This document shows positions 1 to 64,000 of a stretch of 64,000 nt of DNA, one piece after another. The notes under the pieces are model-generated. The model saw only the letters and a list, made by a program, of their open reading frames with translations, was not told the DNA's origin and ran no database searches. The translations under genes were made by a program, and so were the position numbers. Each line of letters opens with the position of its first letter. The stretch's first letter is position 1. Source of the stretch: Pseudomonas typographi (GTDB lineage: Bacteria; Pseudomonadota; Gammaproteobacteria; Pseudomonadales; Pseudomonadaceae); NCBI RefSeq assembly GCF_014694385.1, contig NZ_JAAOCA010000003.1, positions 62,001 through 126,000 on the forward strand, in the 5' to 3' direction.

Positions 1-993
1 ATCGACCTCGACGGCGAGGCCGTGCACCGCTGGCAATTGCCCCAGCGCCCGGGCCGTGATGCCGTGCTGCTGCCCAATGGCAACCTCGGCTACAACGGTA
101 ACCACCCCGATTCGCCAGACCTGTTTCCGGGCTGGTCGGTGTGGCACGGTGGCGCGTTCAGTGAAGTAACCCCTCAGGGCGAAATCGTTTGGCAGCACAC
201 CGACCTGTTTCACCACCATGACGCCCAGTGGTTGGGCAACGGCCACCTGCTCTATACCACGGTGGAGCCCTTGAGCCCGGCGCTGGCCAGCCGCGTAGTG
301 GGCGGCATTCCCGGCAGCGAGGCAGCCGGTGGAGTGATCTATGCCGACGTGGTCAAGGAGGTCGACCGCCAGGGGCGAGTGGTCTGGGAGTGGCGCAGTT
401 GGGAACATTTGCGGCCCGAAGACTATCCGCTGCACCCGACGTTCGAGCGCTACCACTGGCCGATGGCCAATGCCGCTACCCCGGGGCGTGACGGTAAGGT
501 GATCCTCAGCTTGCGCAGTGTCTCGTCGGTGATCGCCGTCCAACGCGGCAGCGGCCAAGTGCTGTGGCGCCTGGGCCATGATCTGGTTGCCCAGCAGCAC
601 TGCCCCAGCGAGCTGGACAACGGCCGCATCCTGGTATTCGACAACGGTATCTTCCGGCCGAACGTGGCCATGCCATTCTCGCGCATCCTGGAAATCGACC
701 CCCACGCCCAGCACATCGAGTGGCAGTACGCCGATACCCCCGGTTATGCCTTTTTCAGCCCCTTCATGGGCGGGGCGCAACGCCTGCACAACGGCAACAC
801 GCTGGTCACAGAAGCCAATTTTGGCCGCCTGTTCGAAATCACCCGGGCAGGAGACGTGGTGTGGGAATACATCAACCCGTATTTCGCGGCCTACCCGGAT
901 GCCGCCTCGCGCCAGTACCTACCCGGCCAGAACAACGGTGTTTTCCGCGCCCACCGCTATCAGCGCCAGGACATCCCGTGGCTGCGCAACTGA
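1..993 (+). CDS. Arylsulfotransferase-like protein, 5' end outside the window
   Basis: The reading frame is open from base 1, so the gene enters from the left and only the C-terminal 330 residues are visible. The protein has repeated beta-propeller blades with G-x-x-V/I-W motifs (EIVWQHTD, VVWEWRSW, VLWRLGHD, VVWEYINP) and a string of His/Asp residues after the first of these (FHHHDAQW). This matches the arylsulfotransferase (ASST/Arylsulfotran_2) fold, in which a sulfuryl group is moved between aryl sulfates and phenols. A TonB receptor follows after 85 bp on the same strand, which fits uptake of a sulfate ester. The N-terminus and any signal peptide cannot be seen. PQQ-type propeller proteins are the main alternative. 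Confidence 0.72.
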   Translation: MDLDGEAVHRWQLPQRPGRDAVLLPNGNLGYNGNHPDSPDLFPGWSVWHGGAFSEVTPQGEIVWQHTDLFHHHDAQWLGNGHLLYTTVEPLSPALASRVVGGIPGSEAAGGVIYADVVKEVDRQGRVVWEWRSWEHLRPEDYPLHPTFERYHWPMANAATPGRDGKVILSLRSVSSVIAVQRGSGQVLWRLGHDLVAQQHCPSELDNGRILVFDNGIFRPNVAMPFSRILEIDPHAQHIEWQYADTPGYAFFSPFMGGAQRLHNGNTLVTEANFGRLFEITRAGDVVWEYINPYFAAYPDAASRQYLPGQNNGVFRAHRYQRQDIPWLRN

Positions 994-1078
994 ACACGTT
1001 CGACTCACCGCACCCTTAACGATCACGCTTACGCCAGCCACGCGCAGCGAAGTATCGACTCATCACAAGGAATACCTG

Positions 1079-3379
1079 ATGAATCTGCTTTATCCGCGCG
1101 GCCTGTCGGCCAGCGCCCTGGGTTTGTTGTCGTTGATGCCCCTGCTGCCGGTGGCGGCCAACGAAGTGCCAATGACCTCCGATAATCAGCTGCAGCCGGT
1201 CACGGTCGAGGCTCGGCGCCGCAGCGAAGATGCGCAGCAGGTACCCACGGCCATGGCGGTGTTGGGTGGCCAAGCGCTGGAGGCGCAGCGCCTGTATCGC
1301 CTGCAGGATTTGCAGCAAGCGATGCCCAGCCTGAACGTCTCGTTCATGAACCCGCGCCAGGCCAGCCTGTCGGTCCGCGGCCTGGGTAATAACCCTGCCA
1401 GTGACGGCCTGGAGGGCAGCGCCGGGATCTACCTCGACAATGTTTACCTAGGGCGGCCTGGCATGGCCGTGTTCGACCTGCTCGACATCGAGCAGATGGA
1501 ACTGCTGCGGGGGCCGCAGGGCACGCTGTTTGGTAAGAATACCGCCGCCGGTGTGCTGAACATCACCACACGCCAGCCCAGTTTCACCCCCCAAGGCAGC
1601 CTCGCCAGCTCCCTGGGCGAGGACGGCTACACGCAGACCCAGGCCAGTTTTTCCGGGCCGCTCAGCGACACTCTGGCCGGGGGCATCGCCACCTACCGCA
1701 GCCATGAAAATGGCTATGTGAAAAACCAATACGACGGCCATACCCTCGGCGGTGGCATGCGCCAGGGCCTGCGCGGGCAGTTGTTGTTCAAGCCCAACGA
1801 AGCATTCAGCCTGCGCTGGCTGGCCGACTACAACGAAGAGGACTCCAGCGCCGGCACCCGCTCACTGTTCAGCACCGGGCCGACGATCGACGGCACCAAC
1901 CGCTATGCCGAACGTGCCGCCGCCGTGGGTGCCACGCTGGTGAATGGGCGCAAAGTCAACCTGGATGCCGACCAACGGGTCAAGGTATTCCAGGGCGGCA
2001 CCTCGTTGGAAGCCCATTGGGCCTTGCCCAACGACTTCACCCTGACGTCGATCAGCGCCTATCGCTGGTGGGATTTCACCCCGCGCAATGACGACGAACT
2101 CAACGTCGATGTGATGCGCAACGTCGGCCAGTCCGCCCGGGATAAGCAATATTCCCAGGAGCTGCGGCTGGCTTCGCCACTGGGCGAGCATTTCGACTAC
2201 GTGCTGGGCGGCTATTATTTCCGCCAGCAAATGCACAACACTGTGTTCACCTATTACGGGCCGCTCGCCGACACGTGGAACGGTACCCCGCAAGGGGCGC
2301 TGAACAATGTCGACAGCCTTGGCCATGGCCATGTCGATACCGACAGTTTCGCCACCTTCGCCCAAGGCACCTGGCACCTGGCCCCGCGCCTGGATTTCAC
2401 CCTGGGGCTGCGCGGCACCTATGAACGCAAGCGGGCGCGGGTCACCCGCGATGCGCCGGTGGGCGGTGCCGAGGTCAGCGTTGCGGTTGCCGCGGCCCGG
2501 GCCAGCCGCGTGGGTGCCTACGATTCCGCTGAACTCAGCCTTTACAGCTTCAGCCCGTCGGCGTTGGCCAGCCTGGCCTGGCATATCAACGAGCAACTGT
2601 TGGGCTATGCCTCGCTGTCCCATGGTGAGAAGTCCGGTGGCGTCAACCTCAGTGTCGCCAGCGCACCGGTGGCGGGCGCCGACTCGTTGCTGATCGGCAG
2701 CGAACGAGCCAACGACGCCGAGTTGGGTATCAAAACCACCTTGCTAGGCCAGCGCCTGCTGCTCAATGCGAACCTGTTCTGGACCCTGGTGCACGGTTAC
2801 CAGACCAATGCCTACGACGACGCCACCCTCTCCAGCTACCTGACCAACGCCGGCACCGTGCGCAGCCGCGGCCTGGAACTGGACAGCACGTGGCGTGTGA
2901 GCCGTGGCCTGACGATCAACGCCAACGGTTCATGGAATGATGTGCGCTATGTGTCTTACGACGATGCCCCCTGCCCGGCCGAGGTCGCCTTGCGCCCCGG
3001 TGCACCGGCCTCTTGCGACCTCAGCGGGCATACGGTGGTGGGGGCCTCGAAATGGATCTTCAACACCAGCGCCAGCTACCAATGGCACCTGGCCAACGGC
3101 CTGCAGCCATACCTTAATGGCAGCTATGCCTGGCGTTCCCATGCCGTGGGCACCGTGGACGATTCGCGCGAGGCGCAGTTGCCCGGCTATGGGCTGGTCA
3201 ACCTCTCTACCGGCCTACGCGGCGACTGGGGCCAGGGGCAGTGGGATGTGTCGCTGTGGCTGAAGAACGCCTTTAACAAGACCTACTACACCGCCCTGTG
3301 GAACTCGCCCAATGGCGCCTACACCGGCGTGCTCGGCACCCCGCGTACCCTGGGCATGACGGCGCGCTATGATTTTTGA
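1079..3379 (+). CDS. TonB-dependent outer-membrane receptor
   Basis: The 766-residue product starts at ATG 1079, preceded by AAGGAA (1067-1072); the frame stays open further upstream but without a ribosome site. It has a signal peptide ending near VAA-NEV (about residue 24), a TonB-box-like segment (LQPVTVEA), a plug domain (IEQMELLRGPQGTLFGKNTAAG, about residues 136-157) and a beta-barrel ending in aromatic Phe (ARYDF). It should import a ligand across the outer membrane using TonB energy. The plug is the GPQGTLFGKNT type common in receptors for non-siderophore substrates. The ligand is not deducible; the preceding arylsulfotransferase-like gene suggests an aromatic or sulfated compound. Confidence 0.9.
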   Translation: MNLLYPRGLSASALGLLSLMPLLPVAANEVPMTSDNQLQPVTVEARRRSEDAQQVPTAMAVLGGQALEAQRLYRLQDLQQAMPSLNVSFMNPRQASLSVRGLGNNPASDGLEGSAGIYLDNVYLGRPGMAVFDLLDIEQMELLRGPQGTLFGKNTAAGVLNITTRQPSFTPQGSLASSLGEDGYTQTQASFSGPLSDTLAGGIATYRSHENGYVKNQYDGHTLGGGMRQGLRGQLLFKPNEAFSLRWLADYNEEDSSAGTRSLFSTGPTIDGTNRYAERAAAVGATLVNGRKVNLDADQRVKVFQGGTSLEAHWALPNDFTLTSISAYRWWDFTPRNDDELNVDVMRNVGQSARDKQYSQELRLASPLGEHFDYVLGGYYFRQQMHNTVFTYYGPLADTWNGTPQGALNNVDSLGHGHVDTDSFATFAQGTWHLAPRLDFTLGLRGTYERKRARVTRDAPVGGAEVSVAVAAARASRVGAYDSAELSLYSFSPSALASLAWHINEQLLGYASLSHGEKSGGVNLSVASAPVAGADSLLIGSERANDAELGIKTTLLGQRLLLNANLFWTLVHGYQTNAYDDATLSSYLTNAGTVRSRGLELDSTWRVSRGLTINANGSWNDVRYVSYDDAPCPAEVALRPGAPASCDLSGHTVVGASKWIFNTSASYQWHLANGLQPYLNGSYAWRSHAVGTVDDSREAQLPGYGLVNLSTGLRGDWGQGQWDVSLWLKNAFNKTYYTALWNSPNGAYTGVLGTPRTLGMTARYDF

Positions 3380-3434
3380 CCCACCGCAGGTACTACCCGC
3401 GCGCGGCAGTATCACAACGCTGCCCCACCGCGCC

Positions 3435-4340
3435 TCATGCCGCCGTGCGAGCGTGCAACAGCGCCTTGGCCACCCACTGCCCAAAAAGCGCTACCGGCTG
3501 TTGCAAATTGCCCAAAAAGCGTGGGTGGACCAACCATAGGTCCATCACCGGCTTGAAGTCTTTGACGGGTAATGGCGCCAGTTGGTCGCGGTGGGCGCTG
3601 CGTTCGAGCAACAGCCTTGGCACCAGGCCCAACCCCATGCCGGCGGCCACGAGCCCCAGTTGCAACTCGCTGCCGAAGGTTTCCAGGTTCACCTTCAGCG
3701 ACAGGCCCTGGTCGGCCAGTGCGCGCTGCAGCCCGGCGCGAAACCCACAGCCGTCCGGGTTCAATACCCAGCCGCGGGCATAGCACTGGGCGAGTGTGGT
3801 CGGCCGTTTGGGCCCATCGGCCACTGAGCACACCACCACCAGCTCGACCTTGCCGATCGACGCCCCCATCAAGTTGCAGGGAAACACCTTGCCTGCAGGG
3901 AACAAGGCCACGGCGGCGTCGAGCTCGCCGTTTTCGAGTTTATTGATCAGGTGCCCGCCCCAGCCCGTGACCACCTGGGTGCGTAATTCGGGAAACGCAC
4001 CGCGCAGGGTTGTGAGCGTATCGAGCAGCACCACGTCGCCGATCGTCTGCGGCACGCCGATGCGTAACAGCCCCGCCGGCGGCGCGCCCTCGGCCACCAG
4101 CTCGCGCAGGCCGTCCATTTCTCGCAAAATACCCAGGCAGCGCTGGTACACCTGCAAGCCGAGCGGCGTCGGCTTCAGCGGTTTGGTTTGGCGGTCGAAC
4201 AGCGCCACGCCCAACGCCTGCTCAAGGTTCTGGACCCGGCGGGTGATGGCCGGCTGCGTGAGGTCGAGGGCCAGGGCGGCGTGGCTGATGGACTGGTAGC
4301 GGACCACGCTCACGAACGCCCCGATGTCGTCGATCTTCAT
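3435..4340 (-). CDS. LysR-family transcriptional regulator
   Basis: The 301-residue protein starts at the ATG at 4340; a TTG two codons upstream was not preferred. The N-terminal winged HTH (FVSVVRYQSISHAALALDL then TQPAITRRVQNLEQALGVALFDR, residues 10-50) is a clear LysR DNA-binding domain, followed by a substrate-binding effector domain from about residue 90. It lies 107 bp downstream of tctA on the same strand and could be read through from the tct operon or from its own promoter in that gap. The position suggests control of the tct and monooxygenase genes, with an organic acid or sulfonate as coinducer, which is inference. Confidence 0.9.
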   Translation of the reverse strand: MKIDDIGAFVSVVRYQSISHAALALDLTQPAITRRVQNLEQALGVALFDRQTKPLKPTPLGLQVYQRCLGILREMDGLRELVAEGAPPAGLLRIGVPQTIGDVVLLDTLTTLRGAFPELRTQVVTGWGGHLINKLENGELDAAVALFPAGKVFPCNLMGASIGKVELVVVCSVADGPKRPTTLAQCYARGWVLNPDGCGFRAGLQRALADQGLSLKVNLETFGSELQLGLVAAGMGLGLVPRLLLERSAHRDQLAPLPVKDFKPVMDLWLVHPRFLGNLQQPVALFGQWVAKALLHARTAA

Positions 4341-4400
4341 ACTCAAAGCACAGCGCCTACCACGAAATAGGGAAAAAGCATAATCGTATTCATCCCGCCA

Positions 4401-4410
4401 CGGCTAGCCG
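4401..4410. repeat. 10-bp perfect palindrome between tctA and lysR
   Basis: CGGCTAGCCG is self-complementary. It lies in the 107-bp gap between the end of tctA and the start of the LysR gene, 61 bp upstream of the LysR ATG. It could be an operator half or a short hairpin; no T-run follows on either strand. Confidence 0.25.
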
Positions 4411-4447
4411 GCACCGGGGCACCAGCTGCTGCGAGCGTGCCCATGGG

Positions 4448-5950
4448 CTACTCGGCCTCGAAGGCCTCTGCACGGTTACGACGCAACGCCGGCAGCACCA
4501 TCACGATGACCAAACCCACGGCGGCGCACAGCAACACCAACGAGATCGGCCGCTCGACGAACACGGCAAAATGGCCGCGCGAGATCAATAACGCACGGCG
4601 CAGGTTCTCTTCCATCAGCGGCCCCAGCACGAACCCTAGCAGCAGCGGTGCCGGGCCAAGCCGCAGCTTGGCGAACAGGTAGCCGACCACGCCGAAGGCG
4701 AGCATCTGCCACAGGTCGAAGATCGAGTTCTGCACCGAAAACACGCCGATGGCGCAGAACACCAGAATGGCCGGGTACATCAAGCGATAAGGCACTTTCA
4801 GTAGCTTCACCCAAAGGCCCAGCATCGGCAGGTTCAAGGCCAGCAGCATCACGTTGCCGATCCACATCGAAACGATCAGCCCCCAGAACAACTCGGGGTT
4901 TTGGCTGATCACCATGGGGCCCGGCTGGATGTTGTGAATCAACATGGCACCGATCATCATCGCCATCACCGCATTGGACGGTATCCCCAAGGTCAACAGG
5001 GGCACGAACGATGTCTGCGCCGCGGCGTTATTGGCCGACTCGGGCCCGGCTACCCCCTCCAGCGCCCCGTGGCCAAACAGGTGCGGGTGGCGGGAGACTT
5101 TCTTTTCCAGCGCATAAGACGAAAACGACGCCAACGCCGCGCCACCGCCGGGCAATACGCCAAGGAACGCCCCCAGTGCGGTGCCCCTGATGATCGGCGC
5201 GGCCATGCCCTTGAAATCTTCGCGCCGTGGCCACAGCCGGTCCAACCCTGGGCTGATGGCCTGGCGCACCGACTGGTCTTCCAGGTTACGCACGATCTCG
5301 GCGACGCCGAACAGCCCCATGGCCAGGCAAACGAAGTTCAACCCATCGACCAATTCCAAGCGCCCGAAGCTGAAACGGGCGATCCCGGAATTCACATCGG
5401 TGCCGACCATGCCCAACAGCAGGCCAACCAAGATCATCCCGATGGCTTGGTAAACCGAACCGGAGGCCAGCACCACCGCACCGATCAGGCCAAACACCAT
5501 CAACGAGAAATAATCGGCAGGGCCGAAGTCCATTGCCGAATCCGTCAGTGGCCCCGCGAAAGCAGCCAACAGCAACGTGCCTACGGTGCCGGCGAAGAAC
5601 GAGCCGAGCGCCGCGGTGGCCAGTGCCAGCCCCGCCCTGCCCTGGCGCGCCATCTGGTAACCGTCCAAGGTGGTGACTACCGAAGACGACTCGCCTGGCA
5701 GGTTGACCAAAATGGCGGTGGTAGAGCCGCCGTATTGCGCGCCGTAGTAAATCCCCGCCAGCATGATCAGTGCGCTGGTGGGCGCCAGCGAATAGGTCGC
5801 CGGCAGCAACATGGCGATGGTCGCGACCGGCCCCAGGCCGGGCAGCACCCCGATCAACGTACCCAGCAGGCAGCCGATAAAGGCGTACAGCAGGTTGTGT
5901 AACGTCAAGGCGGTGGAGAACCCCAGCGCCAGGTGGTCGAGTAGTTCCAT
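4448..5950 (-). CDS. tctA: TctA large membrane subunit of a tripartite tricarboxylate-type importer
   Basis: This 500-residue, highly hydrophobic protein has the TctA signature segments [21 protein letters not shown] (about residues 29-50) and [25 protein letters not shown] (about residues 67-91), repeated in mirrored form in the second half ([17 protein letters not shown]). About 11-12 membrane segments are expected. With TctB and a periplasmic TctC protein it forms a secondary, ion-driven importer of carboxylates or related anions. The start is 7 bp after the tctB stop, so the two are translated together. TctC (7878) diverges across the monooxygenase gene rather than sitting in the same operon. 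Confidence 0.95.
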
Positions 5951-5956
5951 TGGGTA

Positions 5957-6418
5957 TTAACCGATAAAGGTGGGCCAAAGCGGCATGGGCAGGCCTAGGC
6001 CGGCGACGAAGACCAAAGCGCTGAACAGGCTGATCGCCGCCGCGTTGGCCAGGCTCGCGGCCCAATTGAACTGCGCGCTGGCGCGGCTGCTGACCAGCAC
6101 CAGCACGGCGCTGGCGATCACCAGCCCGGCGGTGGGCAGCAGTAATGCGAACAACCCCAGGGCGCCGAGCACCCACCCCAGAGGTTTCCAAGCCCAAGGT
6201 TCCAGGCGCTGGGCCGGGCGTTGGCGCGACCCCGCACGCAGGATCGCCCCCAGCCCCAACAGGCCCAGCCCAATGCCCAGCCAGAATGGAAAGAACCCGG
6301 CGCCCATGCGCGCGGGCGTGCCCAAACCATAGCCATAGGCAACCCCGGCACTGCCGCAGCCAAGCAGCAGGTACAGCAACCCTACGCTGAAATCCACATG
6401 TTGGCGGGGTGCGTTCAT
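5957..6418 (-). CDS. tctB: TctB small membrane subunit of tripartite importer
   Basis: The 153-residue protein has four predicted membrane segments (around residues 10-28, 40-58, 80-115 and 125-148), the size and topology of TctB. The loop with GTPARMGAGFFPFWLGIGL is typical of the family (P-x-x-x-P/G-x-x-P). Its start overlaps the stop of the upstream monooxygenase by 4 bp (ATGA type), so monooxygenase, tctB and tctA are one transcription unit. Sequence conservation in TctB is low; identity rests on size, topology and adjacency to tctA. Confidence 0.88.
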   Translation of the reverse strand: MNAPRQHVDFSVGLLYLLLGCGSAGVAYGYGLGTPARMGAGFFPFWLGIGLGLLGLGAILRAGSRQRPAQRLEPWAWKPLGWVLGALGLFALLLPTAGLVIASAVLVLVSSRASAQFNWAASLANAAAISLFSALVFVAGLGLPMPLWPTFIG

Positions 6419-7734
6419 GGTTCGCCTGCCCAGCGCCGGTGCGCCGGGCGCGGCAACCCGAGGTGGTCACGCAGGGTGCGGCCCTCATAGGCGTGGCGAA
6501 ACAGCCCACGCTTGCGCAAGATCGGCAGTACCCCGTCGATGAACAATTCCAACCCCTCGGGGAAATGCGACGGCATGAGGTTAAAACCATCAGCCGCCTC
6601 GCCTTCGAACCAGGCGATCATCTCGTCGGCCACTTGCTCGGGCGTACCGACCAGGATCTTATGGCCGCGGGCACCGGCAGCCAGGTGGCAAAGTTGGCGC
6701 AGGGTCAGCCCGTCGCGGTGGCTCATGTCCAGCAGCAACTTGGCCCGGCTTTTCATGTTTTCCGGCAGCGGCAGGTCCGGTAACGGCTGGTCGAGGTCGA
6801 AACCGCTGAGGTCCTGGCCGAGGCGATCGCTCACCAGCACCAGGGCCGCGTCCAGGTCGGTCCATTGCTGCAGTTGTTCGAAGCGGGCCTGCGCCTCTAC
6901 CGGGGTGGCGCCGATGATCGGCATGATACCTGGCATCACCAGGCAATGGTGCGGGTCGCGGCCCTGGGCGACCACTTCGCGCTTGAGCTCGCGGTAAAAA
7001 TCCTGCGCCGTGTCCAGGGCCTGCTGGGCAGTGAACACCACCTCGGCGATGCGCGCGGCCAGGGCCATGCCCGGCCCGGACGAACCCGCTTGGATCAGCA
7101 CCGGATGCCCTTGCGGGCTGCGCGTCAGGTTCAGCGGGCCAGCCACATCGAAGTGCTCGCCCTGGTGGTCGAGGCGATGCATCTTGTTGACGTCGAGGTA
7201 TACCCCGGTCTCGGCGTTGCGCACATAGGCGTCGTCTTCAAAGCTGTCCCACAGGCCGCGCACCACATCGACGAACTCTTCGGCGATCGCATAGCGCTGG
7301 TCGTGCTTGGGGTGGCTGGCCCGGGAAAAATTCGCCGCGCTGTCATAACCGGTGGTCACCACATTCCACGCGGCGCGCCCGCCGGAGAGGTGATCGAGGG
7401 TGCCAAATTGCCGGGCCACGGTGTACGGCTCGTTGTAGGTGGTCGATGCTGTGGCGGCCAGGCCGATGCGTTCGGTCACCGCGGCCAGTGAGCCGAGCAA
7501 GGTCAGGGGTTCGAAGCGCACGATCATCGATGGATGGTCTTTGCCACTGGTGACCAGCTTATCGCCGAAGAACACCATGTCCAGGCAGGCACGTTCCGCC
7601 GCGAGGGTCAGGTTGCGAATCAGTGCGATATTTTCGCTGCCGCTTTGCGCCCCGGGGTAACGCCAGCCGCTGGCATGGTGGCCGGCCGCCTGAATGAACA
7701 GGCCCAGGCGCATCTGTTGAAGTGTTTGGCTCAT
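6415..7734 (-). CDS. LLM-class flavin monooxygenase, NtaA/SnaA/DszA family
   Basis: The 439-residue protein has the NtaA/SnaA/DszA layout: G-H-H-x-x-x-W-R near residue 20, FEPLTLLGSLAAVTERIGL (about 74-92), LDHLSGGRAAWNVVT (about 113-127), the long family insertion with DVNKMHRLDHQGEHFDVAGPLN, then HPVLIQAGSS. Members oxidise a substrate with O2 and FMNH2 supplied by a separate reductase, usually cleaving C-S or C-N bonds. ATG 7734 is preferred over the TTG one codon upstream. The 4-bp overlap with tctB ties oxidation to the Tct importer, so the substrate is probably an anion taken up by TctABC. No reductase is adjacent. Confidence 0.9.
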   Translation of the reverse strand: MSQTLQQMRLGLFIQAAGHHASGWRYPGAQSGSENIALIRNLTLAAERACLDMVFFGDKLVTSGKDHPSMIVRFEPLTLLGSLAAVTERIGLAATASTTYNEPYTVARQFGTLDHLSGGRAAWNVVTTGYDSAANFSRASHPKHDQRYAIAEEFVDVVRGLWDSFEDDAYVRNAETGVYLDVNKMHRLDHQGEHFDVAGPLNLTRSPQGHPVLIQAGSSGPGMALAARIAEVVFTAQQALDTAQDFYRELKREVVAQGRDPHHCLVMPGIMPIIGATPVEAQARFEQLQQWTDLDAALVLVSDRLGQDLSGFDLDQPLPDLPLPENMKSRAKLLLDMSHRDGLTLRQLCHLAAGARGHKILVGTPEQVADEMIAWFEGEAADGFNLMPSHFPEGLELFIDGVLPILRKRGLFRHAYEGRTLRDHLGLPRPAHRRWAGEP

Positions 7735-7776
7735 CAATATCTCACTACCGAGCAGCAGGGTGGCTTTGGCTCTTGA

Positions 7777-7789
7777 GCCTAAGGTTAGA
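7777..7789 (+). promoter_or_regulatory. 13-bp motif shared with the 55.5-kb divergent region
   Basis: GCCTAAGGTTAGA occurs here, 88 bp before the tctC ATG, and again on the minus strand at 55565-55577, 93 bp before the CmcJ-type gene. Both sites lie in divergent promoter regions, in the same orientation and nearly the same distance from the gene they face. It could be a common operator or part of a promoter. An AT-rich stretch (7790-7855) follows here. Confidence 0.4.
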
Positions 7790-7877
7790 TCAAAACGTTA
7801 TTAATAATATTCATGCAATACTGAAAAGATAATAAATAGAAATCATCTTAGAAGTCTACTTGGCCGTGAGAACCCCG

Positions 7878-8831
7878 ATGAATTTGCTCAAAAAACTGAC
7901 CGTTGCCGCGCTGGTAGCCCTGTGTGCTAGTACCGCCCTGGCGCAATACCCCGACAAACCCATTACCTACGTAGTGCCCTATACCCCTGGTGGCACCAAC
8001 GACAACATTGCGCGGATCATCGCCCGCCATTTGGGTGAGCGCCTGGGCCAGCCCATCGTGGTCGAGAACAAGCCGGGGGCCGCCGGCACGTTGGGCGCGG
8101 CGTATGTGGCCCATGCCGCCGCCGACGGCTACACGCTGTTGAACGCTTCCATCGGTAACCTGGCAATCGCCCCACAACTGCTGGCGGTGCAGTTCGACCC
8201 GTTCAACGACCTCACACCGGTTGCGCACTTGGCAGGGTCGCGCTCAGTCATCGCGGTGAACCCGGCACTGCCGATCCACTCCATCGCCGAGTTGATCGCG
8301 TACGCCAAAGCGCACCCGGGGGAGTTAACCTACGGCACCTCGGGCAACGGCACGCCCGGCCATATTTCCACCGAATACCTGAAGCTGCTGGCCGGTATCG
8401 ATCTGGTCCACGTTCCCTACAAAGGCAGTGCACAAGCGCTGTCCGATGCCACCGCCGGGCACATCGACCTGGTCAGCGACCCGCTGGCCAACACCTTCGT
8501 CCAGGCCGGCAAGTTGCGTGGCCTGGCCTACTTTGGCACCGATGAGGCCCCGGACCTGCCAGGCATTCCGTCGCTCACCGAAACGTACCCACAGTGGAAG
8601 TTCTCAGGCTCGTACCTGGCCATGGCGCCGGCCGGCACCCCGCCCGACGTGCTGGCGAGCATTCGCCAAGCGTTCGACGACGTGCTGGCCGAGCCTGAAA
8701 CGATCAGCGAATTGAAAGCACTGGGCATGGCGCCGCAGCGCCTGAGTACCGAGCAAAGCGCGGCGCTGATCCGCGCGACCCATGACGTGAGCCAGCAGAT
8801 CATTGCCCAGGCGCATATCAAGGCGGGGTAA
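7878..8831 (+). CDS. tctC: TctC/Bug-family periplasmic binding protein
   Basis: The 317-residue product starts at ATG 7878 (an in-frame TTG at 7860 was rejected because the signal peptide begins MNLLKKLTVAAL). The signal peptide ends near ALA-QYP (about residue 22). The mature N-terminus has the Bug-family segment YPDKPITYVVPYTPGGTND, followed by VENKPGAAGTLG and a G-x-S/T-G-x-G-T-PGH motif (YGTSGNGTPGHIS). It should capture a small carboxylate or related anion in the periplasm for TctAB. It diverges from the monooxygenase-tctBA operon across 143 bp. Confidence 0.93.
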   Translation: MNLLKKLTVAALVALCASTALAQYPDKPITYVVPYTPGGTNDNIARIIARHLGERLGQPIVVENKPGAAGTLGAAYVAHAAADGYTLLNASIGNLAIAPQLLAVQFDPFNDLTPVAHLAGSRSVIAVNPALPIHSIAELIAYAKAHPGELTYGTSGNGTPGHISTEYLKLLAGIDLVHVPYKGSAQALSDATAGHIDLVSDPLANTFVQAGKLRGLAYFGTDEAPDLPGIPSLTETYPQWKFSGSYLAMAPAGTPPDVLASIRQAFDDVLAEPETISELKALGMAPQRLSTEQSAALIRATHDVSQQIIAQAHIKAG

Positions 8832-8857
8832 GCGTTGCTGAACATAGGCATAGCGCT

Positions 8858-8872
8858 ATAACCGTTGGTTAT
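8858..8872. repeat. Inverted repeat between tctC and lysR
   Basis: ATAACC and GGTTAT form perfect 6-bp arms around GTT, followed by a T-rich stretch (TTCTTATTT). It lies 26 bp after tctC and 83 bp before the LysR ATG. It could be a weak terminator for tctC or part of a LysR operator; a 3-nt loop and short stem make either uncertain. Confidence 0.3.
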
Positions 8873-8954
8873 TTCTTATTTAACCGGCACGCGCATTATA
8901 TGGCCCGCTCGCATTAAGACGCCCTTGCAAACGTTGAATCGCCACGTGTGAATT

Positions 8955-9890
8955 ATGCATTTGGACCTGCGTACCCTGCGCCACTTCATCGCCCTGATGG
9001 ACCACGGCAGCTTCGCGGCCGCGGCGGCGGCGGTGAACCTGTCGCAATCGGCGTTCAGCCGCAGCATCCAGAACCTGGAGGCGCAAACCGGGCACCTGTT
9101 GGTTGACCGCGCGCAAAAACACCTGCCGCCCACCGCCCAGGGCCAGTTGCTGTTGCATCATGCCCGTGGGCTATTGCTGAAGGCGCAAACCCTCACCGAG
9201 GCGCTGGGGGCGTTTTCCGCGCAAGGTACCGGGCGGGTGCAGTTTGGCTGCGGGCCGTCGCTGGCCGCGGGTTTGGTGCCTCGCGCCATCGCCGCGTTCA
9301 TGGCCGGCTACCCGCGCGCCAGGGTGTATTACAAGGTCGATCACTGGCGCGAGCTGGGCCAGCGCCTGCGCAATCACGAAATCGAATTCTTGATCGCCGA
9401 TACTCGGTATTTCGAGGCAGAGCCCCAATACGCCGTCACGCCGCTGCATCCGCAATCCTGGCACTTTTACTGCCGCCAGGGGCACCCGCTGGCCGGGCGC
9501 GGCGCTGTGACCTGCGCCGAGGTGTTCAGCTACCCGCTGGCCACCTCGTTTCAACCTTTTAATATTCGCAAGGTGCTGGCGGAGTTCAGCGCCGACCCAC
9601 ACTTCACCCCCACCGTAGAATCCGCGAACAACCAATCGCTATTCAACATCGTTGCCCTCACCGACGCGGTCGGCATCCTCACCCAAGATTGCCGGGCGAG
9701 CCTGGTCGAGCAAGGCGCCCATGTGCTCGACATCAGCGACATGCCCGCCGCCCTGCGCGAGCGCCACACCCACAACGGCATCGTCCAGCTGCGTGCCGAG
9801 CGCCTCTCGCCCTTAGCCAGCGCATTGGTGCAGGTTATCGAGGAGCAGGATCAACCCATGCAGCCCAGCCTGCGCAATTTCAGTATTTGA
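8955..9890 (+). CDS. LysR-family transcriptional regulator
   Basis: The 311-residue protein has an N-terminal LysR HTH (LRHFIALMDHGSFAAAAAAV then NLSQSAFSRSIQNLEAQTGH, residues 7-47) and a LysR effector domain. It closely resembles the regulator at 62209-63180: both begin MHLDLR-LRHFIAL and share NLSQSAFSRSIQ and the EFxxADxRxFE motif. It is transcribed toward the 10176-26768 array and is its most likely local regulator, by position. Sulfur-starvation LysR proteins (CysB/Cbl) are related functionally, but this is not obviously CysB. Confidence 0.9.
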   Translation: MHLDLRTLRHFIALMDHGSFAAAAAAVNLSQSAFSRSIQNLEAQTGHLLVDRAQKHLPPTAQGQLLLHHARGLLLKAQTLTEALGAFSAQGTGRVQFGCGPSLAAGLVPRAIAAFMAGYPRARVYYKVDHWRELGQRLRNHEIEFLIADTRYFEAEPQYAVTPLHPQSWHFYCRQGHPLAGRGAVTCAEVFSYPLATSFQPFNIRKVLAEFSADPHFTPTVESANNQSLFNIVALTDAVGILTQDCRASLVEQGAHVLDISDMPAALRERHTHNGIVQLRAERLSPLASALVQVIEEQDQPMQPSLRNFSI

Positions 9891-9969
9891 ACACCGCCAA
9901 AGGCGTTGCGGATGCACGCCCTAGCAACCTCGCGGTAGCACCGTTCGGTGCCGATGCCATGCATTTTTT

Positions 9970-9999
9970 ACAATTGGCGATTCGGTGTTTCGCAATTGT
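9970..9999. repeat. Inverted repeat upstream of the 10.2-kb operon
   Basis: ACAATTG (9970-9976) and CAATTGT (9993-9999) form 7-bp arms with 16 nt between; adjoining CGA/TCG nearly extends them. It is 80 bp after the LysR stop and about 180 bp before the TonB receptor. Possible operator; no T-run supports termination. Confidence 0.3.
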
Positions 10000-10032
10000 G
10001 ATCGCGCTGAGGGAGGCTTTATAAAGCGCTAC

Positions 10033-10096
10033 GTCGGCAAGCTTAAGTAAGCACAACTGAATTTTTAATTCCTAAATAGCATTACGGTTTGCCGAC
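10033..10096. repeat. Widely spaced 8-bp inverted repeat with inner palindrome
   Basis: GTCGGCAA (10033-10040) and TTGCCGAC (10089-10096) are exact reverse complements, with a 48-bp AT-rich centre. Inside it, GCTTA-AG-TAAGC (10041-10052) is itself palindromic. The block ends 80 bp before the start codon of the TonB receptor at 10176, where a promoter is expected. The arrangement fits a looped operator for the neighbouring LysR or another regulator. Confidence 0.4.
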
Positions 10097-10162
10097 ACAT
10101 CCCTCGCGATTCGCTTCCGCCATACGGAAATGCTCGCTGTACCGAGCGTGCCATTTATGGAC

Positions 10163-10167
10163 AGGAG
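10163..10167 (+). promoter_or_regulatory. Ribosome binding site that fixes a GTG start
   Basis: AGGAG ends 8 bp before GTG 10176. The frame also contains a TTG at 10089 and an ATG at 10191, neither with a comparable site, so GTG is taken as the start of the TonB receptor. Confidence 0.7.
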
Positions 10168-10175
10168 CCTACTGC

Positions 10176-12311
10176 GTGAACCACCTGCTGATGCAGCACC
10201 GCCCCCCCCGTTTAGCCTCAAGCCGCCGCCCCGTTTACCTACCTTTATTCAAGATTGGCGCTTTGTCCGTCTGCATCGGAAGTTTCGCCTGCAGCGTGCA
10301 GGCCGAAGAGTCAAAGCTGGCCACTGTGGTGGTGCAAGGCAGTGACAACGCCGAGCAGGCCGAGGCCAAGGCCACCCTTGCCAAAGTCGCCGGCAACACC
10401 GCGTTGATCGACAACGCCAAGGTCGAACAGGGCCGCGATGCCAACGCCGAAGACGTACTTGCGCTGCAACCGGGCATTTTCGCTCAAGCCACCAGCGGTA
10501 CCACTGCCAACAAGGTGTCCATTCGCGGCTCCGGGCTGGGCGTGTTTTACGGTGGTAACAGCCTTGGGATCAAATACCTCTACGACGGCTTGCCGGTCAC
10601 CGGCGTCGCCGGCACCCACGAAGATCAACTCAACCTGGTGGGCGTTGACCACACCGAGGTGCTGTATGGCGGCAATGCCTTCACGTACACGGCCACCGCC
10701 CTGGGTGGCGCGATCAACTTCGTCAGCAAAACCGGCTACACCGACCCGGGTACCACGCTGAAATTCGAAGCCGGCAGCTACGGTTATCGCAAACGCGAAA
10801 TCAGTACCGGCGGAGTCGTGGGTGCGGTGGACTATCACCTCACCGCCGTGTCCGACGAGCGCGATGGTTTCCAAGACGACACACCTAACCACCACCGTTA
10901 TTACGTGGGTAACGTCGGCTATTACTTCAACGACAAACTGGACACACGCTTCTTCATCCGTTTCGGCCAGGGCTCGCTCTACAACGGCGGCACGCTGACG
11001 CGACGGCAGCTCAAGGACGACTCACGCCAGGGCGGCGCAGTGTCGAAGCGCAGCGCCACCGGTACCACTGTAATTGGCAACAAAACCACCTACACCCTGG
11101 ACGATGGTTCAACCCTGGAGTTCGGCCTGCAGCATAACCGTTACCCACTCGAGGTCAGCTACAACACTACCACCCCCAGCCTCTGGCGTTACTCGGACAT
11201 CAACTCTTCGGTGCGATACCTGCGCAAGGGTGACACGCTGTTCGGCAAGCCCAGCGATACCACGGTCGCGGTAAGCGATGTGCGCCTGGTCAAGGGCAGC
11301 GCACGCTACTACAGCGGTGAGGCCAATAACCGTACCTACACCGAGAAGGCGCGTTACGATAATTCCCGCGACATGGTGTTCGCCATCGGCAATGAGCTTG
11401 AAGTGGCCGACAACGTCTGGCTGGTCAGCGGCGTGTCCTTCGTGAACATTGTTCGCGACGTTAGTTTTCCCTACCGCATCTCGGTCGACGCCAGCCACGA
11501 TCGCGAAAGTGTTTCCTACAACAAGTGGTTCACCGCACCGCGCCTGGGCTTTCGCTACCAGTTCAACCCCGAGCTACAGCTGTTCGGTAACGTTACCCGT
11601 TCGATCGATGGCCCGGCGGTGTGGAACTACGAAGGCGGCAATGTCGGTACACGTTATGTGATGCCACGCGCCGCGCAACAGGGCACCACGGCTGAATTAG
11701 GCCTGCGCGGCCAGCACGGCATCTTCGACGGCAGCCTGGCGGTATACCGCTCTTGGATCAAGGACGAAATCCTCTCCACGGTGATAGAGCCGGCGACATC
11801 CACCACCGCTGAGGTCATCGGCTGGTCCAATGCCTCGCCGACCATCCACCAGGGCATCGAAGCGGGCCTGAACGCGCGGCTTTGGCAAGGCAACCATGGC
11901 GACGTGCTGAGCCTGCGCCAAGCGCTCACCCTAAGCCGCTACTACTACCGGCATGACGCGGATTTCGGTGGCAACAAATTGCCCGGTTTGCCGGAAACCG
12001 TGTACCAGGCTGAACTGCAGTACCAGCAACATTCGGGCTTCTACATCGGGCTCAACCTGCGCTCCACCTCCAGTTATTACGCCGACTACGCCAACACCTT
12101 GAAAGCGCCCGCCTACACCCTGCTGGGGATGAAGCTCGGCTATGAAGCGCCAAGCAAGCGCTGGAGCGTGTACCTGGACCTGCGCAACCTCACCGACAAG
12201 AAATACGTGACGGCAGTAAGCAATTCCTACGACCTGAAAGGTGCCGACGCCGCGGTGTTCTACCCCGGCGACGGCTTCTCCGCGTATGGCGGCGTGTCGT
12301 ACCACTTCTGA
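10176..12311 (+). CDS. TonB-dependent receptor, FecA-like
   Basis: Starting at GTG 10176, the product has 711 residues. After a signal peptide (cleavage near VQA-EES, about residue 47) comes a TonB-box-like LATVVVQG and a plug domain with VSIRGSGLGVFYG and VLYGGNAFTYTATALGGAINF. The barrel ends GVSYHF, with the C-terminal Phe needed for assembly. The plug resembles the FecA/siderophore branch rather than the GPQGTLFG type of the other three receptors here. It leads a plus-strand array of monooxygenase, flavoprotein and two ABC importers, so it probably imports the same organosulfur compound. Confidence 0.9.
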   Translation: MNHLLMQHRPPRLASSRRPVYLPLFKIGALSVCIGSFACSVQAEESKLATVVVQGSDNAEQAEAKATLAKVAGNTALIDNAKVEQGRDANAEDVLALQPGIFAQATSGTTANKVSIRGSGLGVFYGGNSLGIKYLYDGLPVTGVAGTHEDQLNLVGVDHTEVLYGGNAFTYTATALGGAINFVSKTGYTDPGTTLKFEAGSYGYRKREISTGGVVGAVDYHLTAVSDERDGFQDDTPNHHRYYVGNVGYYFNDKLDTRFFIRFGQGSLYNGGTLTRRQLKDDSRQGGAVSKRSATGTTVIGNKTTYTLDDGSTLEFGLQHNRYPLEVSYNTTTPSLWRYSDINSSVRYLRKGDTLFGKPSDTTVAVSDVRLVKGSARYYSGEANNRTYTEKARYDNSRDMVFAIGNELEVADNVWLVSGVSFVNIVRDVSFPYRISVDASHDRESVSYNKWFTAPRLGFRYQFNPELQLFGNVTRSIDGPAVWNYEGGNVGTRYVMPRAAQQGTTAELGLRGQHGIFDGSLAVYRSWIKDEILSTVIEPATSTTAEVIGWSNASPTIHQGIEAGLNARLWQGNHGDVLSLRQALTLSRYYYRHDADFGGNKLPGLPETVYQAELQYQQHSGFYIGLNLRSTSSYYADYANTLKAPAYTLLGMKLGYEAPSKRWSVYLDLRNLTDKKYVTAVSNSYDLKGADAAVFYPGDGFSAYGGVSYHF

Positions 12312-12370
12312 CCCACCACCGCCCGGCCGGCCTGGCCCCGGGCCGCCCCCCACGGCGCCAAGAGGTAAGC

Positions 12371-13753
12371 ATGTCTCGCGAACTGATCTACAACGGCTTT
12401 TTGCACTTGACCCCCAACCATCACAGCCACGGCTACTGGCGTACCCCCGAAGGCCAGGTGCAGTACGGCTACAGCAAGCTTGAACCGTACATCGAGGTGG
12501 TCAAAACCTTGGAGCGCGGTTTTTTCGATACCCTCTTCATCGCTGATGTGGTCGGCGTCTACGATCTGGCGTTCGGCGATGGTAAAACCACCATCCGGGC
12601 CGGTTCCCAGTTCCCCGAGCCAGACCCGGTGTCGATCGTCTCGGCGCTGGGCCATGCCACCGAACACCTGGGCTTTGCGGTGACCAGCAATATCATCCAG
12701 AGCCATCCGTTTTCATTCGCCCGGCAGATCTCATCGCTGGACCACTTCACCCACGGCCGCATCGCCTGGAACATCGTCACCTCGTACTTGAGCAATGGGT
12801 TCAGGAACTACGGCTACGACACCATCACCGCCCATGACGACCGCTACGAGTGGGCGCAGGAATACGTCGACGTCGCCTACAAGCTCTGGGAACACTCATG
12901 GGAAGACGGCGCCGTGCTCCACGACCCGGCGACCAACCGCTTTTTCGACCCCGATAAAATCCACAAGATCAACCACGCCGGCAAACGCTACCGCGTCGAA
13001 GGCCCGCATATCGTCGAACCCTCGCCGCAACGCACACCGGTGCTGTTCCAGGCCGGCAATTCGAGCGCCGGCCGCGCCTTTGCGGTGCGCAACGCCGAGG
13101 TCACCTTCCTGCCTTCGCACACGCCACAGGTGGCGCAGCGCGACATTGCCATCCTCGACCAATTGGCCGCGGCCAATGGCCGGCAGGCGTCGGCCCTGAA
13201 GAAGATCGTGATGTTGTCCACGGTGATCGGTTCCACCGAAGAAGAAGCCAAGCGCAAACAGCGCCACCTGCTCGAAAACATCGATATCGCTGCGCTGCAG
13301 GCGTTCCACAGCGGCGGCAGCGGCATCGACCTGGCCAAGGTCGACCCCGACACGCCACTGACCGAACTCAAACACTTGGCAGAAGTGGGCGACCACGTAC
13401 GTTCGGGTTTTCGTGCCGCGGTGGACGCCGACCACGGCAACGGCAAGCCCCTCACCTGGGGCGAGTACCTGCTCAACAAGGCGCTGCTGCCGGGGCGGTT
13501 CGCCGGCACCCCGGAGCAAATCGCCGACCTGGTACAGCAATGGGCGGATGCCGGCGTCGATGGTTTCAACGTGGTGCCGCTGACCACCCTGGGCTGGTGG
13601 GGCGAATGGGTCGACCACGTGGTCCCGGTGCTACAGAAACGTGGCCTTGCGCAAACCCGCTACCGGCCCGGCACCCTGCGCGAAAAACTGTTCGGCGAGG
13701 GCGACAGGCTGGCGCCGCAGCATCACGGCCGCACCCTATCGATCCGCTCGTAA
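12371..13753 (+). CDS. LLM-class flavin monooxygenase, DszA/NtaA-like
   Basis: The 460-residue protein starts 59 bp after the TonB receptor, with AGAGGT at 12361-12366. It has the DszA/NtaA core: TLERGFFDTLFIADVVG (about residues 46-62), EPDPVSIVSALGHATEHLGF, SSLDHFTHGRIAWNIVTS and PVLFQAGNSSAGRAFAVRNAE. Characteristic C-terminal motifs are FAGTPEQIADLVQQWADAG-DGF and VPVLQKRGLAQTRYRPGTLR. It probably acts with FMNH2 on a sulfone-like or other organosulfur substrate. The DszC-like flavoprotein immediately after it recalls the DszC-DszA pair of dibenzothiophene desulfurisation, but gene order and substrate here are unproved. Confidence 0.9.
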   Translation: MSRELIYNGFLHLTPNHHSHGYWRTPEGQVQYGYSKLEPYIEVVKTLERGFFDTLFIADVVGVYDLAFGDGKTTIRAGSQFPEPDPVSIVSALGHATEHLGFAVTSNIIQSHPFSFARQISSLDHFTHGRIAWNIVTSYLSNGFRNYGYDTITAHDDRYEWAQEYVDVAYKLWEHSWEDGAVLHDPATNRFFDPDKIHKINHAGKRYRVEGPHIVEPSPQRTPVLFQAGNSSAGRAFAVRNAEVTFLPSHTPQVAQRDIAILDQLAAANGRQASALKKIVMLSTVIGSTEEEAKRKQRHLLENIDIAALQAFHSGGSGIDLAKVDPDTPLTELKHLAEVGDHVRSGFRAAVDADHGNGKPLTWGEYLLNKALLPGRFAGTPEQIADLVQQWADAGVDGFNVVPLTTLGWWGEWVDHVVPVLQKRGLAQTRYRPGTLREKLFGEGDRLAPQHHGRTLSIRS

Positions 13754-13776
13754 ACGCTGTTGAAGGACACACTACC

Positions 13777-14973
13777 ATGCCGCTTCACACCGCTAAGTTT
13801 GCCCCGATCATCGCCCGCATCCGGGCCCAGGCCGCCGAGCGCGACAAAGCTCGCCGGCTGCCCTATGAAGACATCGCCGAACTGGCCGCGCTGGGCTTTG
13901 GTGCCCTGCGTGTGCCCCTTGGCCAAGGCGGCGGTGGTTTGTCCGTCGCTGAATTGAGCGAGCAACTGCTGATACTGGCCGAGGCCGATTCGAATTTCGT
14001 GCAAATCTTCAGGGCGCATTTCATTTTCGTTGAATCATTGCTGCTGGCGGCCTCTTCGCCAATACGCGACACCTGGCTGCGGCGCATCGCCGAGGGGGCG
14101 ATCATCGGTGGCGCTCACACCGAGCGCAACGCGGTCAACACTGATCATTTTGCCACGCGGGTGCACCGCGACGGCGAGGCTCGCTGGCTCAGTGGCGAGA
14201 AGTACTATTCCACCGGTTCTCTATACGCTGACTGGGTCGCGACCCTGGCCGAGGGCGAGGATGACCGCCTCACGCTACTGGCCATACCCAAGGGCGCCCC
14301 AGGCCTGGCCACGGTGGACGATTGGAACGGTTTCGGTCAGCGCCTGACCGCCAGCGGCACGACGCGCTTCGAGCGAGTGGCGGTCAGCGCGGAAAACACC
14401 CTGCCGACGTTCGAAGCATTCGCCCCCTACGGCACCTCGCTGGCCCAGCATTTTCATTTGCTCGGGCTCGCCGGTATCGCCCGCGCCGCCCATGCGGAGG
14501 CCGTGCGCTACGTGCGCGAGCGCACCCGCTATTTCAGCCAAGGCACCGGCGCGCTGCCCAAGGACGACCCGGTGGTGCAAGTGGTGGTCGGCGAGTTGAG
14601 CAGCGCGGCCTACACCAGCGAGGTGATCGTCCGTGATATCGGCCAGCGGCTCGACACCTTGGTGGCACTGGTGGCGAACCCAAACAGCGATAAAGGCCAG
14701 CTCGAAGCCCTGGAGCACGATGTGTTCCGCGCCCAGCAAGCGGTCACCCGCACCGTACTGGAGGCCGCCACCCGGCTGTTCGACGTCGGCGGTGCCTCGG
14801 CGTTGGACGCCGACCGCAACTGGGACCGTTTCTGGCGCAACGCGCGCACGCTGGCGAGCCACAACCCGATCGGGTTTCGCCTGAAGGCCATCGGCAATTA
14901 TGAGCTCAATGGCCAAGTAGCCCTGCGCCAGTGGTACAGCGGCGTCGACCTCAGCCAGCGGGTGGCCAAATGA
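13777..14973 (+). CDS. Acyl-CoA-dehydrogenase-like flavin monooxygenase, DszC/SfnC type
   Basis: The 398-residue protein starts at ATG 13777, with AAGGA at 13763-13767. It has the acyl-CoA dehydrogenase fold: helical N-terminus with LRVPLGQGGGGLSV, substrate/flavin loop EKYYSTGSLYADW (about residues 144-156), VDDWNGFGQRLTASGTTRF, and C-terminal R-x-x-RDVGGASALDADRNWDRFWRNARTLASHNP. The YYSTGS and DDWNGFGQ...SGT motifs mark the DszC/SfnC/XiaF-like monooxygenase branch, which uses reduced flavin and O2 instead of dehydrogenating acyl-CoA. It overlaps the next gene by 4 bp. A second member of the family at 25548-26768 closes the array. Confidence 0.88.
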   Translation: MPLHTAKFAPIIARIRAQAAERDKARRLPYEDIAELAALGFGALRVPLGQGGGGLSVAELSEQLLILAEADSNFVQIFRAHFIFVESLLLAASSPIRDTWLRRIAEGAIIGGAHTERNAVNTDHFATRVHRDGEARWLSGEKYYSTGSLYADWVATLAEGEDDRLTLLAIPKGAPGLATVDDWNGFGQRLTASGTTRFERVAVSAENTLPTFEAFAPYGTSLAQHFHLLGLAGIARAAHAEAVRYVRERTRYFSQGTGALPKDDPVVQVVVGELSSAAYTSEVIVRDIGQRLDTLVALVANPNSDKGQLEALEHDVFRAQQAVTRTVLEAATRLFDVGGASALDADRNWDRFWRNARTLASHNPIGFRLKAIGNYELNGQVALRQWYSGVDLSQRVAK

Positions 14974-16640
14974 CCGCCCACCCGCTACTTCCCCCGTCCG
15001 GCTTCCCAACTACGCTGCACAACGTTCTGCGCCGCGCGCCACTATGGGCCCTGGTTGCGACGCTGGCTGCCTGTTCACAACCCAATGACGACAAACAGGC
15101 ACCCAGCCAGCCGGTGTCGGGCGGCACCCTGCGTTTCGCCATCTCTGAAGTAGTGAAATGCCTCGACACCGTGCAGTACGCCGACCGCGCGGCCGGGGCG
15201 ATTGCCCAGCAGTATTTCGAGAACTTGGTGTTCCAAGATGAACACGGCCAGATCCATCCGTGGCTAGCCGCCTCATGGAAGGTATCCGACGACGGCTTGA
15301 CCTACGTGTTCACGCTGCGCCAAGACAAGGTGTTTTCCGATGGCACGCCCTTCAACGCCGAGGCGGTGAAAGCGAACATCGATTACATCCTGCAGAGCAC
15401 GTCATGGACACGCACCTCTCTGTTGCGTGTCGAATCGGCCACGGTACTGGGCCCTTATACGGTCGCGATCAAGCTGCTTGAACCGGACAGCGGCACCCTC
15501 GAAGCCCTGGCCGACCCGATCGTGCCCATGCAATCGCCTACCGCGCTGGCACAGGGCGCCAAACAGAACTGCAGTACACCCGCCGGCACCGGGCCTTTCA
15601 AGGTGGCGGCGTTCGACCAACAAACCGGGGTGACCTTCGTGCGCAACGAGCACTTCACCCAGGGGCCGCCCATCGTCGCCCACCAGGGGCCGGCCTACCT
15701 GGAAAAGGTCGAGTATCGCTTCATTACCGACAACGCCGCGCGCCTGGCGGCGTTGCAATCCGGCGCGGTGGATGCCATCGAGGGGGCCAACGTCGAGAAC
15801 ACCGCCACCTTCCAGGCCGACCCGTCGATCACGCTGATCACCGCAGCACGCAAAGGCATCGCCGACGTGTTTTTCCTCAACCGCACCCAAGCACCGTGGA
15901 CCGATGAACGGGTACGCAAGGCATTCATCCATGCCGTGGATGTGGGTACGTCATTGAAAACCGCGTTTTTCGGCCAGTACGCGCCGTTGTATTCGCCGAT
16001 CAGCTCGACCACCACCTACCATATCGACCGGCCGGAGTACTACCAACATGACGAAGCCAAGGCCAACGCCTTGCTCGATGAGGCTGGCTGGACCGGCCGT
16101 GACAGCGAAGGCTACCGAACCCAAGGCGGCCAGCGCCTGGGCTCGACCTTCACCCTCGCCGCCAGCGAAGTTCCGGCGCTGGTCTCGACCGTGCAACAAG
16201 CGCAGCAAGCGCTGAAGAAAGTCGGCTTCAAGCTGGATATCCAGCAGCTTGACGGCGCTTCCGCGCTCGCCAGTGCCTACGGCTGGAACTATGCAGTAGT
16301 GCGCTTGAGCTATAGCAAGAACTCCCCGGACATCCAGCGTGCGCTGTTCCATTCCGCCGGCGGCGCGACCAATGCCGATGGCTCGCACAAGTCGCCAACT
16401 CCGGTACTGGACCCCACGCTCGACCATTTGCTCGAACAAGCCACCCGTGCCGGTGACCCGCAACAGCGCCAGGCGTTGTATGAGCAGGTGCAGGCGCGTA
16501 TCGGCGAATTGGGGGTGCTGTTGCCCATCGCCGACCAACAAACCCGCTTGGCCTACAAACCCCAGGTTCACGGGCTGCGCCTGTGGCCGGCGTCCAATTA
16601 TGTGGCGCTTTACGATGTATGGCTGGCCCCCGGCCATTGA
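14970..16640 (+). CDS. ABC importer A: solute-binding lipoprotein, SBP_bac_5 family
   Basis: The start ATG overlaps the preceding stop (ATGA). The 556-residue protein has a lipobox LAAC at residues 32-35, so it should be anchored to the inner membrane facing the periplasm. The body matches the oligopeptide/nickel (DppA/OppA/NikA) family: PWLAASWKVSDDGLTYVFTLR, FSDGTPFNAEAVKANIDYIL, and TGPFKVAAFDQQTGVTFVRNEHF. It is the capture component for the permeases and ATPase that follow. Given its neighbours the ligand may be an organosulfur compound or a conjugate rather than a peptide. Confidence 0.92.
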   Translation: MTAHPLLPPSGFPTTLHNVLRRAPLWALVATLAACSQPNDDKQAPSQPVSGGTLRFAISEVVKCLDTVQYADRAAGAIAQQYFENLVFQDEHGQIHPWLAASWKVSDDGLTYVFTLRQDKVFSDGTPFNAEAVKANIDYILQSTSWTRTSLLRVESATVLGPYTVAIKLLEPDSGTLEALADPIVPMQSPTALAQGAKQNCSTPAGTGPFKVAAFDQQTGVTFVRNEHFTQGPPIVAHQGPAYLEKVEYRFITDNAARLAALQSGAVDAIEGANVENTATFQADPSITLITAARKGIADVFFLNRTQAPWTDERVRKAFIHAVDVGTSLKTAFFGQYAPLYSPISSTTTYHIDRPEYYQHDEAKANALLDEAGWTGRDSEGYRTQGGQRLGSTFTLAASEVPALVSTVQQAQQALKKVGFKLDIQQLDGASALASAYGWNYAVVRLSYSKNSPDIQRALFHSAGGATNADGSHKSPTPVLDPTLDHLLEQATRAGDPQQRQALYEQVQARIGELGVLLPIADQQTRLAYKPQVHGLRLWPASNYVALYDVWLAPGH

Positions 16641-16653
16641 CGGAGGAATACGC

Positions 16654-17670
16654 ATGAGCTGGGTAGTGTTCAAGCGCCACCGAAAGGGGTTGGCAACACT
16701 CACCCCCTTGGGCGCGCACCTGGGGGCAAGGTTGGCCCTGTGGCGCCTGGCGACGCAAGGCCTCAGCGCACTGTTGGTGATGTTCGGGGTGGTCAGCGTC
16801 ACCTTCATTGCCCTGCGTGTGGTGCCGGGGGACCCGGCGCGGCTGATCGCCGGAGGAGGCAGCGGCATCGACGTATCGGAGGTGGTGCTGCAACAGATCC
16901 GCGAACAATACGGCCTGAATCGGCCGCTGCTGCAGCAGTACCTGAGCATGCTCTACGACTTCGGCCGGGGCCAGTTCGGCTACTCGTACATCATGCGTGA
17001 CGATATCGGCAGCATCCTGCAGCGCTACCTTGGCCCTACCTTGCTGCTGGCCGTAACGGCCTTGGCCTGCGCCTGGTTGCTGGCCCTGGCCTTCGTGCTC
17101 TGGTCGGCGCGCGGCGGCCGCCTGGCGTCAGCCCTCGGCGCGGTGGTCGAAACCCTCAGCGCTTCGCTACCGCACTTTTGGCTAGGGGCGCTGCTGATCA
17201 TGCTTTTCTCGGTACAACTGCGGTGGCTACCGGCGGTGAGCGAGCCAGGCAGCGTGCCCGGGCTAGTGATGCCGGTGCTGACGCTAGCGCTGCCCTGTGC
17301 CGGGTACTTGGCGCAGATCCTGCGCGGCTCATTGGCCAATGCGTTGCAAGCACCCTTTGCGCTGAGCGCCAGGGCGCGTGGTGAAAGTGAGTGGGGGGTG
17401 CTGTTACGCCACGCCCTGCGCCATGCCATCGCCCCGGCGATCAGTGCCTCGGCCAGCTTTTTCGGTGCGCTGATCAGCGGTGCGGTGGTGGTCGAAAGCG
17501 TGTTCAGCCGGCCGGGGCTTGGCCGCGTACTGATGCTAGGGGTCGATGGCCGCGATATCCAGCTGGTGGCCGCCGTGGTCACCGTGGCGGCGCTGCTGTA
17601 TGTGATTGCCAACCTGGCGGCAGACAACCTCGTGCGCTGGGTCGACCCGGGGGCTGCCCATGAACATTGA
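16654..17670 (+). CDS. ABC importer A: permease, DppB/OppB type
   Basis: ATG 16654 follows GGAGG (16642-16646). The 338-residue protein has an N-terminal segment VVSVTFIALRVVPGDPARL (about residues 47-65), the DppB hallmark, and about six membrane helices; the EAA-like loop (SARARGESEWGVLLRHALRHA) contacts the ATPase. ESVFSRPGLGRVL near the C-terminus is typical of this permease type. It pairs with the next gene, which overlaps it by 11 bp. Confidence 0.93.
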   Translation: MSWVVFKRHRKGLATLTPLGAHLGARLALWRLATQGLSALLVMFGVVSVTFIALRVVPGDPARLIAGGGSGIDVSEVVLQQIREQYGLNRPLLQQYLSMLYDFGRGQFGYSYIMRDDIGSILQRYLGPTLLLAVTALACAWLLALAFVLWSARGGRLASALGAVVETLSASLPHFWLGALLIMLFSVQLRWLPAVSEPGSVPGLVMPVLTLALPCAGYLAQILRGSLANALQAPFALSARARGESEWGVLLRHALRHAIAPAISASASFFGALISGAVVVESVFSRPGLGRVLMLGVDGRDIQLVAAVVTVAALLYVIANLAADNLVRWVDPGAAHEH

Positions 17671-18526
17671 ACAGCCACCCGCTCCCCTGGCCGCAGCGTT
17701 GCGGCAGGGGCAGCGCTGGTACCCCTTGCCCGCCCGCTGGTTACCCGGCTTGGCATTGGCGGTGCTCGCCGTATTGGCCTGGGCGGCGCTGTTTCCAGCC
17801 ACCCTCGCGCCCTACTCGCCCACCGACATGGACACCAACTACATACTGCAAAGCCCGTCATGGAGGCACCTGTTCGGCACCGATGAAAACGGCCGCGATG
17901 TGTTCAGCCGTGCCGTGCACGGCGCCCACGACTCCTTGGCAATCGGTGTGTTGGCCACACTGATCGGCCTGGGCCTGGGCATGCTCTGCGGTTTCATCGG
18001 TGGCCTGGGCGGCCGCGCGCTGGACTGGGCCGTGACCCGGTTTGTCGAAGTAATGTTCGCCTTCCCCTCGATCGTGCTGGCGTTGTTGTTCATCACCGTG
18101 TTCGGCAATGGTGCCTACACCACCGCCGTCGCCGTGGGGCTGTCGATGTTCCCGGGGTTTGCGCGGGTGATCCGCACGCAGGTGCGGGTGCAAAAAAATG
18201 CCGAGTACATCAACGCTTCCGTCGCGCTCGGGCGCTCACCGCGGTTCATCCTGGTCCGCCACCTGGTACCGAACGTGATGTGGCCATTGCTGGCGTTGTT
18301 CACCCTCGGCATCGGCCAGTCCATCATTTGGGGCGCCGCGCTGGGTTACCTCGGCATGGGTGCGGCGCCGCCGGCTTCGGAATGGGGCCTGTTGCTGGCC
18401 AGCGGTAAGAATTTCATCTATTCGGCCTGGTGGCTGACCCTGTTCCCCGGGCTATTGATCGCTGCCACCTCGGTCGCCGCCACAGCCCTTGGGCGCGCCC
18501 TCGAATCGCGGAACCGTAACCCATGA
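17660..18526 (+). CDS. ABC importer A: permease, DppC/OppC type
   Basis: ATG 17660 lies inside the end of the preceding gene. The 288-residue protein has the DppC hallmark FGTDENGRDVFSRAVHGAHDSL (about residues 70-91), five or six membrane helices and an EAA-like loop (NASVALGRSPRFILVRHLVPN). It forms the transmembrane channel with the DppB-type partner. Translation of the ATPase gene is coupled through a 4-bp overlap. Confidence 0.93.
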   Translation: MNIEQPPAPLAAALRQGQRWYPLPARWLPGLALAVLAVLAWAALFPATLAPYSPTDMDTNYILQSPSWRHLFGTDENGRDVFSRAVHGAHDSLAIGVLATLIGLGLGMLCGFIGGLGGRALDWAVTRFVEVMFAFPSIVLALLFITVFGNGAYTTAVAVGLSMFPGFARVIRTQVRVQKNAEYINASVALGRSPRFILVRHLVPNVMWPLLALFTLGIGQSIIWGAALGYLGMGAAPPASEWGLLLASGKNFIYSAWWLTLFPGLLIAATSVAATALGRALESRNRNP

Positions 18527-20199
18527 GCGACTTACTTCCTTCCCCCCTGCTGGCCGCGCGTAATTTGCGTATCGGCTTTGACGTAGCCGGCGCTTACCGC
18601 GAAGTGCTCCATGGTGTGGACTTCACCTTGCAGCCTGGGCGATGCCTGGCGCTGGTCGGTGAGTCGGGTTCGGGCAAGTCGGTGATCGCCAAGAGCCTGG
18701 TCGGGCTGCTGGGCGATGCCGCCCGGGTCAGCGCCGACCAGCTCGAATTTCAAGGCCACAACCTGCTCGCGCTGAGCCAGGCCCACTGGAGAAGTGTGCG
18801 TGGCGAGCGCGTGGGCTTCGTGCTGCAGGACGCGCTGGTGTCGCTCGACCCACTGCGTACGGTCGGCGAGGAAGTCGGCGACGCATTTCGCCTGCACCGC
18901 CGCGCCATGCCCGCCGCCGAGCGGCGCCAACAGGTGCTGGAAACCTTGGCCAGGGTCGGTATTCCCGACCCTGAACAACGTATCGACCTACGCTCGCCAC
19001 AGCTCTCCGGCGGTTTGCGCCAACGCGCCCTGATTGCCTCGGCCATCGCGCTGGAGCCGGCGCTGCTGATTGCCGACGAGCCCACTACTGCGTTGGACGC
19101 CAGCGTCCAGGCGCAGATCCTGGCGCTATTGCTGGCGTTGAAGCAGCGCGGCACCGCTATTCTGCTGATCAGCCACGACCTGGCCGCCGTGGCCAAGGTG
19201 GCCGACCATATCGCGGTAATGCATCAGGGCAAGATCGTCGAATATGCGCCCAGTGCCCAACTGCGCAGTGCGCCAGTATCGCCCTATACCCGCCAGTTGT
19301 TAGCGGCGATCCCCCATCCGCAGCGTAAAGGCCAACGCTTGAGCCCGGGCCCGGCATTGGCGCTGCCCGCCCACGCCTTGGCGGCCATTGCCCGGCCAGC
19401 GGCCGAGGCGCTGCGCGGACCCCGGCTGGAGGTGCGCAACGTGTCCAAGACCTTTCACCGCCACCCGGCGCAGCCGCGCCGCGCGGTCGATAATGTGTCG
19501 TTCCAGGTCCCGGCCGGGGCAACGCTGGGCATCGTTGGCGAATCGGGCTCGGGCAAAAGCACGCTGGCCAATATCGTCCTCGGCCTGCTCACCCCGGATG
19601 CCGGGCAGGTCGACCTCGACGGTCACGCCTGGGTCGCCCGGCAACAGCGCGAAGCACAACGGAGGCCGCTGCGCCCGCGCATGGGCGTGGTGTTCCAAGA
19701 CCCGCTGAGTTCATTCGACCCGCGCTGGTCGGTGGCGCAGGTCCTCGAAGACGCACTGTTGTTCGGCGCGCGCAAACGAGGGCCCACCGTCACCGCCCAG
19801 GCGCATTCCCTGCTCGATGCCGTGGGCCTGCCCCGCAGTGCCCTGCACAGCCATCCACGGTACTTGTCGGGCGGCCAACGGCAACGCATCGCCATCGCCC
19901 GCGCATTGGCGCACTCACCGTCGCTGGTCGTGTGCGATGAAGCCGTGTCAGCACTGGATGTGTCGATCCAAGCGCAGATCCTCGATTTGCTGCTGCTGAT
20001 CCAGCGAGAGTTGCACGTCAGTTACCTGTTTATTTCCCACGACCTCGACGTGGTGCACCACATGAGCCAGCAGGTGGTGGTGATGAAGGACGGTGCCATC
20101 GTCGAACACGGTGAAGCCGACCAGGTGCTGTTTCACCCCAGCCACGACTATACCCGGCAGTTGCTGGCCGCCTCACGGGCCAACGGGGTGTCCCCATGA
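18523..20199 (+). CDS. ABC importer A: fused two-domain ATPase (DppD-DppF)
   Basis: The 558-residue protein is two ATPase domains in one chain. Domain 1 has Walker A GESGSGKS (about residue 46), signature LSGGLRQR and Walker [13 protein letters not shown]. Domain 2 has Walker A GESGSGKS (about residue 342), signature LSGGQRQR and Walker B LVVCDEAVSALD. An oligopeptide-type extension with RQLLAAIPHP joins the two. It powers importer A. In domain 2 the usual DEPTSALD reads DEAVSALD, as is also seen in importer C (DECVSALD); the catalytic Glu is intact in both. Confidence 0.93.
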   Translation: MSDLLPSPLLAARNLRIGFDVAGAYREVLHGVDFTLQPGRCLALVGESGSGKSVIAKSLVGLLGDAARVSADQLEFQGHNLLALSQAHWRSVRGERVGFVLQDALVSLDPLRTVGEEVGDAFRLHRRAMPAAERRQQVLETLARVGIPDPEQRIDLRSPQLSGGLRQRALIASAIALEPALLIADEPTTALDASVQAQILALLLALKQRGTAILLISHDLAAVAKVADHIAVMHQGKIVEYAPSAQLRSAPVSPYTRQLLAAIPHPQRKGQRLSPGPALALPAHALAAIARPAAEALRGPRLEVRNVSKTFHRHPAQPRRAVDNVSFQVPAGATLGIVGESGSGKSTLANIVLGLLTPDAGQVDLDGHAWVARQQREAQRRPLRPRMGVVFQDPLSSFDPRWSVAQVLEDALLFGARKRGPTVTAQAHSLLDAVGLPRSALHSHPRYLSGGQRQRIAIARALAHSPSLVVCDEAVSALDVSIQAQILDLLLLIQRELHVSYLFISHDLDVVHHMSQQVVVMKDGAIVEHGEADQVLFHPSHDYTRQLLAASRANGVSP

Positions 20200-20299
20200 G
20201 GCGCCCTGCCCCGTTATCGCGCCCTGAAGCGATCAAGAAACCTTGCCCGAATGGTGCTCGGGCCAAACCTATTGCCCATCGCCCCACCCTGGAGGCCCA

Positions 20300-21913
20300 A
20301 TGCCCCTGAACACCCCCGCCAGCGCCCTGCATCGGCGCCACTTTCTCAAGGCCAGCGGTACCCTAGCCCTGGCGGCGCCCTTCGCCCTCAACAACGGCTG
20401 GGGCTTCGCCGCCGGCGAGGCACCGCGCAGCGGCGGCACGTTGATCATCGGTCAGTACCAAGAGCCGACCGTCTACGACCCCAACCGCCAATACTCCTGG
20501 GAAACCTTTCGGGTCGACCGGCACCTCTATGAATCGCTGGTCGGAGAAGACCTCAGCCAACCGGCCAGCGCCGGTGCGCCACCGCTTATACCGGCCCTGG
20601 CGCAACACTGGGAGGCCAGCGCGGATTTCACCACCTTCACGTTCGACTTGCGCCAGGGCGTGCGCTTTCATGACGGCACGCCGTTCGACGCCGAGGCGGT
20701 GCGTTTCAACGTTCGGCGTTTCACCGACAAACAGTTCGAGCATTTCGACGTGCAAGCCAGCGCCTCGATGCGCCCGGTGTATGGCCAGCTCAAAGCGCTT
20801 AACGTGCTCGGCAGCCACCGCGTGCAGTACGTGTTCGAGCGCCCCTTCATGGCTTTTTTGCGCCTGCTGCCACAAGGCAACTACGTGTCAGGGTTCTTCA
20901 GCCCCCTGGCCCTGCAAACCTATGGCCAGAACGGCCTGGCCGAGCATGCCTGTGGCACCGGCCCGTTCAAACTGGTAAGCCGCGTGCGCGGGGAAAAAAC
21001 CGAACTGCTGCGCAACGACGACTACTGGGGCCGCAAGCCTTGGTTGGAGCGCCTGGTGTTTCGCCCGATCGCCGATGACGCTACGCGCCTGAGTGCCTTG
21101 CAAACCGGTGAGATCGACATCCTCACGCGCACCCCCACCGATGCCGTCGAAACCTTGCAGGCCGGCGGCTTCCACGTGCACGACAGCAGCAACGCCGGCG
21201 AGCTATTTCTCGGCTGGAACTTCAATAACCGCTTCGCTAAAGACCTTAAGGTGCGCCAGGCGGTGATCCACGCTATCGACCGCGACGGCCTGGCCAAGAC
21301 CCTGTTCAGCGGCTACGCGCTGCCCAACCGCAATATCCTCAACATCGGCAACGATGCTTACGACGCCCGCCAGCAGGATTACCCCTACGACCCGCAGGCG
21401 GCGCGGGCGCTGTTACGCGAGGCCGGGCATGGCGAGGGTAGCGTTAGCTTCACGATTGCCACCGATGTCGCCAACCAGCCGACCATCGAGTGGATCCGCG
21501 ATGACCTCGCCAAAGTCGGTATCGACGTGCGGATCGTTTCTCAGGAATGGCTCAGTTATAGCTCGCACCTGTCGAGCCTGGACGCCGACACCGCGCTGTT
21601 CAGCATGGAGTGGGGCTTCGTCACCCCGTACTGGCTCAAACTGGTATATGACGGCTACGTCAAGGCCCGCGGCGGTGGCGGCGATTTGCTCGGCGGGCAA
21701 CTGGCAGCGGCGATCGAAGCCGCCGCTCAGGCGGAGGATGAAGAACACGCCATCGGCCTATGGCAAGCGGCCAACGCACTGCTGCAGCAGCAGGCGGGGG
21801 TCGTGCCGCTGCTCACCTTCAACCGCTATTTCACCAGCGCGCCGAACGTGCGCGGCTTCAATGTGCCGGCGCAGAACTTCTATGACTTGAGCAACGTATG
21901 GTTGCAAGCATGA
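20300..21913 (+). CDS. ABC importer B: solute-binding protein with Tat signal, SBP_bac_5 family
   Basis: ATG 20300 follows GGAGG (20291-20295). The 537-residue protein begins with a twin-arginine signal (RRHFLK, residues 12-17) and a hydrophobic stretch to about residue 40, so it is probably folded before export, unlike the lipoprotein of importer A. The mature part has the DppA family segments ALAQHWEASADFTTFTFDLR and VRFHDGTPFDAEAVRFNVRRF, then TGPFKLVSRVRGEKTELLRNDDYW. A 100-bp gap separates it from importer A; no clear promoter was seen in it. Confidence 0.92.
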   Translation: MPLNTPASALHRRHFLKASGTLALAAPFALNNGWGFAAGEAPRSGGTLIIGQYQEPTVYDPNRQYSWETFRVDRHLYESLVGEDLSQPASAGAPPLIPALAQHWEASADFTTFTFDLRQGVRFHDGTPFDAEAVRFNVRRFTDKQFEHFDVQASASMRPVYGQLKALNVLGSHRVQYVFERPFMAFLRLLPQGNYVSGFFSPLALQTYGQNGLAEHACGTGPFKLVSRVRGEKTELLRNDDYWGRKPWLERLVFRPIADDATRLSALQTGEIDILTRTPTDAVETLQAGGFHVHDSSNAGELFLGWNFNNRFAKDLKVRQAVIHAIDRDGLAKTLFSGYALPNRNILNIGNDAYDARQQDYPYDPQAARALLREAGHGEGSVSFTIATDVANQPTIEWIRDDLAKVGIDVRIVSQEWLSYSSHLSSLDADTALFSMEWGFVTPYWLKLVYDGYVKARGGGGDLLGGQLAAAIEAAAQAEDEEHAIGLWQAANALLQQQAGVVPLLTFNRYFTSAPNVRGFNVPAQNFYDLSNVWLQA

Positions 21914-22860
21914 TGAGGCTGATCGTTACGCGCCTGTTACAGGCCATTCCGCTGTTCGTGGTGATCTCGGTGCTGGTGTTCTGGGTCGCCCACCTCGCCC
22001 CTGGCGACCCTATCAGCAACGCGTTGCAGGGCCAAATCTCACAGCAGTCCATCGATGACATCCGCGCCAGCTACGGCCTCGACCGCTCCCTGGCGGTGCA
22101 GTACGCCGACTGGCTCGGCCACTTGCTGCACGGCGACTGGGGTACCTCGCTGGCGCTGAAGGTACCGGTGTTCGACGTGCTGGCACCGGCCTTCGCCAAT
22201 ACGTTGCTTCTGGCCGCCGCCGCAGTGTTGATCTGTGTGCTGTTCGGCGTGCTGGTCGGGCTCTACGGCGGGCTGCACCGCGACAGTGCGGGCGACCGCC
22301 TGGCTTTGCTATTGATTCAGCTCGGGCACAACCTGCCGGTGGCCTGGCTGGGCCTGGCGCTCATCTGGTTGTTCGCCATCCAATTACGCTGGCTGCCGGT
22401 GTCGGGCATGTACGACTTGCGCGGCGGCGGTGGCCTCATCGACCTGCTGCGCCACCTGGTGTTGCCGGCGTTCGCCGCCGCGATCATCTCCATGTTGATC
22501 CTGGCGCGGTTGGTGCGTGCCACCGTCATCGACATCATGAATGCCGATTACATCCGTACCTGTCGCTCCCAGGGGTTTTCCCATGGCCGGATCCTTCGCC
22601 GGCATGTGGGCCGCAACCTGTTGGCGCCGGTGGTGAACATGACCGGGTTGCAGGTTGGCTACTTGCTCAGCGGGGTGATTTTCGTCGAAAAGGTATTCGC
22701 CTGGCCGGGCATCGGCAGCCAGCTTTACAACGCCGCCGCGGGCCAGGATTACCCGGTGATACAGACTGGGGTGTTATTGGTCACCGCGTGCTTTTTGGTG
22801 ATCAACCTACTCACCGACATCACCCTCGATGCGCTCGACCCGCGCGCACGGGCGGCGTGA
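21910..22860 (+). CDS. ABC importer B: permease, DppB/OppB type
   Basis: Three nearby ATGs are possible (21898, 21910, 21913); 21910 is chosen because it overlaps the previous stop as ATGA, the junction style used through this array. The 316-residue protein has the hallmark VLVFWVAHLAPGDPISNAL (about residues 19-37), six membrane helices, the EAA-like loop (RTCRSQGFSHGRILRRHVGRN) and EKVFAWPGIGSQLYNA. It forms the channel with the next gene. Confidence 0.93.
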   Translation: MMRLIVTRLLQAIPLFVVISVLVFWVAHLAPGDPISNALQGQISQQSIDDIRASYGLDRSLAVQYADWLGHLLHGDWGTSLALKVPVFDVLAPAFANTLLLAAAAVLICVLFGVLVGLYGGLHRDSAGDRLALLLIQLGHNLPVAWLGLALIWLFAIQLRWLPVSGMYDLRGGGGLIDLLRHLVLPAFAAAIISMLILARLVRATVIDIMNADYIRTCRSQGFSHGRILRRHVGRNLLAPVVNMTGLQVGYLLSGVIFVEKVFAWPGIGSQLYNAAAGQDYPVIQTGVLLVTACFLVINLLTDITLDALDPRARAA

Positions 22861-22882
22861 CATACCCAGGAGAACTGCCTCG

Positions 22883-23758
22883 ATGACGGCCCCCATCACC
22901 ACCACATTGCCCGTGGGCAGCACTCGCCGCCCATCGCCCTGGCGGCGCCTGCGGCGCAACCGGCTGGCCTGCGCCAGCCTGGTGTTCATCTGCCTGGTGC
23001 TGGTCGGCAGCGCCCTGGCACCGTGGCTGGCACCTTACGACCCGAACTTCAGCCAGCCACGCTTGCGCCTTGGCGGCCTGGGCACGCCAGGCCACTGGCT
23101 GGGCCTCGATGCACAAGGCCGCGACCTCTTCAGCCGGGTGCTCTGGGGCGGGCGCAGCGCGTTACTCGCCTGCCTACCGCCAGTGTTGGGCGCGGCGCTG
23201 CTGGCATTGCTGCTAGGGTTGTTCGCAGGGTTCCGCCAGGGCCGCATGAGCGCGCTGATCATGCGTACCCTGGACATGCTACTAGCGTTTCCTATGGTGC
23301 TCCTGGCCATTGGCCTGGCCACGGTGTTTGGCCCGGGCCTGGCGGCGGTCAGCCTGACCATCCTGTTCAGTGCGCTGCCGTACTTGGCCCGGGTGGTCTA
23401 TGCCGAGGTCAAGGCCGAGCGCGACAAGGAATACCTGGAGGCTGCCCGTGCGCTGGGCGCCAGCCCCCGCGAGTTGCTGGTGCAGGAGCTACTGCCCAAT
23501 GTGCTGACCGGGGTGGTGGTGTACGCCACCACCTTGGTTGGCGGCATGCTGGTGTTCCTTGCGGGGTTGAGCTTCATGGGCCTGGGCGTGCAGCCTCCGC
23601 AGGCTGATTGGGGGCGCATGGTCAGTGAAGGGGCAACGGTGATGCTGCAGGGGCACGCCCACGTGGCCACGGTGCCGGCCCTGGCGATCGTGGCCGTGGC
23701 ATTGGCCTTCAATTGGTTGGGCGATGGCTTGCGCGACGTCCTCGACCCTCGTGACTGA
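22883..23758 (+). CDS. ABC importer B: permease, DppC/OppC type
   Basis: ATG 22883 follows AGGAG in a 22-bp gap. The 291-residue protein has the DppC segment LGLDAQGRDLFSRVLWGGRSAL (about residues 74-95), five or six membrane helices, and a well-conserved EAA loop (LEAARALGASPRELLVQELLP). It is the second channel subunit of importer B. Confidence 0.93.
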   Translation: MTAPITTTLPVGSTRRPSPWRRLRRNRLACASLVFICLVLVGSALAPWLAPYDPNFSQPRLRLGGLGTPGHWLGLDAQGRDLFSRVLWGGRSALLACLPPVLGAALLALLLGLFAGFRQGRMSALIMRTLDMLLAFPMVLLAIGLATVFGPGLAAVSLTILFSALPYLARVVYAEVKAERDKEYLEAARALGASPRELLVQELLPNVLTGVVVYATTLVGGMLVFLAGLSFMGLGVQPPQADWGRMVSEGATVMLQGHAHVATVPALAIVAVALAFNWLGDGLRDVLDPRD

Positions 23759-23777
23759 CTGCCCAGGGGAACCCACC

Positions 23778-25466
<1,689 letters not shown>

Positions 25467-25547
25467 TGCACTTCCCTTCCACCCACGGTACGGCGCGCGC
25501 GCACCCAGCACAACGTGTTCAACTCAACCAGTAAGGACTCATCTGCC

Positions 25548-26768
25548 ATGTCACAAATCAGTGCTGCCTGGGGCGCAGGCCCCGATGCCAGCTACGAGGC
25601 CATCGCCGAACGCTTTCGCCCGCTGTTCGCACGTATCCGCGAAGGCGCCATTCATCGAGAATTGAACCGCCAATGGCCGCTGGAGCAAATCCAATGGCTC
25701 AAACACAGTGGCTTTACCGCGTTGCGTGTGCCCAAGGCCTACGGCGGCAGCGAAGCCACCCTGCCACAACTGTTCAACCTGCTGATCGAGCTGGGCGAAG
25801 CCGACTCCAACCTGGTGCAGGCGATTCGCGGCCACCTGGGGTTTGTCGAAAGTGTACTCAACAGCGGCGACCCGCGCCGCCGTGAACGCTGGTTACCACG
25901 CCTGGGCGAGGGCCAGCTCGTAGGCCCCGCATGGAGCGAAACCGGTGATGCCGGCCAGAGCGAATTCAGCACTCGTTTGCAAGGCGAAGGCGAACATTGG
26001 CTGTTGAATGGCAGCAAATTTTACACCACCGGCTCGCTGTATTCAGATTGGATCGACGTCGGCGTCAGTGATGCTAACGGCGAAACCGTCGCCGCCACCG
26101 TGGCCCGTGATGCCCCCGGCGTGACCGTGTTGGACGATTGGAACGGCTTCGGCCAAACCCTCACCGCCAGCGGCACCGCGCAGTTTCACAACGTGCGGGT
26201 AGACGCCGCGGACCTGAACCGCGAGCAGCGCTTTCGCTACGCCAGCGGTTTCTTCCAGGCGGTGCATTTCGCCACACTGGCGGGCATCGGCCGCGCCCTC
26301 AGCGGCGAAGTCGCACACGCGGTGGCGGCGCGCACGCGCACCTACAGCCACGGCAACGCTCCGCGCGCCTCGCAAGACCCGCAGGTGCTGCAAGTGGTTG
26401 GCCAGCTACGGGGCGCCGCCTACACCACCGGCGCCATCGTGCTGAAAAACGCCGAGGCCCTGCAGCGCGCATTCGACAGCCGCCTGGCGGGTGATGAAGC
26501 CGCGCAGGATGAGGCGAACACCCTCGCTGAGCTGGAGGTGGCGCAATCGCAAACCATCGTGATGGACCTTATCCTCAACGCCACCACCGTGCTGTTCGAT
26601 GCCTTGGGCGCCTCGGCGACCCTGCGACCGCTCGCGCTGGATCGGTTCTGGCGCAACGCGCGAACGCTGTCTTCGCACAACCCGCGCATCTACAAAGACC
26701 GCATCGTTGGCGATTACGTGGTCAACGGTACGCCACCGCCGTTTCAGTGGCGCATTGGCGTTGCCTGA
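25548..26768 (+). CDS. Acyl-CoA-dehydrogenase-like flavin monooxygenase, DszC/SfnC type
   Basis: ATG 25548 has AAGGA at 25533-25537. The 406-residue protein shares with the 13777 gene the motifs LRVPKAYGG, SKFYTTGSLYSDW (about residues 158-170), LDDWNGFGQTLTASGTAQF and DRFWRNARTLSSHNP. This is the DszC/SfnC monooxygenase branch of the acyl-CoA dehydrogenase fold; a sulfur compound is the likely substrate. It is the last gene of the plus-strand array and converges with the monooxygenase at 26806 with 37 bp between stops. Confidence 0.88.
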   Translation: MSQISAAWGAGPDASYEAIAERFRPLFARIREGAIHRELNRQWPLEQIQWLKHSGFTALRVPKAYGGSEATLPQLFNLLIELGEADSNLVQAIRGHLGFVESVLNSGDPRRRERWLPRLGEGQLVGPAWSETGDAGQSEFSTRLQGEGEHWLLNGSKFYTTGSLYSDWIDVGVSDANGETVAATVARDAPGVTVLDDWNGFGQTLTASGTAQFHNVRVDAADLNREQRFRYASGFFQAVHFATLAGIGRALSGEVAHAVAARTRTYSHGNAPRASQDPQVLQVVGQLRGAAYTTGAIVLKNAEALQRAFDSRLAGDEAAQDEANTLAELEVAQSQTIVMDLILNATTVLFDALGASATLRPLALDRFWRNARTLSSHNPRIYKDRIVGDYVVNGTPPPFQWRIGVA

Positions 26769-26775
26769 GGCGCAG

Positions 26776-26803
26776 GCGCGGCTACCTGGCGTATCGGCCG
26801 CGC
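26776..26803. terminator. GC-rich inverted repeat between convergent genes
   Basis: GCGCGGC (26776-26782) and GCCGCGC (26797-26803) form a 7-bp stem with a 14-nt loop, exactly in the gap between convergent genes. There is no T-run on either side, so its use as a bidirectional terminator is only suggested by position. Confidence 0.3.
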
Positions 26804-26805
26804 GC

Positions 26806-28125
26806 CTAGTCGTAGCGGCTAGCAGGCCGCGCCAAGCCGAGGGTGTCGCGCAGTGTGCTGCCCGGGTAAGCGGTGCGGAACACTCCGGCCGCTTGCAGGC
26901 AAGGGACCACCTGGCTCAAGAACAGGTCGTCGGCCTCCTCAAGGTACGGCGGCAGTATCACAAAGCCGTCGCAGGCCTGGGCGCGGTACCAGCTCAACAA
27001 CTGCTCGGCGACTTGCGCCGGCGAGCCTACCGGCGAGAAAAACGACAGGCTTTCGGCATACCCTTTGCCCACCTGCCCCACGCTAAGGCCGCGCTCTACC
27101 GCTTGCTTGATCACGTATTCGAAACGCCCTTTGCTGCCGGTGATCTGCGCGCTGATGTCTGGCATCGGCGCATCCTGCGGGTACCGCGCCATGTCATGGT
27201 TCATGCTGGCAGACATAAAACTCAAGCCTGCTTCAGGGCGAATCAGCGCCTTGAGCAAGGCGTCTTTTTCCTGGGCGTCGCGCTCGTCTCGCCCCACCAC
27301 CGGCACAATCCCCGGCAATACCTTGATCGATGCCGGGTCGCGGCCAAAGGCTTTGGCTTTGGTTTTGATCAGCCGATAGAAATCCTGGGCCCGTTCCAGG
27401 GTCGCCTGTACCACGAACACCACTTCGGCGTTCTGCGCCGCGAGGTCGATGAACGCTTCGGACACCCCGGCCTGAATCAACACCGGCTGGCCCTGGGGCG
27501 GCCGCGGGATGTTGATGGGCCCGCGCACATCGAAATTCGCCCCATGGTGGTCCACATAATGGAAGCGCGAAGGGTCGGCGTACAGGCCGTTTTGCACATC
27601 TTTTATCAGCGCGCCGTCGCCCCAACTGTCCCAGAGTTTTTGCACCACCTCGATAAACTCATTGGCCCGTTGGTAACGCTCGCCGTGGGCGTAGTGTTGC
27701 GCACGGCCAAAGTTGCGCGCCTCGCCATCGCTGACCGAGGTCACCACGTTCCAGGCGGCGCGGCCGCCGCTGATGTGGTCGATATTGGCGAGCATCCTGG
27801 CCGCCGTATAAGGCGCCGAATAGGATGACGACACCGTACCGCCGACGCCGATGCGATCGGTGACCGCCGCCAGTGCGGCCAACAACGTCAACGGTTCGGG
27901 GCGCACCACCGGCCGGTATTTGACGGTATTGGCGAAATGCCCGCCATAGTTGTCATCGATCGATAGTTTGTCGGCGACGAATAGCATGTCTAGGCACGCG
28001 GCCTCGGCGCGCCGTGCAATCTGCTTGTACAGGCGCCAATCGACGCCACCGCTGGCTGCCGAGTCGGGGTGGCGCCAACCGCCCTGATGGGTGCCGGCCT
28101 CAAGGTAAAGTGCCAAATGCATCAT
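26806..28125 (-). CDS. LLM-class flavin monooxygenase, NtaA/SnaA/DszA family
   Basis: The 439-residue protein carries the family core: GTHQGGWRHPDS near residue 13, ARRAEAACLDMLFVADKL, RPEPLTLLAALAAVTDRIGV, IDHISGGRAAWNVVTSVSD, and RFHYVDHHGANFDVRGPIN with GQPVLIQAGVSE. The VDHHG-x-x-F/L-x-VRGP motif is also present in DszA. The first ATG (28125) is preferred because GAGGTG lies 10 bp upstream. It overlaps the stop of the SsuA-like gene by 4 bp, so binding protein and enzyme are cotranscribed and presumably act on the same sulfonate-like compound. Confidence 0.92.
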   Translation of the reverse strand: MMHLALYLEAGTHQGGWRHPDSAASGGVDWRLYKQIARRAEAACLDMLFVADKLSIDDNYGGHFANTVKYRPVVRPEPLTLLAALAAVTDRIGVGGTVSSSYSAPYTAARMLANIDHISGGRAAWNVVTSVSDGEARNFGRAQHYAHGERYQRANEFIEVVQKLWDSWGDGALIKDVQNGLYADPSRFHYVDHHGANFDVRGPINIPRPPQGQPVLIQAGVSEAFIDLAAQNAEVVFVVQATLERAQDFYRLIKTKAKAFGRDPASIKVLPGIVPVVGRDERDAQEKDALLKALIRPEAGLSFMSASMNHDMARYPQDAPMPDISAQITGSKGRFEYVIKQAVERGLSVGQVGKGYAESLSFFSPVGSPAQVAEQLLSWYRAQACDGFVILPPYLEEADDLFLSQVVPCLQAAGVFRTAYPGSTLRDTLGLARPASRYD

Positions 28126-29063
28126 GGTGTGGGCACCTCGCGCGCGGCTGTCACGGGCACTGGGGTGAACGTCGTGTCCAGCAGGTCGTCGGCGTTCAGG
28201 CGCTGCTTGATCAGGCCGGTTTTGGCATAGAGGTCGATGGTGCTTTGCTGCTGGTCACGGATCGCTGCCGCATCGAGCACAGGGGCATTGGACTCGCGGC
28301 GCACCTTGCTTAGCGCCACCGTTTCGGGCAACCGCAGTAACTGGGCGATGGCCGCGGCGTAGGGCTGCGGGTGCTGCGTGCCCCATTGGCGCGCCTTGGC
28401 CAGGCGTTGGGTGAAATCCCCAAGCTCCGCGCGCTTGGTCGCGATGGCTTGTGGGGTCGCCACCAGGTAGTTGAGTGAAGGATAGTCGGTGCCATCGGCG
28501 ATCAAGCGCACCTGGGATTGCTCGATGGCAAATGAAATGTAGGGTTCCCAGGTTGCCACCGCATCCACCGCGCCGTTACTCAGCGCCAGCGTCGCTTCAG
28601 CGGGGGTGGTGAACACGAACGTCACGTCATCCTCGCCCAGGCCGCTGGCCGCGAGCGCGGCCAGGGCCATGGCGTGGCCGGAGGAGCCCTTGACCGTGGC
28701 GATCTTCTTCCCCTTCAGTTCGCCCGGCGCATGAATGCTCGACCCTTTGGCGACGATCAGGCCATTGCCGAGGTAACGGGAGGCAAAGATCGCCTTGACG
28801 TTAACGCCCGCCGCCGCGGCGAACGTCAGCGGCGCATCCCCGAGCAGGCCAGCGTCCAGGTGCTGGGTATTGAGCGCCTCAAGCACCGGCGCGGCATTGG
28901 GGAATTCGTGCCAGTGTATCGGGTAGCCAATGCCTTGCAGCACGCCGGCTGCCTCCATCACCGCCCGTGCGTTGCCGCGTTGGTCGCCCACGTCAAGGTC
29001 GGCGCGCGCAACCCCCGCCACGGCCCACATCAATACACAGCTCACACCCCATCTCAATAACAT
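28122..29063 (-). CDS. SsuA-like sulfonate/nitrate-type ABC binding protein
   Basis: ATG 29063 is chosen because a signal peptide follows directly (MLLRWGVSCVLMWAVAGVARA, cleavage near ARA-DLD); upstream in-frame starts lack one. The 313-residue product has the SsuA/NrtA pattern: FPNAAPVLEALNTQHLDAGLLGDAP (about residues 52-76), LKGKKIATVKGSSGHAMALAALAASGL, and AVDAVATWEPYISFA. It should bind alkanesulfonates or related anions in the periplasm. No SsuB ATPase or SsuC permease is next to it, so it must use a transporter encoded elsewhere. Confidence 0.88.
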   Translation of the reverse strand: MLLRWGVSCVLMWAVAGVARADLDVGDQRGNARAVMEAAGVLQGIGYPIHWHEFPNAAPVLEALNTQHLDAGLLGDAPLTFAAAAGVNVKAIFASRYLGNGLIVAKGSSIHAPGELKGKKIATVKGSSGHAMALAALAASGLGEDDVTFVFTTPAEATLALSNGAVDAVATWEPYISFAIEQSQVRLIADGTDYPSLNYLVATPQAIATKRAELGDFTQRLAKARQWGTQHPQPYAAAIAQLLRLPETVALSKVRRESNAPVLDAAAIRDQQQSTIDLYAKTGLIKQRLNADDLLDTTFTPVPVTAAREVPTP

Positions 29064-29264
29064 GTAGCCCCCACGTGGCGATAAAATCACGCACAGTGAG
29101 GATGCGCGGCCAGCCAGGCAAATATCGGTTAGGCATATGCTTATCTCCCCCGGTGGCAAGTACCCTGCTTAGAACCGCATATCCGGGGCGCTGGCAAAAA
29201 CGGCAGAGGCCAGCGCCGGGCGGCCATGGTAGGGTTCCTTGGACCCTTCTAATCAGGATGAACC

Positions 29265-30083
29265 ATGAAACCCACGTTCACCGCCCTGGCCTTTGCCGCG
29301 CTGCTCATCCCCGCCACCGGCCAGGCCTATGCCGCCGACGCCAGCGTCAGCGAAGCGCAGTACGCGCAGGTGCTGGCCGGCCCCTGGCGCGCGCCGGAAA
29401 ACCGCGCCCGCGATGGCTATCGCCACCCGCAACAAACCTTGAGTTTCTTTGGCCTGGCCCCCACCCAAACGGTGATCGAGATCACCCCCGGCAATGGCTG
29501 GTACAGCGAAGTGCTGGCGCCGCTGCTCAAGGATCGCGGCCAGTACATCGCCGCGGTACAGGCGCCCGGCAGCCCGGCGCTGGCGCAGAAGTTCGCAGCC
29601 GACCCGGCGCGCTATGGCAACGTGCGCAGCCTGCTCTTCGACCCGAAGGCACCGGTGTTCGGCCCACCCGCCTCGGCCGACTTGGTGCTGACCTTTCGCA
29701 ACGTGCACAACTGGGTGATGGCCGACACCGCACCGGCCATGTTCGCGGCGTTTTTCAAAGCACTCAAACCCGGCGGTGTGCTGGGCGTAGTGGACCACCG
29801 CGGGCCGGCGGGGGAATCGCTGGAGGCTATCAAGCGAAGTGGTTACTTGCCCACCACCTATGTGATCGAGCTGGCACGCCAGGCCGGCTTCCAGTTACAG
29901 GGGCAAAGCGAAGTGAACGCTAACCCCAAGGACAGCAAAGACTACCCCGCCGGGGTCTGGACGCTGCCGCCCGTCCTCAGGCTCGGTGAGCAGGACCGCG
30001 CCCGTTACCTGGCGATCGGTGAGTCGGACCGCTTCACCCTGCGCTTCGTAAAACCGGGCGGGCCGGCACCAAGCGGCCAGTGA
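29265..30083 (+). CDS. Exported predicted SAM-dependent methyltransferase
   Basis: The 272-residue protein starts with a signal peptide (MKPTFTALAFAALLIPATG, cleavage near AYA-ADA at residue 23-24). The mature part is a class I methyltransferase-like fold: motif I VIEITPGNGWYSEVLAP (about residues 68-84), SADLVLTFRNVHNW (about 138-151) and LKPGGVLGVVDHRGP (about 167-181). It matches the small family of predicted periplasmic methyltransferases (COG4798 type). SAM is not known to be available in the periplasm, so the real activity is unclear. It diverges from the SsuA-like gene across 201 bp and converges with the hydrolase. Confidence 0.8.
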   Translation: MKPTFTALAFAALLIPATGQAYAADASVSEAQYAQVLAGPWRAPENRARDGYRHPQQTLSFFGLAPTQTVIEITPGNGWYSEVLAPLLKDRGQYIAAVQAPGSPALAQKFAADPARYGNVRSLLFDPKAPVFGPPASADLVLTFRNVHNWVMADTAPAMFAAFFKALKPGGVLGVVDHRGPAGESLEAIKRSGYLPTTYVIELARQAGFQLQGQSEVNANPKDSKDYPAGVWTLPPVLRLGEQDRARYLAIGESDRFTLRFVKPGGPAPSGQ

Positions 30084-30098
30084 GCCATACCCCTGATA

Positions 30099-30118
30099 CA
30101 GCGGCCGGCGCACCGCTG
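30099..30118. terminator. Inverted repeat between convergent methyltransferase and hydrolase genes
   Basis: CAGCGG (30099-30104) and CCGCTG (30113-30118) form a 6-bp stem with an 8-nt loop in the 35-bp gap between two convergent stops. No T-run follows. Its position suggests a weak bidirectional terminator. Confidence 0.3.
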
Positions 30119-31000
30119 CTAGGCCAGCCGTTCGCCCGGCCGCGCCCCGGCCACCCTGGCCAGCAACGCCAACAGCCTATCGGTGACCTCGCCCGGTTGC
30201 TCCAACATCAATTGATGCCCACAGGCCAGCACTTCGAATTGCGAGCCGGGTAAGTGTTCGTGCAGGGCCCGCCCCGCCTCGGGGGGTGTGAGGCCGTCGG
30301 TTTCGCCGGCCAAGATGTGAATGGGCAAATGCAGGCTCGCCAATGCTTGCACCGAGGGCCACTGGGCGCCGGCCACCAAGGCCTTGAATACGGCCAAACG
30401 GTTATGCCGCGTGAGCGATTCTTCGTAGGCCACCAGCCGTGGATCGGTGCTGGGGTGCCAGGCGCGCTCGCGAAAGCCCTTGGCAAGCAGGGGCCGCGCC
30501 AGCGCCAACAGCCACACGGGCAGGCTGAGCAGCGGGCTTTTGCCCAACGGGCGCTGCAATTGCGACCCCAGCAGTAACAGCGCACTCAGCGCCGGCTGGC
30601 GCGCTTGCTCTTGCCAATGGGCCGCCGCGCTGAGGGTCAGCCCGCTGCCGAATGAATGCCCCACCAGCACGTTGCGCGTGCCGGCATAGCGTTCGACGAT
30701 GCGCAGGTAGTCATCGACCAGCGCTGCCCAGCGATAGGCCTCGGGGGCATCGGGTTTATCGCTCAGCCCATGCCCCAGCAGGTCCCACGCCACCAGGCTG
30801 TAACCCAGCCCTTGCAATGCACGCCATGGCAGGCGCCACTGGTCTTGGTTGCCACCACCACCGTGGCAAAAGAACACCACGGTATCGGCGTTTATACCGC
30901 TGCCAGGCTGGTGGGTGATGTTGAGCCGGCGCCCAGGGGATAGCTCGACCCACTGCCCGTGCAACCTTGGTAACCCGTCGAACGAACGTGCCTCAACCAT
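30119..31000 (-). CDS. Alpha/beta hydrolase
   Basis: The 293-residue protein has a complete alpha/beta-hydrolase set: oxyanion loop FFCHGGGG (residues 43-50), nucleophile elbow GHSFGSG (114-120, Ser116), an acid in AGETDGLTP (about 237) and a late His in ACGHQLML (about 265). No signal peptide is seen, so it should act in the cytoplasm. It is the last gene of the 37267-30119 operon and overlaps the monooxygenase by 8 bp. It may hydrolyse an ester or thioester before or after oxygenation; the substrate is unknown. Confidence 0.88.
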   Translation of the reverse strand: MVEARSFDGLPRLHGQWVELSPGRRLNITHQPGSGINADTVVFFCHGGGGNQDQWRLPWRALQGLGYSLVAWDLLGHGLSDKPDAPEAYRWAALVDDYLRIVERYAGTRNVLVGHSFGSGLTLSAAAHWQEQARQPALSALLLLGSQLQRPLGKSPLLSLPVWLLALARPLLAKGFRERAWHPSTDPRLVAYEESLTRHNRLAVFKALVAGAQWPSVQALASLHLPIHILAGETDGLTPPEAGRALHEHLPGSQFEVLACGHQLMLEQPGEVTDRLLALLARVAGARPGERLA

Positions 31001-32219
31001 GGCGGCCGGCCTCCTGTGGGTAAGGGTGTGAGGGTGGCGCGCTCAACCCAAGGTGCTCGCGCAACGTAGTGCCTTGGTAGCGCTGGCGGAATAACCCGCG
31101 GGCCTGCAGTAACGGCACCACGGTGTCGACGAAATCGTCGAGCCCGCCGGGCAGGGTCGCCGGCATCACATTGAAGCCGTCGGCCGCTTCGCTGCGAAAC
31201 CAATGTTCCAACTGGTCGGCCACCTCGCCCGGCTCGCCGATCACCACCCAATGCCCACGTGCCGTGGCCATGCGCAGGTACAACTGGCGAATGCTCAAGC
31301 CTTCGGCCCGGGCGACGTTGATCAGTAACTCACGGCGGCTGACCCCCGATTCGGTGCTGGGCAGTGCCGGCAACGGCCCATCGAGGTCGGCCGTGGACAG
31401 GTCGGTGCCACCGGCAATATCACCGAGCAACGACAGCCCGACCTCGGGCAACACACGCGCCTGCAGCGCCTCGTACTTGGCCCACGCTTCATCGTGTGTC
31501 GCCGCCACGATAGGCAACACGCCTGGCATCACCTTGACCTGGGCAGGGTCACGGCCGGCGGCGCTGGCGCGGGCCTTGAGGTCGCGGTAGAAGGCCTGCG
31601 CGGCAACCAGGTCCGGTTGCGCGGTGAAGACCACCTCCGCATGGGCGGCGGCAAAGGCACACCCGGCAGGCGACGCACCGGCCAGTACCTGCACTGGGGC
31701 AACACCTTCGCGCTGCCAATACTTGCGGACCTCGGCGAGAAACGCCTGGGCCCGTTGATAGCGCGCGGCGTGATCGAAATGCTGCGCGCGGCCGAAATTC
31801 GGCGCTTCCTGGGCATTGCTCGAGGTCACCAAGTTCCAGCCACTGCGGGCGCCGCTCAGGCGTTCGAGTGAGGCAAAACTGCGCGCCACGGCGGCCGGGT
31901 CGTTGTACGAAGTGGTCACGGTGGCCACCAGGCCGATACGCTCGGTGACCGCGGCCAGGGCCCCGAGCAGGGTCAAGGGTTCGAAGTGCTCGGTGCGCGC
32001 CATGCGGCTCACCGCGCCCAGGTTGCCGGGCAACATCGCCAGGGTATCGGACAAAAAAATCGCATCTAAGCAGCCTCGCTGCGCCGTACGCGCCAGTTGG
32101 CGATAGTGCTCGAAATCAAGGCCGCCGTCGGCCCGGCTGGCCGGGTCGCGCCAGGCCGCGACGTGGTGCCCGGTGGCCATTAAAAAAGCATTCAGGCTCA
32201 TCGTTCGGGTAGCGCTCAT
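30993..32219 (-). CDS. LLM-class flavin monooxygenase, NtaA/SnaA/DszA family
   Basis: The 408-residue protein has GHHVAAWRDPASRADGGLDFEHY near the start, HFEPLTLLGALAAVTERIGL (about residues 77-96), SLERLSGARSGWNLVTSSNAQ and, at the end, RQRYQGTTLREHLGL. It is shorter than other family members here because the segment after the QRAQAFLAEV helix is reduced: the usual VDHHG-x-x-F-x-VRGP block is missing, and ALAG ASPAG follows directly. The deletion may alter substrate access, or the enzyme is a different branch. It overlaps the ATPase gene by 4 bp and the hydrolase by 8 bp. Confidence 0.88.
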   Translation of the reverse strand: MSATRTMSLNAFLMATGHHVAAWRDPASRADGGLDFEHYRQLARTAQRGCLDAIFLSDTLAMLPGNLGAVSRMARTEHFEPLTLLGALAAVTERIGLVATVTTSYNDPAAVARSFASLERLSGARSGWNLVTSSNAQEAPNFGRAQHFDHAARYQRAQAFLAEVRKYWQREGVAPVQVLAGASPAGCAFAAAHAEVVFTAQPDLVAAQAFYRDLKARASAAGRDPAQVKVMPGVLPIVAATHDEAWAKYEALQARVLPEVGLSLLGDIAGGTDLSTADLDGPLPALPSTESGVSRRELLINVARAEGLSIRQLYLRMATARGHWVVIGEPGEVADQLEHWFRSEAADGFNVMPATLPGGLDDFVDTVVPLLQARGLFRQRYQGTTLREHLGLSAPPSHPYPQEAGRHG

Positions 32220-33853
32220 CGGGCCTCCTGCTGCGCCGGGGGTAATTCACGGCTTTCGACTAACCCAGGGCCCGGCAACGACGCCAGCAAGGTGCGGGTG
32301 TACGCGTGGCTGGGGTGGCGCAGCAACGCGGCGCTAGCGCCCTGCTCCACCACCCGCCCGTGTTGCATCACCAGCAAGTGATCGCACAGGCGGGCGGCAG
32401 CGCGCAGGTCATGGGTGATGAAGACGATGCTCAGGCCCAGGCGCTGCTGTAACGTCTCCAGCAGGTCGAGAATCTGCGCTTGCACCAACGCATCCAGCGC
32501 CGACACGCATTCGTCGGCGATCAGCACATCGGGGGCGACCGACAGTGCCCGGGCGATGCCGATGCGTTGGCGCTGGCCGCCGGAGAATGCCTGCGGATAG
32601 CGCTCCAGGGCCGCCGCCGGCAAGCCGACCCAGCCAAGCACCAGCTCGGCCCGGGCGCGCGCTTGCGCCGGTGTGGCGCCGTGGGCCACTGGGCCGGCCA
32701 TGAGAATGGCCGCGACGGTCTGGCGCGGGTTCAGCGACGCCACCGGGTCTTGGAAAATCATCTGCACCCTCCGGCGCAATGGCCGCAAACGGCGCTGCGG
32801 CCACTCGGCAACCTCGCTGCCTTGCCACTGGATGTGCCCGCTGTCGGGGCGCAGCAGGCGCACCAGGGCCTTACCCAAGGTCGACTTGCCCGAGCCGGAC
32901 TCACCGACCACGCCGACCGTTTGCCCGTGCCGCAGGGCCATGCTCACATCGACCAGCGCGGCCGTGTGTTGCCAGCGCCAACCGCCATGGCGGCTGCTGT
33001 AGGTTTTGTTCAAGCCTTGGGCGCCCAGCACCACCTGCGCATCAGCGGGCGACGGGCGCGGGTTCGCCGCGGGTAACGCGGCGGCCAGCAAGCGTCGGGT
33101 GTAAGCTTGGGCAGGCGCGCCGAGCACAGCCTGGGCCGCGCCCTGCTCGACGACCTGGCCTTTTTGCAAAACCAACACCCGGTCGGCGATGGTCTGCACC
33201 AGGGCCAAATCATGGGTGATGAACAGCATGGCCATGCCGGTTTCCCGCTGGATGCGTTGCAACAGTTGAAGGATCTGCGCTTGAGTGGTGACGTCCAGGG
33301 CCGAGGTCGGCTCGTCGGCAATCAGCACAGCCGGCGAGAACGCCAGCGCCATGGCGATCGCCACCCGTTGGCGTTGGCCGCCGGATAACTGGAAGGGAAA
33401 GCGCCGGCGCAGCTGTTCAGGTGCCGGCAAGCCCACATAGCCGAGCAATTCGATCACGCGCCGGCGCCGTTCGCCGGCGCGCTTCATGCCATGGGCGCGC
33501 AGCGTTTCGCCAATTTGCACGCCTACCCGCAACAACGGGTTCAGGGCGCTCATGGGTTCCTGAAACACCATGCCGATACCCACCCCGCGCAGTTGGCGCA
33601 AACCTTGACGGTCCAGGGCCGCGATGTCCTCGCCCCGAAAGCGCACACGCCCTTGCCGCGGCGCCAACGCCGGGGGCAGCAAGCGTAAAATCGCATTGGC
33701 CAGCATCGACTTACCCGACCCCGATTCTCCGACCACGCACAGCGTTTCACCCGCCTGCAGGGCCAGCGACACATCGAACAGCGCATGGCTACGGTCACCG
33801 CCGGGCGGCAAGGCGATGTGTAACCCTTCGACCTCCAACAGGGCACTGTTCAT
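32216..33853 (-). CDS. ABC importer C: fused two-domain ATPase
   Basis: The 545-residue protein has Walker A GESGSGKS, signature LSGGQRQR and [12 protein letters not shown]-like Walker B ([12 protein letters not shown]) in domain 1, and [16 protein letters not shown] and [12 protein letters not shown] in domain 2. It is the energy module of importer C and the third fused DppD-DppF protein in the window. It overlaps both neighbours by 4 bp. The DECVSALD variant keeps the catalytic Glu. Confidence 0.93.
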
Positions 33854-34689
33854 GCGCTTGCCTCCGTGCGGCCGGGCACCTGCAACGCGCTACGCAAGCC
33901 CTCGCCGACGCGGTTGACCGCCAATACCAGCAGCACGATCGCAAGCCCCGGCAACAGGCTCATCCACCAGGCATCACGCAACAGGTTGCGCGAGGCATTG
34001 ATCATATAGCCCCAGCTCATCGCCTCGGGGTCGCCCAGGCCGAGAAACGCCAACGCCGCTTCAGTGAGAATCGCGCTGGCCATCACGAACGTCAGGGTTA
34101 CCAGCAGCGGCCCCATGGCATTGGGCAGAATCTCCCGGGTGATGATCGCCCAGGGGCTCAGGCCCAGCACCTGCGCGGCCTGCACGAATTCGCGTTGGCG
34201 CAGGGTCATGAACTCGCTGCGTACCAAGCGCGCGATACCCGGCCAGGCCACCAGCGCGATCGCCATCACCACCGAGGTGGTCGACGGCTCCAACACTGCC
34301 ACCAATAACACCGCCAACACCAACGACGGCATGATCAGAAAAAACTCCGCCACGCGCATCAACACAGCGTCTACCCAACCGCCGAAGTAGCCGGCGGCCG
34401 CACCCACCAGCAAGCCCACCAGCAAACTCGCGGCACTGGCCAGTGCGCCCACGCCGAGCGACACCCGCGCGCCATACAACAAACCGGCGCCCAGGTCGCG
34501 CCCGAGCATGTCGGTGCCGAGCCAATGCGCGCGCTCGGTGAAGGGCAACAACAAGGGGTGGGCGTTCATTTCCCAGGGCGAGGCGCTCAACCAGGGTGCC
34601 GCCAACGCCAACGCCGCGAGCACGGCGATGAACAGCGCGCCGAGCACGGCGGCAGGTTGCCGGCAATAGCGTTTGAACACCGTGGCCAT
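33850..34689 (-). CDS. ABC importer C: permease, DppC/OppC type
   Basis: ATG 34689 overlaps the stop of the upstream permease by one base (TGATG). The frame is open further upstream, but that part is only the shadow of the upstream gene. The 279-residue protein has HWLGTDMLGRDLGAGLLYGARVSL (about residues 58-81), the EAA-like loop (VQAAQVLGLSPWAIITREILP) and five or six membrane helices. It pairs with the next gene upstream. Confidence 0.92.
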   Translation of the reverse strand: MATVFKRYCRQPAAVLGALFIAVLAALALAAPWLSASPWEMNAHPLLLPFTERAHWLGTDMLGRDLGAGLLYGARVSLGVGALASAASLLVGLLVGAAAGYFGGWVDAVLMRVAEFFLIMPSLVLAVLLVAVLEPSTTSVVMAIALVAWPGIARLVRSEFMTLRQREFVQAAQVLGLSPWAIITREILPNAMGPLLVTLTFVMASAILTEAALAFLGLGDPEAMSWGYMINASRNLLRDAWWMSLLPGLAIVLLVLAVNRVGEGLRSALQVPGRTEASA

Positions 34690-35678
34690 CAATATAACGC
34701 CCCTGCCTGAATCCGTGGGTCCAGCAGCCGGCACAGCAAGTCCACCAGCACATTCATCACCACCACCACCGTGCCGATGACCAGGAATACCCCGAGCAAC
34801 AACGCATAATCGCGTTGCGACAACGCATCGTAGAGCAGCCGGCCGATACCCGGCCAGGCGTACACCACCTCGATCAGCAGCGTGCTGCTGGCCAACTGGC
34901 CGAACTGCAACCCGACCATGGTCACCACTGGCAGCAAGGCATTGCGCAACTGGTGGGCCAAGAGAATCCGCCAATAGCCCAGGCCCTTGGCGTACGCGGT
35001 GCGCACGTGGTCCTGCGCCATCACCTCCAGCATGGCCGAGCGGGCCAGATGCACGTACATCGCCAAATACAGAAAACTCAACGACAAGCACGGCAGCAGC
35101 AAATGGGCCAAGCTGTCGCGCCAGAGCGCCCAGCCGTGCAACTGCCCACCGACCTCTTGCATGCCGAACGCCGGCAGCCAGTTCAATTGCACCGAGAACA
35201 CCAGCACCAGCACCATGGCCAGCCAGAACGGCGGGATGGCGTACAACAGCAAGGCCCCCTGGGCGATCAGCCCATCCAGCCAGCGCCGCCGCTGCCGGCT
35301 GCGCGCGGCCACCACGCCGAGCAGTACACCGACGGTGGCTGCCAGCAGCAACGCCGAACCCATCAGCAGCAAGGTCGCCGGCAAACGCTCGCTGATCAGC
35401 GACCAGACGCTGGCCCGGTTCGGGTAGGAATACCCCAGGTCCAGGCGCGCGATGCCGGTGACGTAGGCCAACAGTTGCTCGGGTAACGGCCGATCCAGGC
35501 CCATGCTCTGGCGCAACTGGGCGATGTAGGCCGGGTCGTCTATACCCGCATCGCCCGCCATCAACTGCGCAGGGTCCCCGGGCGCCAAGCGCACCAACAC
35601 AAAACACAGCACCACCACGCCGAGGATCATGGCCACGGCGCGCAGCAGCCGCGACAGCACATACAGCAGGTCGCTCAT
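34689..35678 (-). CDS. ABC importer C: permease, DppB/OppB type
   Basis: The 329-residue protein has the hallmark VVLCFVLVRLAPGDPAQLMAG (about residues 22-42), six membrane helices, an EAA-like loop (RTAYAKGLGYWRILLAHQLRN) and EVVYAWPGIGRLLYDAL. It overlaps the binding-protein gene by 4 bp and the DppC-type gene by 1 bp, so translation is coupled throughout. Confidence 0.93.
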   Translation of the reverse strand: MSDLLYVLSRLLRAVAMILGVVVLCFVLVRLAPGDPAQLMAGDAGIDDPAYIAQLRQSMGLDRPLPEQLLAYVTGIARLDLGYSYPNRASVWSLISERLPATLLLMGSALLLAATVGVLLGVVAARSRQRRRWLDGLIAQGALLLYAIPPFWLAMVLVLVFSVQLNWLPAFGMQEVGGQLHGWALWRDSLAHLLLPCLSLSFLYLAMYVHLARSAMLEVMAQDHVRTAYAKGLGYWRILLAHQLRNALLPVVTMVGLQFGQLASSTLLIEVVYAWPGIGRLLYDALSQRDYALLLGVFLVIGTVVVVMNVLVDLLCRLLDPRIQAGALY

Positions 35679-37267
35679 TGCCCAGGGCCATCCAGGTAAA
35701 CGCTTTCGTAGTCTTCGTTCAGGCTGGTGGCCGTGCGCAACAGGTTCTTGACCTGTTGGTGATACAGCGTCGAATAGCTCATTTCGAACATCGGTGCGAT
35801 CGGCAGGTCATCGTTCAGGCGCCGTTCAAGCTGGCTATAGACCGCTTGGCGTTGCGGGCCCTCGGGGGTATTGGCCACCTTTTGCCAGAGTGCGTCCGCT
35901 TCCGGGCTATTGTAGCCGCCCACATTGACGAACGGCGTCGACTTGAGGATGTAGTCGGCGCGATACAGGTAAGCGTTGTTCAGGTACGGGTCGCCGACCT
36001 GGAAAATGAAGTTATAGGTCAGGTCGAAATCCCAATCGCTGACCCGCTGGTACCAGGTCGCTGCGTCGGAGGTGACCACCTGCACCTTGATACCCAGCGG
36101 CAGCAGCGCCTGTTTGGTGTATTCGGCCAACCGTTCCCAGGCCCCGCCCTTTTCACCGTTGAGCAGGCGCAGCCGCACCTGGCTCAGGTCTACGCCGGCC
36201 TCGGCGATCAACGCCTTGGCTTTGGCCGGGTCATAGGGGTACTGGCGCAACTGCGGGTCATGGTAGGCCCCTAGGAACGGCCCCTGCGCCACCTTGCCCG
36301 CGCCAAAGAAAATATTATTGACGATGAACGGGCGGTTCAGCGCGTAGAGAATCGCCTGGCGCACCTTGGGGTTGTTAAGCGGTGGTTTGCGGGTGTTGAT
36401 CTGCAGCAACGCCAGCCCTGAATACAGTTCATAGCCGCTGGTCGAGGTTTGCACGCCGGGCAAGGCGCTCAGCCGTTTGATGTCGGCGTAGTCGGCATCG
36501 CCGGCGCGCAGCACCTGCACGTCATTGCGCTCGAACGCCGCGGCGCGGGAACTGGCGTCCGGGATCACATGGAACACCACGCCGTCCAGGTACGGCAGGC
36601 CGGGTTTCCAGTAATGCGGGTTCTTACTCAGCTTGATGTAGCTGCCGCGCTTCCACTCATCGAATACAAACGGCCCGGTACCGACCGGCTTGAGGTTATA
36701 GGGGTTGTCGCGAAAGTCGGTGCCTTCGTAGAGGTGTTTCGGCACCACCGGGCGTAGGCCACTGCCCAATAGCGACAGCAAGGGCGCGAAGGGTTTTTTC
36801 AGGTGAAAGACCACCGTATCGGGCGCCGGCGAGTCGATGCTCCCCAGGTATTCGCCGAAGATATCCGCCATGCGCTTATCGAGCTGCGGATAAAACTGCT
36901 GATACGTGAACAGCACATCGTCGGCACCGAAGGCATGTCCGTCGTGCCAGGCCACACCGGGCTGCAAGGCAAAGGTATAGGTCAGGCCATCGGTGCTGAT
37001 GTCCCAATGGTTGGCCAGCACGGGTATCGGTTTGAGGTCGGTGCCGAAGGTCAACAGGCCCTGGAGGATTTTGCCACTCACGTACTGGGTGGCGACATGG
37101 CTGACCACCGCATGGGACAACGACGGCGGCTCCGGTTGTGCCACGAGGTTGAGCACACCCCCCTCCTGGGGCGCGGCCTGCGCGGCGGCTGCCAGCAACA
37201 GGGAGGTGGCGCCGAGCAAGCCCAGGCGCTTGAGGCGGTGTTGCAGACGACGCAAGGGGTTGGGCAT
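35675..37267 (-). CDS. ABC importer C: solute-binding protein, SBP_bac_5 family
   Basis: The ATG at 37267 follows AGGAGGG (37277-37271); upstream in-frame codons run through the promoter and were rejected. The 530-residue product has a signal peptide ending near AQA-APQ (about residue 32) and the DppA-family segments LANHWDISTDGLTYTFALQ, VAWHDGHAFGADDVLFTYQQF and VGTGPFVFDEWKRGSYIKLSKNPHYW. It is the first gene of the importer C-monooxygenase-hydrolase operon and lies about 30 bp downstream of the predicted sigma54 start site. Confidence 0.92.
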   Translation of the reverse strand: MPNPLRRLQHRLKRLGLLGATSLLLAAAAQAAPQEGGVLNLVAQPEPPSLSHAVVSHVATQYVSGKILQGLLTFGTDLKPIPVLANHWDISTDGLTYTFALQPGVAWHDGHAFGADDVLFTYQQFYPQLDKRMADIFGEYLGSIDSPAPDTVVFHLKKPFAPLLSLLGSGLRPVVPKHLYEGTDFRDNPYNLKPVGTGPFVFDEWKRGSYIKLSKNPHYWKPGLPYLDGVVFHVIPDASSRAAAFERNDVQVLRAGDADYADIKRLSALPGVQTSTSGYELYSGLALLQINTRKPPLNNPKVRQAILYALNRPFIVNNIFFGAGKVAQGPFLGAYHDPQLRQYPYDPAKAKALIAEAGVDLSQVRLRLLNGEKGGAWERLAEYTKQALLPLGIKVQVVTSDAATWYQRVSDWDFDLTYNFIFQVGDPYLNNAYLYRADYILKSTPFVNVGGYNSPEADALWQKVANTPEGPQRQAVYSQLERRLNDDLPIAPMFEMSYSTLYHQQVKNLLRTATSLNEDYESVYLDGPGQ

Positions 37268-37307
37268 GCACCCTCCTGAACGGCAAATGGTTCGATGCGA
37301 GGGATTT

Positions 37308-37323
37308 AGCAAGGGCTGTGCCA
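37308..37323 (-). promoter_or_regulatory. Sigma54 (-24/-12) promoter of the importer C operon
   Basis: Read on the minus strand this is TGGCACAGCCCTTGCT, against the consensus TGGCACG-N4-TTGCW. The invariant GG (37322-37321) and GC (37310-37309) are separated by exactly 10 bp. It differs by one spacer base from the promoter at 40121. Transcription should begin near 37297, giving a leader of about 30 nt with the ribosome site of the 37267 gene. Confidence 0.8.
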
Positions 37324-37374
37324 CGGCCCACGGCTCAGGTTTTACGGTACGCTGGGGCCGGCATCGCCCTGGGC

Positions 37375-37392
37375 GGTGATGAAAAACACACA
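37375..37392 (-). promoter_or_regulatory. Degenerate copy of the 18-bp enhancer motif
   Basis: The minus strand reads TGTGTGTTTTTCATCACC, matching 14 of 18 positions of the copy at 39971-39988. It is inverted relative to the copy at 37408-37425, with 15 bp between, and lies about 55 bp upstream of the -24 element. Confidence 0.4.
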
Positions 37393-37407
37393 CCGGCTCC
37401 GGCCAAG

Positions 37408-37425
37408 TGTGGAAAAAGCAGCAGC
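37408..37425 (+). promoter_or_regulatory. 18-bp candidate enhancer (activator-binding) motif
   Basis: TGTGGAAAAAGCAGCAGC matches the site at 40023-40040 at 17 of 18 positions. It lies about 85-100 bp upstream of the -24 element of the importer C promoter, the usual distance for binding of a sigma54 activator. Confidence 0.6.
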
Positions 37426-37513
37426 AGCGGCGCCTCATGTGCCGCGCCCTCGGGCCCACCGCGGTGGCATGCCCTTTGCGTTCGAGCCTGCACCCCAAGC
37501 CGGAGCCATCGCC

Positions 37514-38908
37514 ATGTCACAGGATTTTCTCGGCAACCCGCTCGATACGGAGCGGCCCGACAGTGTCGCCGCCATCAATGATTTCATTGGCGGCATGCTC
37601 GGCTACCACCCCCGCGCCCTACGCATCCTCGCGGCGGCCGAGCAGGCGCCTGAATCCACACTCACCAACGCCTTGGCCGGGATCCTGACGATGTTCGACG
37701 AGTCGCCGGCTGCCGCCGGCCTGGCAGCCCCGTGGCTGGCCAGGGCGCAGGCGGCCGGCACCGGGCAATTGCGCGCCGAACTGTATATGCAGGTGCTGCA
37801 AGCCTGGACCGCCGACGACCTTGGCGCGGTGCTTGCGCTCACCGAGCAGTTGCTGCACCAGTACCCCCATGATCTGTTCGCCGCCAAGCTCAACCAGTAT
37901 GTGGAATTCAACCGCGGCAATTGGCCGGCGCTGTTGCGCATCGGCCTGAAGGCCCGCGCGCACAACCCCGGCAACCCCCAAGCCCTGGGCATGCTGGCGT
38001 TTGCATTCGAGCAGTGCCACCTGCTGGCCGACGCCGAAGCGGCGGCGCGCGATGCGCTGAACCTGCAGCCCGACGAGCCGTGGGCGCAGCATGCGCTGGC
38101 CCATGTAATGCTCACCGAGGGCCGTATCGATGAAGGCACCGAGTTCCTAGAAGCTGTCAAGGGTGGCTGGAACAACCTGAATTCCTTCATGTACACCCAC
38201 AATTGGTGGCACCTGGCGCTGTTCTACCTGGCGCGCGGCAATCAACGGCGGGTGCTGGAAATCTATGATGAGCACCTGTGGGGTATCGAGCCGGGCTACT
38301 CCCAAGACCAAATTGGCGCAGTGTCGATGCTGGCGCGCCTGGAACTGGCGGGCCTCGACGTTGGTCAGCGCTGGCAAGCGTTGGCGCCCTACCTGGCCGC
38401 ACGCGCGGGCGACACCGTGCAGCCATTTTTGAGCGTGCAGTATCTGTACGGCTTGGCACGGGCCGGCCAGCCGCAGGCCGAGCAACTGCTCGACGCGCTG
38501 CGTACCCGCGCACAAGAAGCCACCACCGACCGCCGCGAGACGTGGGCGCACATCACCCTACCGCTGGCCGAGGGCCTATTGGCCCATGCCCGTAGGCAAT
38601 TCGGGCGCAGCAGCGAGCTGTTGGCCTTGGCCTTGCCGCGCTTGAATGCCATCGGCGGCAGCCACGCCCAGCGCGACCTGTTCGCTTTGATTGAACTGGA
38701 TGCCGGGCTGCATGCCGGCGACTGGCTCGGCAGCCAACAACGCTTGGAACTGCGCCGGCGCTACGACCCGTGGGATGTACCCACCAACCAGCAGTTGGTA
38801 CGGGTGTATGCGGCGCTCGGGCTGCCGGAGCAGGCCGAACAGGCACAAGACAGAATCAACCAAACCCTGGCCCGCCATGGCGAGCCGCATGCACACCACG
38901 GGCGATAG
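37514..38908 (+). CDS. Tetratricopeptide-repeat protein, TTC38-like
   Basis: The start at ATG 37514 (MSQDFLGNPL) is taken as real; the frame is open back to 37376 but that part overlaps the enhancer motifs. The 464-residue protein is built from helical TPR-like repeats, for example NRGNWPALLRIGLKARAHNP, ADAEAAARDALNLQPDEPWA and FYLARGNQRRVLEIYDEHLW, and has the HALAHVMLTEGRIDEGTEFLE segment found in TTC38-type proteins (human TTC38 is of similar length). No signal peptide or membrane segment is seen. Role unknown. It diverges from importer C and converges, with overlap, with the P1 peptidase. Confidence 0.8.
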   Translation: MSQDFLGNPLDTERPDSVAAINDFIGGMLGYHPRALRILAAAEQAPESTLTNALAGILTMFDESPAAAGLAAPWLARAQAAGTGQLRAELYMQVLQAWTADDLGAVLALTEQLLHQYPHDLFAAKLNQYVEFNRGNWPALLRIGLKARAHNPGNPQALGMLAFAFEQCHLLADAEAAARDALNLQPDEPWAQHALAHVMLTEGRIDEGTEFLEAVKGGWNNLNSFMYTHNWWHLALFYLARGNQRRVLEIYDEHLWGIEPGYSQDQIGAVSMLARLELAGLDVGQRWQALAPYLAARAGDTVQPFLSVQYLYGLARAGQPQAEQLLDALRTRAQEATTDRRETWAHITLPLAEGLLAHARRQFGRSSELLALALPRLNAIGGSHAQRDLFALIELDAGLHAGDWLGSQQRLELRRRYDPWDVPTNQQLVRVYAALGLPEQAEQAQDRINQTLARHGEPHAHHGR

Positions 38909-39866
38909 CCCGCGCCACGCAATCCGCCGCCGCCGAGCCGATGCGGCCAATCTCCACCTGCCGCTGCGGCCCCTGGGCCAGCGTTTCGGCACCCGATGCC
39001 AAGGCAAACACGGTGTCACCGTCGAACGGCAAGTGCGCCGGGCGCACCGCGCGGGCGATGCCGTCTTGGGCCATGATCGCCAGCCGTTTGCATTCGGCGG
39101 TGGTCAACGCAGCGTTGCAAGCCACTACCACCAACGTGGTGTTGGCGCCGGCCTGCAGCCGCCCCAGGGCATCGAGCCGCGCCAACTCAGGGATCGGCTC
39201 GCTGGCATCCTGGTCGAAACGCGGGCGCGCACCACCGAACTCGCCGTCGATTTCCCAAGGCCAGGCCCAGAAGGTCTTGCCGTCGGGCATGTACACCGAG
39301 CCGATGGGGTTGGCGACTACCAGCGCCCCCACCAGTAACCCTTCGCCGATCGCCAGCGACGCAGAGCCTAACCCGCCGGGCAGCACGCCGGCCATGGCGC
39401 CGCGGCCGGCACCCACCGCGCCCAAGGCAAAATCGGCCGTGGCGCTGGCCAAGGCCCGCAGGCCCAGTTGCCGATACGGCGGTTCCAGCCCCCAGTTTTT
39501 ATCGCCGCCGTTGGCCAGATCGTGCAACACCGCGCAGGGCACGATAGGAATGGATTTACCCCCAGGTTTAAGCTGCAACCCCACTGCCTCCAGCGACAAC
39601 GCCGCAGCCACACCGTCGGCCGCGCCCAGCCCGAACACCGAACCGCCGGCCAGCACCACGGCGTGCAGCAGGCCGACCATGTTCTCCGGCTCCAGCGCCG
39701 CCGACTCCCGCCCGCCCGGGCCACCACCGCGAATATCGACACTGGCGGCCCAGGGGCCGTCGGGGCGCAGCACGGTCACGCCGGTGCGTACGCGCTCATC
39801 CAGTGAATGCCCCACGCGCAGGCCAGGGATGTCGGTGATCAGGTTTCGTGGGCCGGGTAACGGCAT
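38856..39866 (-). CDS. P1-family peptidase (DmpA-like aminopeptidase)
   Basis: ATG 39866 is preferred to 39878 because GGAGAG lies just upstream. The 336-residue protein matches the DmpA/S58 family: ITDIPGLRVGHSLDERVRTGVTV at the start, DIRGGGPGGRES (residues 44-55), VLAGGSVFGLGAADGVAAAL (71-90), and GANTTLVVVACNAALT (240-255). By family knowledge the precursor cuts itself before the nucleophile, here probably Thr243 of NTT, giving alpha and beta chains. Substrates in the family are N-terminal D- or beta-amino acids. Its 3' end overlaps that of the TPR gene by 53 bp. Confidence 0.9.
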   Translation of the reverse strand: MPLPGPRNLITDIPGLRVGHSLDERVRTGVTVLRPDGPWAASVDIRGGGPGGRESAALEPENMVGLLHAVVLAGGSVFGLGAADGVAAALSLEAVGLQLKPGGKSIPIVPCAVLHDLANGGDKNWGLEPPYRQLGLRALASATADFALGAVGAGRGAMAGVLPGGLGSASLAIGEGLLVGALVVANPIGSVYMPDGKTFWAWPWEIDGEFGGARPRFDQDASEPIPELARLDALGRLQAGANTTLVVVACNAALTTAECKRLAIMAQDGIARAVRPAHLPFDGDTVFALASGAETLAQGPQRQVEIGRIGSAAADCVARAIARGVHAARHGGPGFG

Positions 39867-39970
39867 GCTGCTCTCCATCAGGAAAAAAGGGCCGGCCGCG
39901 TGGCCGGTGCAACGCGGCGAGCAAGGCATGTGCCAGCGCAGAGTATGGGGCGGTCGGGCCAGCGGGCGCT

Positions 39971-39988
39971 GCTGCTGAAAAATCCACA
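39971..39988 (-). promoter_or_regulatory. 18-bp candidate enhancer motif, inverted copy
   Basis: The minus strand reads TGTGGATTTTTCAGCAGC, the same TGTGGA-5(A/T)-CAGCAGC pattern as the plus-strand copy 34 bp to the right. It lies about 135-150 bp upstream of the -24 element at 40121. Confidence 0.55.
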
Positions 39989-40022
39989 GCGTACACCACC
40001 GCGTGGGGCCCCTGCCCGCGAC

Positions 40023-40040
40023 TGTGGAAAAACCAGCAGC
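40023..40040 (+). promoter_or_regulatory. 18-bp candidate enhancer motif, direct copy
   Basis: TGTGGAAAAACCAGCAGC differs by one base from the site at 37408-37425 upstream of the importer C operon. It lies 80-100 bp upstream of the -24 element of the 40121 promoter. Confidence 0.6.
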
Positions 40041-40068
40041 CTGGCTGGCGATTGTTAAAAAACCACCA

Positions 40069-40116
40069 ATAAAATCCACCCCGGCAACCCATCCGATTGA
40101 TTCCAATGGATTTTAT
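40069..40116. repeat. 10-bp perfect inverted repeat abutting the sigma54 promoter
   Basis: ATAAAATCCA (40069-40078) and TGGATTTTAT (40107-40116) are exact reverse complements with 28 bp between. The right arm ends 4 bp before the -24 element. It could be an extra activator or repressor operator, or position a bending protein such as IHF. Confidence 0.5.
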
Positions 40117-40120
40117 GAGA

Positions 40121-40136
40121 TGGCACAGCGCTTGCT
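40121..40136 (+). promoter_or_regulatory. Sigma54 (-24/-12) promoter of the 40.3-kb TonB-monooxygenase operon
   Basis: TGGCACAGCGCTTGCT fits TGGCACG-N4-TTGCW with GG at 40122-40123 and GC at 40134-40135, 10 bp apart. It is 15/16 identical to the importer C promoter. The start site should be near 40147, leaving a leader of about 124 nt before ATG 40271. Confidence 0.8.
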
Positions 40137-40188
40137 CCAGCCGGCTCACCAGCGCTTGAACCCAACAAGCCGCGCTATGCAACAGGTG

Positions 40189-40206
40189 CTGTTCACCCAT
40201 GAACAG
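40189..40206 (+). repeat. Leader hairpin of the 40.3-kb operon
   Basis: CTGTTCA and TGAACAG form a perfect 7-bp stem with a CCCA loop in the predicted leader RNA, 65 bp before the start codon. No T-run follows, so it is not an obvious terminator; it may stabilise or regulate the mRNA, or be an operator. Confidence 0.35.
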
Positions 40207-40270
40207 GCCATACGCCCGCGCCATACCCTGAACGGAATGGCCCGCGGACCTTTTCAGGAGCCTTGCACAC

Positions 40271-42706
40271 ATGAACCCGATCCAATTGGCCGGCTCGCGG
40301 CGGCCCCGCCACCTGTTCACCCAGTCATTGCTGTTCCTCGCCGTCTGCGAAGCCCTTGCCCAGGGCAGGCCAGCGCTGGCCGCCGATGCCAGTAACGACA
40401 ACCCGCTAGACACCGTGGTGGTGATCGGCAACCGTGGCCAGGCCCGCACCCTGGCCGAGAGCCCGTCGCCGGTGGACGTGATTTCTGCCAAACAGCTACA
40501 GGCGACCGGCCAATCGAGTTTGACCGCGGCGCTGGCGCGCGCGCTGCCATCACTGAACCAACCGGCCTCTTCGGGCTTCGGTTCGACCTCGGTGGTGCGC
40601 CCTATCAGCCTGCGCGGCCTGAACGGCGACCAGGTACTGGTGTTGGTCAACGGCAAGCGGCGCCACAACAGTGCCCTGCTCAACAACGGTACGTACTTGA
40701 ATTCCGGGTCGCAGCCGGTCGACCTGGACATGATCCCTACCGCATTGGTGGACCACATCGAGGTTCTGCGGGACGGTGCTTCGGCACAGTATGGGTCCGA
40801 CGCCATTGGCGGGGTGATCAACATCGTCCTCAAGCAGAACGACCATGGCGGCAGCCTGTCGACCAGCTATGGGCAGAACTATGAAAACGGTGACGGTGAA
40901 ACCGCCCGGCAAACGGCTGACGCGGGCCTTGCGCTGCCCAACGACGGTTTCATTAACTTCGCCCTTGACGTGAAAAAACAAAGGATCTCCGACCGCTCCG
41001 ATGACGCGTCCTACACTGACGCGGAAGGCAACACCAGCCTGCGGCACATCTATTACGGCACGGGCCTACCTGAAGCGCGCAATTTCAGCCTCGGCTATAA
41101 CGCCGAGCTGCCGGTCAACGACGCACTGACGCTGTATTCGTTCTCGACCTACACCCGGCGCAACTCGGAAAAACCCCTGGCCTTCCATGCACCGGCCAGT
41201 TTCGATGGCATCGCCACGCCGTTCCCGGAGGGTATCGAAGACTCGCTGCGGTTTATCGAAAACGACTACCAATTCGCCGCAGGTGGCAAGGGGCAATTGG
41301 CCGGCTGGGACTACGACCTGTCCACCACCTATGGCCAGGACCATGCCGAGGCGACCCTGCGCCATACCTATAACCTGAGTTACGGCCCCGACTCGCCCAC
41401 CTCGGTGGACACCGGGGTAAAAACCTTCAGCCAATGGACCAACAACCTCGACCTGAGCCGCGCCTTCGACTTTGGCCTGCCCAAGCCCACGCAGGTGTCG
41501 TGGGGCTTGGAGCAGCGCTACGAAAACTACAAGATCGGCAAGGGGGACTATGAGTCTTACGCCCTCGGTGATTACAGCACCGGCGCCAGCGGCAACCCGA
41601 TCCCCCCGGGGACCATTTCCGGCGCCGGTACCACACCGGCCGACGCCGCCGAAAAAGGCCGCACCAGCCTGGCCGGCTATGGCGAAATTGGCCAGGACCT
41701 CACCGATAAATGGCACGTCGACCTGGCCGGCCGTTACGAGCATTACAATGATGGCTCAGGCACCACTCGCAACGGCAAATTCTCGACCCGCTACCAGCTC
41801 ACGCCGATCCTGGCGCTGCGCGGCACCTTCAGCACCGGCTTTCGCGCGCCCTCACTGGCGCAGCAGATCTACAGTTCCACCTCGCAAAGCAGTATCAACG
41901 GCAACCTGATCGACTACCGCAACGTGGCGGTGGACTCATCCGTTGCCAAAGCGTTGGGCGCCACCACGCTGAAACCGGAGAAATCCACCAACATCAGCCT
42001 CGGCCTGACCCTGCAGCCGACTGACGCCACCAGCGTGACCCTCGATGCCTACCAAATCAAGATCAAGGACCGCATCGCGCAAACCGGCTACCTGGGTGGC
42101 ACCGATGCAATCAGCGCCATCCTCGCCGCCGCAGGGCTGAACACCAACCAGTACGTGACCTACTTCACCAACGCCCTGAATACCACCACACGTGGCGTCG
42201 ACCTGGTCGGCGACTATCGGCAGAACCTGGGCGCCTACGGCAACCTGCGTTACACCCTGGGTTTCAACTGGAACACCACGGAAATCGACAAGATCCACGC
42301 CTCCGACATCGCGGCGGCGGCGCTGGGCGCCGACGGTGGCTTCGATCGCCAGCGCCAGGGCAACCTCAAGCATGGCCTGCCCGAGTCGAAGCTGCTGCTG
42401 GGCACCCTCTGGAGCATCGGGCAGTTCGATGTGGGCCTTAACCTGACCCGCTACGGCGAATACACCCAATACGGCACCACGGCCAGCTACGACCGCACGT
42501 TCTCGGCGGCCTGGATCACCGACCTGAATATCGACTACCACCTGACCCACGACCTCACGCTCAACGCCGGGGCCAACAACCTGTTCAACAAGTACCCCGA
42601 GCGCACCCACTTGGCGAGTACCTCGGGCGGTTACCCGTACGGCAACTTCTCGCCTTACGGCACCACCGGTGGCTACTGGTATACCGGCCTGACCTACAAC
42701 TTCTGA
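40271..42706 (+). CDS. TonB-dependent outer-membrane receptor
   Basis: The 811-residue protein has a signal peptide ending near ALA-ADA (about residue 38), a TonB-box-like DTVVVIGN, and a plug with SLRGLNGDQVLVLVNGKRRH (about residues 115-134) and VLRDGASAQYGSDAIGGVINIVLK (about 164-187). That plug type is common in receptors for sugars and other non-siderophore substrates. The C-terminus GLTYNF ends in Phe. It leads a seven-gene operon with five monooxygenases and SurE under a sigma54 promoter. It probably serves the same substrate as importer C, whose promoter is almost identical. Confidence 0.92.
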   Translation: MNPIQLAGSRRPRHLFTQSLLFLAVCEALAQGRPALAADASNDNPLDTVVVIGNRGQARTLAESPSPVDVISAKQLQATGQSSLTAALARALPSLNQPASSGFGSTSVVRPISLRGLNGDQVLVLVNGKRRHNSALLNNGTYLNSGSQPVDLDMIPTALVDHIEVLRDGASAQYGSDAIGGVINIVLKQNDHGGSLSTSYGQNYENGDGETARQTADAGLALPNDGFINFALDVKKQRISDRSDDASYTDAEGNTSLRHIYYGTGLPEARNFSLGYNAELPVNDALTLYSFSTYTRRNSEKPLAFHAPASFDGIATPFPEGIEDSLRFIENDYQFAAGGKGQLAGWDYDLSTTYGQDHAEATLRHTYNLSYGPDSPTSVDTGVKTFSQWTNNLDLSRAFDFGLPKPTQVSWGLEQRYENYKIGKGDYESYALGDYSTGASGNPIPPGTISGAGTTPADAAEKGRTSLAGYGEIGQDLTDKWHVDLAGRYEHYNDGSGTTRNGKFSTRYQLTPILALRGTFSTGFRAPSLAQQIYSSTSQSSINGNLIDYRNVAVDSSVAKALGATTLKPEKSTNISLGLTLQPTDATSVTLDAYQIKIKDRIAQTGYLGGTDAISAILAAAGLNTNQYVTYFTNALNTTTRGVDLVGDYRQNLGAYGNLRYTLGFNWNTTEIDKIHASDIAAAALGADGGFDRQRQGNLKHGLPESKLLLGTLWSIGQFDVGLNLTRYGEYTQYGTTASYDRTFSAAWITDLNIDYHLTHDLTLNAGANNLFNKYPERTHLASTSGGYPYGNFSPYGTTGGYWYTGLTYNF

Positions 42707-42712
42707 TGCACA

Positions 42713-42732
42713 CGCCGCGCGTAGGCGCGGCG
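42713..42732 (+). repeat. GC hairpin between the receptor and the monooxygenase genes
   Basis: CGCCGCGC and GCGCGGCG form a perfect 8-bp stem with a GTAG loop, 6 bp after the receptor stop and 19 bp before the next ATG. Without a T-run it is more likely an mRNA-stability or processing element, or partial attenuator, that lets the receptor be made in different amount from the enzymes. Confidence 0.4.
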
Positions 42733-42751
42733 CTTCCCATGGAGACTGCCC

Positions 42752-44092
42752 ATGCCCCGCCGTACCGACCAACTCAAGCTGGGGGCTTTTCTGGCCAACA
42801 GCGGCCACCATGTCGCTGCCTGGCGCCACCCCTTGGCGCAAGCCGATGCCAGCCAGGATTTCGAGCACTTCAAACACATCGCCGAAACCGCCGAGCGGGG
42901 TAAGCTCGATGCGCTGTTCATCGCCGACGTGGTCGGCCTTTGGGGTCACCACTACGACGCCTTGAGCCGCACCGCGCGCGCCGAGCATTTCGAACCGCTG
43001 ACCTTGATGGCCGCATTGGCCGCGGTCACCGAACACATCGGCCTGATCGCCACGGCCACCACCACCTACAACGAGCCGTACCATATCGCGCGCAAGTTCG
43101 CCTCGTTGGATCACCTGTCCAAAGGCCGCGCCGCGTGGAACGTGGTGACCTCGGTGGTCAGCGACGAGGCCTGGAATTTCGGCCGCGAGCAACATGTCGA
43201 GCATGGCGACCGCTACCAGCGCGCCGAGGAATTCGTCGAAGTGGTCAAAGGCCTCTGGGACAGCTGGGACGATGACGCCTTCGTGCGCGACAAGGACAGT
43301 GGTGTGTACTTCGATGTACAAAGGCTGCACACCCTCAACCACCGTGGCGAGCATTTCTCGGTGCGCGGCCCGTTGAACGTTGCCCGCGCGCCCCAGGGCC
43401 ACCCGGTATTGGTTCAGGCCGGTGCCTCCGAGGCCGGCCGCACGCTGGCGGCGCGCATCGCCGAAGTTATTTTCGCCAGCAGCAGCGAGGTGCCGGCCGC
43501 GCAAGCCTTTTACCGTGACATCAAGCAACGCGCGGCCGCCTTTGGGCGCGACCCCGACACGGTGAAAATCCTCCCGGGGGTAACCCCGTTCATCGCCGAC
43601 ACCCGCGAACAGGCCCAGGCCCTGTTCGAGGAATTCCAGGCATTGATCGACCCGGTACTGGGCCTGCGCTTGCTGGCCGACACCCTCGGCGATGACATCG
43701 ACCTGTCTGGCCATGACTTGGACGGGCCGTTGCCGCCTACCCCCGCCGGCCAACGCGGCAGCCGGCGGGACAAGGTATTGGAACTGGCGCGCAGCGAAAA
43801 CCTCAGCATCCGCCAGCTGTATTTGCGCCTGGCCGGGGGTAACCCGGTGATCGGCACCGCCGAGGATGTCGCCGACACCTTCGAGGCGTGGTTCGAAGCC
43901 CGCGCTTGCGATGGCTTCAACGTGTTCTTCCCGTACTTTCCCGGCGCCATCGACACCTTCGTGGACCAGGTCATTCCGCTGTTGCAGCAACGTGGCCTGT
44001 TCCGCCTGAACTATGAGGGCCAGACCCTGCGCGAGAACCTCGGCTTGCCGCGGCCCGGCAATCGTTTCAGCGACGTCGGGGCCCGCCCATGA
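42752..44092 (+). CDS. LLM-class flavin monooxygenase, NtaA/SnaA/DszA family
   Basis: The 446-residue protein has GHHVAAWRHPLAQADASQDFEHF (about residues 18-40), HFEPLTLMAALAAVTEHIGL, SLDHLSKGRAAWNVVTSVVSDEA, RLHTLNHRGEHFSVRGPLNVA and GHPVLVQAGASEAGRTLAARIAE, with LFRLNYEGQTLRENLGLPRP at the end. It is a full-length member of the family and close to the 6415 and 26806 enzymes. It overlaps surE by 4 bp. Confidence 0.92.
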   Translation: MPRRTDQLKLGAFLANSGHHVAAWRHPLAQADASQDFEHFKHIAETAERGKLDALFIADVVGLWGHHYDALSRTARAEHFEPLTLMAALAAVTEHIGLIATATTTYNEPYHIARKFASLDHLSKGRAAWNVVTSVVSDEAWNFGREQHVEHGDRYQRAEEFVEVVKGLWDSWDDDAFVRDKDSGVYFDVQRLHTLNHRGEHFSVRGPLNVARAPQGHPVLVQAGASEAGRTLAARIAEVIFASSSEVPAAQAFYRDIKQRAAAFGRDPDTVKILPGVTPFIADTREQAQALFEEFQALIDPVLGLRLLADTLGDDIDLSGHDLDGPLPPTPAGQRGSRRDKVLELARSENLSIRQLYLRLAGGNPVIGTAEDVADTFEAWFEARACDGFNVFFPYFPGAIDTFVDQVIPLLQQRGLFRLNYEGQTLRENLGLPRPGNRFSDVGARP

Positions 44093-45030
44093 AAACCACG
44101 GCTTGCCTGCTCGCGGCACTGTGCGCCTGGGTGGCGGCGCCGGCCTTCGCGCTGAATATCCTGTTGAGCAACGATGACGGCTATCGCCACCCCAACATTC
44201 GCGCCCTGTACACCGCCCTTAAGGCCGAGGGGCATAACGTCAAGATCGCGGCCCCGCAAACCGAGCAGAGCGCCCGTGGCGGCGCGTTCATCTATGGCCG
44301 GGAAGTGACCATCGGCCATGATGATGACCCTGCCTACCCCGACAGCTATTACCTGAGCACCTACGAGACCGGTACCTGTACCAGCCCGGCCTGTAACGGC
44401 CAAAGCGTGAGCATCGAGATCAGCGGTACGCCGGTGATGGCCGTGCTGATGGGGTTGAAAAAAATCCTGCCGGCGCCCGACCTGGTCATCGTCGGCCCCA
44501 ACCCCGGCAATAACGTGGGCGCGATCAACAGCGCCTCGGGCACCTTCAATGCCGCCAGCGCCGCCCTGTTTGCCGGGGTGCCGGCGCTCGCCGTCAGCAC
44601 CGACTTGAAAGACCACGACCCGCAGCGCGCCGCCGCCCTGGTGGCCCGCCTGGTCACGGCCCTGCAGCAGCATCGACAACCTAACGGCAAGCTGTTGCCC
44701 GACGGCGTGGGGCTGAATGTGAACCTACCGGCCGGGCCCACCATCAAGGGCATCAAGCTCACCCGGATAGGCCGTTACGTGGGTTTCGACGCGTTGTACA
44801 CCGAAGATCTGGGCAAGCTCGACAGTAAACTCGCCGGCAAGCCCGGCATTGGCTTCCAATACAGCCCCCCCGCCACCGCCGACGAACAAGATGACGAGGC
44901 CGTATGGGTGGCCAAGGGGTACCTGACCATCAGCCCTTTCACCGGTTTGCTGGAATCGCCCCGCGAGGATCAGCGCCTGCCAGGCCTTGCCGCATTGCCA
45001 TTGCTGGAGCAGCAAGGGCCGCAGCGATGA
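44089..45030 (+). CDS. surE: Exported SurE-family 5'/3'-nucleotidase
   Basis: The 313-residue protein has a signal peptide (MKTTACLLAALCAWVAAPAFA, about 21 residues) and then the SurE core: ILLSNDDGYRHPNIRALYTAL with the metal-binding Asp pair, APQTEQSARGG with the metal-binding Ser, and LVIVGPNPGNNVGAINSASGT with the metal-binding Asn. SurE removes phosphate from nucleoside monophosphates and other esters. Housekeeping SurE is cytoplasmic; this one should act in the periplasm. Its place between monooxygenases (4-bp overlaps on both sides) suggests it removes a phosphate, or a similar ester group, from the substrate before import. Confidence 0.88.
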   Translation: MKTTACLLAALCAWVAAPAFALNILLSNDDGYRHPNIRALYTALKAEGHNVKIAAPQTEQSARGGAFIYGREVTIGHDDDPAYPDSYYLSTYETGTCTSPACNGQSVSIEISGTPVMAVLMGLKKILPAPDLVIVGPNPGNNVGAINSASGTFNAASAALFAGVPALAVSTDLKDHDPQRAAALVARLVTALQQHRQPNGKLLPDGVGLNVNLPAGPTIKGIKLTRIGRYVGFDALYTEDLGKLDSKLAGKPGIGFQYSPPATADEQDDEAVWVAKGYLTISPFTGLLESPREDQRLPGLAALPLLEQQGPQR

Positions 45031-46043
45031 GCGGCGGTTTTAGCCTGGGCTTTCTCACCCGGGTGTATCAACCGGCGTTCAATCGCAAGGTCTACCACGA
45101 AACCCTGGAGCTGTTCAAAGCGGCCGAAGCCCTGGAGTTCGATTGCGGCTGGGTCGCCCAACATCACTTCGCCAGCGAACAAGGGCGTTTGCCGTCACCG
45201 TTAGTGCTACTGGCGGCGATCGCCCAGGCGACCCGCCGCATTCGCCTGGGCAGCGGGGTTATCGTGCTGCCACAAGAGCCGCCCTTGCGCCTGGCCGAAG
45301 ACGCCAGCGTGCTCGACCTGCTCAGCGGCGGCCGGCTCGAATTGGGCCTTGGCGCAGGCTTCGATCCCGCCACCTTCAGCGCCTTCGGCGGCGAACATGC
45401 CCGCCGCCATCAGGACTACGACGACCATTTGCAGCGGCTGTACAGCGCGCTCAGCGACCGCCCGTTGAACGCCGCCGGTGCGCGCCTGCAGCCGCGCACG
45501 GCGGGCTTGGGCCAGCGGTTATGGGAGGCGACCTCGCGGGTCGAGGCGGTCGCCGCCCGAGGCAATGGCTTGATCATGGCGCCCAACCCCCAATTGCCCA
45601 GCGAAGCCGCGGGCCCGTGGTTGCAGCGCTATCGCCAGGCCTGGCCCGCGCAGCAGCCGACGCGGCCACGGGCGGCGTGGGTGCAGGCAGTGTTTCCTGA
45701 GCAATACCCCGATCGGGAGGACAGCACCCTGCGCCGGGACATCCTCGCCTACGCTCAGCTTCAGCGGCACATCGGCGTTTACCAAGGGCCATTGGACGAC
45801 GACATCAGCGTGCTGCTCAAGCGCCTGGGCGTACTGCACGGCTCCTCGCAAGCGATCATCGACGTACTTGGCGAAGGCCCCCGCTTAGGGGTTGGTGACC
45901 ATTGGGTGGTGCAGGTGCAGACCGCCAGCACGTCGTTGCGCGACGCTATCCGCGCGCTTGAAACCTTCCGCGAACGTATTGCCCCGGTGCTGGGCTGGCG
46001 CCCCCGTGGCGCCCAAGGCTCGCCGCTGGCCACGGAGCACTGA
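45027..46043 (+). CDS. LLM-class flavin monooxygenase, bacterial-luciferase-like
   Basis: The start overlaps the surE stop (ATGA); earlier in-frame codons are shadow of surE. The 338-residue protein has FDCGWVAQHHFASEQGRLPSPLVLLAAIAQ (about residues 38-67), the luciferase-family segment containing the His pair, then LAEDASVLDLLSGGRLELGLGAGFD. It belongs to the LuxA-like branch, not the DszA/NtaA branch. It closely resembles the following gene, so the two arose by tandem duplication and may form a heterodimer, as luciferase alpha and beta do. Confidence 0.88.
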   Translation: MSGGFSLGFLTRVYQPAFNRKVYHETLELFKAAEALEFDCGWVAQHHFASEQGRLPSPLVLLAAIAQATRRIRLGSGVIVLPQEPPLRLAEDASVLDLLSGGRLELGLGAGFDPATFSAFGGEHARRHQDYDDHLQRLYSALSDRPLNAAGARLQPRTAGLGQRLWEATSRVEAVAARGNGLIMAPNPQLPSEAAGPWLQRYRQAWPAQQPTRPRAAWVQAVFPEQYPDREDSTLRRDILAYAQLQRHIGVYQGPLDDDISVLLKRLGVLHGSSQAIIDVLGEGPRLGVGDHWVVQVQTASTSLRDAIRALETFRERIAPVLGWRPRGAQGSPLATEH

Positions 46044-46048
46044 CTGCC

Positions 46049-47086
46049 ATGCCTCGACAACTGGGTAAACCCTTCAAACTGGGCTTTCTGAGCCACGCCT
46101 TCGGCGCCGACCCGCAACAGGCTTATGATCACCTGATCGAACAATTCGAAGTCGCACAGGCGCTGGGCTTCGACGGCGGTTGGATCGCCCAGCATCATCT
46201 GGACCAGGGGTTTGGCCGGTTGCCATCGCCGCTGGTGCTGCTGGCCGCTATCGCCGAACAGGTCCCGGGCATCGAGCTGGGTACCGCGGTGGTGGTGCTA
46301 CCGTTCGAAGACCCGACCCGCCTGGCCGAAGACGCCAGCGTGCTGGATAACCTCAGCGCTGGCCGGGTGCAACTGGGCATCGGCAGCGGTGGCGCGAACC
46401 TGGGCAACTTCGATGCCTTTGGCCAGGCCGCCGAGGATCGCCAGGCGCAGTTCGAGCAACGCCAGCAACAGCTTCAGCGCCTGTTGCAAGGCTACCCGCT
46501 GCCCGGCAGCGGCGGCCTCACCCTGCAGCCTCCTGCGCCAGGGCTTGCGCAACGCTTGTGGCATTCGCACGGCAGCGAAGCCGGCGCGCGCTATGCGGCC
46601 AGCCAGGGCAACGGGCTACTGCTGGGCACCGCCACCCATGACCCGCTGACGGTGCAGAAACCTTTGGCCGAGGCGTACCTGGCGGCCTGGGCCGACCCTG
46701 CCCACCCGCCGCGTATCGGCGTGGTCCGGGCCGTATTCCCGGCGCCGGACCGCGCCACCGCGCAAGCGGAGCTAGCCGTCGATATCGAAAAACATATTCC
46801 GCGCCTGCAACGTGAGGGCCTGATCGAGCAAGCGCTGGGCCTGGACGCACATCTACGGCTGATGAACGTGCACCATGGCGACACCGAACAGGTGATCGCC
46901 AGCCTGCGCCAAGACCCGGCGCTGTTTCCCTATGCCGATTATTTGATCGTGGTGGCCCAGGCGGAAAGCTCCACCCAGGCGCAGGTGCTTGAGCGCTTGC
47001 GGCTGATAGCCCAGGCCATCGCCCCGGCCTTGGGTTGGCAACCCCGCGCGGCCCGACCTACCCAGCCCCAGCCGACAGTGGGATGA
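46049..47086 (+). CDS. LLM-class flavin monooxygenase, bacterial-luciferase-like
   Basis: The 345-residue protein starts 5 bp after the previous gene. It shares LGFLSHAFG, DGGWIAQHHLDQGFGRLPSPLVLLAAIAEQ (about residues 45-74), LPFEDPTRLAEDASVLDNLSAGRVQLGIGSGG and ASQGNGLLLGTATHDPL with its neighbour. The paired AQHH motif is kept. It is probably the partner or paralogue of the 45027 product. Confidence 0.88.
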   Translation: MPRQLGKPFKLGFLSHAFGADPQQAYDHLIEQFEVAQALGFDGGWIAQHHLDQGFGRLPSPLVLLAAIAEQVPGIELGTAVVVLPFEDPTRLAEDASVLDNLSAGRVQLGIGSGGANLGNFDAFGQAAEDRQAQFEQRQQQLQRLLQGYPLPGSGGLTLQPPAPGLAQRLWHSHGSEAGARYAASQGNGLLLGTATHDPLTVQKPLAEAYLAAWADPAHPPRIGVVRAVFPAPDRATAQAELAVDIEKHIPRLQREGLIEQALGLDAHLRLMNVHHGDTEQVIASLRQDPALFPYADYLIVVAQAESSTQAQVLERLRLIAQAIAPALGWQPRAARPTQPQPTVG

Positions 47087-47123
47087 TGCCGCGTTCGCAA
47101 GTGTATTTTCACGGAGCCTGAGC

Positions 47124-48140
47124 ATGGCACTGGAATTCAGCTGGCAATTGCCGCTGTGCAGCCCAAACGGGGCTACCCCGCCCGGGCAGTGGATTCAACT
47201 GGCCCAAGCTGTGGAGTACGCGGGCCTCGATGGGCTTTGGGTGCTGGCGGGCGCGCAGTGTGCCGAAAGCCTAGGGGTGGCGGCGGCGCTGTGTGCCCAT
47301 ACTCACCAGGTGCAATTGACCGTGAGCGTGGCGCCGCAAGTGATGCTGCCGGCGGCGCTGTTCAGTACGCTGCAAAGTCTGCAATCGATCAGCGCCCACC
47401 GTGTGCGCCTACACCTGCCCGACGCTGAGCAAGGTGAGTTGCGCAGCCTGTTCGGCGAATGGCTCAACCGCGACCAACGCAGTGAACGCACCGGCGAATA
47501 CCTGGAGATCCTCGCGCAACTGCTCAACGGCAGCGACGGCGGCTTGCACTACAGCGGCCGGTATTTCCAATTGGAAAACGCAGGGTTTGCCCGGCGCGAC
47601 CTGCCGGCACCGCCGATCATTCTGGATGCCAGCCAAAGCCCTTCGCTCATCGCTCGCCACGCGGACGCTTGCTTGCTGCGCTCGGCGCCAGGGCCGCAGT
47701 TGAAGGCGCAGATCAGCCGCCTGAGTGCGCTGCAGCGCCCGGCCAAACGGGCGTTACGCTTCGCCTGTGGCTTCAGCCTGATCCAGGGCGACAGCGAGGC
47801 CCAGGCGTGGGAAGCGGCCGCCCGGCAACTGAGTGAACAGACCGCTGCGCGGCTCGTCCCGGCCGATTCGCCCCCCCGCCTCGGCGGCCCTGGCAACCCG
47901 CTGCGCCATTTCGAAATCGCCCCCAACCTGGTGCAACTGGGCCCTGGGCTGCCGCTCTATTTGATCGGCACACCTCGGCAGTTGGCCACCCGCCTGCAAG
48001 AACTGCACGGGCTGGGCCTGAACCACGTGGTGATTCAGGGCCACGCAGCCGTCAGCGATGTGCTGCGTTTTGGTGAGCGGGTGCTACCGTTGCTGGCTGA
48101 GCTAGGCCTGCGTAAGGAAGCGGTACAGCATGCCCGTTGA
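47124..48140 (+). CDS. LLM-class flavin-dependent oxidoreductase, SsuD-related
   Basis: A GGAG site in a 37-bp gap precedes ATG 47124. The 338-residue protein has EFSWQLPLCSPNG near the start, AVEYAGLDGLWVLAGAQCAESLGVAAAL, VSVAPQVMLPAALFSTLQSLQSIS, SDGGLHYSGRYFQLENAGF and LYLIGTPRQLATRLQELHGLGLNHVVIQGHAAV. This follows the SsuD/MsuD layout (LPxxxxG start, PSxxSPTxxARxxATLDRLS-like block) but is divergent, with key blocks weakly conserved. It may be a divergent oxygenase or a partner of the next protein, which it overlaps by 11 bp. Confidence 0.8.
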   Translation: MALEFSWQLPLCSPNGATPPGQWIQLAQAVEYAGLDGLWVLAGAQCAESLGVAAALCAHTHQVQLTVSVAPQVMLPAALFSTLQSLQSISAHRVRLHLPDAEQGELRSLFGEWLNRDQRSERTGEYLEILAQLLNGSDGGLHYSGRYFQLENAGFARRDLPAPPIILDASQSPSLIARHADACLLRSAPGPQLKAQISRLSALQRPAKRALRFACGFSLIQGDSEAQAWEAAARQLSEQTAARLVPADSPPRLGGPGNPLRHFEIAPNLVQLGPGLPLYLIGTPRQLATRLQELHGLGLNHVVIQGHAAVSDVLRFGERVLPLLAELGLRKEAVQHAR

Positions 48141-49251
48141 ACGTCGCCAAGCCCTCGAAATCGATTGGTTCCTCCCCACCAATGGGGATGGCCGCCACCT
48201 GACCAGCAGCGGCCTGCCGAAGGTGGCGCTGTTCCAGCAAGGCGAACGGGCGCCCACCCTGGGCTACCTGCGCCAAGTGGTCCGGGCCGCTGAGCAAGCG
48301 GGCTTCGACGGCATCATGGTGCCCACCGCCAGCGGCTTTGAAGACCCGTGGTTGATCACCGCGGTGTTGGCCCAGGAGGTGCGCCGCCTGCGCTTTCTGC
48401 TCACCCTGCGGCCCGGCGTGGAGTCGCCCGCCTATAGCGCCCACCGGGCGGCGACGTTGCAACGGCTCAGTGACAACCGCCTGGACCTGCACTTGGTGTC
48501 AGGCTCCAGCCGCTTCGAGCAACGCTCGTTGGGCGATTTTCTCGAGCATGACGAGCGCTATGCGCGCACCGCCGAATTCCTTCAGGTGTTCCAGGGCGCC
48601 TGGCATGGCCAAACTTACCCGCACCAGGGGCGCTACTACCGGCAAGAGGCCGGCGGCCCACTCGCGGCCGACGCGCGCGTGCCGGCGATTTATTTCGGCG
48701 GAGCCTCGGCCGCCGCCGAACAGGTCGGCGCCGCTTACGCGCAAACGTACCTGATGTGGTGCGAACCGCCGCCGATGATCGCTGAACGTATCCAACGGAT
48801 GCGCGAGCTGGCCGCTGCCCAGGGCCGCACACTGCGTTTCGGGCTGCGCTTGCATATCTTCGCCGCTGCCACCGACGACGAGGCCTGGGCCCATGTGGAA
48901 CGCTTACTGGACGAAATCCCAAAAGATGCCATCGACCGCGCCCAGCGGCAGATGGCCGCCTATGAGTCGGTGGGCCAGTCCCGCCAAACGAGTTTGGTCA
49001 AGGGCCGTGGCCGCCGCGCCCGGGAGCTTGAAGTGTCCCCCAACCTTTGGGCAGGCGTCGGCCTGGTGCGGGGCGGCGCCGGTACGGCGTTGGTGGGCAA
49101 TTACGAGCACGTGGCCGAACGTATCGAGCACTACCATGCCTTGGGTGTCGACTGCTTCATTCTGTCAGGGTTTCCGCACCTGGAAGAAGCCATCCACCTG
49201 GGTGCTGAACTGCTGCCGCGGTTACGCCGGATCAGCGCTGGCCAAGGGTGA
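48130..49251 (+). CDS. SsuD-family FMNH2-dependent alkanesulfonate monooxygenase
   Basis: The 373-residue protein aligns along its full length with E. coli SsuD: IDWFLPTNGDGRHL at the start, LRPGVESPAYSAHRAATLQRLSDNR (about residues 96-120), LVSGSSRFEQ, FLEHDERYARTAEFLQV, IYFGGASAAAEQVGAAYAQTYLMWCEPP, FGLRLHIFAAATDDEAW and SPNLWAGVGLVRGGAGTALVGNYEHVA. In that family the reaction releases sulfite and an aldehyde from an alkanesulfonate with FMNH2 and O2. Substrate range here is unknown, so no symbol is given. It is the last gene of the sigma54 operon and stops 12 bp before the SfnR-like gene. Confidence 0.92.
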   Translation: MPVERRQALEIDWFLPTNGDGRHLTSSGLPKVALFQQGERAPTLGYLRQVVRAAEQAGFDGIMVPTASGFEDPWLITAVLAQEVRRLRFLLTLRPGVESPAYSAHRAATLQRLSDNRLDLHLVSGSSRFEQRSLGDFLEHDERYARTAEFLQVFQGAWHGQTYPHQGRYYRQEAGGPLAADARVPAIYFGGASAAAEQVGAAYAQTYLMWCEPPPMIAERIQRMRELAAAQGRTLRFGLRLHIFAAATDDEAWAHVERLLDEIPKDAIDRAQRQMAAYESVGQSRQTSLVKGRGRRARELEVSPNLWAGVGLVRGGAGTALVGNYEHVAERIEHYHALGVDCFILSGFPHLEEAIHLGAELLPRLRRISAGQG

Positions 49252-49263
49252 AACCCAGGCGGC

Positions 49264-50349
49264 TCAAGGGCAGGCCTTGTTACGGCCCTTGAGCATGCCG
49301 TGGTTGGCCAGCAGCGTGCGCATCGCGTTACGGGTAATCCCCAGCAATTGCGCGGTGCGCATCTGGTTGAAGCTGCAATAGGAAAATGCTTCGCGCACGA
49401 TCAGGTCTTCGATGTCATGCAGCAATGCGTCCCCGGGTGTTTCGAACAGCCGCAATAATTGCTCGCGCAGCACGTCCTGCGGCAGGGTGGGTGCCGCCCC
49501 GACAGGGCCGGCATGCAGGGCGCTGAGCCCCGCTGAGAATTTAAGGTGTTCAACCCGCAAGGCCTTGTCACCGGCGACCAACAATGCCAGGTGCACCACG
49601 TTCTCGAGCTCGCGGATGTTGCCTGGCCAGGGGTAGTCCAGCAGCGCCTGCGCCGCAGCCTCCGACAGCATGGGCTCGGCGATCTTCAGGCGGGTGCTGT
49701 AGGTTTTCTTGAAGTGCTCGACCAGCGGCAGGATGTCCAGCGGCCGTTCGCGCAGCGGTAGCACCTTTACCGCGGCGACGTTGATGCGGTACAGCAGGTC
49801 TAGGCGGAAGTTGCCCGCCTCCACTGCCCGCTCAAGGTCGACGTTGCTGGCCGTGACCAAGCGAATATCGACCTTGATGGGTTTGCGCGAGCCTACGCGC
49901 ACCACTTCCTGTTCCTGTAGCACCCGCAACAGCTTGACCTGCAGGGGCAACGGCAAGTCGCCGATCTCATCCAGGAACAGGGTGCCGCCGTCGGCTTCCT
50001 CAAACCAACCCGCGCGCCGCCCCACGGCACCGGAGAACGCCCCCGCCTCATGCCCGAAGAACTCGCTCTCGGCCAGGCTTTCGCTCACGGCCCCGCAGTT
50101 GACCGCGACGAAGGCCCCGGCCCGGCCACTGGCGCTATGGATATAACGCGCCACCAGCTCTTTGCCGGTGCCGGTTTCGCCATGGATCAGTACCGGCGCC
50201 ACGCTGGGCGCGACCCGTTGCAGAAACTCCAAAAGTTGGCGCGATCGCGGGTCGGCGAATACCAACGCTTTGGCCCGGATGGATAACGGGTCTTTTTCGC
50301 CCTGAGGTAACGTTAGGATCGGGCTGGGATGCCCTTGTGGACCTCTCAT
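49264..50349 (-). CDS. sfnR: Sigma54-dependent activator, SfnR-like, without sensor domain
   Basis: The 361-residue protein goes almost straight into the AAA+ domain: Walker A GETGTGKE (57-64), sigma54-contact loop GAFSGA (103-108), Walker B TLFLDEIG (123-130), [10 protein letters not shown], and a Fis-type HTH at the C-terminus ([22 protein letters not shown]). No receiver, GAF or PAS domain is present. This is the architecture of SfnR, which in Pseudomonas putida activates dimethylsulfone use and is itself controlled through CysB. The contact loop reads GAFSGA instead of GAFTGA. It converges with the 40271 operon, diverges from the 50711 operon, and is the obvious activator for the three sigma54 promoters in this window. 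Confidence 0.85.
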
Positions 50350-50362
50350 GGCAGTGGGTTCT

Positions 50363-50380
50363 CGGCGAAGGTACTCGCCG
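50363..50380. repeat. Inverted repeat just upstream of sfnR
   Basis: CGGCGA (50363-50368) and TCGCCG (50375-50380) flank AGGTAC, 14 bp before the sfnR ATG. It could be an operator or a small leader hairpin limiting sfnR expression. Confidence 0.35.
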
Positions 50381-50483
50381 CGTACTGTACTCAGGCTAAC
50401 TTATAACTAGAAAGATCTAAAAAGCATTAGAACATAACTGCGCTACCCATGGCGCGGCGTGTGCGCGGGGTTTGATGGCACTT

Positions 50484-50499
50484 TGTTGATAACGCAACA
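50484..50499. promoter_or_regulatory. Dyad upstream of the 50.6-kb sigma54 promoter
   Basis: TGTTG and CAACA are 5-bp arms around ATAACG. The dyad lies about 95-108 bp upstream of the -24 element, a usual place for a sigma54 activator. It differs in sequence from the 18-bp motif at the other two promoters. Confidence 0.35.
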
Positions 50500-50590
50500 G
50501 TTTGCCCTAATGGCTGCTGCTAATTCAGCGCAGCGCGTTGGTCATTATTAAAAAAACCCCGTCACACAAGAGCTTAAAAAAATAACAGGT

Positions 50591-50606
50591 TGGCATGGCG
50601 GTTGCT
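50591..50606 (+). promoter_or_regulatory. Sigma54 (-24/-12) promoter of the receptor-phoD operon
   Basis: TGGCATGGCGGTTGCT fits TGGCAYG-N4-TTGCW; GG at 50592-50593 and GC at 50604-50605 are 10 bp apart. Transcription should start near 50617, 94 bp before ATG 50711. Confidence 0.8.
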
Positions 50607-50623
50607 GGGGCAGCCTCAGCTTA

Positions 50624-50635
50624 CTCTTCGAAGAG
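50624..50635. repeat. 12-bp perfect palindrome just after the predicted start site
   Basis: CTCTTCGAAGAG is self-complementary and sits about 7 bp downstream of the predicted sigma54 start. A repressor bound here would block the promoter. Confidence 0.35.
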
Positions 50636-50710
50636 CGGCCCTTAATCGGTTCGGACGGCAAGGCACCTGGCATGCCGCCCGAAGCGCAGAACTTATAAAG
50701 GGACCCTGCC

Positions 50711-52996
50711 ATGCCTGCACGCCATTGCAACGCCTATTATCGCTTACGCTTTGCCCACTATCCTTTCGTGCTGGCCAGCGCGCCACTGATGTCGCTGTTC
50801 GGTGCCGAGGCCTTGGCGCAAACGGCGGACCCACAAGCCACTGCCGCGCTGGCACCCGTGACGGTGACGGCGCAACGCTACGAAGAATCCGCCCAGAACG
50901 TTGGTATCGCCTTGACCGCCCTGCAAGGGCAAGACTTGAAAGACAAAGGCGTTACCCAGGTCAATGACCTACAGAATTATGTGCCCAACCTCGACATCGT
51001 TCCCCAATACGGCAGCGGCAACCCGCTGTTTCGTATCCGTGGCGTGGGCCTGAAAGACTACGGCAGCAATAATACCTCCACCGTGGGCGTTTACCTGGAC
51101 CAAGTCGCCTTGCCCTACCCGATCCAAACCCAAGGACAACTGTTCGACTTGGAACGGGTGGAAGTGCTGCGCGGCCCGCAGGGGACGTTATATGGGCGCA
51201 ACAGCACCGCGGGTGCTATCAACTTCATTACCAACAAGCCCACCCGCGAGTTGCACGGCGGGTTGACAGCCAACTACGGTTCGTACCACGCCAGCAGCTT
51301 GGAAGGCTTTTTGTCAGGCCCCTTGACCGAAGACTTGCGCGCGCGCTTGGCGTTTATCACCGAGCAAGGTGGCGCGTGGCAAGACAACCGTGTGACCGGC
51401 CAAAGCCTGGGCGACAAGGACAACACCTCCTTGCGTGCCCAGTTCGACTGGGATGCGACCCCAGGCATCAACTTCAACTTGACCGTGCATGGCGGCAAAG
51501 ACCAGTCCGACAGCCTGGGCTCCCGCCTGTACCAAGGCTTAGTGCCCAATGCCACCTATGGTGGCGGCTATGCCACCATCGCCCCGGAGAGCAATAGCAA
51601 ACAAACCGGCTGGGGCCTGACGCCGGGCTTTGCCAAGTTCACCGGCCTGTCGGCCCACGATAAACCGCACCGCGATAATGACAACACGGGGCTGGCCCTG
51701 ACCAGCAAGTTCGACCTCGACGACCACCTCAGTGTGACCAGCATCACTGCGGTGGACCGCTTCCGCCGGCGTGAATACATCGATTGGGACGCCTCGGTGA
51801 TTCCACAATCGGATGAATATTTCGACTCGAAGATCAACGTGTTCTCCCAGGAATTGCGCCTGGCGTCCCAGGATAACGAACGTTTCAATTGGCAAACCGG
51901 GCTGTACTTCGCCAAGGACAAGCTCGACGAGCAGTTTTACTCGGACTTCAGCGCCAACCTGGGCTACGGCACGTTCACCTCCTATGAGCAGAAGGCAGAC
52001 ACCTATGGTGTATTCGCCCAAGGCGATTACCGCCTTACCGACACCTTGAAGCTGATTGCCGGGGTGCGCCAGGAACGGGAACACCGCGAGCTCGAAGACT
52101 TCACTACCCAGCGTATTTTGGTCAATAGCGGCGTCTACAGCCTCGGCCCCGCGAGCTTCCCGGCGGCGGACAGTGACCTGCGCAGCGACTCGACCTCCTG
52201 GAAGCTGGGCTTGGAATATCAGTTCAGCCCGTCGACCTTGCTCTATTCGACGATCAGCCGGGGCATCAAGTCGGGAGGCTTCACCGCTTATAACTCCAGC
52301 TACGCCGAGCAAATCGCGCCGGTGAAACCGGAGAAGTTGCTGGCCTATGAAGTGGGCTTCAAGAGCGACTTGACCCGCACCTTGCGCCTCAACGGTTCGG
52401 CGTTCTACTACGACTACCGTGACCAGCAGTATCAGTCACAAGTGTGGATCAGCCAAACCGTCGGCAATGTCGGCCGGTTGGTGAATATTCCCAAATCGAA
52501 GATTTACGGCTATGAACTGGAACTGCAATGGGAACCGATCAGCGGGCTGACCTTGGGCCAATACTTCGGCACCAAAAAAGGTAAATACGTCGACTATCAA
52601 GGCCTCAACAGCACCGCAACGCGGGCCGCCCATTACGCGTACCCGGTGTACACCGACTTCTCCGGGCAAGCCCTGAGCAACTTCCCAGAAACCAGTTATG
52701 GCGGCCAGGTGCAGTACGTCTGGAACGTTCCCGGTTTTACCCTCTCGGCGCAGAGCGATTATTCCTATCATGACAGCATCCAAGGCAGTAGCGGCACCAC
52801 CACCCGTGCCTATTGGCTGGCCAACGCACGCCTGGGCCTGGCGCCGGCGGGCAGCAACTGGTCCGTCGCGTTGTGGGCCCACAACCTGTTCGATAAAGAC
52901 TACGACCTGTACCACGGCTCATTCCTGAGCAACGCGCAAATTGCCACGGCAGGTGAACCCCGCACGGTCGGCGTGCAAGCCAATTACGAATTCTAG
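50711..52996 (+). CDS. TonB-dependent outer-membrane receptor
   Basis: The 761-residue protein has a signal peptide ending near ALA-QTA (about residue 37), a TonB-box-like PVTVTAQR, and a plug with FRIRGVGLKDYGSNNTSTVGVYLDQV and LERVEVLRGPQGTLYGRNSTAGAINFIT (about residues 148-175). The barrel ends GVQANYEF. The GPQGTLYGRNSTAG plug resembles that of the receptor at 1079. It is the first gene of a sigma54 operon with phoD, 9 bp downstream. Confidence 0.92.
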   Translation: MPARHCNAYYRLRFAHYPFVLASAPLMSLFGAEALAQTADPQATAALAPVTVTAQRYEESAQNVGIALTALQGQDLKDKGVTQVNDLQNYVPNLDIVPQYGSGNPLFRIRGVGLKDYGSNNTSTVGVYLDQVALPYPIQTQGQLFDLERVEVLRGPQGTLYGRNSTAGAINFITNKPTRELHGGLTANYGSYHASSLEGFLSGPLTEDLRARLAFITEQGGAWQDNRVTGQSLGDKDNTSLRAQFDWDATPGINFNLTVHGGKDQSDSLGSRLYQGLVPNATYGGGYATIAPESNSKQTGWGLTPGFAKFTGLSAHDKPHRDNDNTGLALTSKFDLDDHLSVTSITAVDRFRRREYIDWDASVIPQSDEYFDSKINVFSQELRLASQDNERFNWQTGLYFAKDKLDEQFYSDFSANLGYGTFTSYEQKADTYGVFAQGDYRLTDTLKLIAGVRQEREHRELEDFTTQRILVNSGVYSLGPASFPAADSDLRSDSTSWKLGLEYQFSPSTLLYSTISRGIKSGGFTAYNSSYAEQIAPVKPEKLLAYEVGFKSDLTRTLRLNGSAFYYDYRDQQYQSQVWISQTVGNVGRLVNIPKSKIYGYELELQWEPISGLTLGQYFGTKKGKYVDYQGLNSTATRAAHYAYPVYTDFSGQALSNFPETSYGGQVQYVWNVPGFTLSAQSDYSYHDSIQGSSGTTTRAYWLANARLGLAPAGSNWSVALWAHNLFDKDYDLYHGSFLSNAQIATAGEPRTVGVQANYEF

Positions 52997-53005
52997 GAGC
53001 CCGCG

Positions 53006-54580
53006 ATGACCTTCGATATCGATCGGCGGCGTGCGCTGCGCCTGTTGGCCGGGGCTGCCGCAGCACCTGCTTTGTTGCGTTTCGGCCGTGCGCTGGGCGC
53101 GACCCCCACCCCCTTCGCGCTCGGCGTTGCCAGTGGCGACCCCTGGCCAGACGGGTTCGTGATCTGGACACGCTTGACCGCCTTGCCGCTGTACCCGGGT
53201 AACGAGCGTGAGCTACCGCCGAGCATCCCGGTCGACTGGGAGGTGGCGCTGGATGAAGCCTTCACCCGTGTCGCCCAGCGTGGCCGAACCCAGGCGCTGG
53301 CCATCAATGGCCATGCGGTTCATGTCGAACTGCGCGGGCTGCAACCTGGCCGTGAATACTGGTATCGCTTCATCACCCTGGGCGAGCAAGGGCCCAGCGG
53401 CCGGGCATTGACCCTGCCAGCGCTGGATAGCCACGTGCAGCGCTTGCGGCTGAGTGTGGCCTCGTGCGCGCATTACGAGCGAGGATTTTTCAGCGCTTAC
53501 CGGCATATGGCCGACGAGCGGCCCGATTTGGTCTTGTTCCTGGGCGACTATATCTACGAATACACCAACGCCGCTGGCACACCGGGGCTTGCGCGAGCAT
53601 ACGGGGCACCGGACGCCACCGACCTGGCCGGTTACCGCTACCGCTATGCGCTGCACAAAACCGACCCCGACTTGCAACGGTTACATGCCTGCGCGCCGTG
53701 GATCGCGACCTGGGACGACCACGAAGTGCAGGACGATTATTCCGGGCGTTTTTCCAAAGACCCAAACGTCTCCCTCGCCCGTTTCCAGCAACGTCGCGCC
53801 GCGGCCTACCAGGCTTTTCTGGAAAACATGCCGTTGCGCCGCCCGCCGCTGGGCAGCAATGGCAGCCCGCAAATCTACCGCCGCTTCACCTATGGCGACT
53901 TGGCCGCGCTGCCCGTGCTCGATGGCCGCCAATACCGCTCCAAGCAACCGTGTTATCGCGCGCCGGATTTCGGTAAAGGGCATATGCAAGCCAATAGCTG
54001 TGCCGATTTGGCCGACCCCAGCCGTACCCTGCTGGGCTTCGAACAGGAAAAATGGCTCTACGACGGCCTGCGCCGCAGCACCAGCCGATGGAACCTGCTC
54101 GCCCAGGACCTGCTGGTCGCCCCGCTGCGGGCACAGAAGCCGGGCAGCGACGAAGCCCGCTATTGGACCGATACCTGGGACGGCTTCCAGGCCGCACGTG
54201 GGCGGCTGATCGAAAACCTGCGCGACAGCCAGGCCGCCAACCCGATCGTGTTGAGTGGCGATTACCATTCGTTCTGGGCCAACCACCTCTATGAACGCCC
54301 CGAAGACCCAACCTCGCGCCTGGTTGCCGCGGAGTTCGTCGGCACCTCCATCACCTCCAATGGCCCCAGTTACAGCGCCGTACAGGCGATATTGCCCGAC
54401 AACCCGCAGATACGCTTCTACGACAGCCGGCCCCGGGGTTACCTGTCACTGGACCTGACCAGCGAACGGCTGGACGTGAAGATGCAGGCGATATCCGACC
54501 GCCTGGACCCGAACGCGAGCGTATCGACACTCAAACGCTTCGTGGTCGAAAGTGGTAGCCCCGTGTTGCACGAGGCGTAA
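53006..54580 (+). CDS. phoD: PhoD-family alkaline phosphatase/phosphodiesterase
   Basis: The 524-residue protein starts with an Arg triplet (RRRALRL, residues 7-13) and a hydrophobic stretch, consistent with Tat export. The PhoD core follows: FALGVASGDPWPDGFVIWTRL (about residues 34-54), VASCAHYERGFFSAYRHMA, DLVLFLGDYIYEY (metal ligands), WIATWDDHEVQDDYSG and VLSGDYHSFWANHL. PhoD enzymes cleave phosphate mono- and diesters in the periplasm. Control by a sigma54 promoter next to an organosulfur activator is unexpected for a phosphatase; a role on sulfate or phospho-sulfo esters is possible but unproved. Confidence 0.9.
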   Translation: MTFDIDRRRALRLLAGAAAAPALLRFGRALGATPTPFALGVASGDPWPDGFVIWTRLTALPLYPGNERELPPSIPVDWEVALDEAFTRVAQRGRTQALAINGHAVHVELRGLQPGREYWYRFITLGEQGPSGRALTLPALDSHVQRLRLSVASCAHYERGFFSAYRHMADERPDLVLFLGDYIYEYTNAAGTPGLARAYGAPDATDLAGYRYRYALHKTDPDLQRLHACAPWIATWDDHEVQDDYSGRFSKDPNVSLARFQQRRAAAYQAFLENMPLRRPPLGSNGSPQIYRRFTYGDLAALPVLDGRQYRSKQPCYRAPDFGKGHMQANSCADLADPSRTLLGFEQEKWLYDGLRRSTSRWNLLAQDLLVAPLRAQKPGSDEARYWTDTWDGFQAARGRLIENLRDSQAANPIVLSGDYHSFWANHLYERPEDPTSRLVAAEFVGTSITSNGPSYSAVQAILPDNPQIRFYDSRPRGYLSLDLTSERLDVKMQAISDRLDPNASVSTLKRFVVESGSPVLHEA

Positions 54581-54652
54581 GGGCATCGGCGCGGCGCCCA
54601 TTCAAGGCTGCCGCCCGCGCGTATAGGTGTTTCGTTGCCGCCAACGCGCCCT

Positions 54653-55471
54653 TCAATAAAACACCAATGTCCGCAGTTCGATGCTGCGCCGCGGTGGCGC
54701 GCCGGGTGGGCTGTTTGGGTCATCGAAAGCGGTGTGTGCGGTCAACTGCGCCACGCCGGGCTGGCTGTCGTAGATTTTCAGCAGCAATGCCTCATCGGGG
54801 CGCAGTTGCGGGTAGTAATACCAACGGTGTGCCGGGTTGGCCTTGATCGACCAGGTTTCGCCGACTTTGTCGGGGTATACCAGGTCGCTGGCCACCAAGT
54901 CGGCGTCGGCGAGGGTACGGGCGTCGCACAGGGCCAACGGCGTGCTGTACACCGGCGCGCCGATGGGGCGCCAGACATTGATGATCGCGAAACGCCGGTG
55001 GCTGCGGTACTCGGCCTCTTGCTTGGGCAGGTGGTCGAACACCCGCCGCTGTGCCGAGCGCGGTGTTTGGTCGTTGTGCACGTAACGCACCGGCTCACGC
55101 AGGCCCCTCACTTCGCGGCCCGGTTCGTCAATTCGCACGGTGTGATCGAATACCACCACCTTTACCGCGCCCGTGGCGGCTTTGAGCAGGTTTTCGGTTT
55201 CAGTGTAATAGCGCTCGATGATCTGCGCTTCGTCCTGCAAGTCCAGCTCGGTGGGCTGCACGACCTTTTCGAAGCCCTCCACGTCCAACCGCGGGGCATG
55301 GCTCAGCAGCCGGGCATCTTGGATCAGCACCCGCGTCGGGTCCACTTCGCGTTGGTAAGGTTCGGCACCTTCAGGGTTTGCCGTGGCGTAGGTGACCGGG
55401 CGCTTGCCGGTGTCGAGCAGGTAATTCACCACCCCTTCCACACGGGCGTTGCTACTGTTCAGGCTTCCCAT
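54653..55471 (-). CDS. CmcJ/NvfI-family oxidoreductase
   Basis: ATG 55471 follows AGGAGG; upstream in-frame codons are not credible. The 272-residue protein has the CmcJ-like blocks VFDHTVRIDEP (about residues 106-116), REPVRYVHNDQTPRSAQRRV (about 121-140, with the His-x-Asp pair), FAIINVWRPIGAPVYSTPLALCDARTL and WYYYPQLRPDEALLLKIYDS (about 219-238). The family includes CmcJ, which with CmcI makes 7-methoxycephalosporins, and NvfI-type Fe/2-oxoglutarate enzymes; reactions of most members are unknown. It diverges from the small gene and XRE regulator, which may control it. Confidence 0.85.
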   Translation of the reverse strand: MGSLNSSNARVEGVVNYLLDTGKRPVTYATANPEGAEPYQREVDPTRVLIQDARLLSHAPRLDVEGFEKVVQPTELDLQDEAQIIERYYTETENLLKAATGAVKVVVFDHTVRIDEPGREVRGLREPVRYVHNDQTPRSAQRRVFDHLPKQEAEYRSHRRFAIINVWRPIGAPVYSTPLALCDARTLADADLVASDLVYPDKVGETWSIKANPAHRWYYYPQLRPDEALLLKIYDSQPGVAQLTAHTAFDDPNSPPGAPPRRSIELRTLVFY

Positions 55472-55564
55472 CGCTGCCTCCTGGGTTCGATATGGGGCGC
55501 CAAAGCAGGCGCACAAGCCCTGATTTTGCGGCATCGACCGGGGGTGGGGATAAGAACATCGGTG

Positions 55565-55577
55565 TCTAACCTTAGGC
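55565..55577 (-). promoter_or_regulatory. 13-bp motif shared with the tctC upstream region
   Basis: The minus strand reads GCCTAAGGTTAGA, identical to 7777-7789. It lies 93 bp before the CmcJ-type ATG in the same orientation. A similar CCTAAAGGTATTAG on the plus strand at about 55594-55607 makes an imperfect inverted pair with it. Confidence 0.4.
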
Positions 55578-55686
55578 GCGGCAGCGATCAAGAACCTAAA
55601 GGTATTAGCACATGCCAACTCATTATTATTCGATCTATCGCCGGCGCGTTACTGTACGCACAACTTTCCTGCATTAGGTGCCTGCC

Positions 55687-55854
55687 ATGCAACCGACCGC
55701 CCAGCTTTTCGACTTCGTTCGTTACCGCCAACGCCGCCAGGCCCAGCGTAACGCGCAGTTGATGTGGGCGATGTACGCCGCGCAAGCCAGCCTGGCACTG
55801 TTCACCCTCGGCCAGCTCAAGGCCGACCCCAACGGCCGCCAGGCACGACCATGA
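55687..55854 (+). CDS. Small 55-residue protein, function unknown
   Basis: ATG 55687 has AGGTG at 55676-55680, and the stop overlaps the ATG of the XRE gene by 4 bp (ATGA), which supports translation. The product is basic at the N-terminus (FVRYRQRRQAQRNAQL) with a mildly hydrophobic segment (LMWAMYAAQASLALFTLG, about residues 25-42) that could be an amphipathic or weak membrane helix. No family is recognised. It may be a regulatory partner of the XRE protein or simply set its translation by coupling. Confidence 0.6.
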   Translation: MQPTAQLFDFVRYRQRRQAQRNAQLMWAMYAAQASLALFTLGQLKADPNGRQARP

Positions 55855-56468
55855 ATGGCCAGCCCCAAGGGTTGGGCAGTGAGGGGGTGGAAGAACGGTT
55901 CGAGGAGGAAGACCGCAGCGTCGAACAGGTCGCCTTGAATCTGCAACGCCTGAGGGCCAAGCGTTATCTGTCGCTGGATGGGTTGGCGCGGTTATCGGGG
56001 GTCAGCCGGGCGATGTTGGCGCAGATCGAATCCGGTCGCAGCGTGCCGTCCATCAAGACACTGTGCAAAGTGGCGCGCGCGTTGAAGGTGTCAGTGGCGG
56101 CGTTTCTCGATACACAGGGGTTCGAAGGCGTGCACGTGCTGCCGGCGCGGGAAGGAAAACGCCTGGTCAGCGCAGACGGCGCGCTGGTGAGCCGGGCGTT
56201 GTTTCCCGTGGAGCAGCCCAGCGTGGTCGAATTCCATGAGCTGCGCTTGGCCGCGTTGGGCGAGCATGGCTGCCCGGCGCAACGGGTAGGGGTGTACAAG
56301 AACCTGGTGGTCAGCCAAGGCGTGCTGGAGGTGAGCGTGAACGAAACCGCTTACCTGCTTTCCCCTGGCGATGCCGTGGTGTTTTACGCCGACCAGCCAC
56401 ACCGCTACCGTAACCCGGCCGACAGCGAAACGCTGGCCTACCTGGTGGTCACTCAGCCAGAACGCTGA
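55851..56468 (+). CDS. XRE-family regulator with C-terminal cupin domain
   Basis: The 205-residue protein has an XRE HTH (LRAKRYLSLDGLARLSGVSR and AMLAQIESGRSVPSIKTLCKVARAL, about residues 30-75) and a cupin domain with YLLSPGDAVVFYADQPHRYRN (about residues 163-183). This is the single-HTH plus cupin type that senses small ligands. ATG 55851 is chosen because it overlaps the upstream small gene; it has an acidic linker (EERFEEEDRS) before the HTH. It converges with the Met/Cys-protein gene with a single base between the stops, and may regulate the CmcJ-type gene, the Met/Cys gene or the amino-acid importer. Confidence 0.9.
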   Translation: MNGQPQGLGSEGVEERFEEEDRSVEQVALNLQRLRAKRYLSLDGLARLSGVSRAMLAQIESGRSVPSIKTLCKVARALKVSVAAFLDTQGFEGVHVLPAREGKRLVSADGALVSRALFPVEQPSVVEFHELRLAALGEHGCPAQRVGVYKNLVVSQGVLEVSVNETAYLLSPGDAVVFYADQPHRYRNPADSETLAYLVVTQPER

Positions 56469-56469
56469 C

Positions 56470-56958
56470 TCAGCAGGTACAGCACATCATCGGCATGCCG
56501 TTGCAGCTCATCATCATCGGCATGCTGCAGTCGGTCATCATCTTGTTCATCAGCTTGCAGCAGTTTTCCATCATCGCCATGGGCATGCCGGGCATTGGCG
56601 TCATCATGCACTTCATGCAATCAGCCTCCAGGGTGCAGGTCATCATGCAGCGCATCATGGGCATGTTCATCATGGGCATGTTCATGGCCGGCATCATGCT
56701 CATCATGGCCATGCACTCCTCGCTCATGCCCATCATCATCATGCCACCGCACTGCATCGCCATCGGCATGCCGCACTTCATCATCATCGCCATCATTTCG
56801 GCGCTGTTGCAGAACATCTTCATGTCCATGCCAGCGGCCGGCTTGAGGGTGCACATCATACCGTCGGCCATCATCTGGCAATCCATGGTCGCCATCATCA
56901 TCGGCATGCCCATCATAGGCATGGTGGTGTTCATCGGCATTTGCATTGCATTCATCAT
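56470..56958 (-). CDS. Methionine/cysteine-rich protein, function unknown
   Basis: The 162-residue product contains 65 Met and 17 Cys, so 82 residues carry sulfur. It starts at ATG 56958 (ATG ATG), with GGAG at 56970-56967, 8 bp upstream. Cys is TGC in all but one case and other codons are the GC-ending ones used by the neighbours, so this frame is coding and its hydrophobic antisense frame is not. There are many MPM, MMxM and MxM runs, a repeated CTL motif (CTLKPAAGMDMK, CTLEADCMKC) and no signal peptide or Met-free hydrophobic segment, so it should be cytoplasmic. Possible roles are sulfur store, Cu(I) buffer or oxidant sink. No family is recognised. Confidence 0.85.
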   Translation of the reverse strand: MMNAMQMPMNTTMPMMGMPMMMATMDCQMMADGMMCTLKPAAGMDMKMFCNSAEMMAMMMKCGMPMAMQCGGMMMMGMSEECMAMMSMMPAMNMPMMNMPMMRCMMTCTLEADCMKCMMTPMPGMPMAMMENCCKLMNKMMTDCSMPMMMSCNGMPMMCCTC

Positions 56959-57004
56959 GATCGAAACTCCGTTATCGAATGGTCGGTACTACTGTCTGGA
57001 GGCG

Positions 57005-57032
57005 ATTCTAGGCCTCAGCTCACCCACTACAA
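57005..57032 (-). promoter_or_regulatory. Possible sigma70 promoter of the Met/Cys gene
   Basis: On the minus strand TTGTAG (57032-57027) and TAGAAT (57010-57005) are separated by 16 bp, giving a start near 56998 and a leader of about 40 nt. The -35 is weak and no operator was identified. Confidence 0.35.
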
Positions 57033-57215
57033 GGTGGCGTCACGGCGCCAGGGATGGGCACAGCAGCGTTCAATTAGAGACAATAGAAGTGCTTACAGTC
57101 GCTATTACATCTTTATAGACGCTATCACGACCAATACCAATGCCATGAAGTCGATAAACACGCTAACGATATTCGTCATAGATCTATGCTTAGAACCCTG
57201 ATGAATAAACGGTAT

Positions 57216-57239
57216 AAAAAAGCGCCCTATTTGGGCGCC
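57216..57239 (-). terminator. Rho-independent terminator of the amino-acid importer operon
   Basis: On the minus strand GCGCCC (57238-57233) pairs with GGGCGC (57227-57222) around AAATA, followed by six T. The opposite strand has CTTTT after the stem, so it may also stop transcripts moving right. It lies 138 bp after the end of the operon and 258 bp upstream of the Met/Cys gene, insulating the two. Confidence 0.85.
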
Positions 57240-57376
57240 TTTTCTGTGTCGGACGGGGCGATACAGCACGTGGGAACAGACAACCCCGCCGCGGGTGGGG
57301 CACCTGATTACGCGAGTATCTAAAGGGGGCCAGTTTTTCCAAGCGGCCCCTCATGCTCAAACGTTGCCGTAGGCCC

Positions 57377-58264
57377 TCATGCCCCGCCGCCTGGCTTCCA
57401 CTCGCCGCCTTCGACGATCACCGCGTTCGGGTCGGTGTCGGGCGCCAATTGGTCGCGCACATACTGGTCGTAGAGCTTGAGCAGGTATTTTTCCTGGCCC
57501 AAGCGCGCCAGTTCCTGGTTCACCCAGTCGCGCAGGTCGCTGTTGCCCTTTTTCACCGCGGGGGCGATTGGCGCCTCATCGCCAAGGGTTTCCGGCAGCA
57601 AGCGATAGCCGGGGTTTTGCTTGGCCCAGCTGAACAGCACCAGGTTGTCTTGGGCATAGGCATCACCGCGGTGGTTGGCCAGCGCCTGCAGCGACTCGGA
57701 GTTCTTCTCGAATTTGAGCAGCGGCCAATCCGGGTGGTTTTGCGTGAGCCACAGGTCGGCGGTGGTGCCGGTGGTCACGATAATGGTCTTGCCCTTGAGG
57801 TCATCCAAATGTTGCACCGCGCTGCCCTGCGGCACCAGTGCCTGCACCGCCACGCGCAAGTTGGGGTTGGTGAAGTCCACCACCTCGCGGCGCTCCGGTG
57901 TCACGGTCATGTTGGCCAGGATCAGATCGACCTTGTCGCTTTGCAAAAACGGGATGCGGCTGGCCGGCTCCACCACCACGAACTCGATCTTGTGTTCATC
58001 ACCGAGTAGGTCCTTGGCGAAGCGTTTCGCAAGGTCGGTGTCGAAGCCCACGTACTGGCCTTTTTCGTCGACGAAGCCGAACGGCGGCTTGTCGCTGAAC
58101 ACACCCACCACCAGTTTGTCGCGGGCCTTGATGGTGTCCAGGTAGCTTGCGGCGGAGGGTGTGGCCGCAGGCGCCGCGGCGCTTTTCGGCGCTTCGGGTT
58201 TGTCGCAGCCGGCCAGCAGGCAGGCGGCGACCAGGGGGAATAACAGGGCAGTTTTGAAACTCAC
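57377..58264 (-). CDS. Polar amino-acid ABC importer: substrate-binding lipoprotein
   Basis: The start is GTG 58264, preceded by GAAGGA; it overlaps the ATPase stop by 4 bp (GTGA). The 295-residue protein has a lipobox LAGC (residues 17-20). The body is a SBP_bac_3 domain: [33 protein letters not shown] (about residues 51-83), [40 protein letters not shown] and AQDNLVLF. Ligands in the family include glutamine, arginine, cystine and cysteine; the region's sulfur theme makes cystine or cysteine plausible but the sequence does not settle it. Confidence 0.92.
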
Positions 58265-59022
58265 GATGCTTTCCTTCTTGGCAGGTTTTCGACATAGGAG
58301 AAACGCTCCAGAAACTGCTGCGCGCGTGCGGTTTGCGGGTTGCTGAAAAAGGCCTCCGGGGGGCTTTGTTCGGCGATACGGCCGCCGTCCATGAATACGA
58401 TGCGGTCGGCCACCGCGCGGGCAAAGGCCATTTCGTGGGTCACGATCAGCAAGGTCATGCCGGCCTCGGCCAGGTCCAGAATCACCTCCAGCACTTCCTT
58501 GACCATCTCCGGGTCTAGCGCCGCGGTGACTTCGTCGAACAGCATCACCTTCGGGTTCATGCACAAGGCCCGCACGATGGCGATGCGTTGTTGCTGGCCG
58601 CCGGAGAGCTCTCGTGGCCAGGCCAGGGCCTTGTCCGCCAGGCCCACCCGCTCCAGCAGCGCCAGGGCCTGGGCCTGGGCCTCCTGCGGCGCGCGCTTTT
58701 GTACCCGCAGGGGGCCGAGCAGGATGTTGTCGAGCACCCGCAAATGCCCGAACAACTGGTAGCTCTGAAACACCATGCCCACCTGCTGGCGCACGGCGCG
58801 CCAATCGCTGCGGGCATCGAGGCGTTCGCCGTTGAAGCGCAGTTCGCCCGCACTGCCCTGCTCCAGCCCATTGAGGCAGCGCAGCAACGTGCTTTTGCCG
58901 CAACCGCTGGGGCCCAGGATCACCACCACCTCACCCTGGCGTACCGCCAGGTCGATGCCGTTCAGCACCGGGTGGGCGCCGAAATGTTTACTGAACCCGC
59001 GTAACTCGATCACATCGCTCAT
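58261..59022 (-). CDS. Polar amino-acid ABC importer: ATPase
   Basis: ATG 59022 is used; the TTG one codon upstream is not needed. The 253-residue protein has Walker [10 protein letters not shown] (about residues 35-43), Q-loop [18 protein letters not shown], signature [15 protein letters not shown], Walker [18 protein letters not shown] and the switch His [14 protein letters not shown]. The short single-domain form is typical of GlnQ/HisP-type importers. It overlaps the permease stop by one base (TGATG). Confidence 0.95.
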
Positions 59023-59678
59023 CAATGGCTCCAGCGCTGTTCCAGGCGCCGCGACAGCACCGACAGCGGGTAACAGGCGAGGAAAAAAAACACGAACAAA
59101 AAGCTGTAAAGGGTCACCGAGGCGTAAGTGCGCTCGATGATCTGTTGGGCGATCTTGGTCACGTCGACCACGCCGATCAGCACGGCCAGTGAGCTGGTCT
59201 TGATGATCCGCGTGTACACATTGATCACCCCAGGGGTCATGCGCTTGCGCGCCAGCGGCAGCAGCACCCAGGCATACGCCTGCAAGCGGCCCAGGCCAAT
59301 GGCCAGTGCGGCGTCGCGTTGCCCGGCCGGCAGCGAGCGCAGCGCGCCACGTACCACCTCACCCACCTCGCTGGCACCCCACAAGCCCAGCACGCACACC
59401 ACGCAAGCAAACGCCGGCACACTCAGGCCGAGGAACATCGGCAGGCCGAAGAAAAACAGGTACAGCCACACCAGTACCGGGATCGCCCGCCAGGCTGCCA
59501 GGTAAACCCGCAGGCTGCGATCTAGCCAGGCAATGCCCAGGGTGCGGCCGATGCCGTAAGCCAACCCCAACACCGTGGCCAAGGCGATGCCGCAGGCTGA
59601 GATCGCCAGGGTACGGCCCGCCCCGGTAGCCAGTTGCGGCGCGGTTTGCCACAGCAGCTCAAAACCCGAGGTGGCCAC
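59022..59678 (-). CDS. Polar amino-acid ABC importer: permease (HisM/GlnP type)
   Basis: The 218-residue protein has [16 protein letters not shown], the family motif [22 protein letters not shown] (about residues 64-85) and the EAA-like loop ([30 protein letters not shown]). Four or five membrane helices are expected. The start lies 20 bp inside the end of the second permease. Confidence 0.93.
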
Positions 59679-60345
59679 GTTGCAACCTCCTTTCCAGCAG
59701 CCCCAACACCAACGACAACGGCAGGAACAGCACCAGGCACAGCCCAGTGAGTACCGCGAGCATCTCGTAGGTTTTGTAGTACAGGGCGATATAGTTCTTG
59801 GTGGTGTACAACAACTCCGGCACCGCCACCGCGGAAACCACAGTGGTTTCCTTGAGCAGGAAGATCACATTGGCAAACACCGCGGGCAGGCTCAATAGCC
59901 CGGCCTGCGGCAATATCACATAGCGCAGCAACTGCCCGCCCGAGAGGCCAATGGCGCGGCCAGCTTCGAGTTGCTGCACCGGCACCGCCTCGATGCCCGC
60001 GCGCAGCACTTCGGTAAGGTAGGCCCCGCCGAGGAAGGTCATCGCCACGATGGCCGAGGTGAAGCCGCTGACCTGCACGCCCACACTGGGCAACGCAAAA
60101 TAAATAAAGAACAACTGGATCAACAACGGCGTATTGCGCGCCAATTCCACATAGGCGCGCACCAGCATGTCGAGCGCGCGCCGCTTGAAGCTCAGCAGCA
60201 CATTCGCCATTAACGCCACCAGCAAGGACAGCCCAATGGCCAGCAGGCCGACCTTGAAGGTCGTCAGTACGGCGCGGCCAAAGGCAGGTAAGGTAGACAG
60301 CATGAACGCCAGGTCGAAGGTCACGGGTGTGAACTCCCTGGGCAA
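59659..60345 (-). CDS. Polar amino-acid ABC importer: permease (HisM/GlnP type)
   Basis: The 228-residue protein has VELARNTPLLIQLFFIYFALPSVG (about residues 66-89), the R-N/G-T-P-L-L-x-Q hallmark of these permeases, and the EAA-like loop (VPVQQLEAGRAIGLSGGQLLRYVILPQ). It pairs with the 59022 permease. As first gene of the operon it lies about 65 bp downstream of the predicted sigma70 start. Confidence 0.93.
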   Translation of the reverse strand: MPREFTPVTFDLAFMLSTLPAFGRAVLTTFKVGLLAIGLSLLVALMANVLLSFKRRALDMLVRAYVELARNTPLLIQLFFIYFALPSVGVQVSGFTSAIVAMTFLGGAYLTEVLRAGIEAVPVQQLEAGRAIGLSGGQLLRYVILPQAGLLSLPAVFANVIFLLKETTVVSAVAVPELLYTTKNYIALYYKTYEMLAVLTGLCLVLFLPLSLVLGLLERRLQRGHLGF

Positions 60346-60415
60346 AAACAGGATAGAAGCATAAGGCAGTCTGCAAAGGGGTGTTCAAGTGGATGCGGGT
60401 GTATCCCACGAGTTT

Positions 60416-60443
60416 TTTATAGCTTATTGAAACTGTTTGTAAA
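60416..60443 (-). promoter_or_regulatory. Sigma70 promoter of the amino-acid importer operon
   Basis: On the minus strand TTTACA (60443-60438) and TATAAA (60421-60416) are each one base from consensus, with a 16-bp spacer. The start should be near 60409, 64 bp before the first permease ATG. Confidence 0.6.
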
Positions 60444-60643
60444 CTATTAATACCCTTTAATTATAAGTATAGACTTGCCGCAATACAGCGCCCGCACGGG
60501 TTGGGCCTGTCCCGGCAACGGGCAACTCATCCTGCTGTTTAAAAGTTGCCTTCACGCTAGAACGCGTGGTGCGGTCATGAATTCGAAGTGCTGGCATTGC
60601 GGGTCGAGGCTGCGGCGCTTCAGCCTATACCTATCGTTTATAA

Positions 60644-60691
60644 CTGCCACCTCACACGTCTACCAGTAGACGGTATGGGCAAGTGTGGCAG
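60644..60691. repeat. Nested inverted repeats upstream of the small orphan gene
   Basis: CTGCCAC (60644-60650) and GTGGCAG (60685-60691) enclose a perfect inner dyad, GTCTAC (60658-60663) and GTAGAC (60666-60671), with a 2-bp centre. The whole is about 90 bp before ATG 60779. It could fold as a leader-RNA element or be an operator pair. Confidence 0.45.
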
Positions 60692-60778
60692 ACTCGGCAA
60701 GCACCTCATTTACGTTCATAGATGATGGCTCAGCCATGCCAAGGTGCCTTCTAGAAGAAACCCATAGAGGTCTATACG

Positions 60779-61060
60779 ATGAGCACTATCGGCGGCGCAG
60801 TAGAAAAAAAGCTCGACGAAGCGACTGTTGAATCCTTACGCAAATCGGTAACAGCGGTGAAGCGTGATATCACTAAAGAAACCGCTGCGGCATTGGTTGA
60901 TTTCGAAATTCTCAAAGCCGCTTCTCAAGTGGTTTCAGGTGAGAAACAGATCATTTTGCTTTCCAGTCAGGGCAAACAATACCGGGTCGAAATACTGGTT
61001 GTACCGTGGGAAGGGCCCTCATTTAAATTACTTTCCGCGAAGGAAAGCGATTCGTTATAA
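60779..61060 (+). CDS. Small 93-residue hypothetical protein
   Basis: ATG 60779 has GAGG about 8 bp upstream. The protein is predicted to be a helix-rich N-terminus (EKKLDEATVESLRKSVTAVK, then KETAAALVDFEILKAASQVV) followed by beta strands (KQIILLSSQGKQYRVEILVVP). No signal peptide or membrane helix is seen and no family is recognised. Its codon use is less GC-ending than the neighbours (GAA, AAA, TTA and TCA are common), which may mean recent acquisition. It stands alone between the amino-acid importer and the MetQ-like gene. Confidence 0.65.
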   Translation: MSTIGGAVEKKLDEATVESLRKSVTAVKRDITKETAAALVDFEILKAASQVVSGEKQIILLSSQGKQYRVEILVVPWEGPSFKLLSAKESDSL

Positions 61061-61164
61061 AACGGTAATCGAAACCCTGGCGGTCGCCGTGAGGAACACG
61101 GGCGTCAGATCATAGAGGCGGTGGCTGGAACGCCATAACCCCCCCCTTATAGCTGACCGAAGCC

Positions 61165-61185
61165 GCCGCCCCACCACAGGGCGGC
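61165..61185. terminator. GC hairpin between convergent genes
   Basis: GCCGCCC (61165-61171) and GGGCGGC (61179-61185) form a 7-bp stem with a CACCACA loop, just beyond the MetQ-like stop at 61194 and 105 bp after the small orphan gene. No T-run follows on either strand, so termination is inferred from position and stem strength. Confidence 0.4.
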
Positions 61186-61193
61186 AGGCCCAC

Positions 61194-61988
61194 TCACCAC
61201 CCCGGCTGGTACAGCTTCCCATACGCCGTATCCAGCGCCTGGCGCACCACCGGCGAGTGCTGGTACACGTCGATGAACTGCTTCAAACGCGGGTCGTCGC
61301 GGTTGTCTGGCCGAGCGACGAACTGGATCACGTATTCCGGGTGGTCTACGCCGTCGAACAGCAGCGCCGCGTTCGGGTCGATGGTCTTGGCCAGGCGAAT
61401 ATAGTGCGGGTAGCCTTGGGCCAAGTCGACGTCGTCCAGCACCCGCGCCAACTGCACCGCTTCCAGTTCGGTGATCTGGATATCCTTGGGGTTGGCGCTG
61501 ATGTCGGCCAGGGTGGCGTGGTAGCCCACCCCGGGTTTGAGGCTGATCAGCCCGGCTTTTTCCAGCAACAACAGGCCGCGGCCGCCGTTGATGGCATCGT
61601 TGGCGATCGCCACTTTCGCGCCTTGGGGCAGGTCTTCCACGCGCTGGTACTTCTTCGAGTACAGGCCGATATTATTGATGATCCCCGGCGCCACCGCCAC
61701 CAGGTTCAGGCCGGCGGTTTTATTGGCGTTTTCCAGGAACGGGATGTGCTGGAAGTAATTGGCGTCCAGGTCTTTGTTGGCCAGTGCCGTGTTGGGCGTT
61801 ACCCAGTCGTTGAACTCGACCAGCTCCACCTCCAGGCCTTGTTTTTTCGCTTCGGCCACAGCAGCTTCCAGCGGCGGCGCGAAGGCTGCGGTGGTGCCTA
61901 TTTTCAGCGGTGCCGCGCACGCCAGCGAGGCGCTGCCCAACAGGGCGGCGAATACGGGAAACAGCAAACGACGGAAACGAAGGCGCAT
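61194..61988 (-). CDS. metQ: MetQ/NlpA-family methionine-binding protein
   Basis: The 264-residue protein has a signal peptide to about residue 25 (cleavage near ACA-APL; the SLAC sequence is a poor lipobox). The mature part follows MetQ closely: VELVEFNDWVTPNTALANKDLDANYFQHIPFLE (about residues 55-87), GIINNIGLYSKKYQRVEDLPQGAKVAIANDAINGGRGLLLLEKAGLI and AQGYPHYIRLAKT. It should bind methionine or a close analogue. The metN ATPase and metI permease genes are not adjacent, so it works with a transporter encoded elsewhere. Confidence 0.9.
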   Translation of the reverse strand: MRLRFRRLLFPVFAALLGSASLACAAPLKIGTTAAFAPPLEAAVAEAKKQGLEVELVEFNDWVTPNTALANKDLDANYFQHIPFLENANKTAGLNLVAVAPGIINNIGLYSKKYQRVEDLPQGAKVAIANDAINGGRGLLLLEKAGLISLKPGVGYHATLADISANPKDIQITELEAVQLARVLDDVDLAQGYPHYIRLAKTIDPNAALLFDGVDHPEYVIQFVARPDNRDDPRLKQFIDVYQHSPVVRQALDTAYGKLYQPGW

Positions 61989-62208
61989 GGCGAGTCCTTG
62001 AAAAATACGCCACCGCGCACACCGCGGCAGCCCTGAGTACTGCGCGGCACCGTAGTACGGAATAAGAAAACCGAGAAATAGCGTTTTTGAATATATATAG
62101 ACCGCAGCTTATGCCGCCCAGGCGCCCTCCGATAACCATTCATTCTTTTTCATTGCCACCGGCCTCAGGCACAGTGCCGCCCGCCTTCGCGTTCGAGCCC
62201 CCTGCCCT

Positions 62209-63180
62209 ATGCACCTGGACCTGCGCCAACTTCGCCATTTCATCGCCTTGGTAGAGCACCGCAACTTCGGCTTGGCCGCACAGGCGGTCAACCTCTCGCA
62301 ATCGGCATTCAGCCGAAGCATCCAGGCGCTGGAGCACAGTTTCGGCACGCGCCTGGTCGACCGAACCCGTAACCTGGCACCGACCAAAAAGGGCCTGATC
62401 GTGCTGGAGCATGCGCGATTATTGATCGGTAATGCCTATGACCTGGTCCAGTCGGTGCGCCAGTTCAACGAGCAGGAGGCCGGCGAGTTGTCATTCGCCT
62501 GCGGGCCGGCACCAGCGGCGTGGCTGATGCCGCAAGCGTTGGGCCTGTTCACCCGGCGCCTGCCCAAAGTGCGCGTGCGCTTTCATGTCGACAACTGGCA
62601 GGCATTGGCGCAGCGGCTGCAGGCCGAGGAATGCGAATTCTTCGTGGCCGACGCGCGCAATTTTGAGCACGACCCAGACTACCGCGTGCAGTTGCTCAGC
62701 CCGCACCGGTGGGGCTTCTGTTGCCGCAGCGAGCATCCCCTGGCGGCCCTGGAGCAGGTCAGCGTCGAGCAGTTGTTCAGCTACCCATTGGCCGGCAGCG
62801 TGCGTGCGCCGAACCTGCGCAAAGCGTTGGTAGAACTGAGCGGGCGGCCCGACTTCCAAACCCGCATCGAATGCGACAATGGCTACAGCCTGGTGAGCGT
62901 GATCCAACACTCCGACGCCATCGGCACCACCAATGTGAGCCGCAACAACCCCTACCTGCGCCAAGGTTTGAAGATTCTCAATGTGTGCGGCCTGGATGCC
63001 CATGCGCCGGAATTCTTTACCCATTACGGTGTGGTCAGCCGCGCCGGCTACAAACGCTCGTTCCTGGCCCAGGCGTTGATCGACGCCTTCCTCGAAGCCG
63101 ACAGTGCGATGCAGGCGTTGGAGGCCAACCCGCCGCAAGGCAAGGGCACCGAGCCCCCGTTTACAATGCTTGCACGCTGA
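62209..63180 (+). CDS. LysR-family transcriptional regulator
   Basis: The 323-residue protein has a LysR HTH (LRHFIALVEHRNFGLAAQAV, NLSQSAFSRSIQALEHSFGT, residues 7-47) and effector domain. It is a clear paralogue of the 8955 regulator. It diverges from the MetQ-like gene across 220 bp containing an AT-rich tract (62080-62100) and a GTACT/AGTAC dyad (62037-62058), so MetQ is its probable target. Its 3' end overlaps the convergent DUF1961-like gene by 20 bp. Confidence 0.9.
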   Translation: MHLDLRQLRHFIALVEHRNFGLAAQAVNLSQSAFSRSIQALEHSFGTRLVDRTRNLAPTKKGLIVLEHARLLIGNAYDLVQSVRQFNEQEAGELSFACGPAPAAWLMPQALGLFTRRLPKVRVRFHVDNWQALAQRLQAEECEFFVADARNFEHDPDYRVQLLSPHRWGFCCRSEHPLAALEQVSVEQLFSYPLAGSVRAPNLRKALVELSGRPDFQTRIECDNGYSLVSVIQHSDAIGTTNVSRNNPYLRQGLKILNVCGLDAHAPEFFTHYGVVSRAGYKRSFLAQALIDAFLEADSAMQALEANPPQGKGTEPPFTMLAR

Positions 63181-63793
63181 AACGGCTGATCGCCTGGCGC
63201 GACCAGACGGAGCGCCAACCGAAATAGCCCGGGCGCGGCAGGCCAGCCAATGGCTGCTCGAACACGCGCACCCCATCTACCCAATAGGCAGTGTGCGTCG
63301 CGCTGACCTCGATGGCGATGCGGTAGATTCGCCCGGGTTCGAGCAGGTGGGCCGGCCCCAGCGTTTCGCCCAGCATCTGCCGCGCCCCGCTGCCATCGTA
63401 GTAGCGAAAACGCGTGGTGCTGTTGCCATTGCCGCCCATGCCCACGTACCAGCACACCATAGAGTCATAGGATGCCAAGGCGCCGTCCCGTGGCAGCAAA
63501 GCGGCCAGGCCCGGCTCATGGGCGCCCCAGAACACGTTCATGTCTGAAGGCCGATCATTGGGCTGGCCGGCGACCAATACCTGGCGCAGGAACTCGATGC
63601 GGTAGGCGCCGCCCAGCGGCTGGTTCAGCCATACCGTCATGCCGGCGGCGGTGTCCATGATCAGCCGCCCCTGTTCAGTGGCCACCCGTGACTGTGCCGG
63701 GCGCTCGGTTTCGACGCGCCAGCGCGCGGGGGCCAGGCCGTGGAAATCATCCTGTATCGGCGCGGGCAGTGCGAAAGTTGCAGGGCAAGGCAT
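63161..63793 (-). CDS. DUF1961-family protein
   Basis: ATG 63793 has GAGAG upstream; the open frame extends further without a site. The 210-residue protein has the DUF1961 features NDRPSDMNVFWGAHEP (about residues 84-99), YDSMVCWYVGMGGNGNSTTRFRYYDGSGAR (about 114-143), LLEPGRIYRIAIEVSATHTAYWVDGVRVFE and GYFGWRSVWSRQAISRFSV. It is a beta-sandwich related to polysaccharide-acting proteins. No signal peptide is seen. With the truncated gene upstream it may belong to a separate polysaccharide-use locus that begins here and continues out of the window. Confidence 0.75.
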   Translation of the reverse strand: MPCPATFALPAPIQDDFHGLAPARWRVETERPAQSRVATEQGRLIMDTAAGMTVWLNQPLGGAYRIEFLRQVLVAGQPNDRPSDMNVFWGAHEPGLAALLPRDGALASYDSMVCWYVGMGGNGNSTTRFRYYDGSGARQMLGETLGPAHLLEPGRIYRIAIEVSATHTAYWVDGVRVFEQPLAGLPRPGYFGWRSVWSRQAISRFSVQAL

Positions 63794-63828
63794 ACATGCG
63801 CTCTCTTGGATAGCTCTGGGGGCGGCGC

Positions 63829-64000
63829 TTAGCGCAGGGCATGGTCCAGCGCGAGCAAGGCCATGGCGGCCAGCCCCCACTGGGCCACGGCATTGGTCGA
63901 CAGGTTGGCCTCGGCGCGGGTGTCGGAATGGGCATCTATCACCGACACCGGGTCAGGCTCGTTCAACCCGTACAGGTACGCTGGCGGCTGCACCCGGTGC
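63829..64000 (-). CDS. 3' end of an unidentified gene, continues beyond the window
   Basis: On the minus strand the frame is open from the window edge to TAA at 63831-63829, giving 56 complete codons that include PPAYLYGLNEPDPVSVIDAH, SDTRAEANLST and NAVAQWGLAAMALLALDHAL. Non-Met codons are GC-ending, as in real genes here. The stop is 36 bp before the DUF1961-like ATG on the same strand, so the two are likely cotranscribed. Family not recognised from this fragment; a polysaccharide-lyase or heparinase-type protein is a guess from the DUF1961 neighbour. Confidence 0.55.
   Translation of the reverse strand, partial: HRVQPPAYLYGLNEPDPVSVIDAHSDTRAEANLSTNAVAQWGLAAMALLALDHALR

Follow-up and report, generated by a model that had tools for sequence, protein, structure and literature searches.

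A minus-strand gene of Pseudomonas typographi encodes a 162-residue protein of which 82 residues are Met or Cys, and comparison with its relatives identifies it as a real gene under selection. The new protein family to which it belongs could be a dedicated bacterial sulfur amino-acid bank, controlled by a SutR-like sensor and encoded by a module that often lies among organosulfur-scavenging genes in Pseudomonas; we put this forward tentatively, at a probability that stays clearly below even. The gene was found in a 64,000-nucleotide stretch of contig NZ_JAAOCA010000003.1 (hereafter, the window), where it is accompanied by the following signals:

56470..56958, minus strand: Met/Cys-rich protein gene, 162 aa (65 Met, 17 Cys), from the ORF and its translation, the family and the coding-frame test
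56967..56970, minus strand: Shine-Dalgarno sequence GGAG, 8 nt before ATGATG
57005..57010, minus strand: −10-like hexamer TAGAAT, 52 nt before the ATG
57027..57032, minus strand: −35-like TTGTAG in a conserved CTTGT block, a weak match to the consensus

Translation of the minus-strand ORF bears out the composition given in the first-pass annotation (65 Met and 17 Cys in 162 residues). Likewise, the GGAG 8 bp before a double ATG and the single base (56469) between the stop codons of this gene and of a convergent plus-strand regulator gene are both present in the sequence. His, Ile, Val, Trp and Tyr are absent from the protein, Leu occurs three times and Phe once, and with 6 Lys and 1 Arg it has few tryptic sites. 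Its calculated mass is 18.2 kDa, its pI is 4.65 and sulfur makes up 14% of its mass. Since no Lys or Arg is seen by inspection among residues 1–38, the protein should lack a Sec-type n-region, in agreement with the earlier remark that it has no signal peptide.

Named genomes yielded 109 confirmed loci with relatives of the Met-rich gene, of which 80, all titled Pseudomonas, were kept; plant-associated holders include P. protegens 14B2 and a P. chlororaphis strain. Together with the window's protein they form the set of 81 sequences used below (A1 comprises 56 of the 81 and A2 42). Across the set, length varies between 159 and 173 aa, Met content between 37 and 43% and the number of Cys between 14 and 17; 76 sequences start with MMNA and 79 end with CCTC, the remaining two ending with CCTV and CRTC. 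In P. caricapapayae (L106:2918-3430), a short repeat has apparently altered the start region to MQCNAMQMPMN, and the gene has no adjacent regulator. A search of 398 Pseudomonas genomes produced matches in 94 at E ≤ 1e-3; after removal of two weak rows (G140 and G338, E ~1e-3, with internal stops), relatives were counted in 92 genomes, ca. a quarter, among them a relative present as two separate pieces (G342) and another truncated at the end of its contig (G227). The named-genome and 398-genome sets overlap and are therefore not independent. Searches with a 56-member profile gave matches in 5 of 293 genomes sampled from the order and in 6 of 398 sampled from the phylum, all of them in two genera of the family to which the window belongs. 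No relatives were found in the plasmid and phage collections searched. The protein had no match in Pfam or NCBIfam (both at E up to 10), in PADLOC (E up to 1) or among PDB sequences (E up to 10). No description of it was found in the open-licence papers searched, nor did the terms tried in a search of the text of a paper on sulfur starvation of P. aeruginosa retrieve such a protein (PMC12581299). By these comparisons, the protein belongs, so far, only to its own family.

In 40 sister pairs, of which those below 15% distance were counted, pN/pS was 0.133 for the Met-rich frame, 1.61 and 1.37 for the other two sense frames and 1.32, 0.38 and 2.60 for the antisense frames. The low value of 0.38 probably arises because that antisense frame shares its third codon positions with the sense frame. 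The in-register antisense frame, which is rich in His, is open in 80 of 81 relatives, and one could suspect the Met-rich ORF of being its chance counterpart; since the His-rich frame is without constraint (1.32), it is the shadow of the ATG codons instead. It is thus exceedingly improbable that the locus makes no functional protein, being either a chance ORF opposite the His-rich frame or a Met leader-type attenuator. The comparison of frames (0.133 against 0.38–2.60 in antisense) contradicts an antisense artefact; the start, the end, the internal duplication described below and the promoter-like sequence are all conserved; and an attenuator would have no close same-strand gene to control, since the convergent regulator lies downstream. 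The first-pass annotation had named a lack of homologues and a synonymous-rate preference for the antisense frame as outcomes that would speak against the gene; neither outcome was observed.

A hexamer TA(G/A)AAT is present upstream of the gene in 81 of 81 relatives, at a distance of 48–58 nt from the ATG in 79. An automatic scan with the sigma-70 consensus listed no promoter. GC-rich discriminators are a feature of growth-rate-controlled promoters, and the GC-rich stretch that follows the −10-like hexamer may be of this kind. When a palindrome common to the relatives was sought in the promoter region of the Met-rich gene, the best one occurred in 42% of rows, and no shared operator was identified.

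The protein can be divided into four parts:

56902..56958, minus strand: N-terminal tail, residues 1–19, low pLDDT; 16–24 aa in the family, Met 0.52, no Cys
56695..56901, minus strand: predicted repeat 1, residues 20–88 (two strands, helix, two strands, short helix), from AlphaFold2 and the internal duplication
56662..56694, minus strand: linker, residues 89–99, low confidence; 18–32 aa in the family by the script's landmarks, Met 0.48, no Cys
56473..56661, minus strand: predicted repeat 2, residues 100–162, rich in Cys, with the CCTC end; last 11 residues with low pLDDT

The two halves of the window's protein align with a score of 127, compared with 59 ± 8 for shuffles (z 8.6), and the family consensus aligned half against half yields z = 12.2; judging from the sequence, the protein is an internal duplication. 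AlphaFold2 models of two members, built with different alignments, each contain two ββαββ repeats, with mean pLDDT values of 63.2 and 62.0 and a pTM of 0.59 in each; the best ten-residue blocks reach 73–86 and the tails fall below 50. We therefore assign the protein, with moderate confidence, a predicted alpha/beta fold of two ββαββ units. The four-helix bundle that had been suggested earlier is not what these models show. Foldseek found no matches to either model in the PDB at E ≤ 0.001, and the best VIA-align match of the first model had a Z of 4.5 (rmsd 3.7 over 87 residues). Models of such middling quality and fold matches this weak point neither to a known fold nor to a new one.

The extreme Met/Cys content is under selection: Met stays within 37–43% in 81 of 81 sequences, Met columns change slowly, and Met density is held in segments that otherwise vary. 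In 70 Met-majority columns of the family alignment, 380 of 5607 cells are occupied by other residues, while 59 columns with a polar or small majority change more (953 of 4767 cells off-majority). Leu, Val, Ile or Phe account for 139 of the 380 Met replacements, and Asn, Gln, Lys, Thr or Ala for 217 of the remaining 241. The N-terminal tail and the linker vary in length and sequence across the family, and yet their Met density stays near 0.5 (0.52 ± 0.02 and 0.48 ± 0.03, respectively, in the 80 of 81 sequences that could be parsed), with Cys absent. Cys is confined to the folded repeats, ca. 5 in repeat 1 and ca. 10 in repeat 2. Over the whole protein, 45 of 65 Met and 14 of 17 Cys are conserved at ≥95%. 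Where positions are free to vary, the composition is nevertheless maintained, which would suit a store or a loose multivalent ligand; the fixed Met and Cys positions of the repeats would suit a structural role or metal sites.

The surroundings of the gene include the following features:

42752..49251, plus strand: five LLM (luciferase-like) flavin monooxygenase-like ORFs and one other (44089-45030), by eye
55687..55854, plus strand: 55-aa ORF upstream of the regulator, with an ATGA overlap; tblastn relatives at 72 of 80 loci
55851..56468, plus strand: SutR/1Y9Q-like XRE-cupin regulator, convergent partner of the Met-rich gene, from HTH_3 and Cupin_2, the PDB match and scores
57380..60345, minus strand: amino-acid-type ABC importer (binding protein, ATPase, two permeases), from SBP_bac_3, ABC and permease families
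61194..61988, minus strand: NlpA/MetQ-family binding protein; MetQ-named NCBIfam models match below their cut-offs

The regulator carries HTH_3 and Cupin_2 domains, both above Pfam cut-offs, and lies convergently, at most 1.8 kb downstream of the Met-rich gene, in 72 of 80 loci; in two of the eight loci without a linked regulator, the contig ends within 250 bp. The 55-aa ORF, whose relatives were sought in a position-restricted tblastn search (E up to 1), has no Pfam match and in the window follows the pattern FDxxxYRxRRQAQ...MWxMYA. We read the Met-rich gene, the regulator and the 55-aa ORF as a putative three-gene module. Among the 398 genomes of the genus, 90 have both the Met-rich gene and the regulator, 2 the Met-rich gene only, 2 the regulator only and 304 neither (phi 0.97), a count that leaves out the regulator matches in G219 and G265 (49–52% identity). 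The four exceptions are G204, whose lone regulator has an in-frame stop, G227 and G294, both at contig ends and one of them with the second lone regulator, and G401, without a regulator at the threshold. The copy with the stop (G204:C1:3779311-3779853), in a genome with no match to the Met-rich gene, is consistent with loss of the module. In another genome, the regulator and the Met-rich gene are ca. 7 kb apart and both retained (G170:C1:5156864 and 5164159).

A strongly conserved AT-rich element, AAA..GAATTA..A.AT..AAA.TCAGTATTTA..G..ATAA, is found upstream of the regulator operon (55596-55643, plus strand; 66 aligned rows). When the window was scanned with it, the second-best match lay upstream of the amino-acid importer, near 60412 on the minus strand; with a score of −11.0, compared with −14.7 in a reversed control, this match is too weak to be used.

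The best PDB match of the regulator is 1Y9Q of V. cholerae (E 1.1e-19), and BLASTP aligns it with E. coli SutR (YdcN) at 32% identity over 164 residues. In a comparison by scores rather than by a tree, 9 of the 73 module regulators (the window's and 72 from the loci) obtained 74–88 bits against the 1Y9Q stretch and 61–80 against SutR, while four other such proteins of the genome, its paralogs, obtained 26–34 and 33–41 bits, respectively; PuuR reversed the order, with 13–18 for the module regulators and 55–127 for the four other proteins. NCBIfam yielded weak matches below cut-off to the HTH part, none of them named SutR. By these scores, SutR and 1Y9Q are the closest relatives of the regulator in the comparison, and PuuR is distant.

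What is reported of this group bears on the signal that the regulator may read. D-methionine is described in the cupin pocket of 1Y9Q in an account of XRE-cupin regulators (PMC7901475), the same structure is listed with Zn elsewhere (PMC2684688), and the paper that defined SutR is titled as concerning sulfur utilization (its title as given in the reference list of PMC8464067). The D-methionine could be adventitious; moreover, 1Y9Q is a generic template, since all eight XRE-cupins of P. aeruginosa were modelled on it (PMC7901475). The sutR gene is annotated in K-12, adjoining ydcO, and 1Y9Q-like regulators of other genera lie beside BenE-family transporters in three of five scanned loci, whereas the regulator studied here adjoins the Met-rich gene. 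Of 10 proteins encoded next to five 1Y9Q-like regulators of other genera, none could be recognised as the product of a sulfur gene, which counts against a Met-like ligand.

The neighbours named in the first-pass annotation were recovered: the regulator with HTH_3 and Cupin_2, an importer with SBP_bac_3, ABC and permease components, and an NlpA/MetQ-type lipoprotein. Neighbour families were assigned by a scan of 20 chosen proteins. By eye, the segment 30119-49251 contains peptide-importer-like genes, TonB receptors and the LLM-like ORFs, suggestive of organosulfur scavenging, and a CmcJ/NvfI-family oxidoreductase (54656-55618, minus strand) is divergent from the regulator operon. The synteny with sulfur genes that had been proposed as a check was examined with 12 organosulfur queries, six of which were taken from six tested loci and four of which are the window's LLM-like ORFs. 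Organosulfur genes (SsuA/B/C-like proteins and LLM monooxygenases) were present within ca. 8 kb at 30 of 80 named loci, a count that is inflated because the loci come from related species and the six query loci match themselves. For loci in 20 matched genomes, the count was 5, compared with 2 of 57 random 16.4-kb stretches (p = 0.011); 60 stretches had been drawn from the 20 matched genomes, two near the Met-rich gene (G381 and G029) were left out, and one was nonexistent. No organosulfur match was present at the other 50 named and 15 matched loci.

Our favoured reading is that the Met-rich protein is a regulated cytoplasmic reserve of Met and Cys, to which we give close to, though still under, an even chance. 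In this scheme, cells with ample sulfur would make the small two-repeat protein and store both amino acids in it; Met and Cys stand in for almost all other hydrophobic residues, which gives 82 sulfur atoms per 18-kDa chain. The signal for the regulator would be a sulfur metabolite, with a Met-like compound as the leading candidate, and the regulator would set expression of the gene accordingly. Upon sulfur shortage, synthesis would stop and the protein would be degraded to free Met and Cys, a pool that may feed sulfur as well as Met for initiation and SAM. In sulfate starvation, Rhodococcus is reported to avoid Met/Cys-rich proteins and thereby spare sulfur (PMC8557817), so a protein of this kind should be off at that time. 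The reserve is supported by the co-occurrence and linkage of the regulator, its kinship with SutR and 1Y9Q, the D-methionine of 1Y9Q, the organosulfur neighbours, the slow Met columns and the Met density held in Cys-free variable segments. Several observations count against it. Many Met and Cys of the repeats are fixed, more tightly than a mere store needs; the Cys of repeat 2 form clusters like those of metal sites (CC, CCTC); and most loci (50 of 80 named, 15 of 20 matched) are without an organosulfur match. The generic nature of the 1Y9Q template, its perhaps adventitious D-Met and its Zn listing, the absence of a SutR name among the NCBIfam matches, the BenE-family and ydcO neighbours of the related regulators and the failure to find a shared operator weigh in the same direction. 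The idea of a sulfur or methionine reserve, already raised in the first-pass annotation, has thus gained a conserved SutR/1Y9Q-like regulator and recurrent organosulfur genes, with the function itself still inferred.

The clusters and conserved Cys (14 of 17 at ≥95%) also lend themselves to the main rival reading, a cytoplasmic buffer for Cu(I) or another soft metal (Ag, Cd, Hg), in which clustered Cys and runs of MxM and MxxM would hold the ions while the repeats fold or tighten around them. The dense MxM/MxxM segments favour it, as does the existence of cytosolic Cys-rich Cu(I) stores without an export signal, described for Csp3 (PMC7558416). We consider this rather unlikely, while more probable than the readings that follow. 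Three queries for Cu-ATPase-type proteins matched near 1 of 80 named and 0 of 20 matched loci, compared with 1 of 57 random stretches; the partner is an XRE-cupin rather than a known type of copper regulator; there is no Pfam match; the predicted fold is alpha/beta and not four-helix; and the Met count is probably far above what metal sites need. Of the copper store proposed in the first-pass annotation, metal buffering is retained as a candidate, while the helical-bundle version finds no backing in the AlphaFold2 models. Csp1 and Csp3 are, like the Met-rich protein, small, bacterial and rich in sulfur ligands, with Csp3 types cytosolic (PMC7558416). They are, however, four-helix bundles that bind Cu(I) mainly via Cys, whereas the Met-rich protein has a Met:Cys ratio of about 4:1, is predicted to form ββαββ twice, matches no Pfam family and lacks copper-ATPase genes as regular neighbours. 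Neither the models (mean pLDDT 63 and 62) nor Pfam place it among the Csp proteins.

Its Met-dense, weakly ordered segments could instead act as a sacrificial sink for hypochlorite-type oxidants or peroxide, recycled by methionine sulfoxide reductases in the manner of MrpX and BcrX; Met-rich sinks of this kind exist (PMC8315932), and their composition resembles that of the Met-rich protein. According to the same source, these proteins are MsrPQ-linked, in Brucella also to a sigma/anti-sigma pair, and MrpX is periplasmic (PMC8315932), whereas the protein studied here lacks a Sec-type signal by inspection and has an XRE-cupin as partner. MsrA, the sole Msr searched for, turned up near a single one of the 80 named loci and was absent from the surroundings of the 20 matched loci and from the 57 random stretches. 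An exported, MrpX-like identity does not agree with this picture, and the oxidant scavenger considered in the first-pass annotation has lost ground and appears improbable. Marginally less probable still is that the target of the regulator is a divergent transporter or oxidoreductase gene, the Met-rich protein being an accessory of uptake such as a chaperone or ligand-binding partner. XRE-cupin regulators are described as repressing adjacent genes, mostly for enzymes and transporters, and six of seven tested in P. aeruginosa act on the adjacent gene (PMC7901475). This, and the conserved AT-rich element upstream of the regulator operon, would suit such a role. The gene beyond the regulator, however, differs among loci (TonB receptor, SsuA-like protein, CmcJ/NvfI oxidoreductase), and the partner that stays the same is the Met-rich gene.

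Should the reserve reading hold, the Met-rich protein would do the opposite of sulfur sparing, with 82 sulfur atoms banked per 162 residues. A literature search for proteins that serve as nutrient stores of sulfur amino acids retrieved plant cases alone; the seed proteins delta-zein and 2S albumin would then work alike, although they are plant proteins and the bacterial one has no Pfam match. Even if it is a metal buffer, the protein would be a natural example of a domain that is predicted to fold with Met and Cys as nearly its entire set of hydrophobic residues. The regulator kept together with it offers a ready-made route to its signal, and dozens of named Pseudomonas genomes sample the module.
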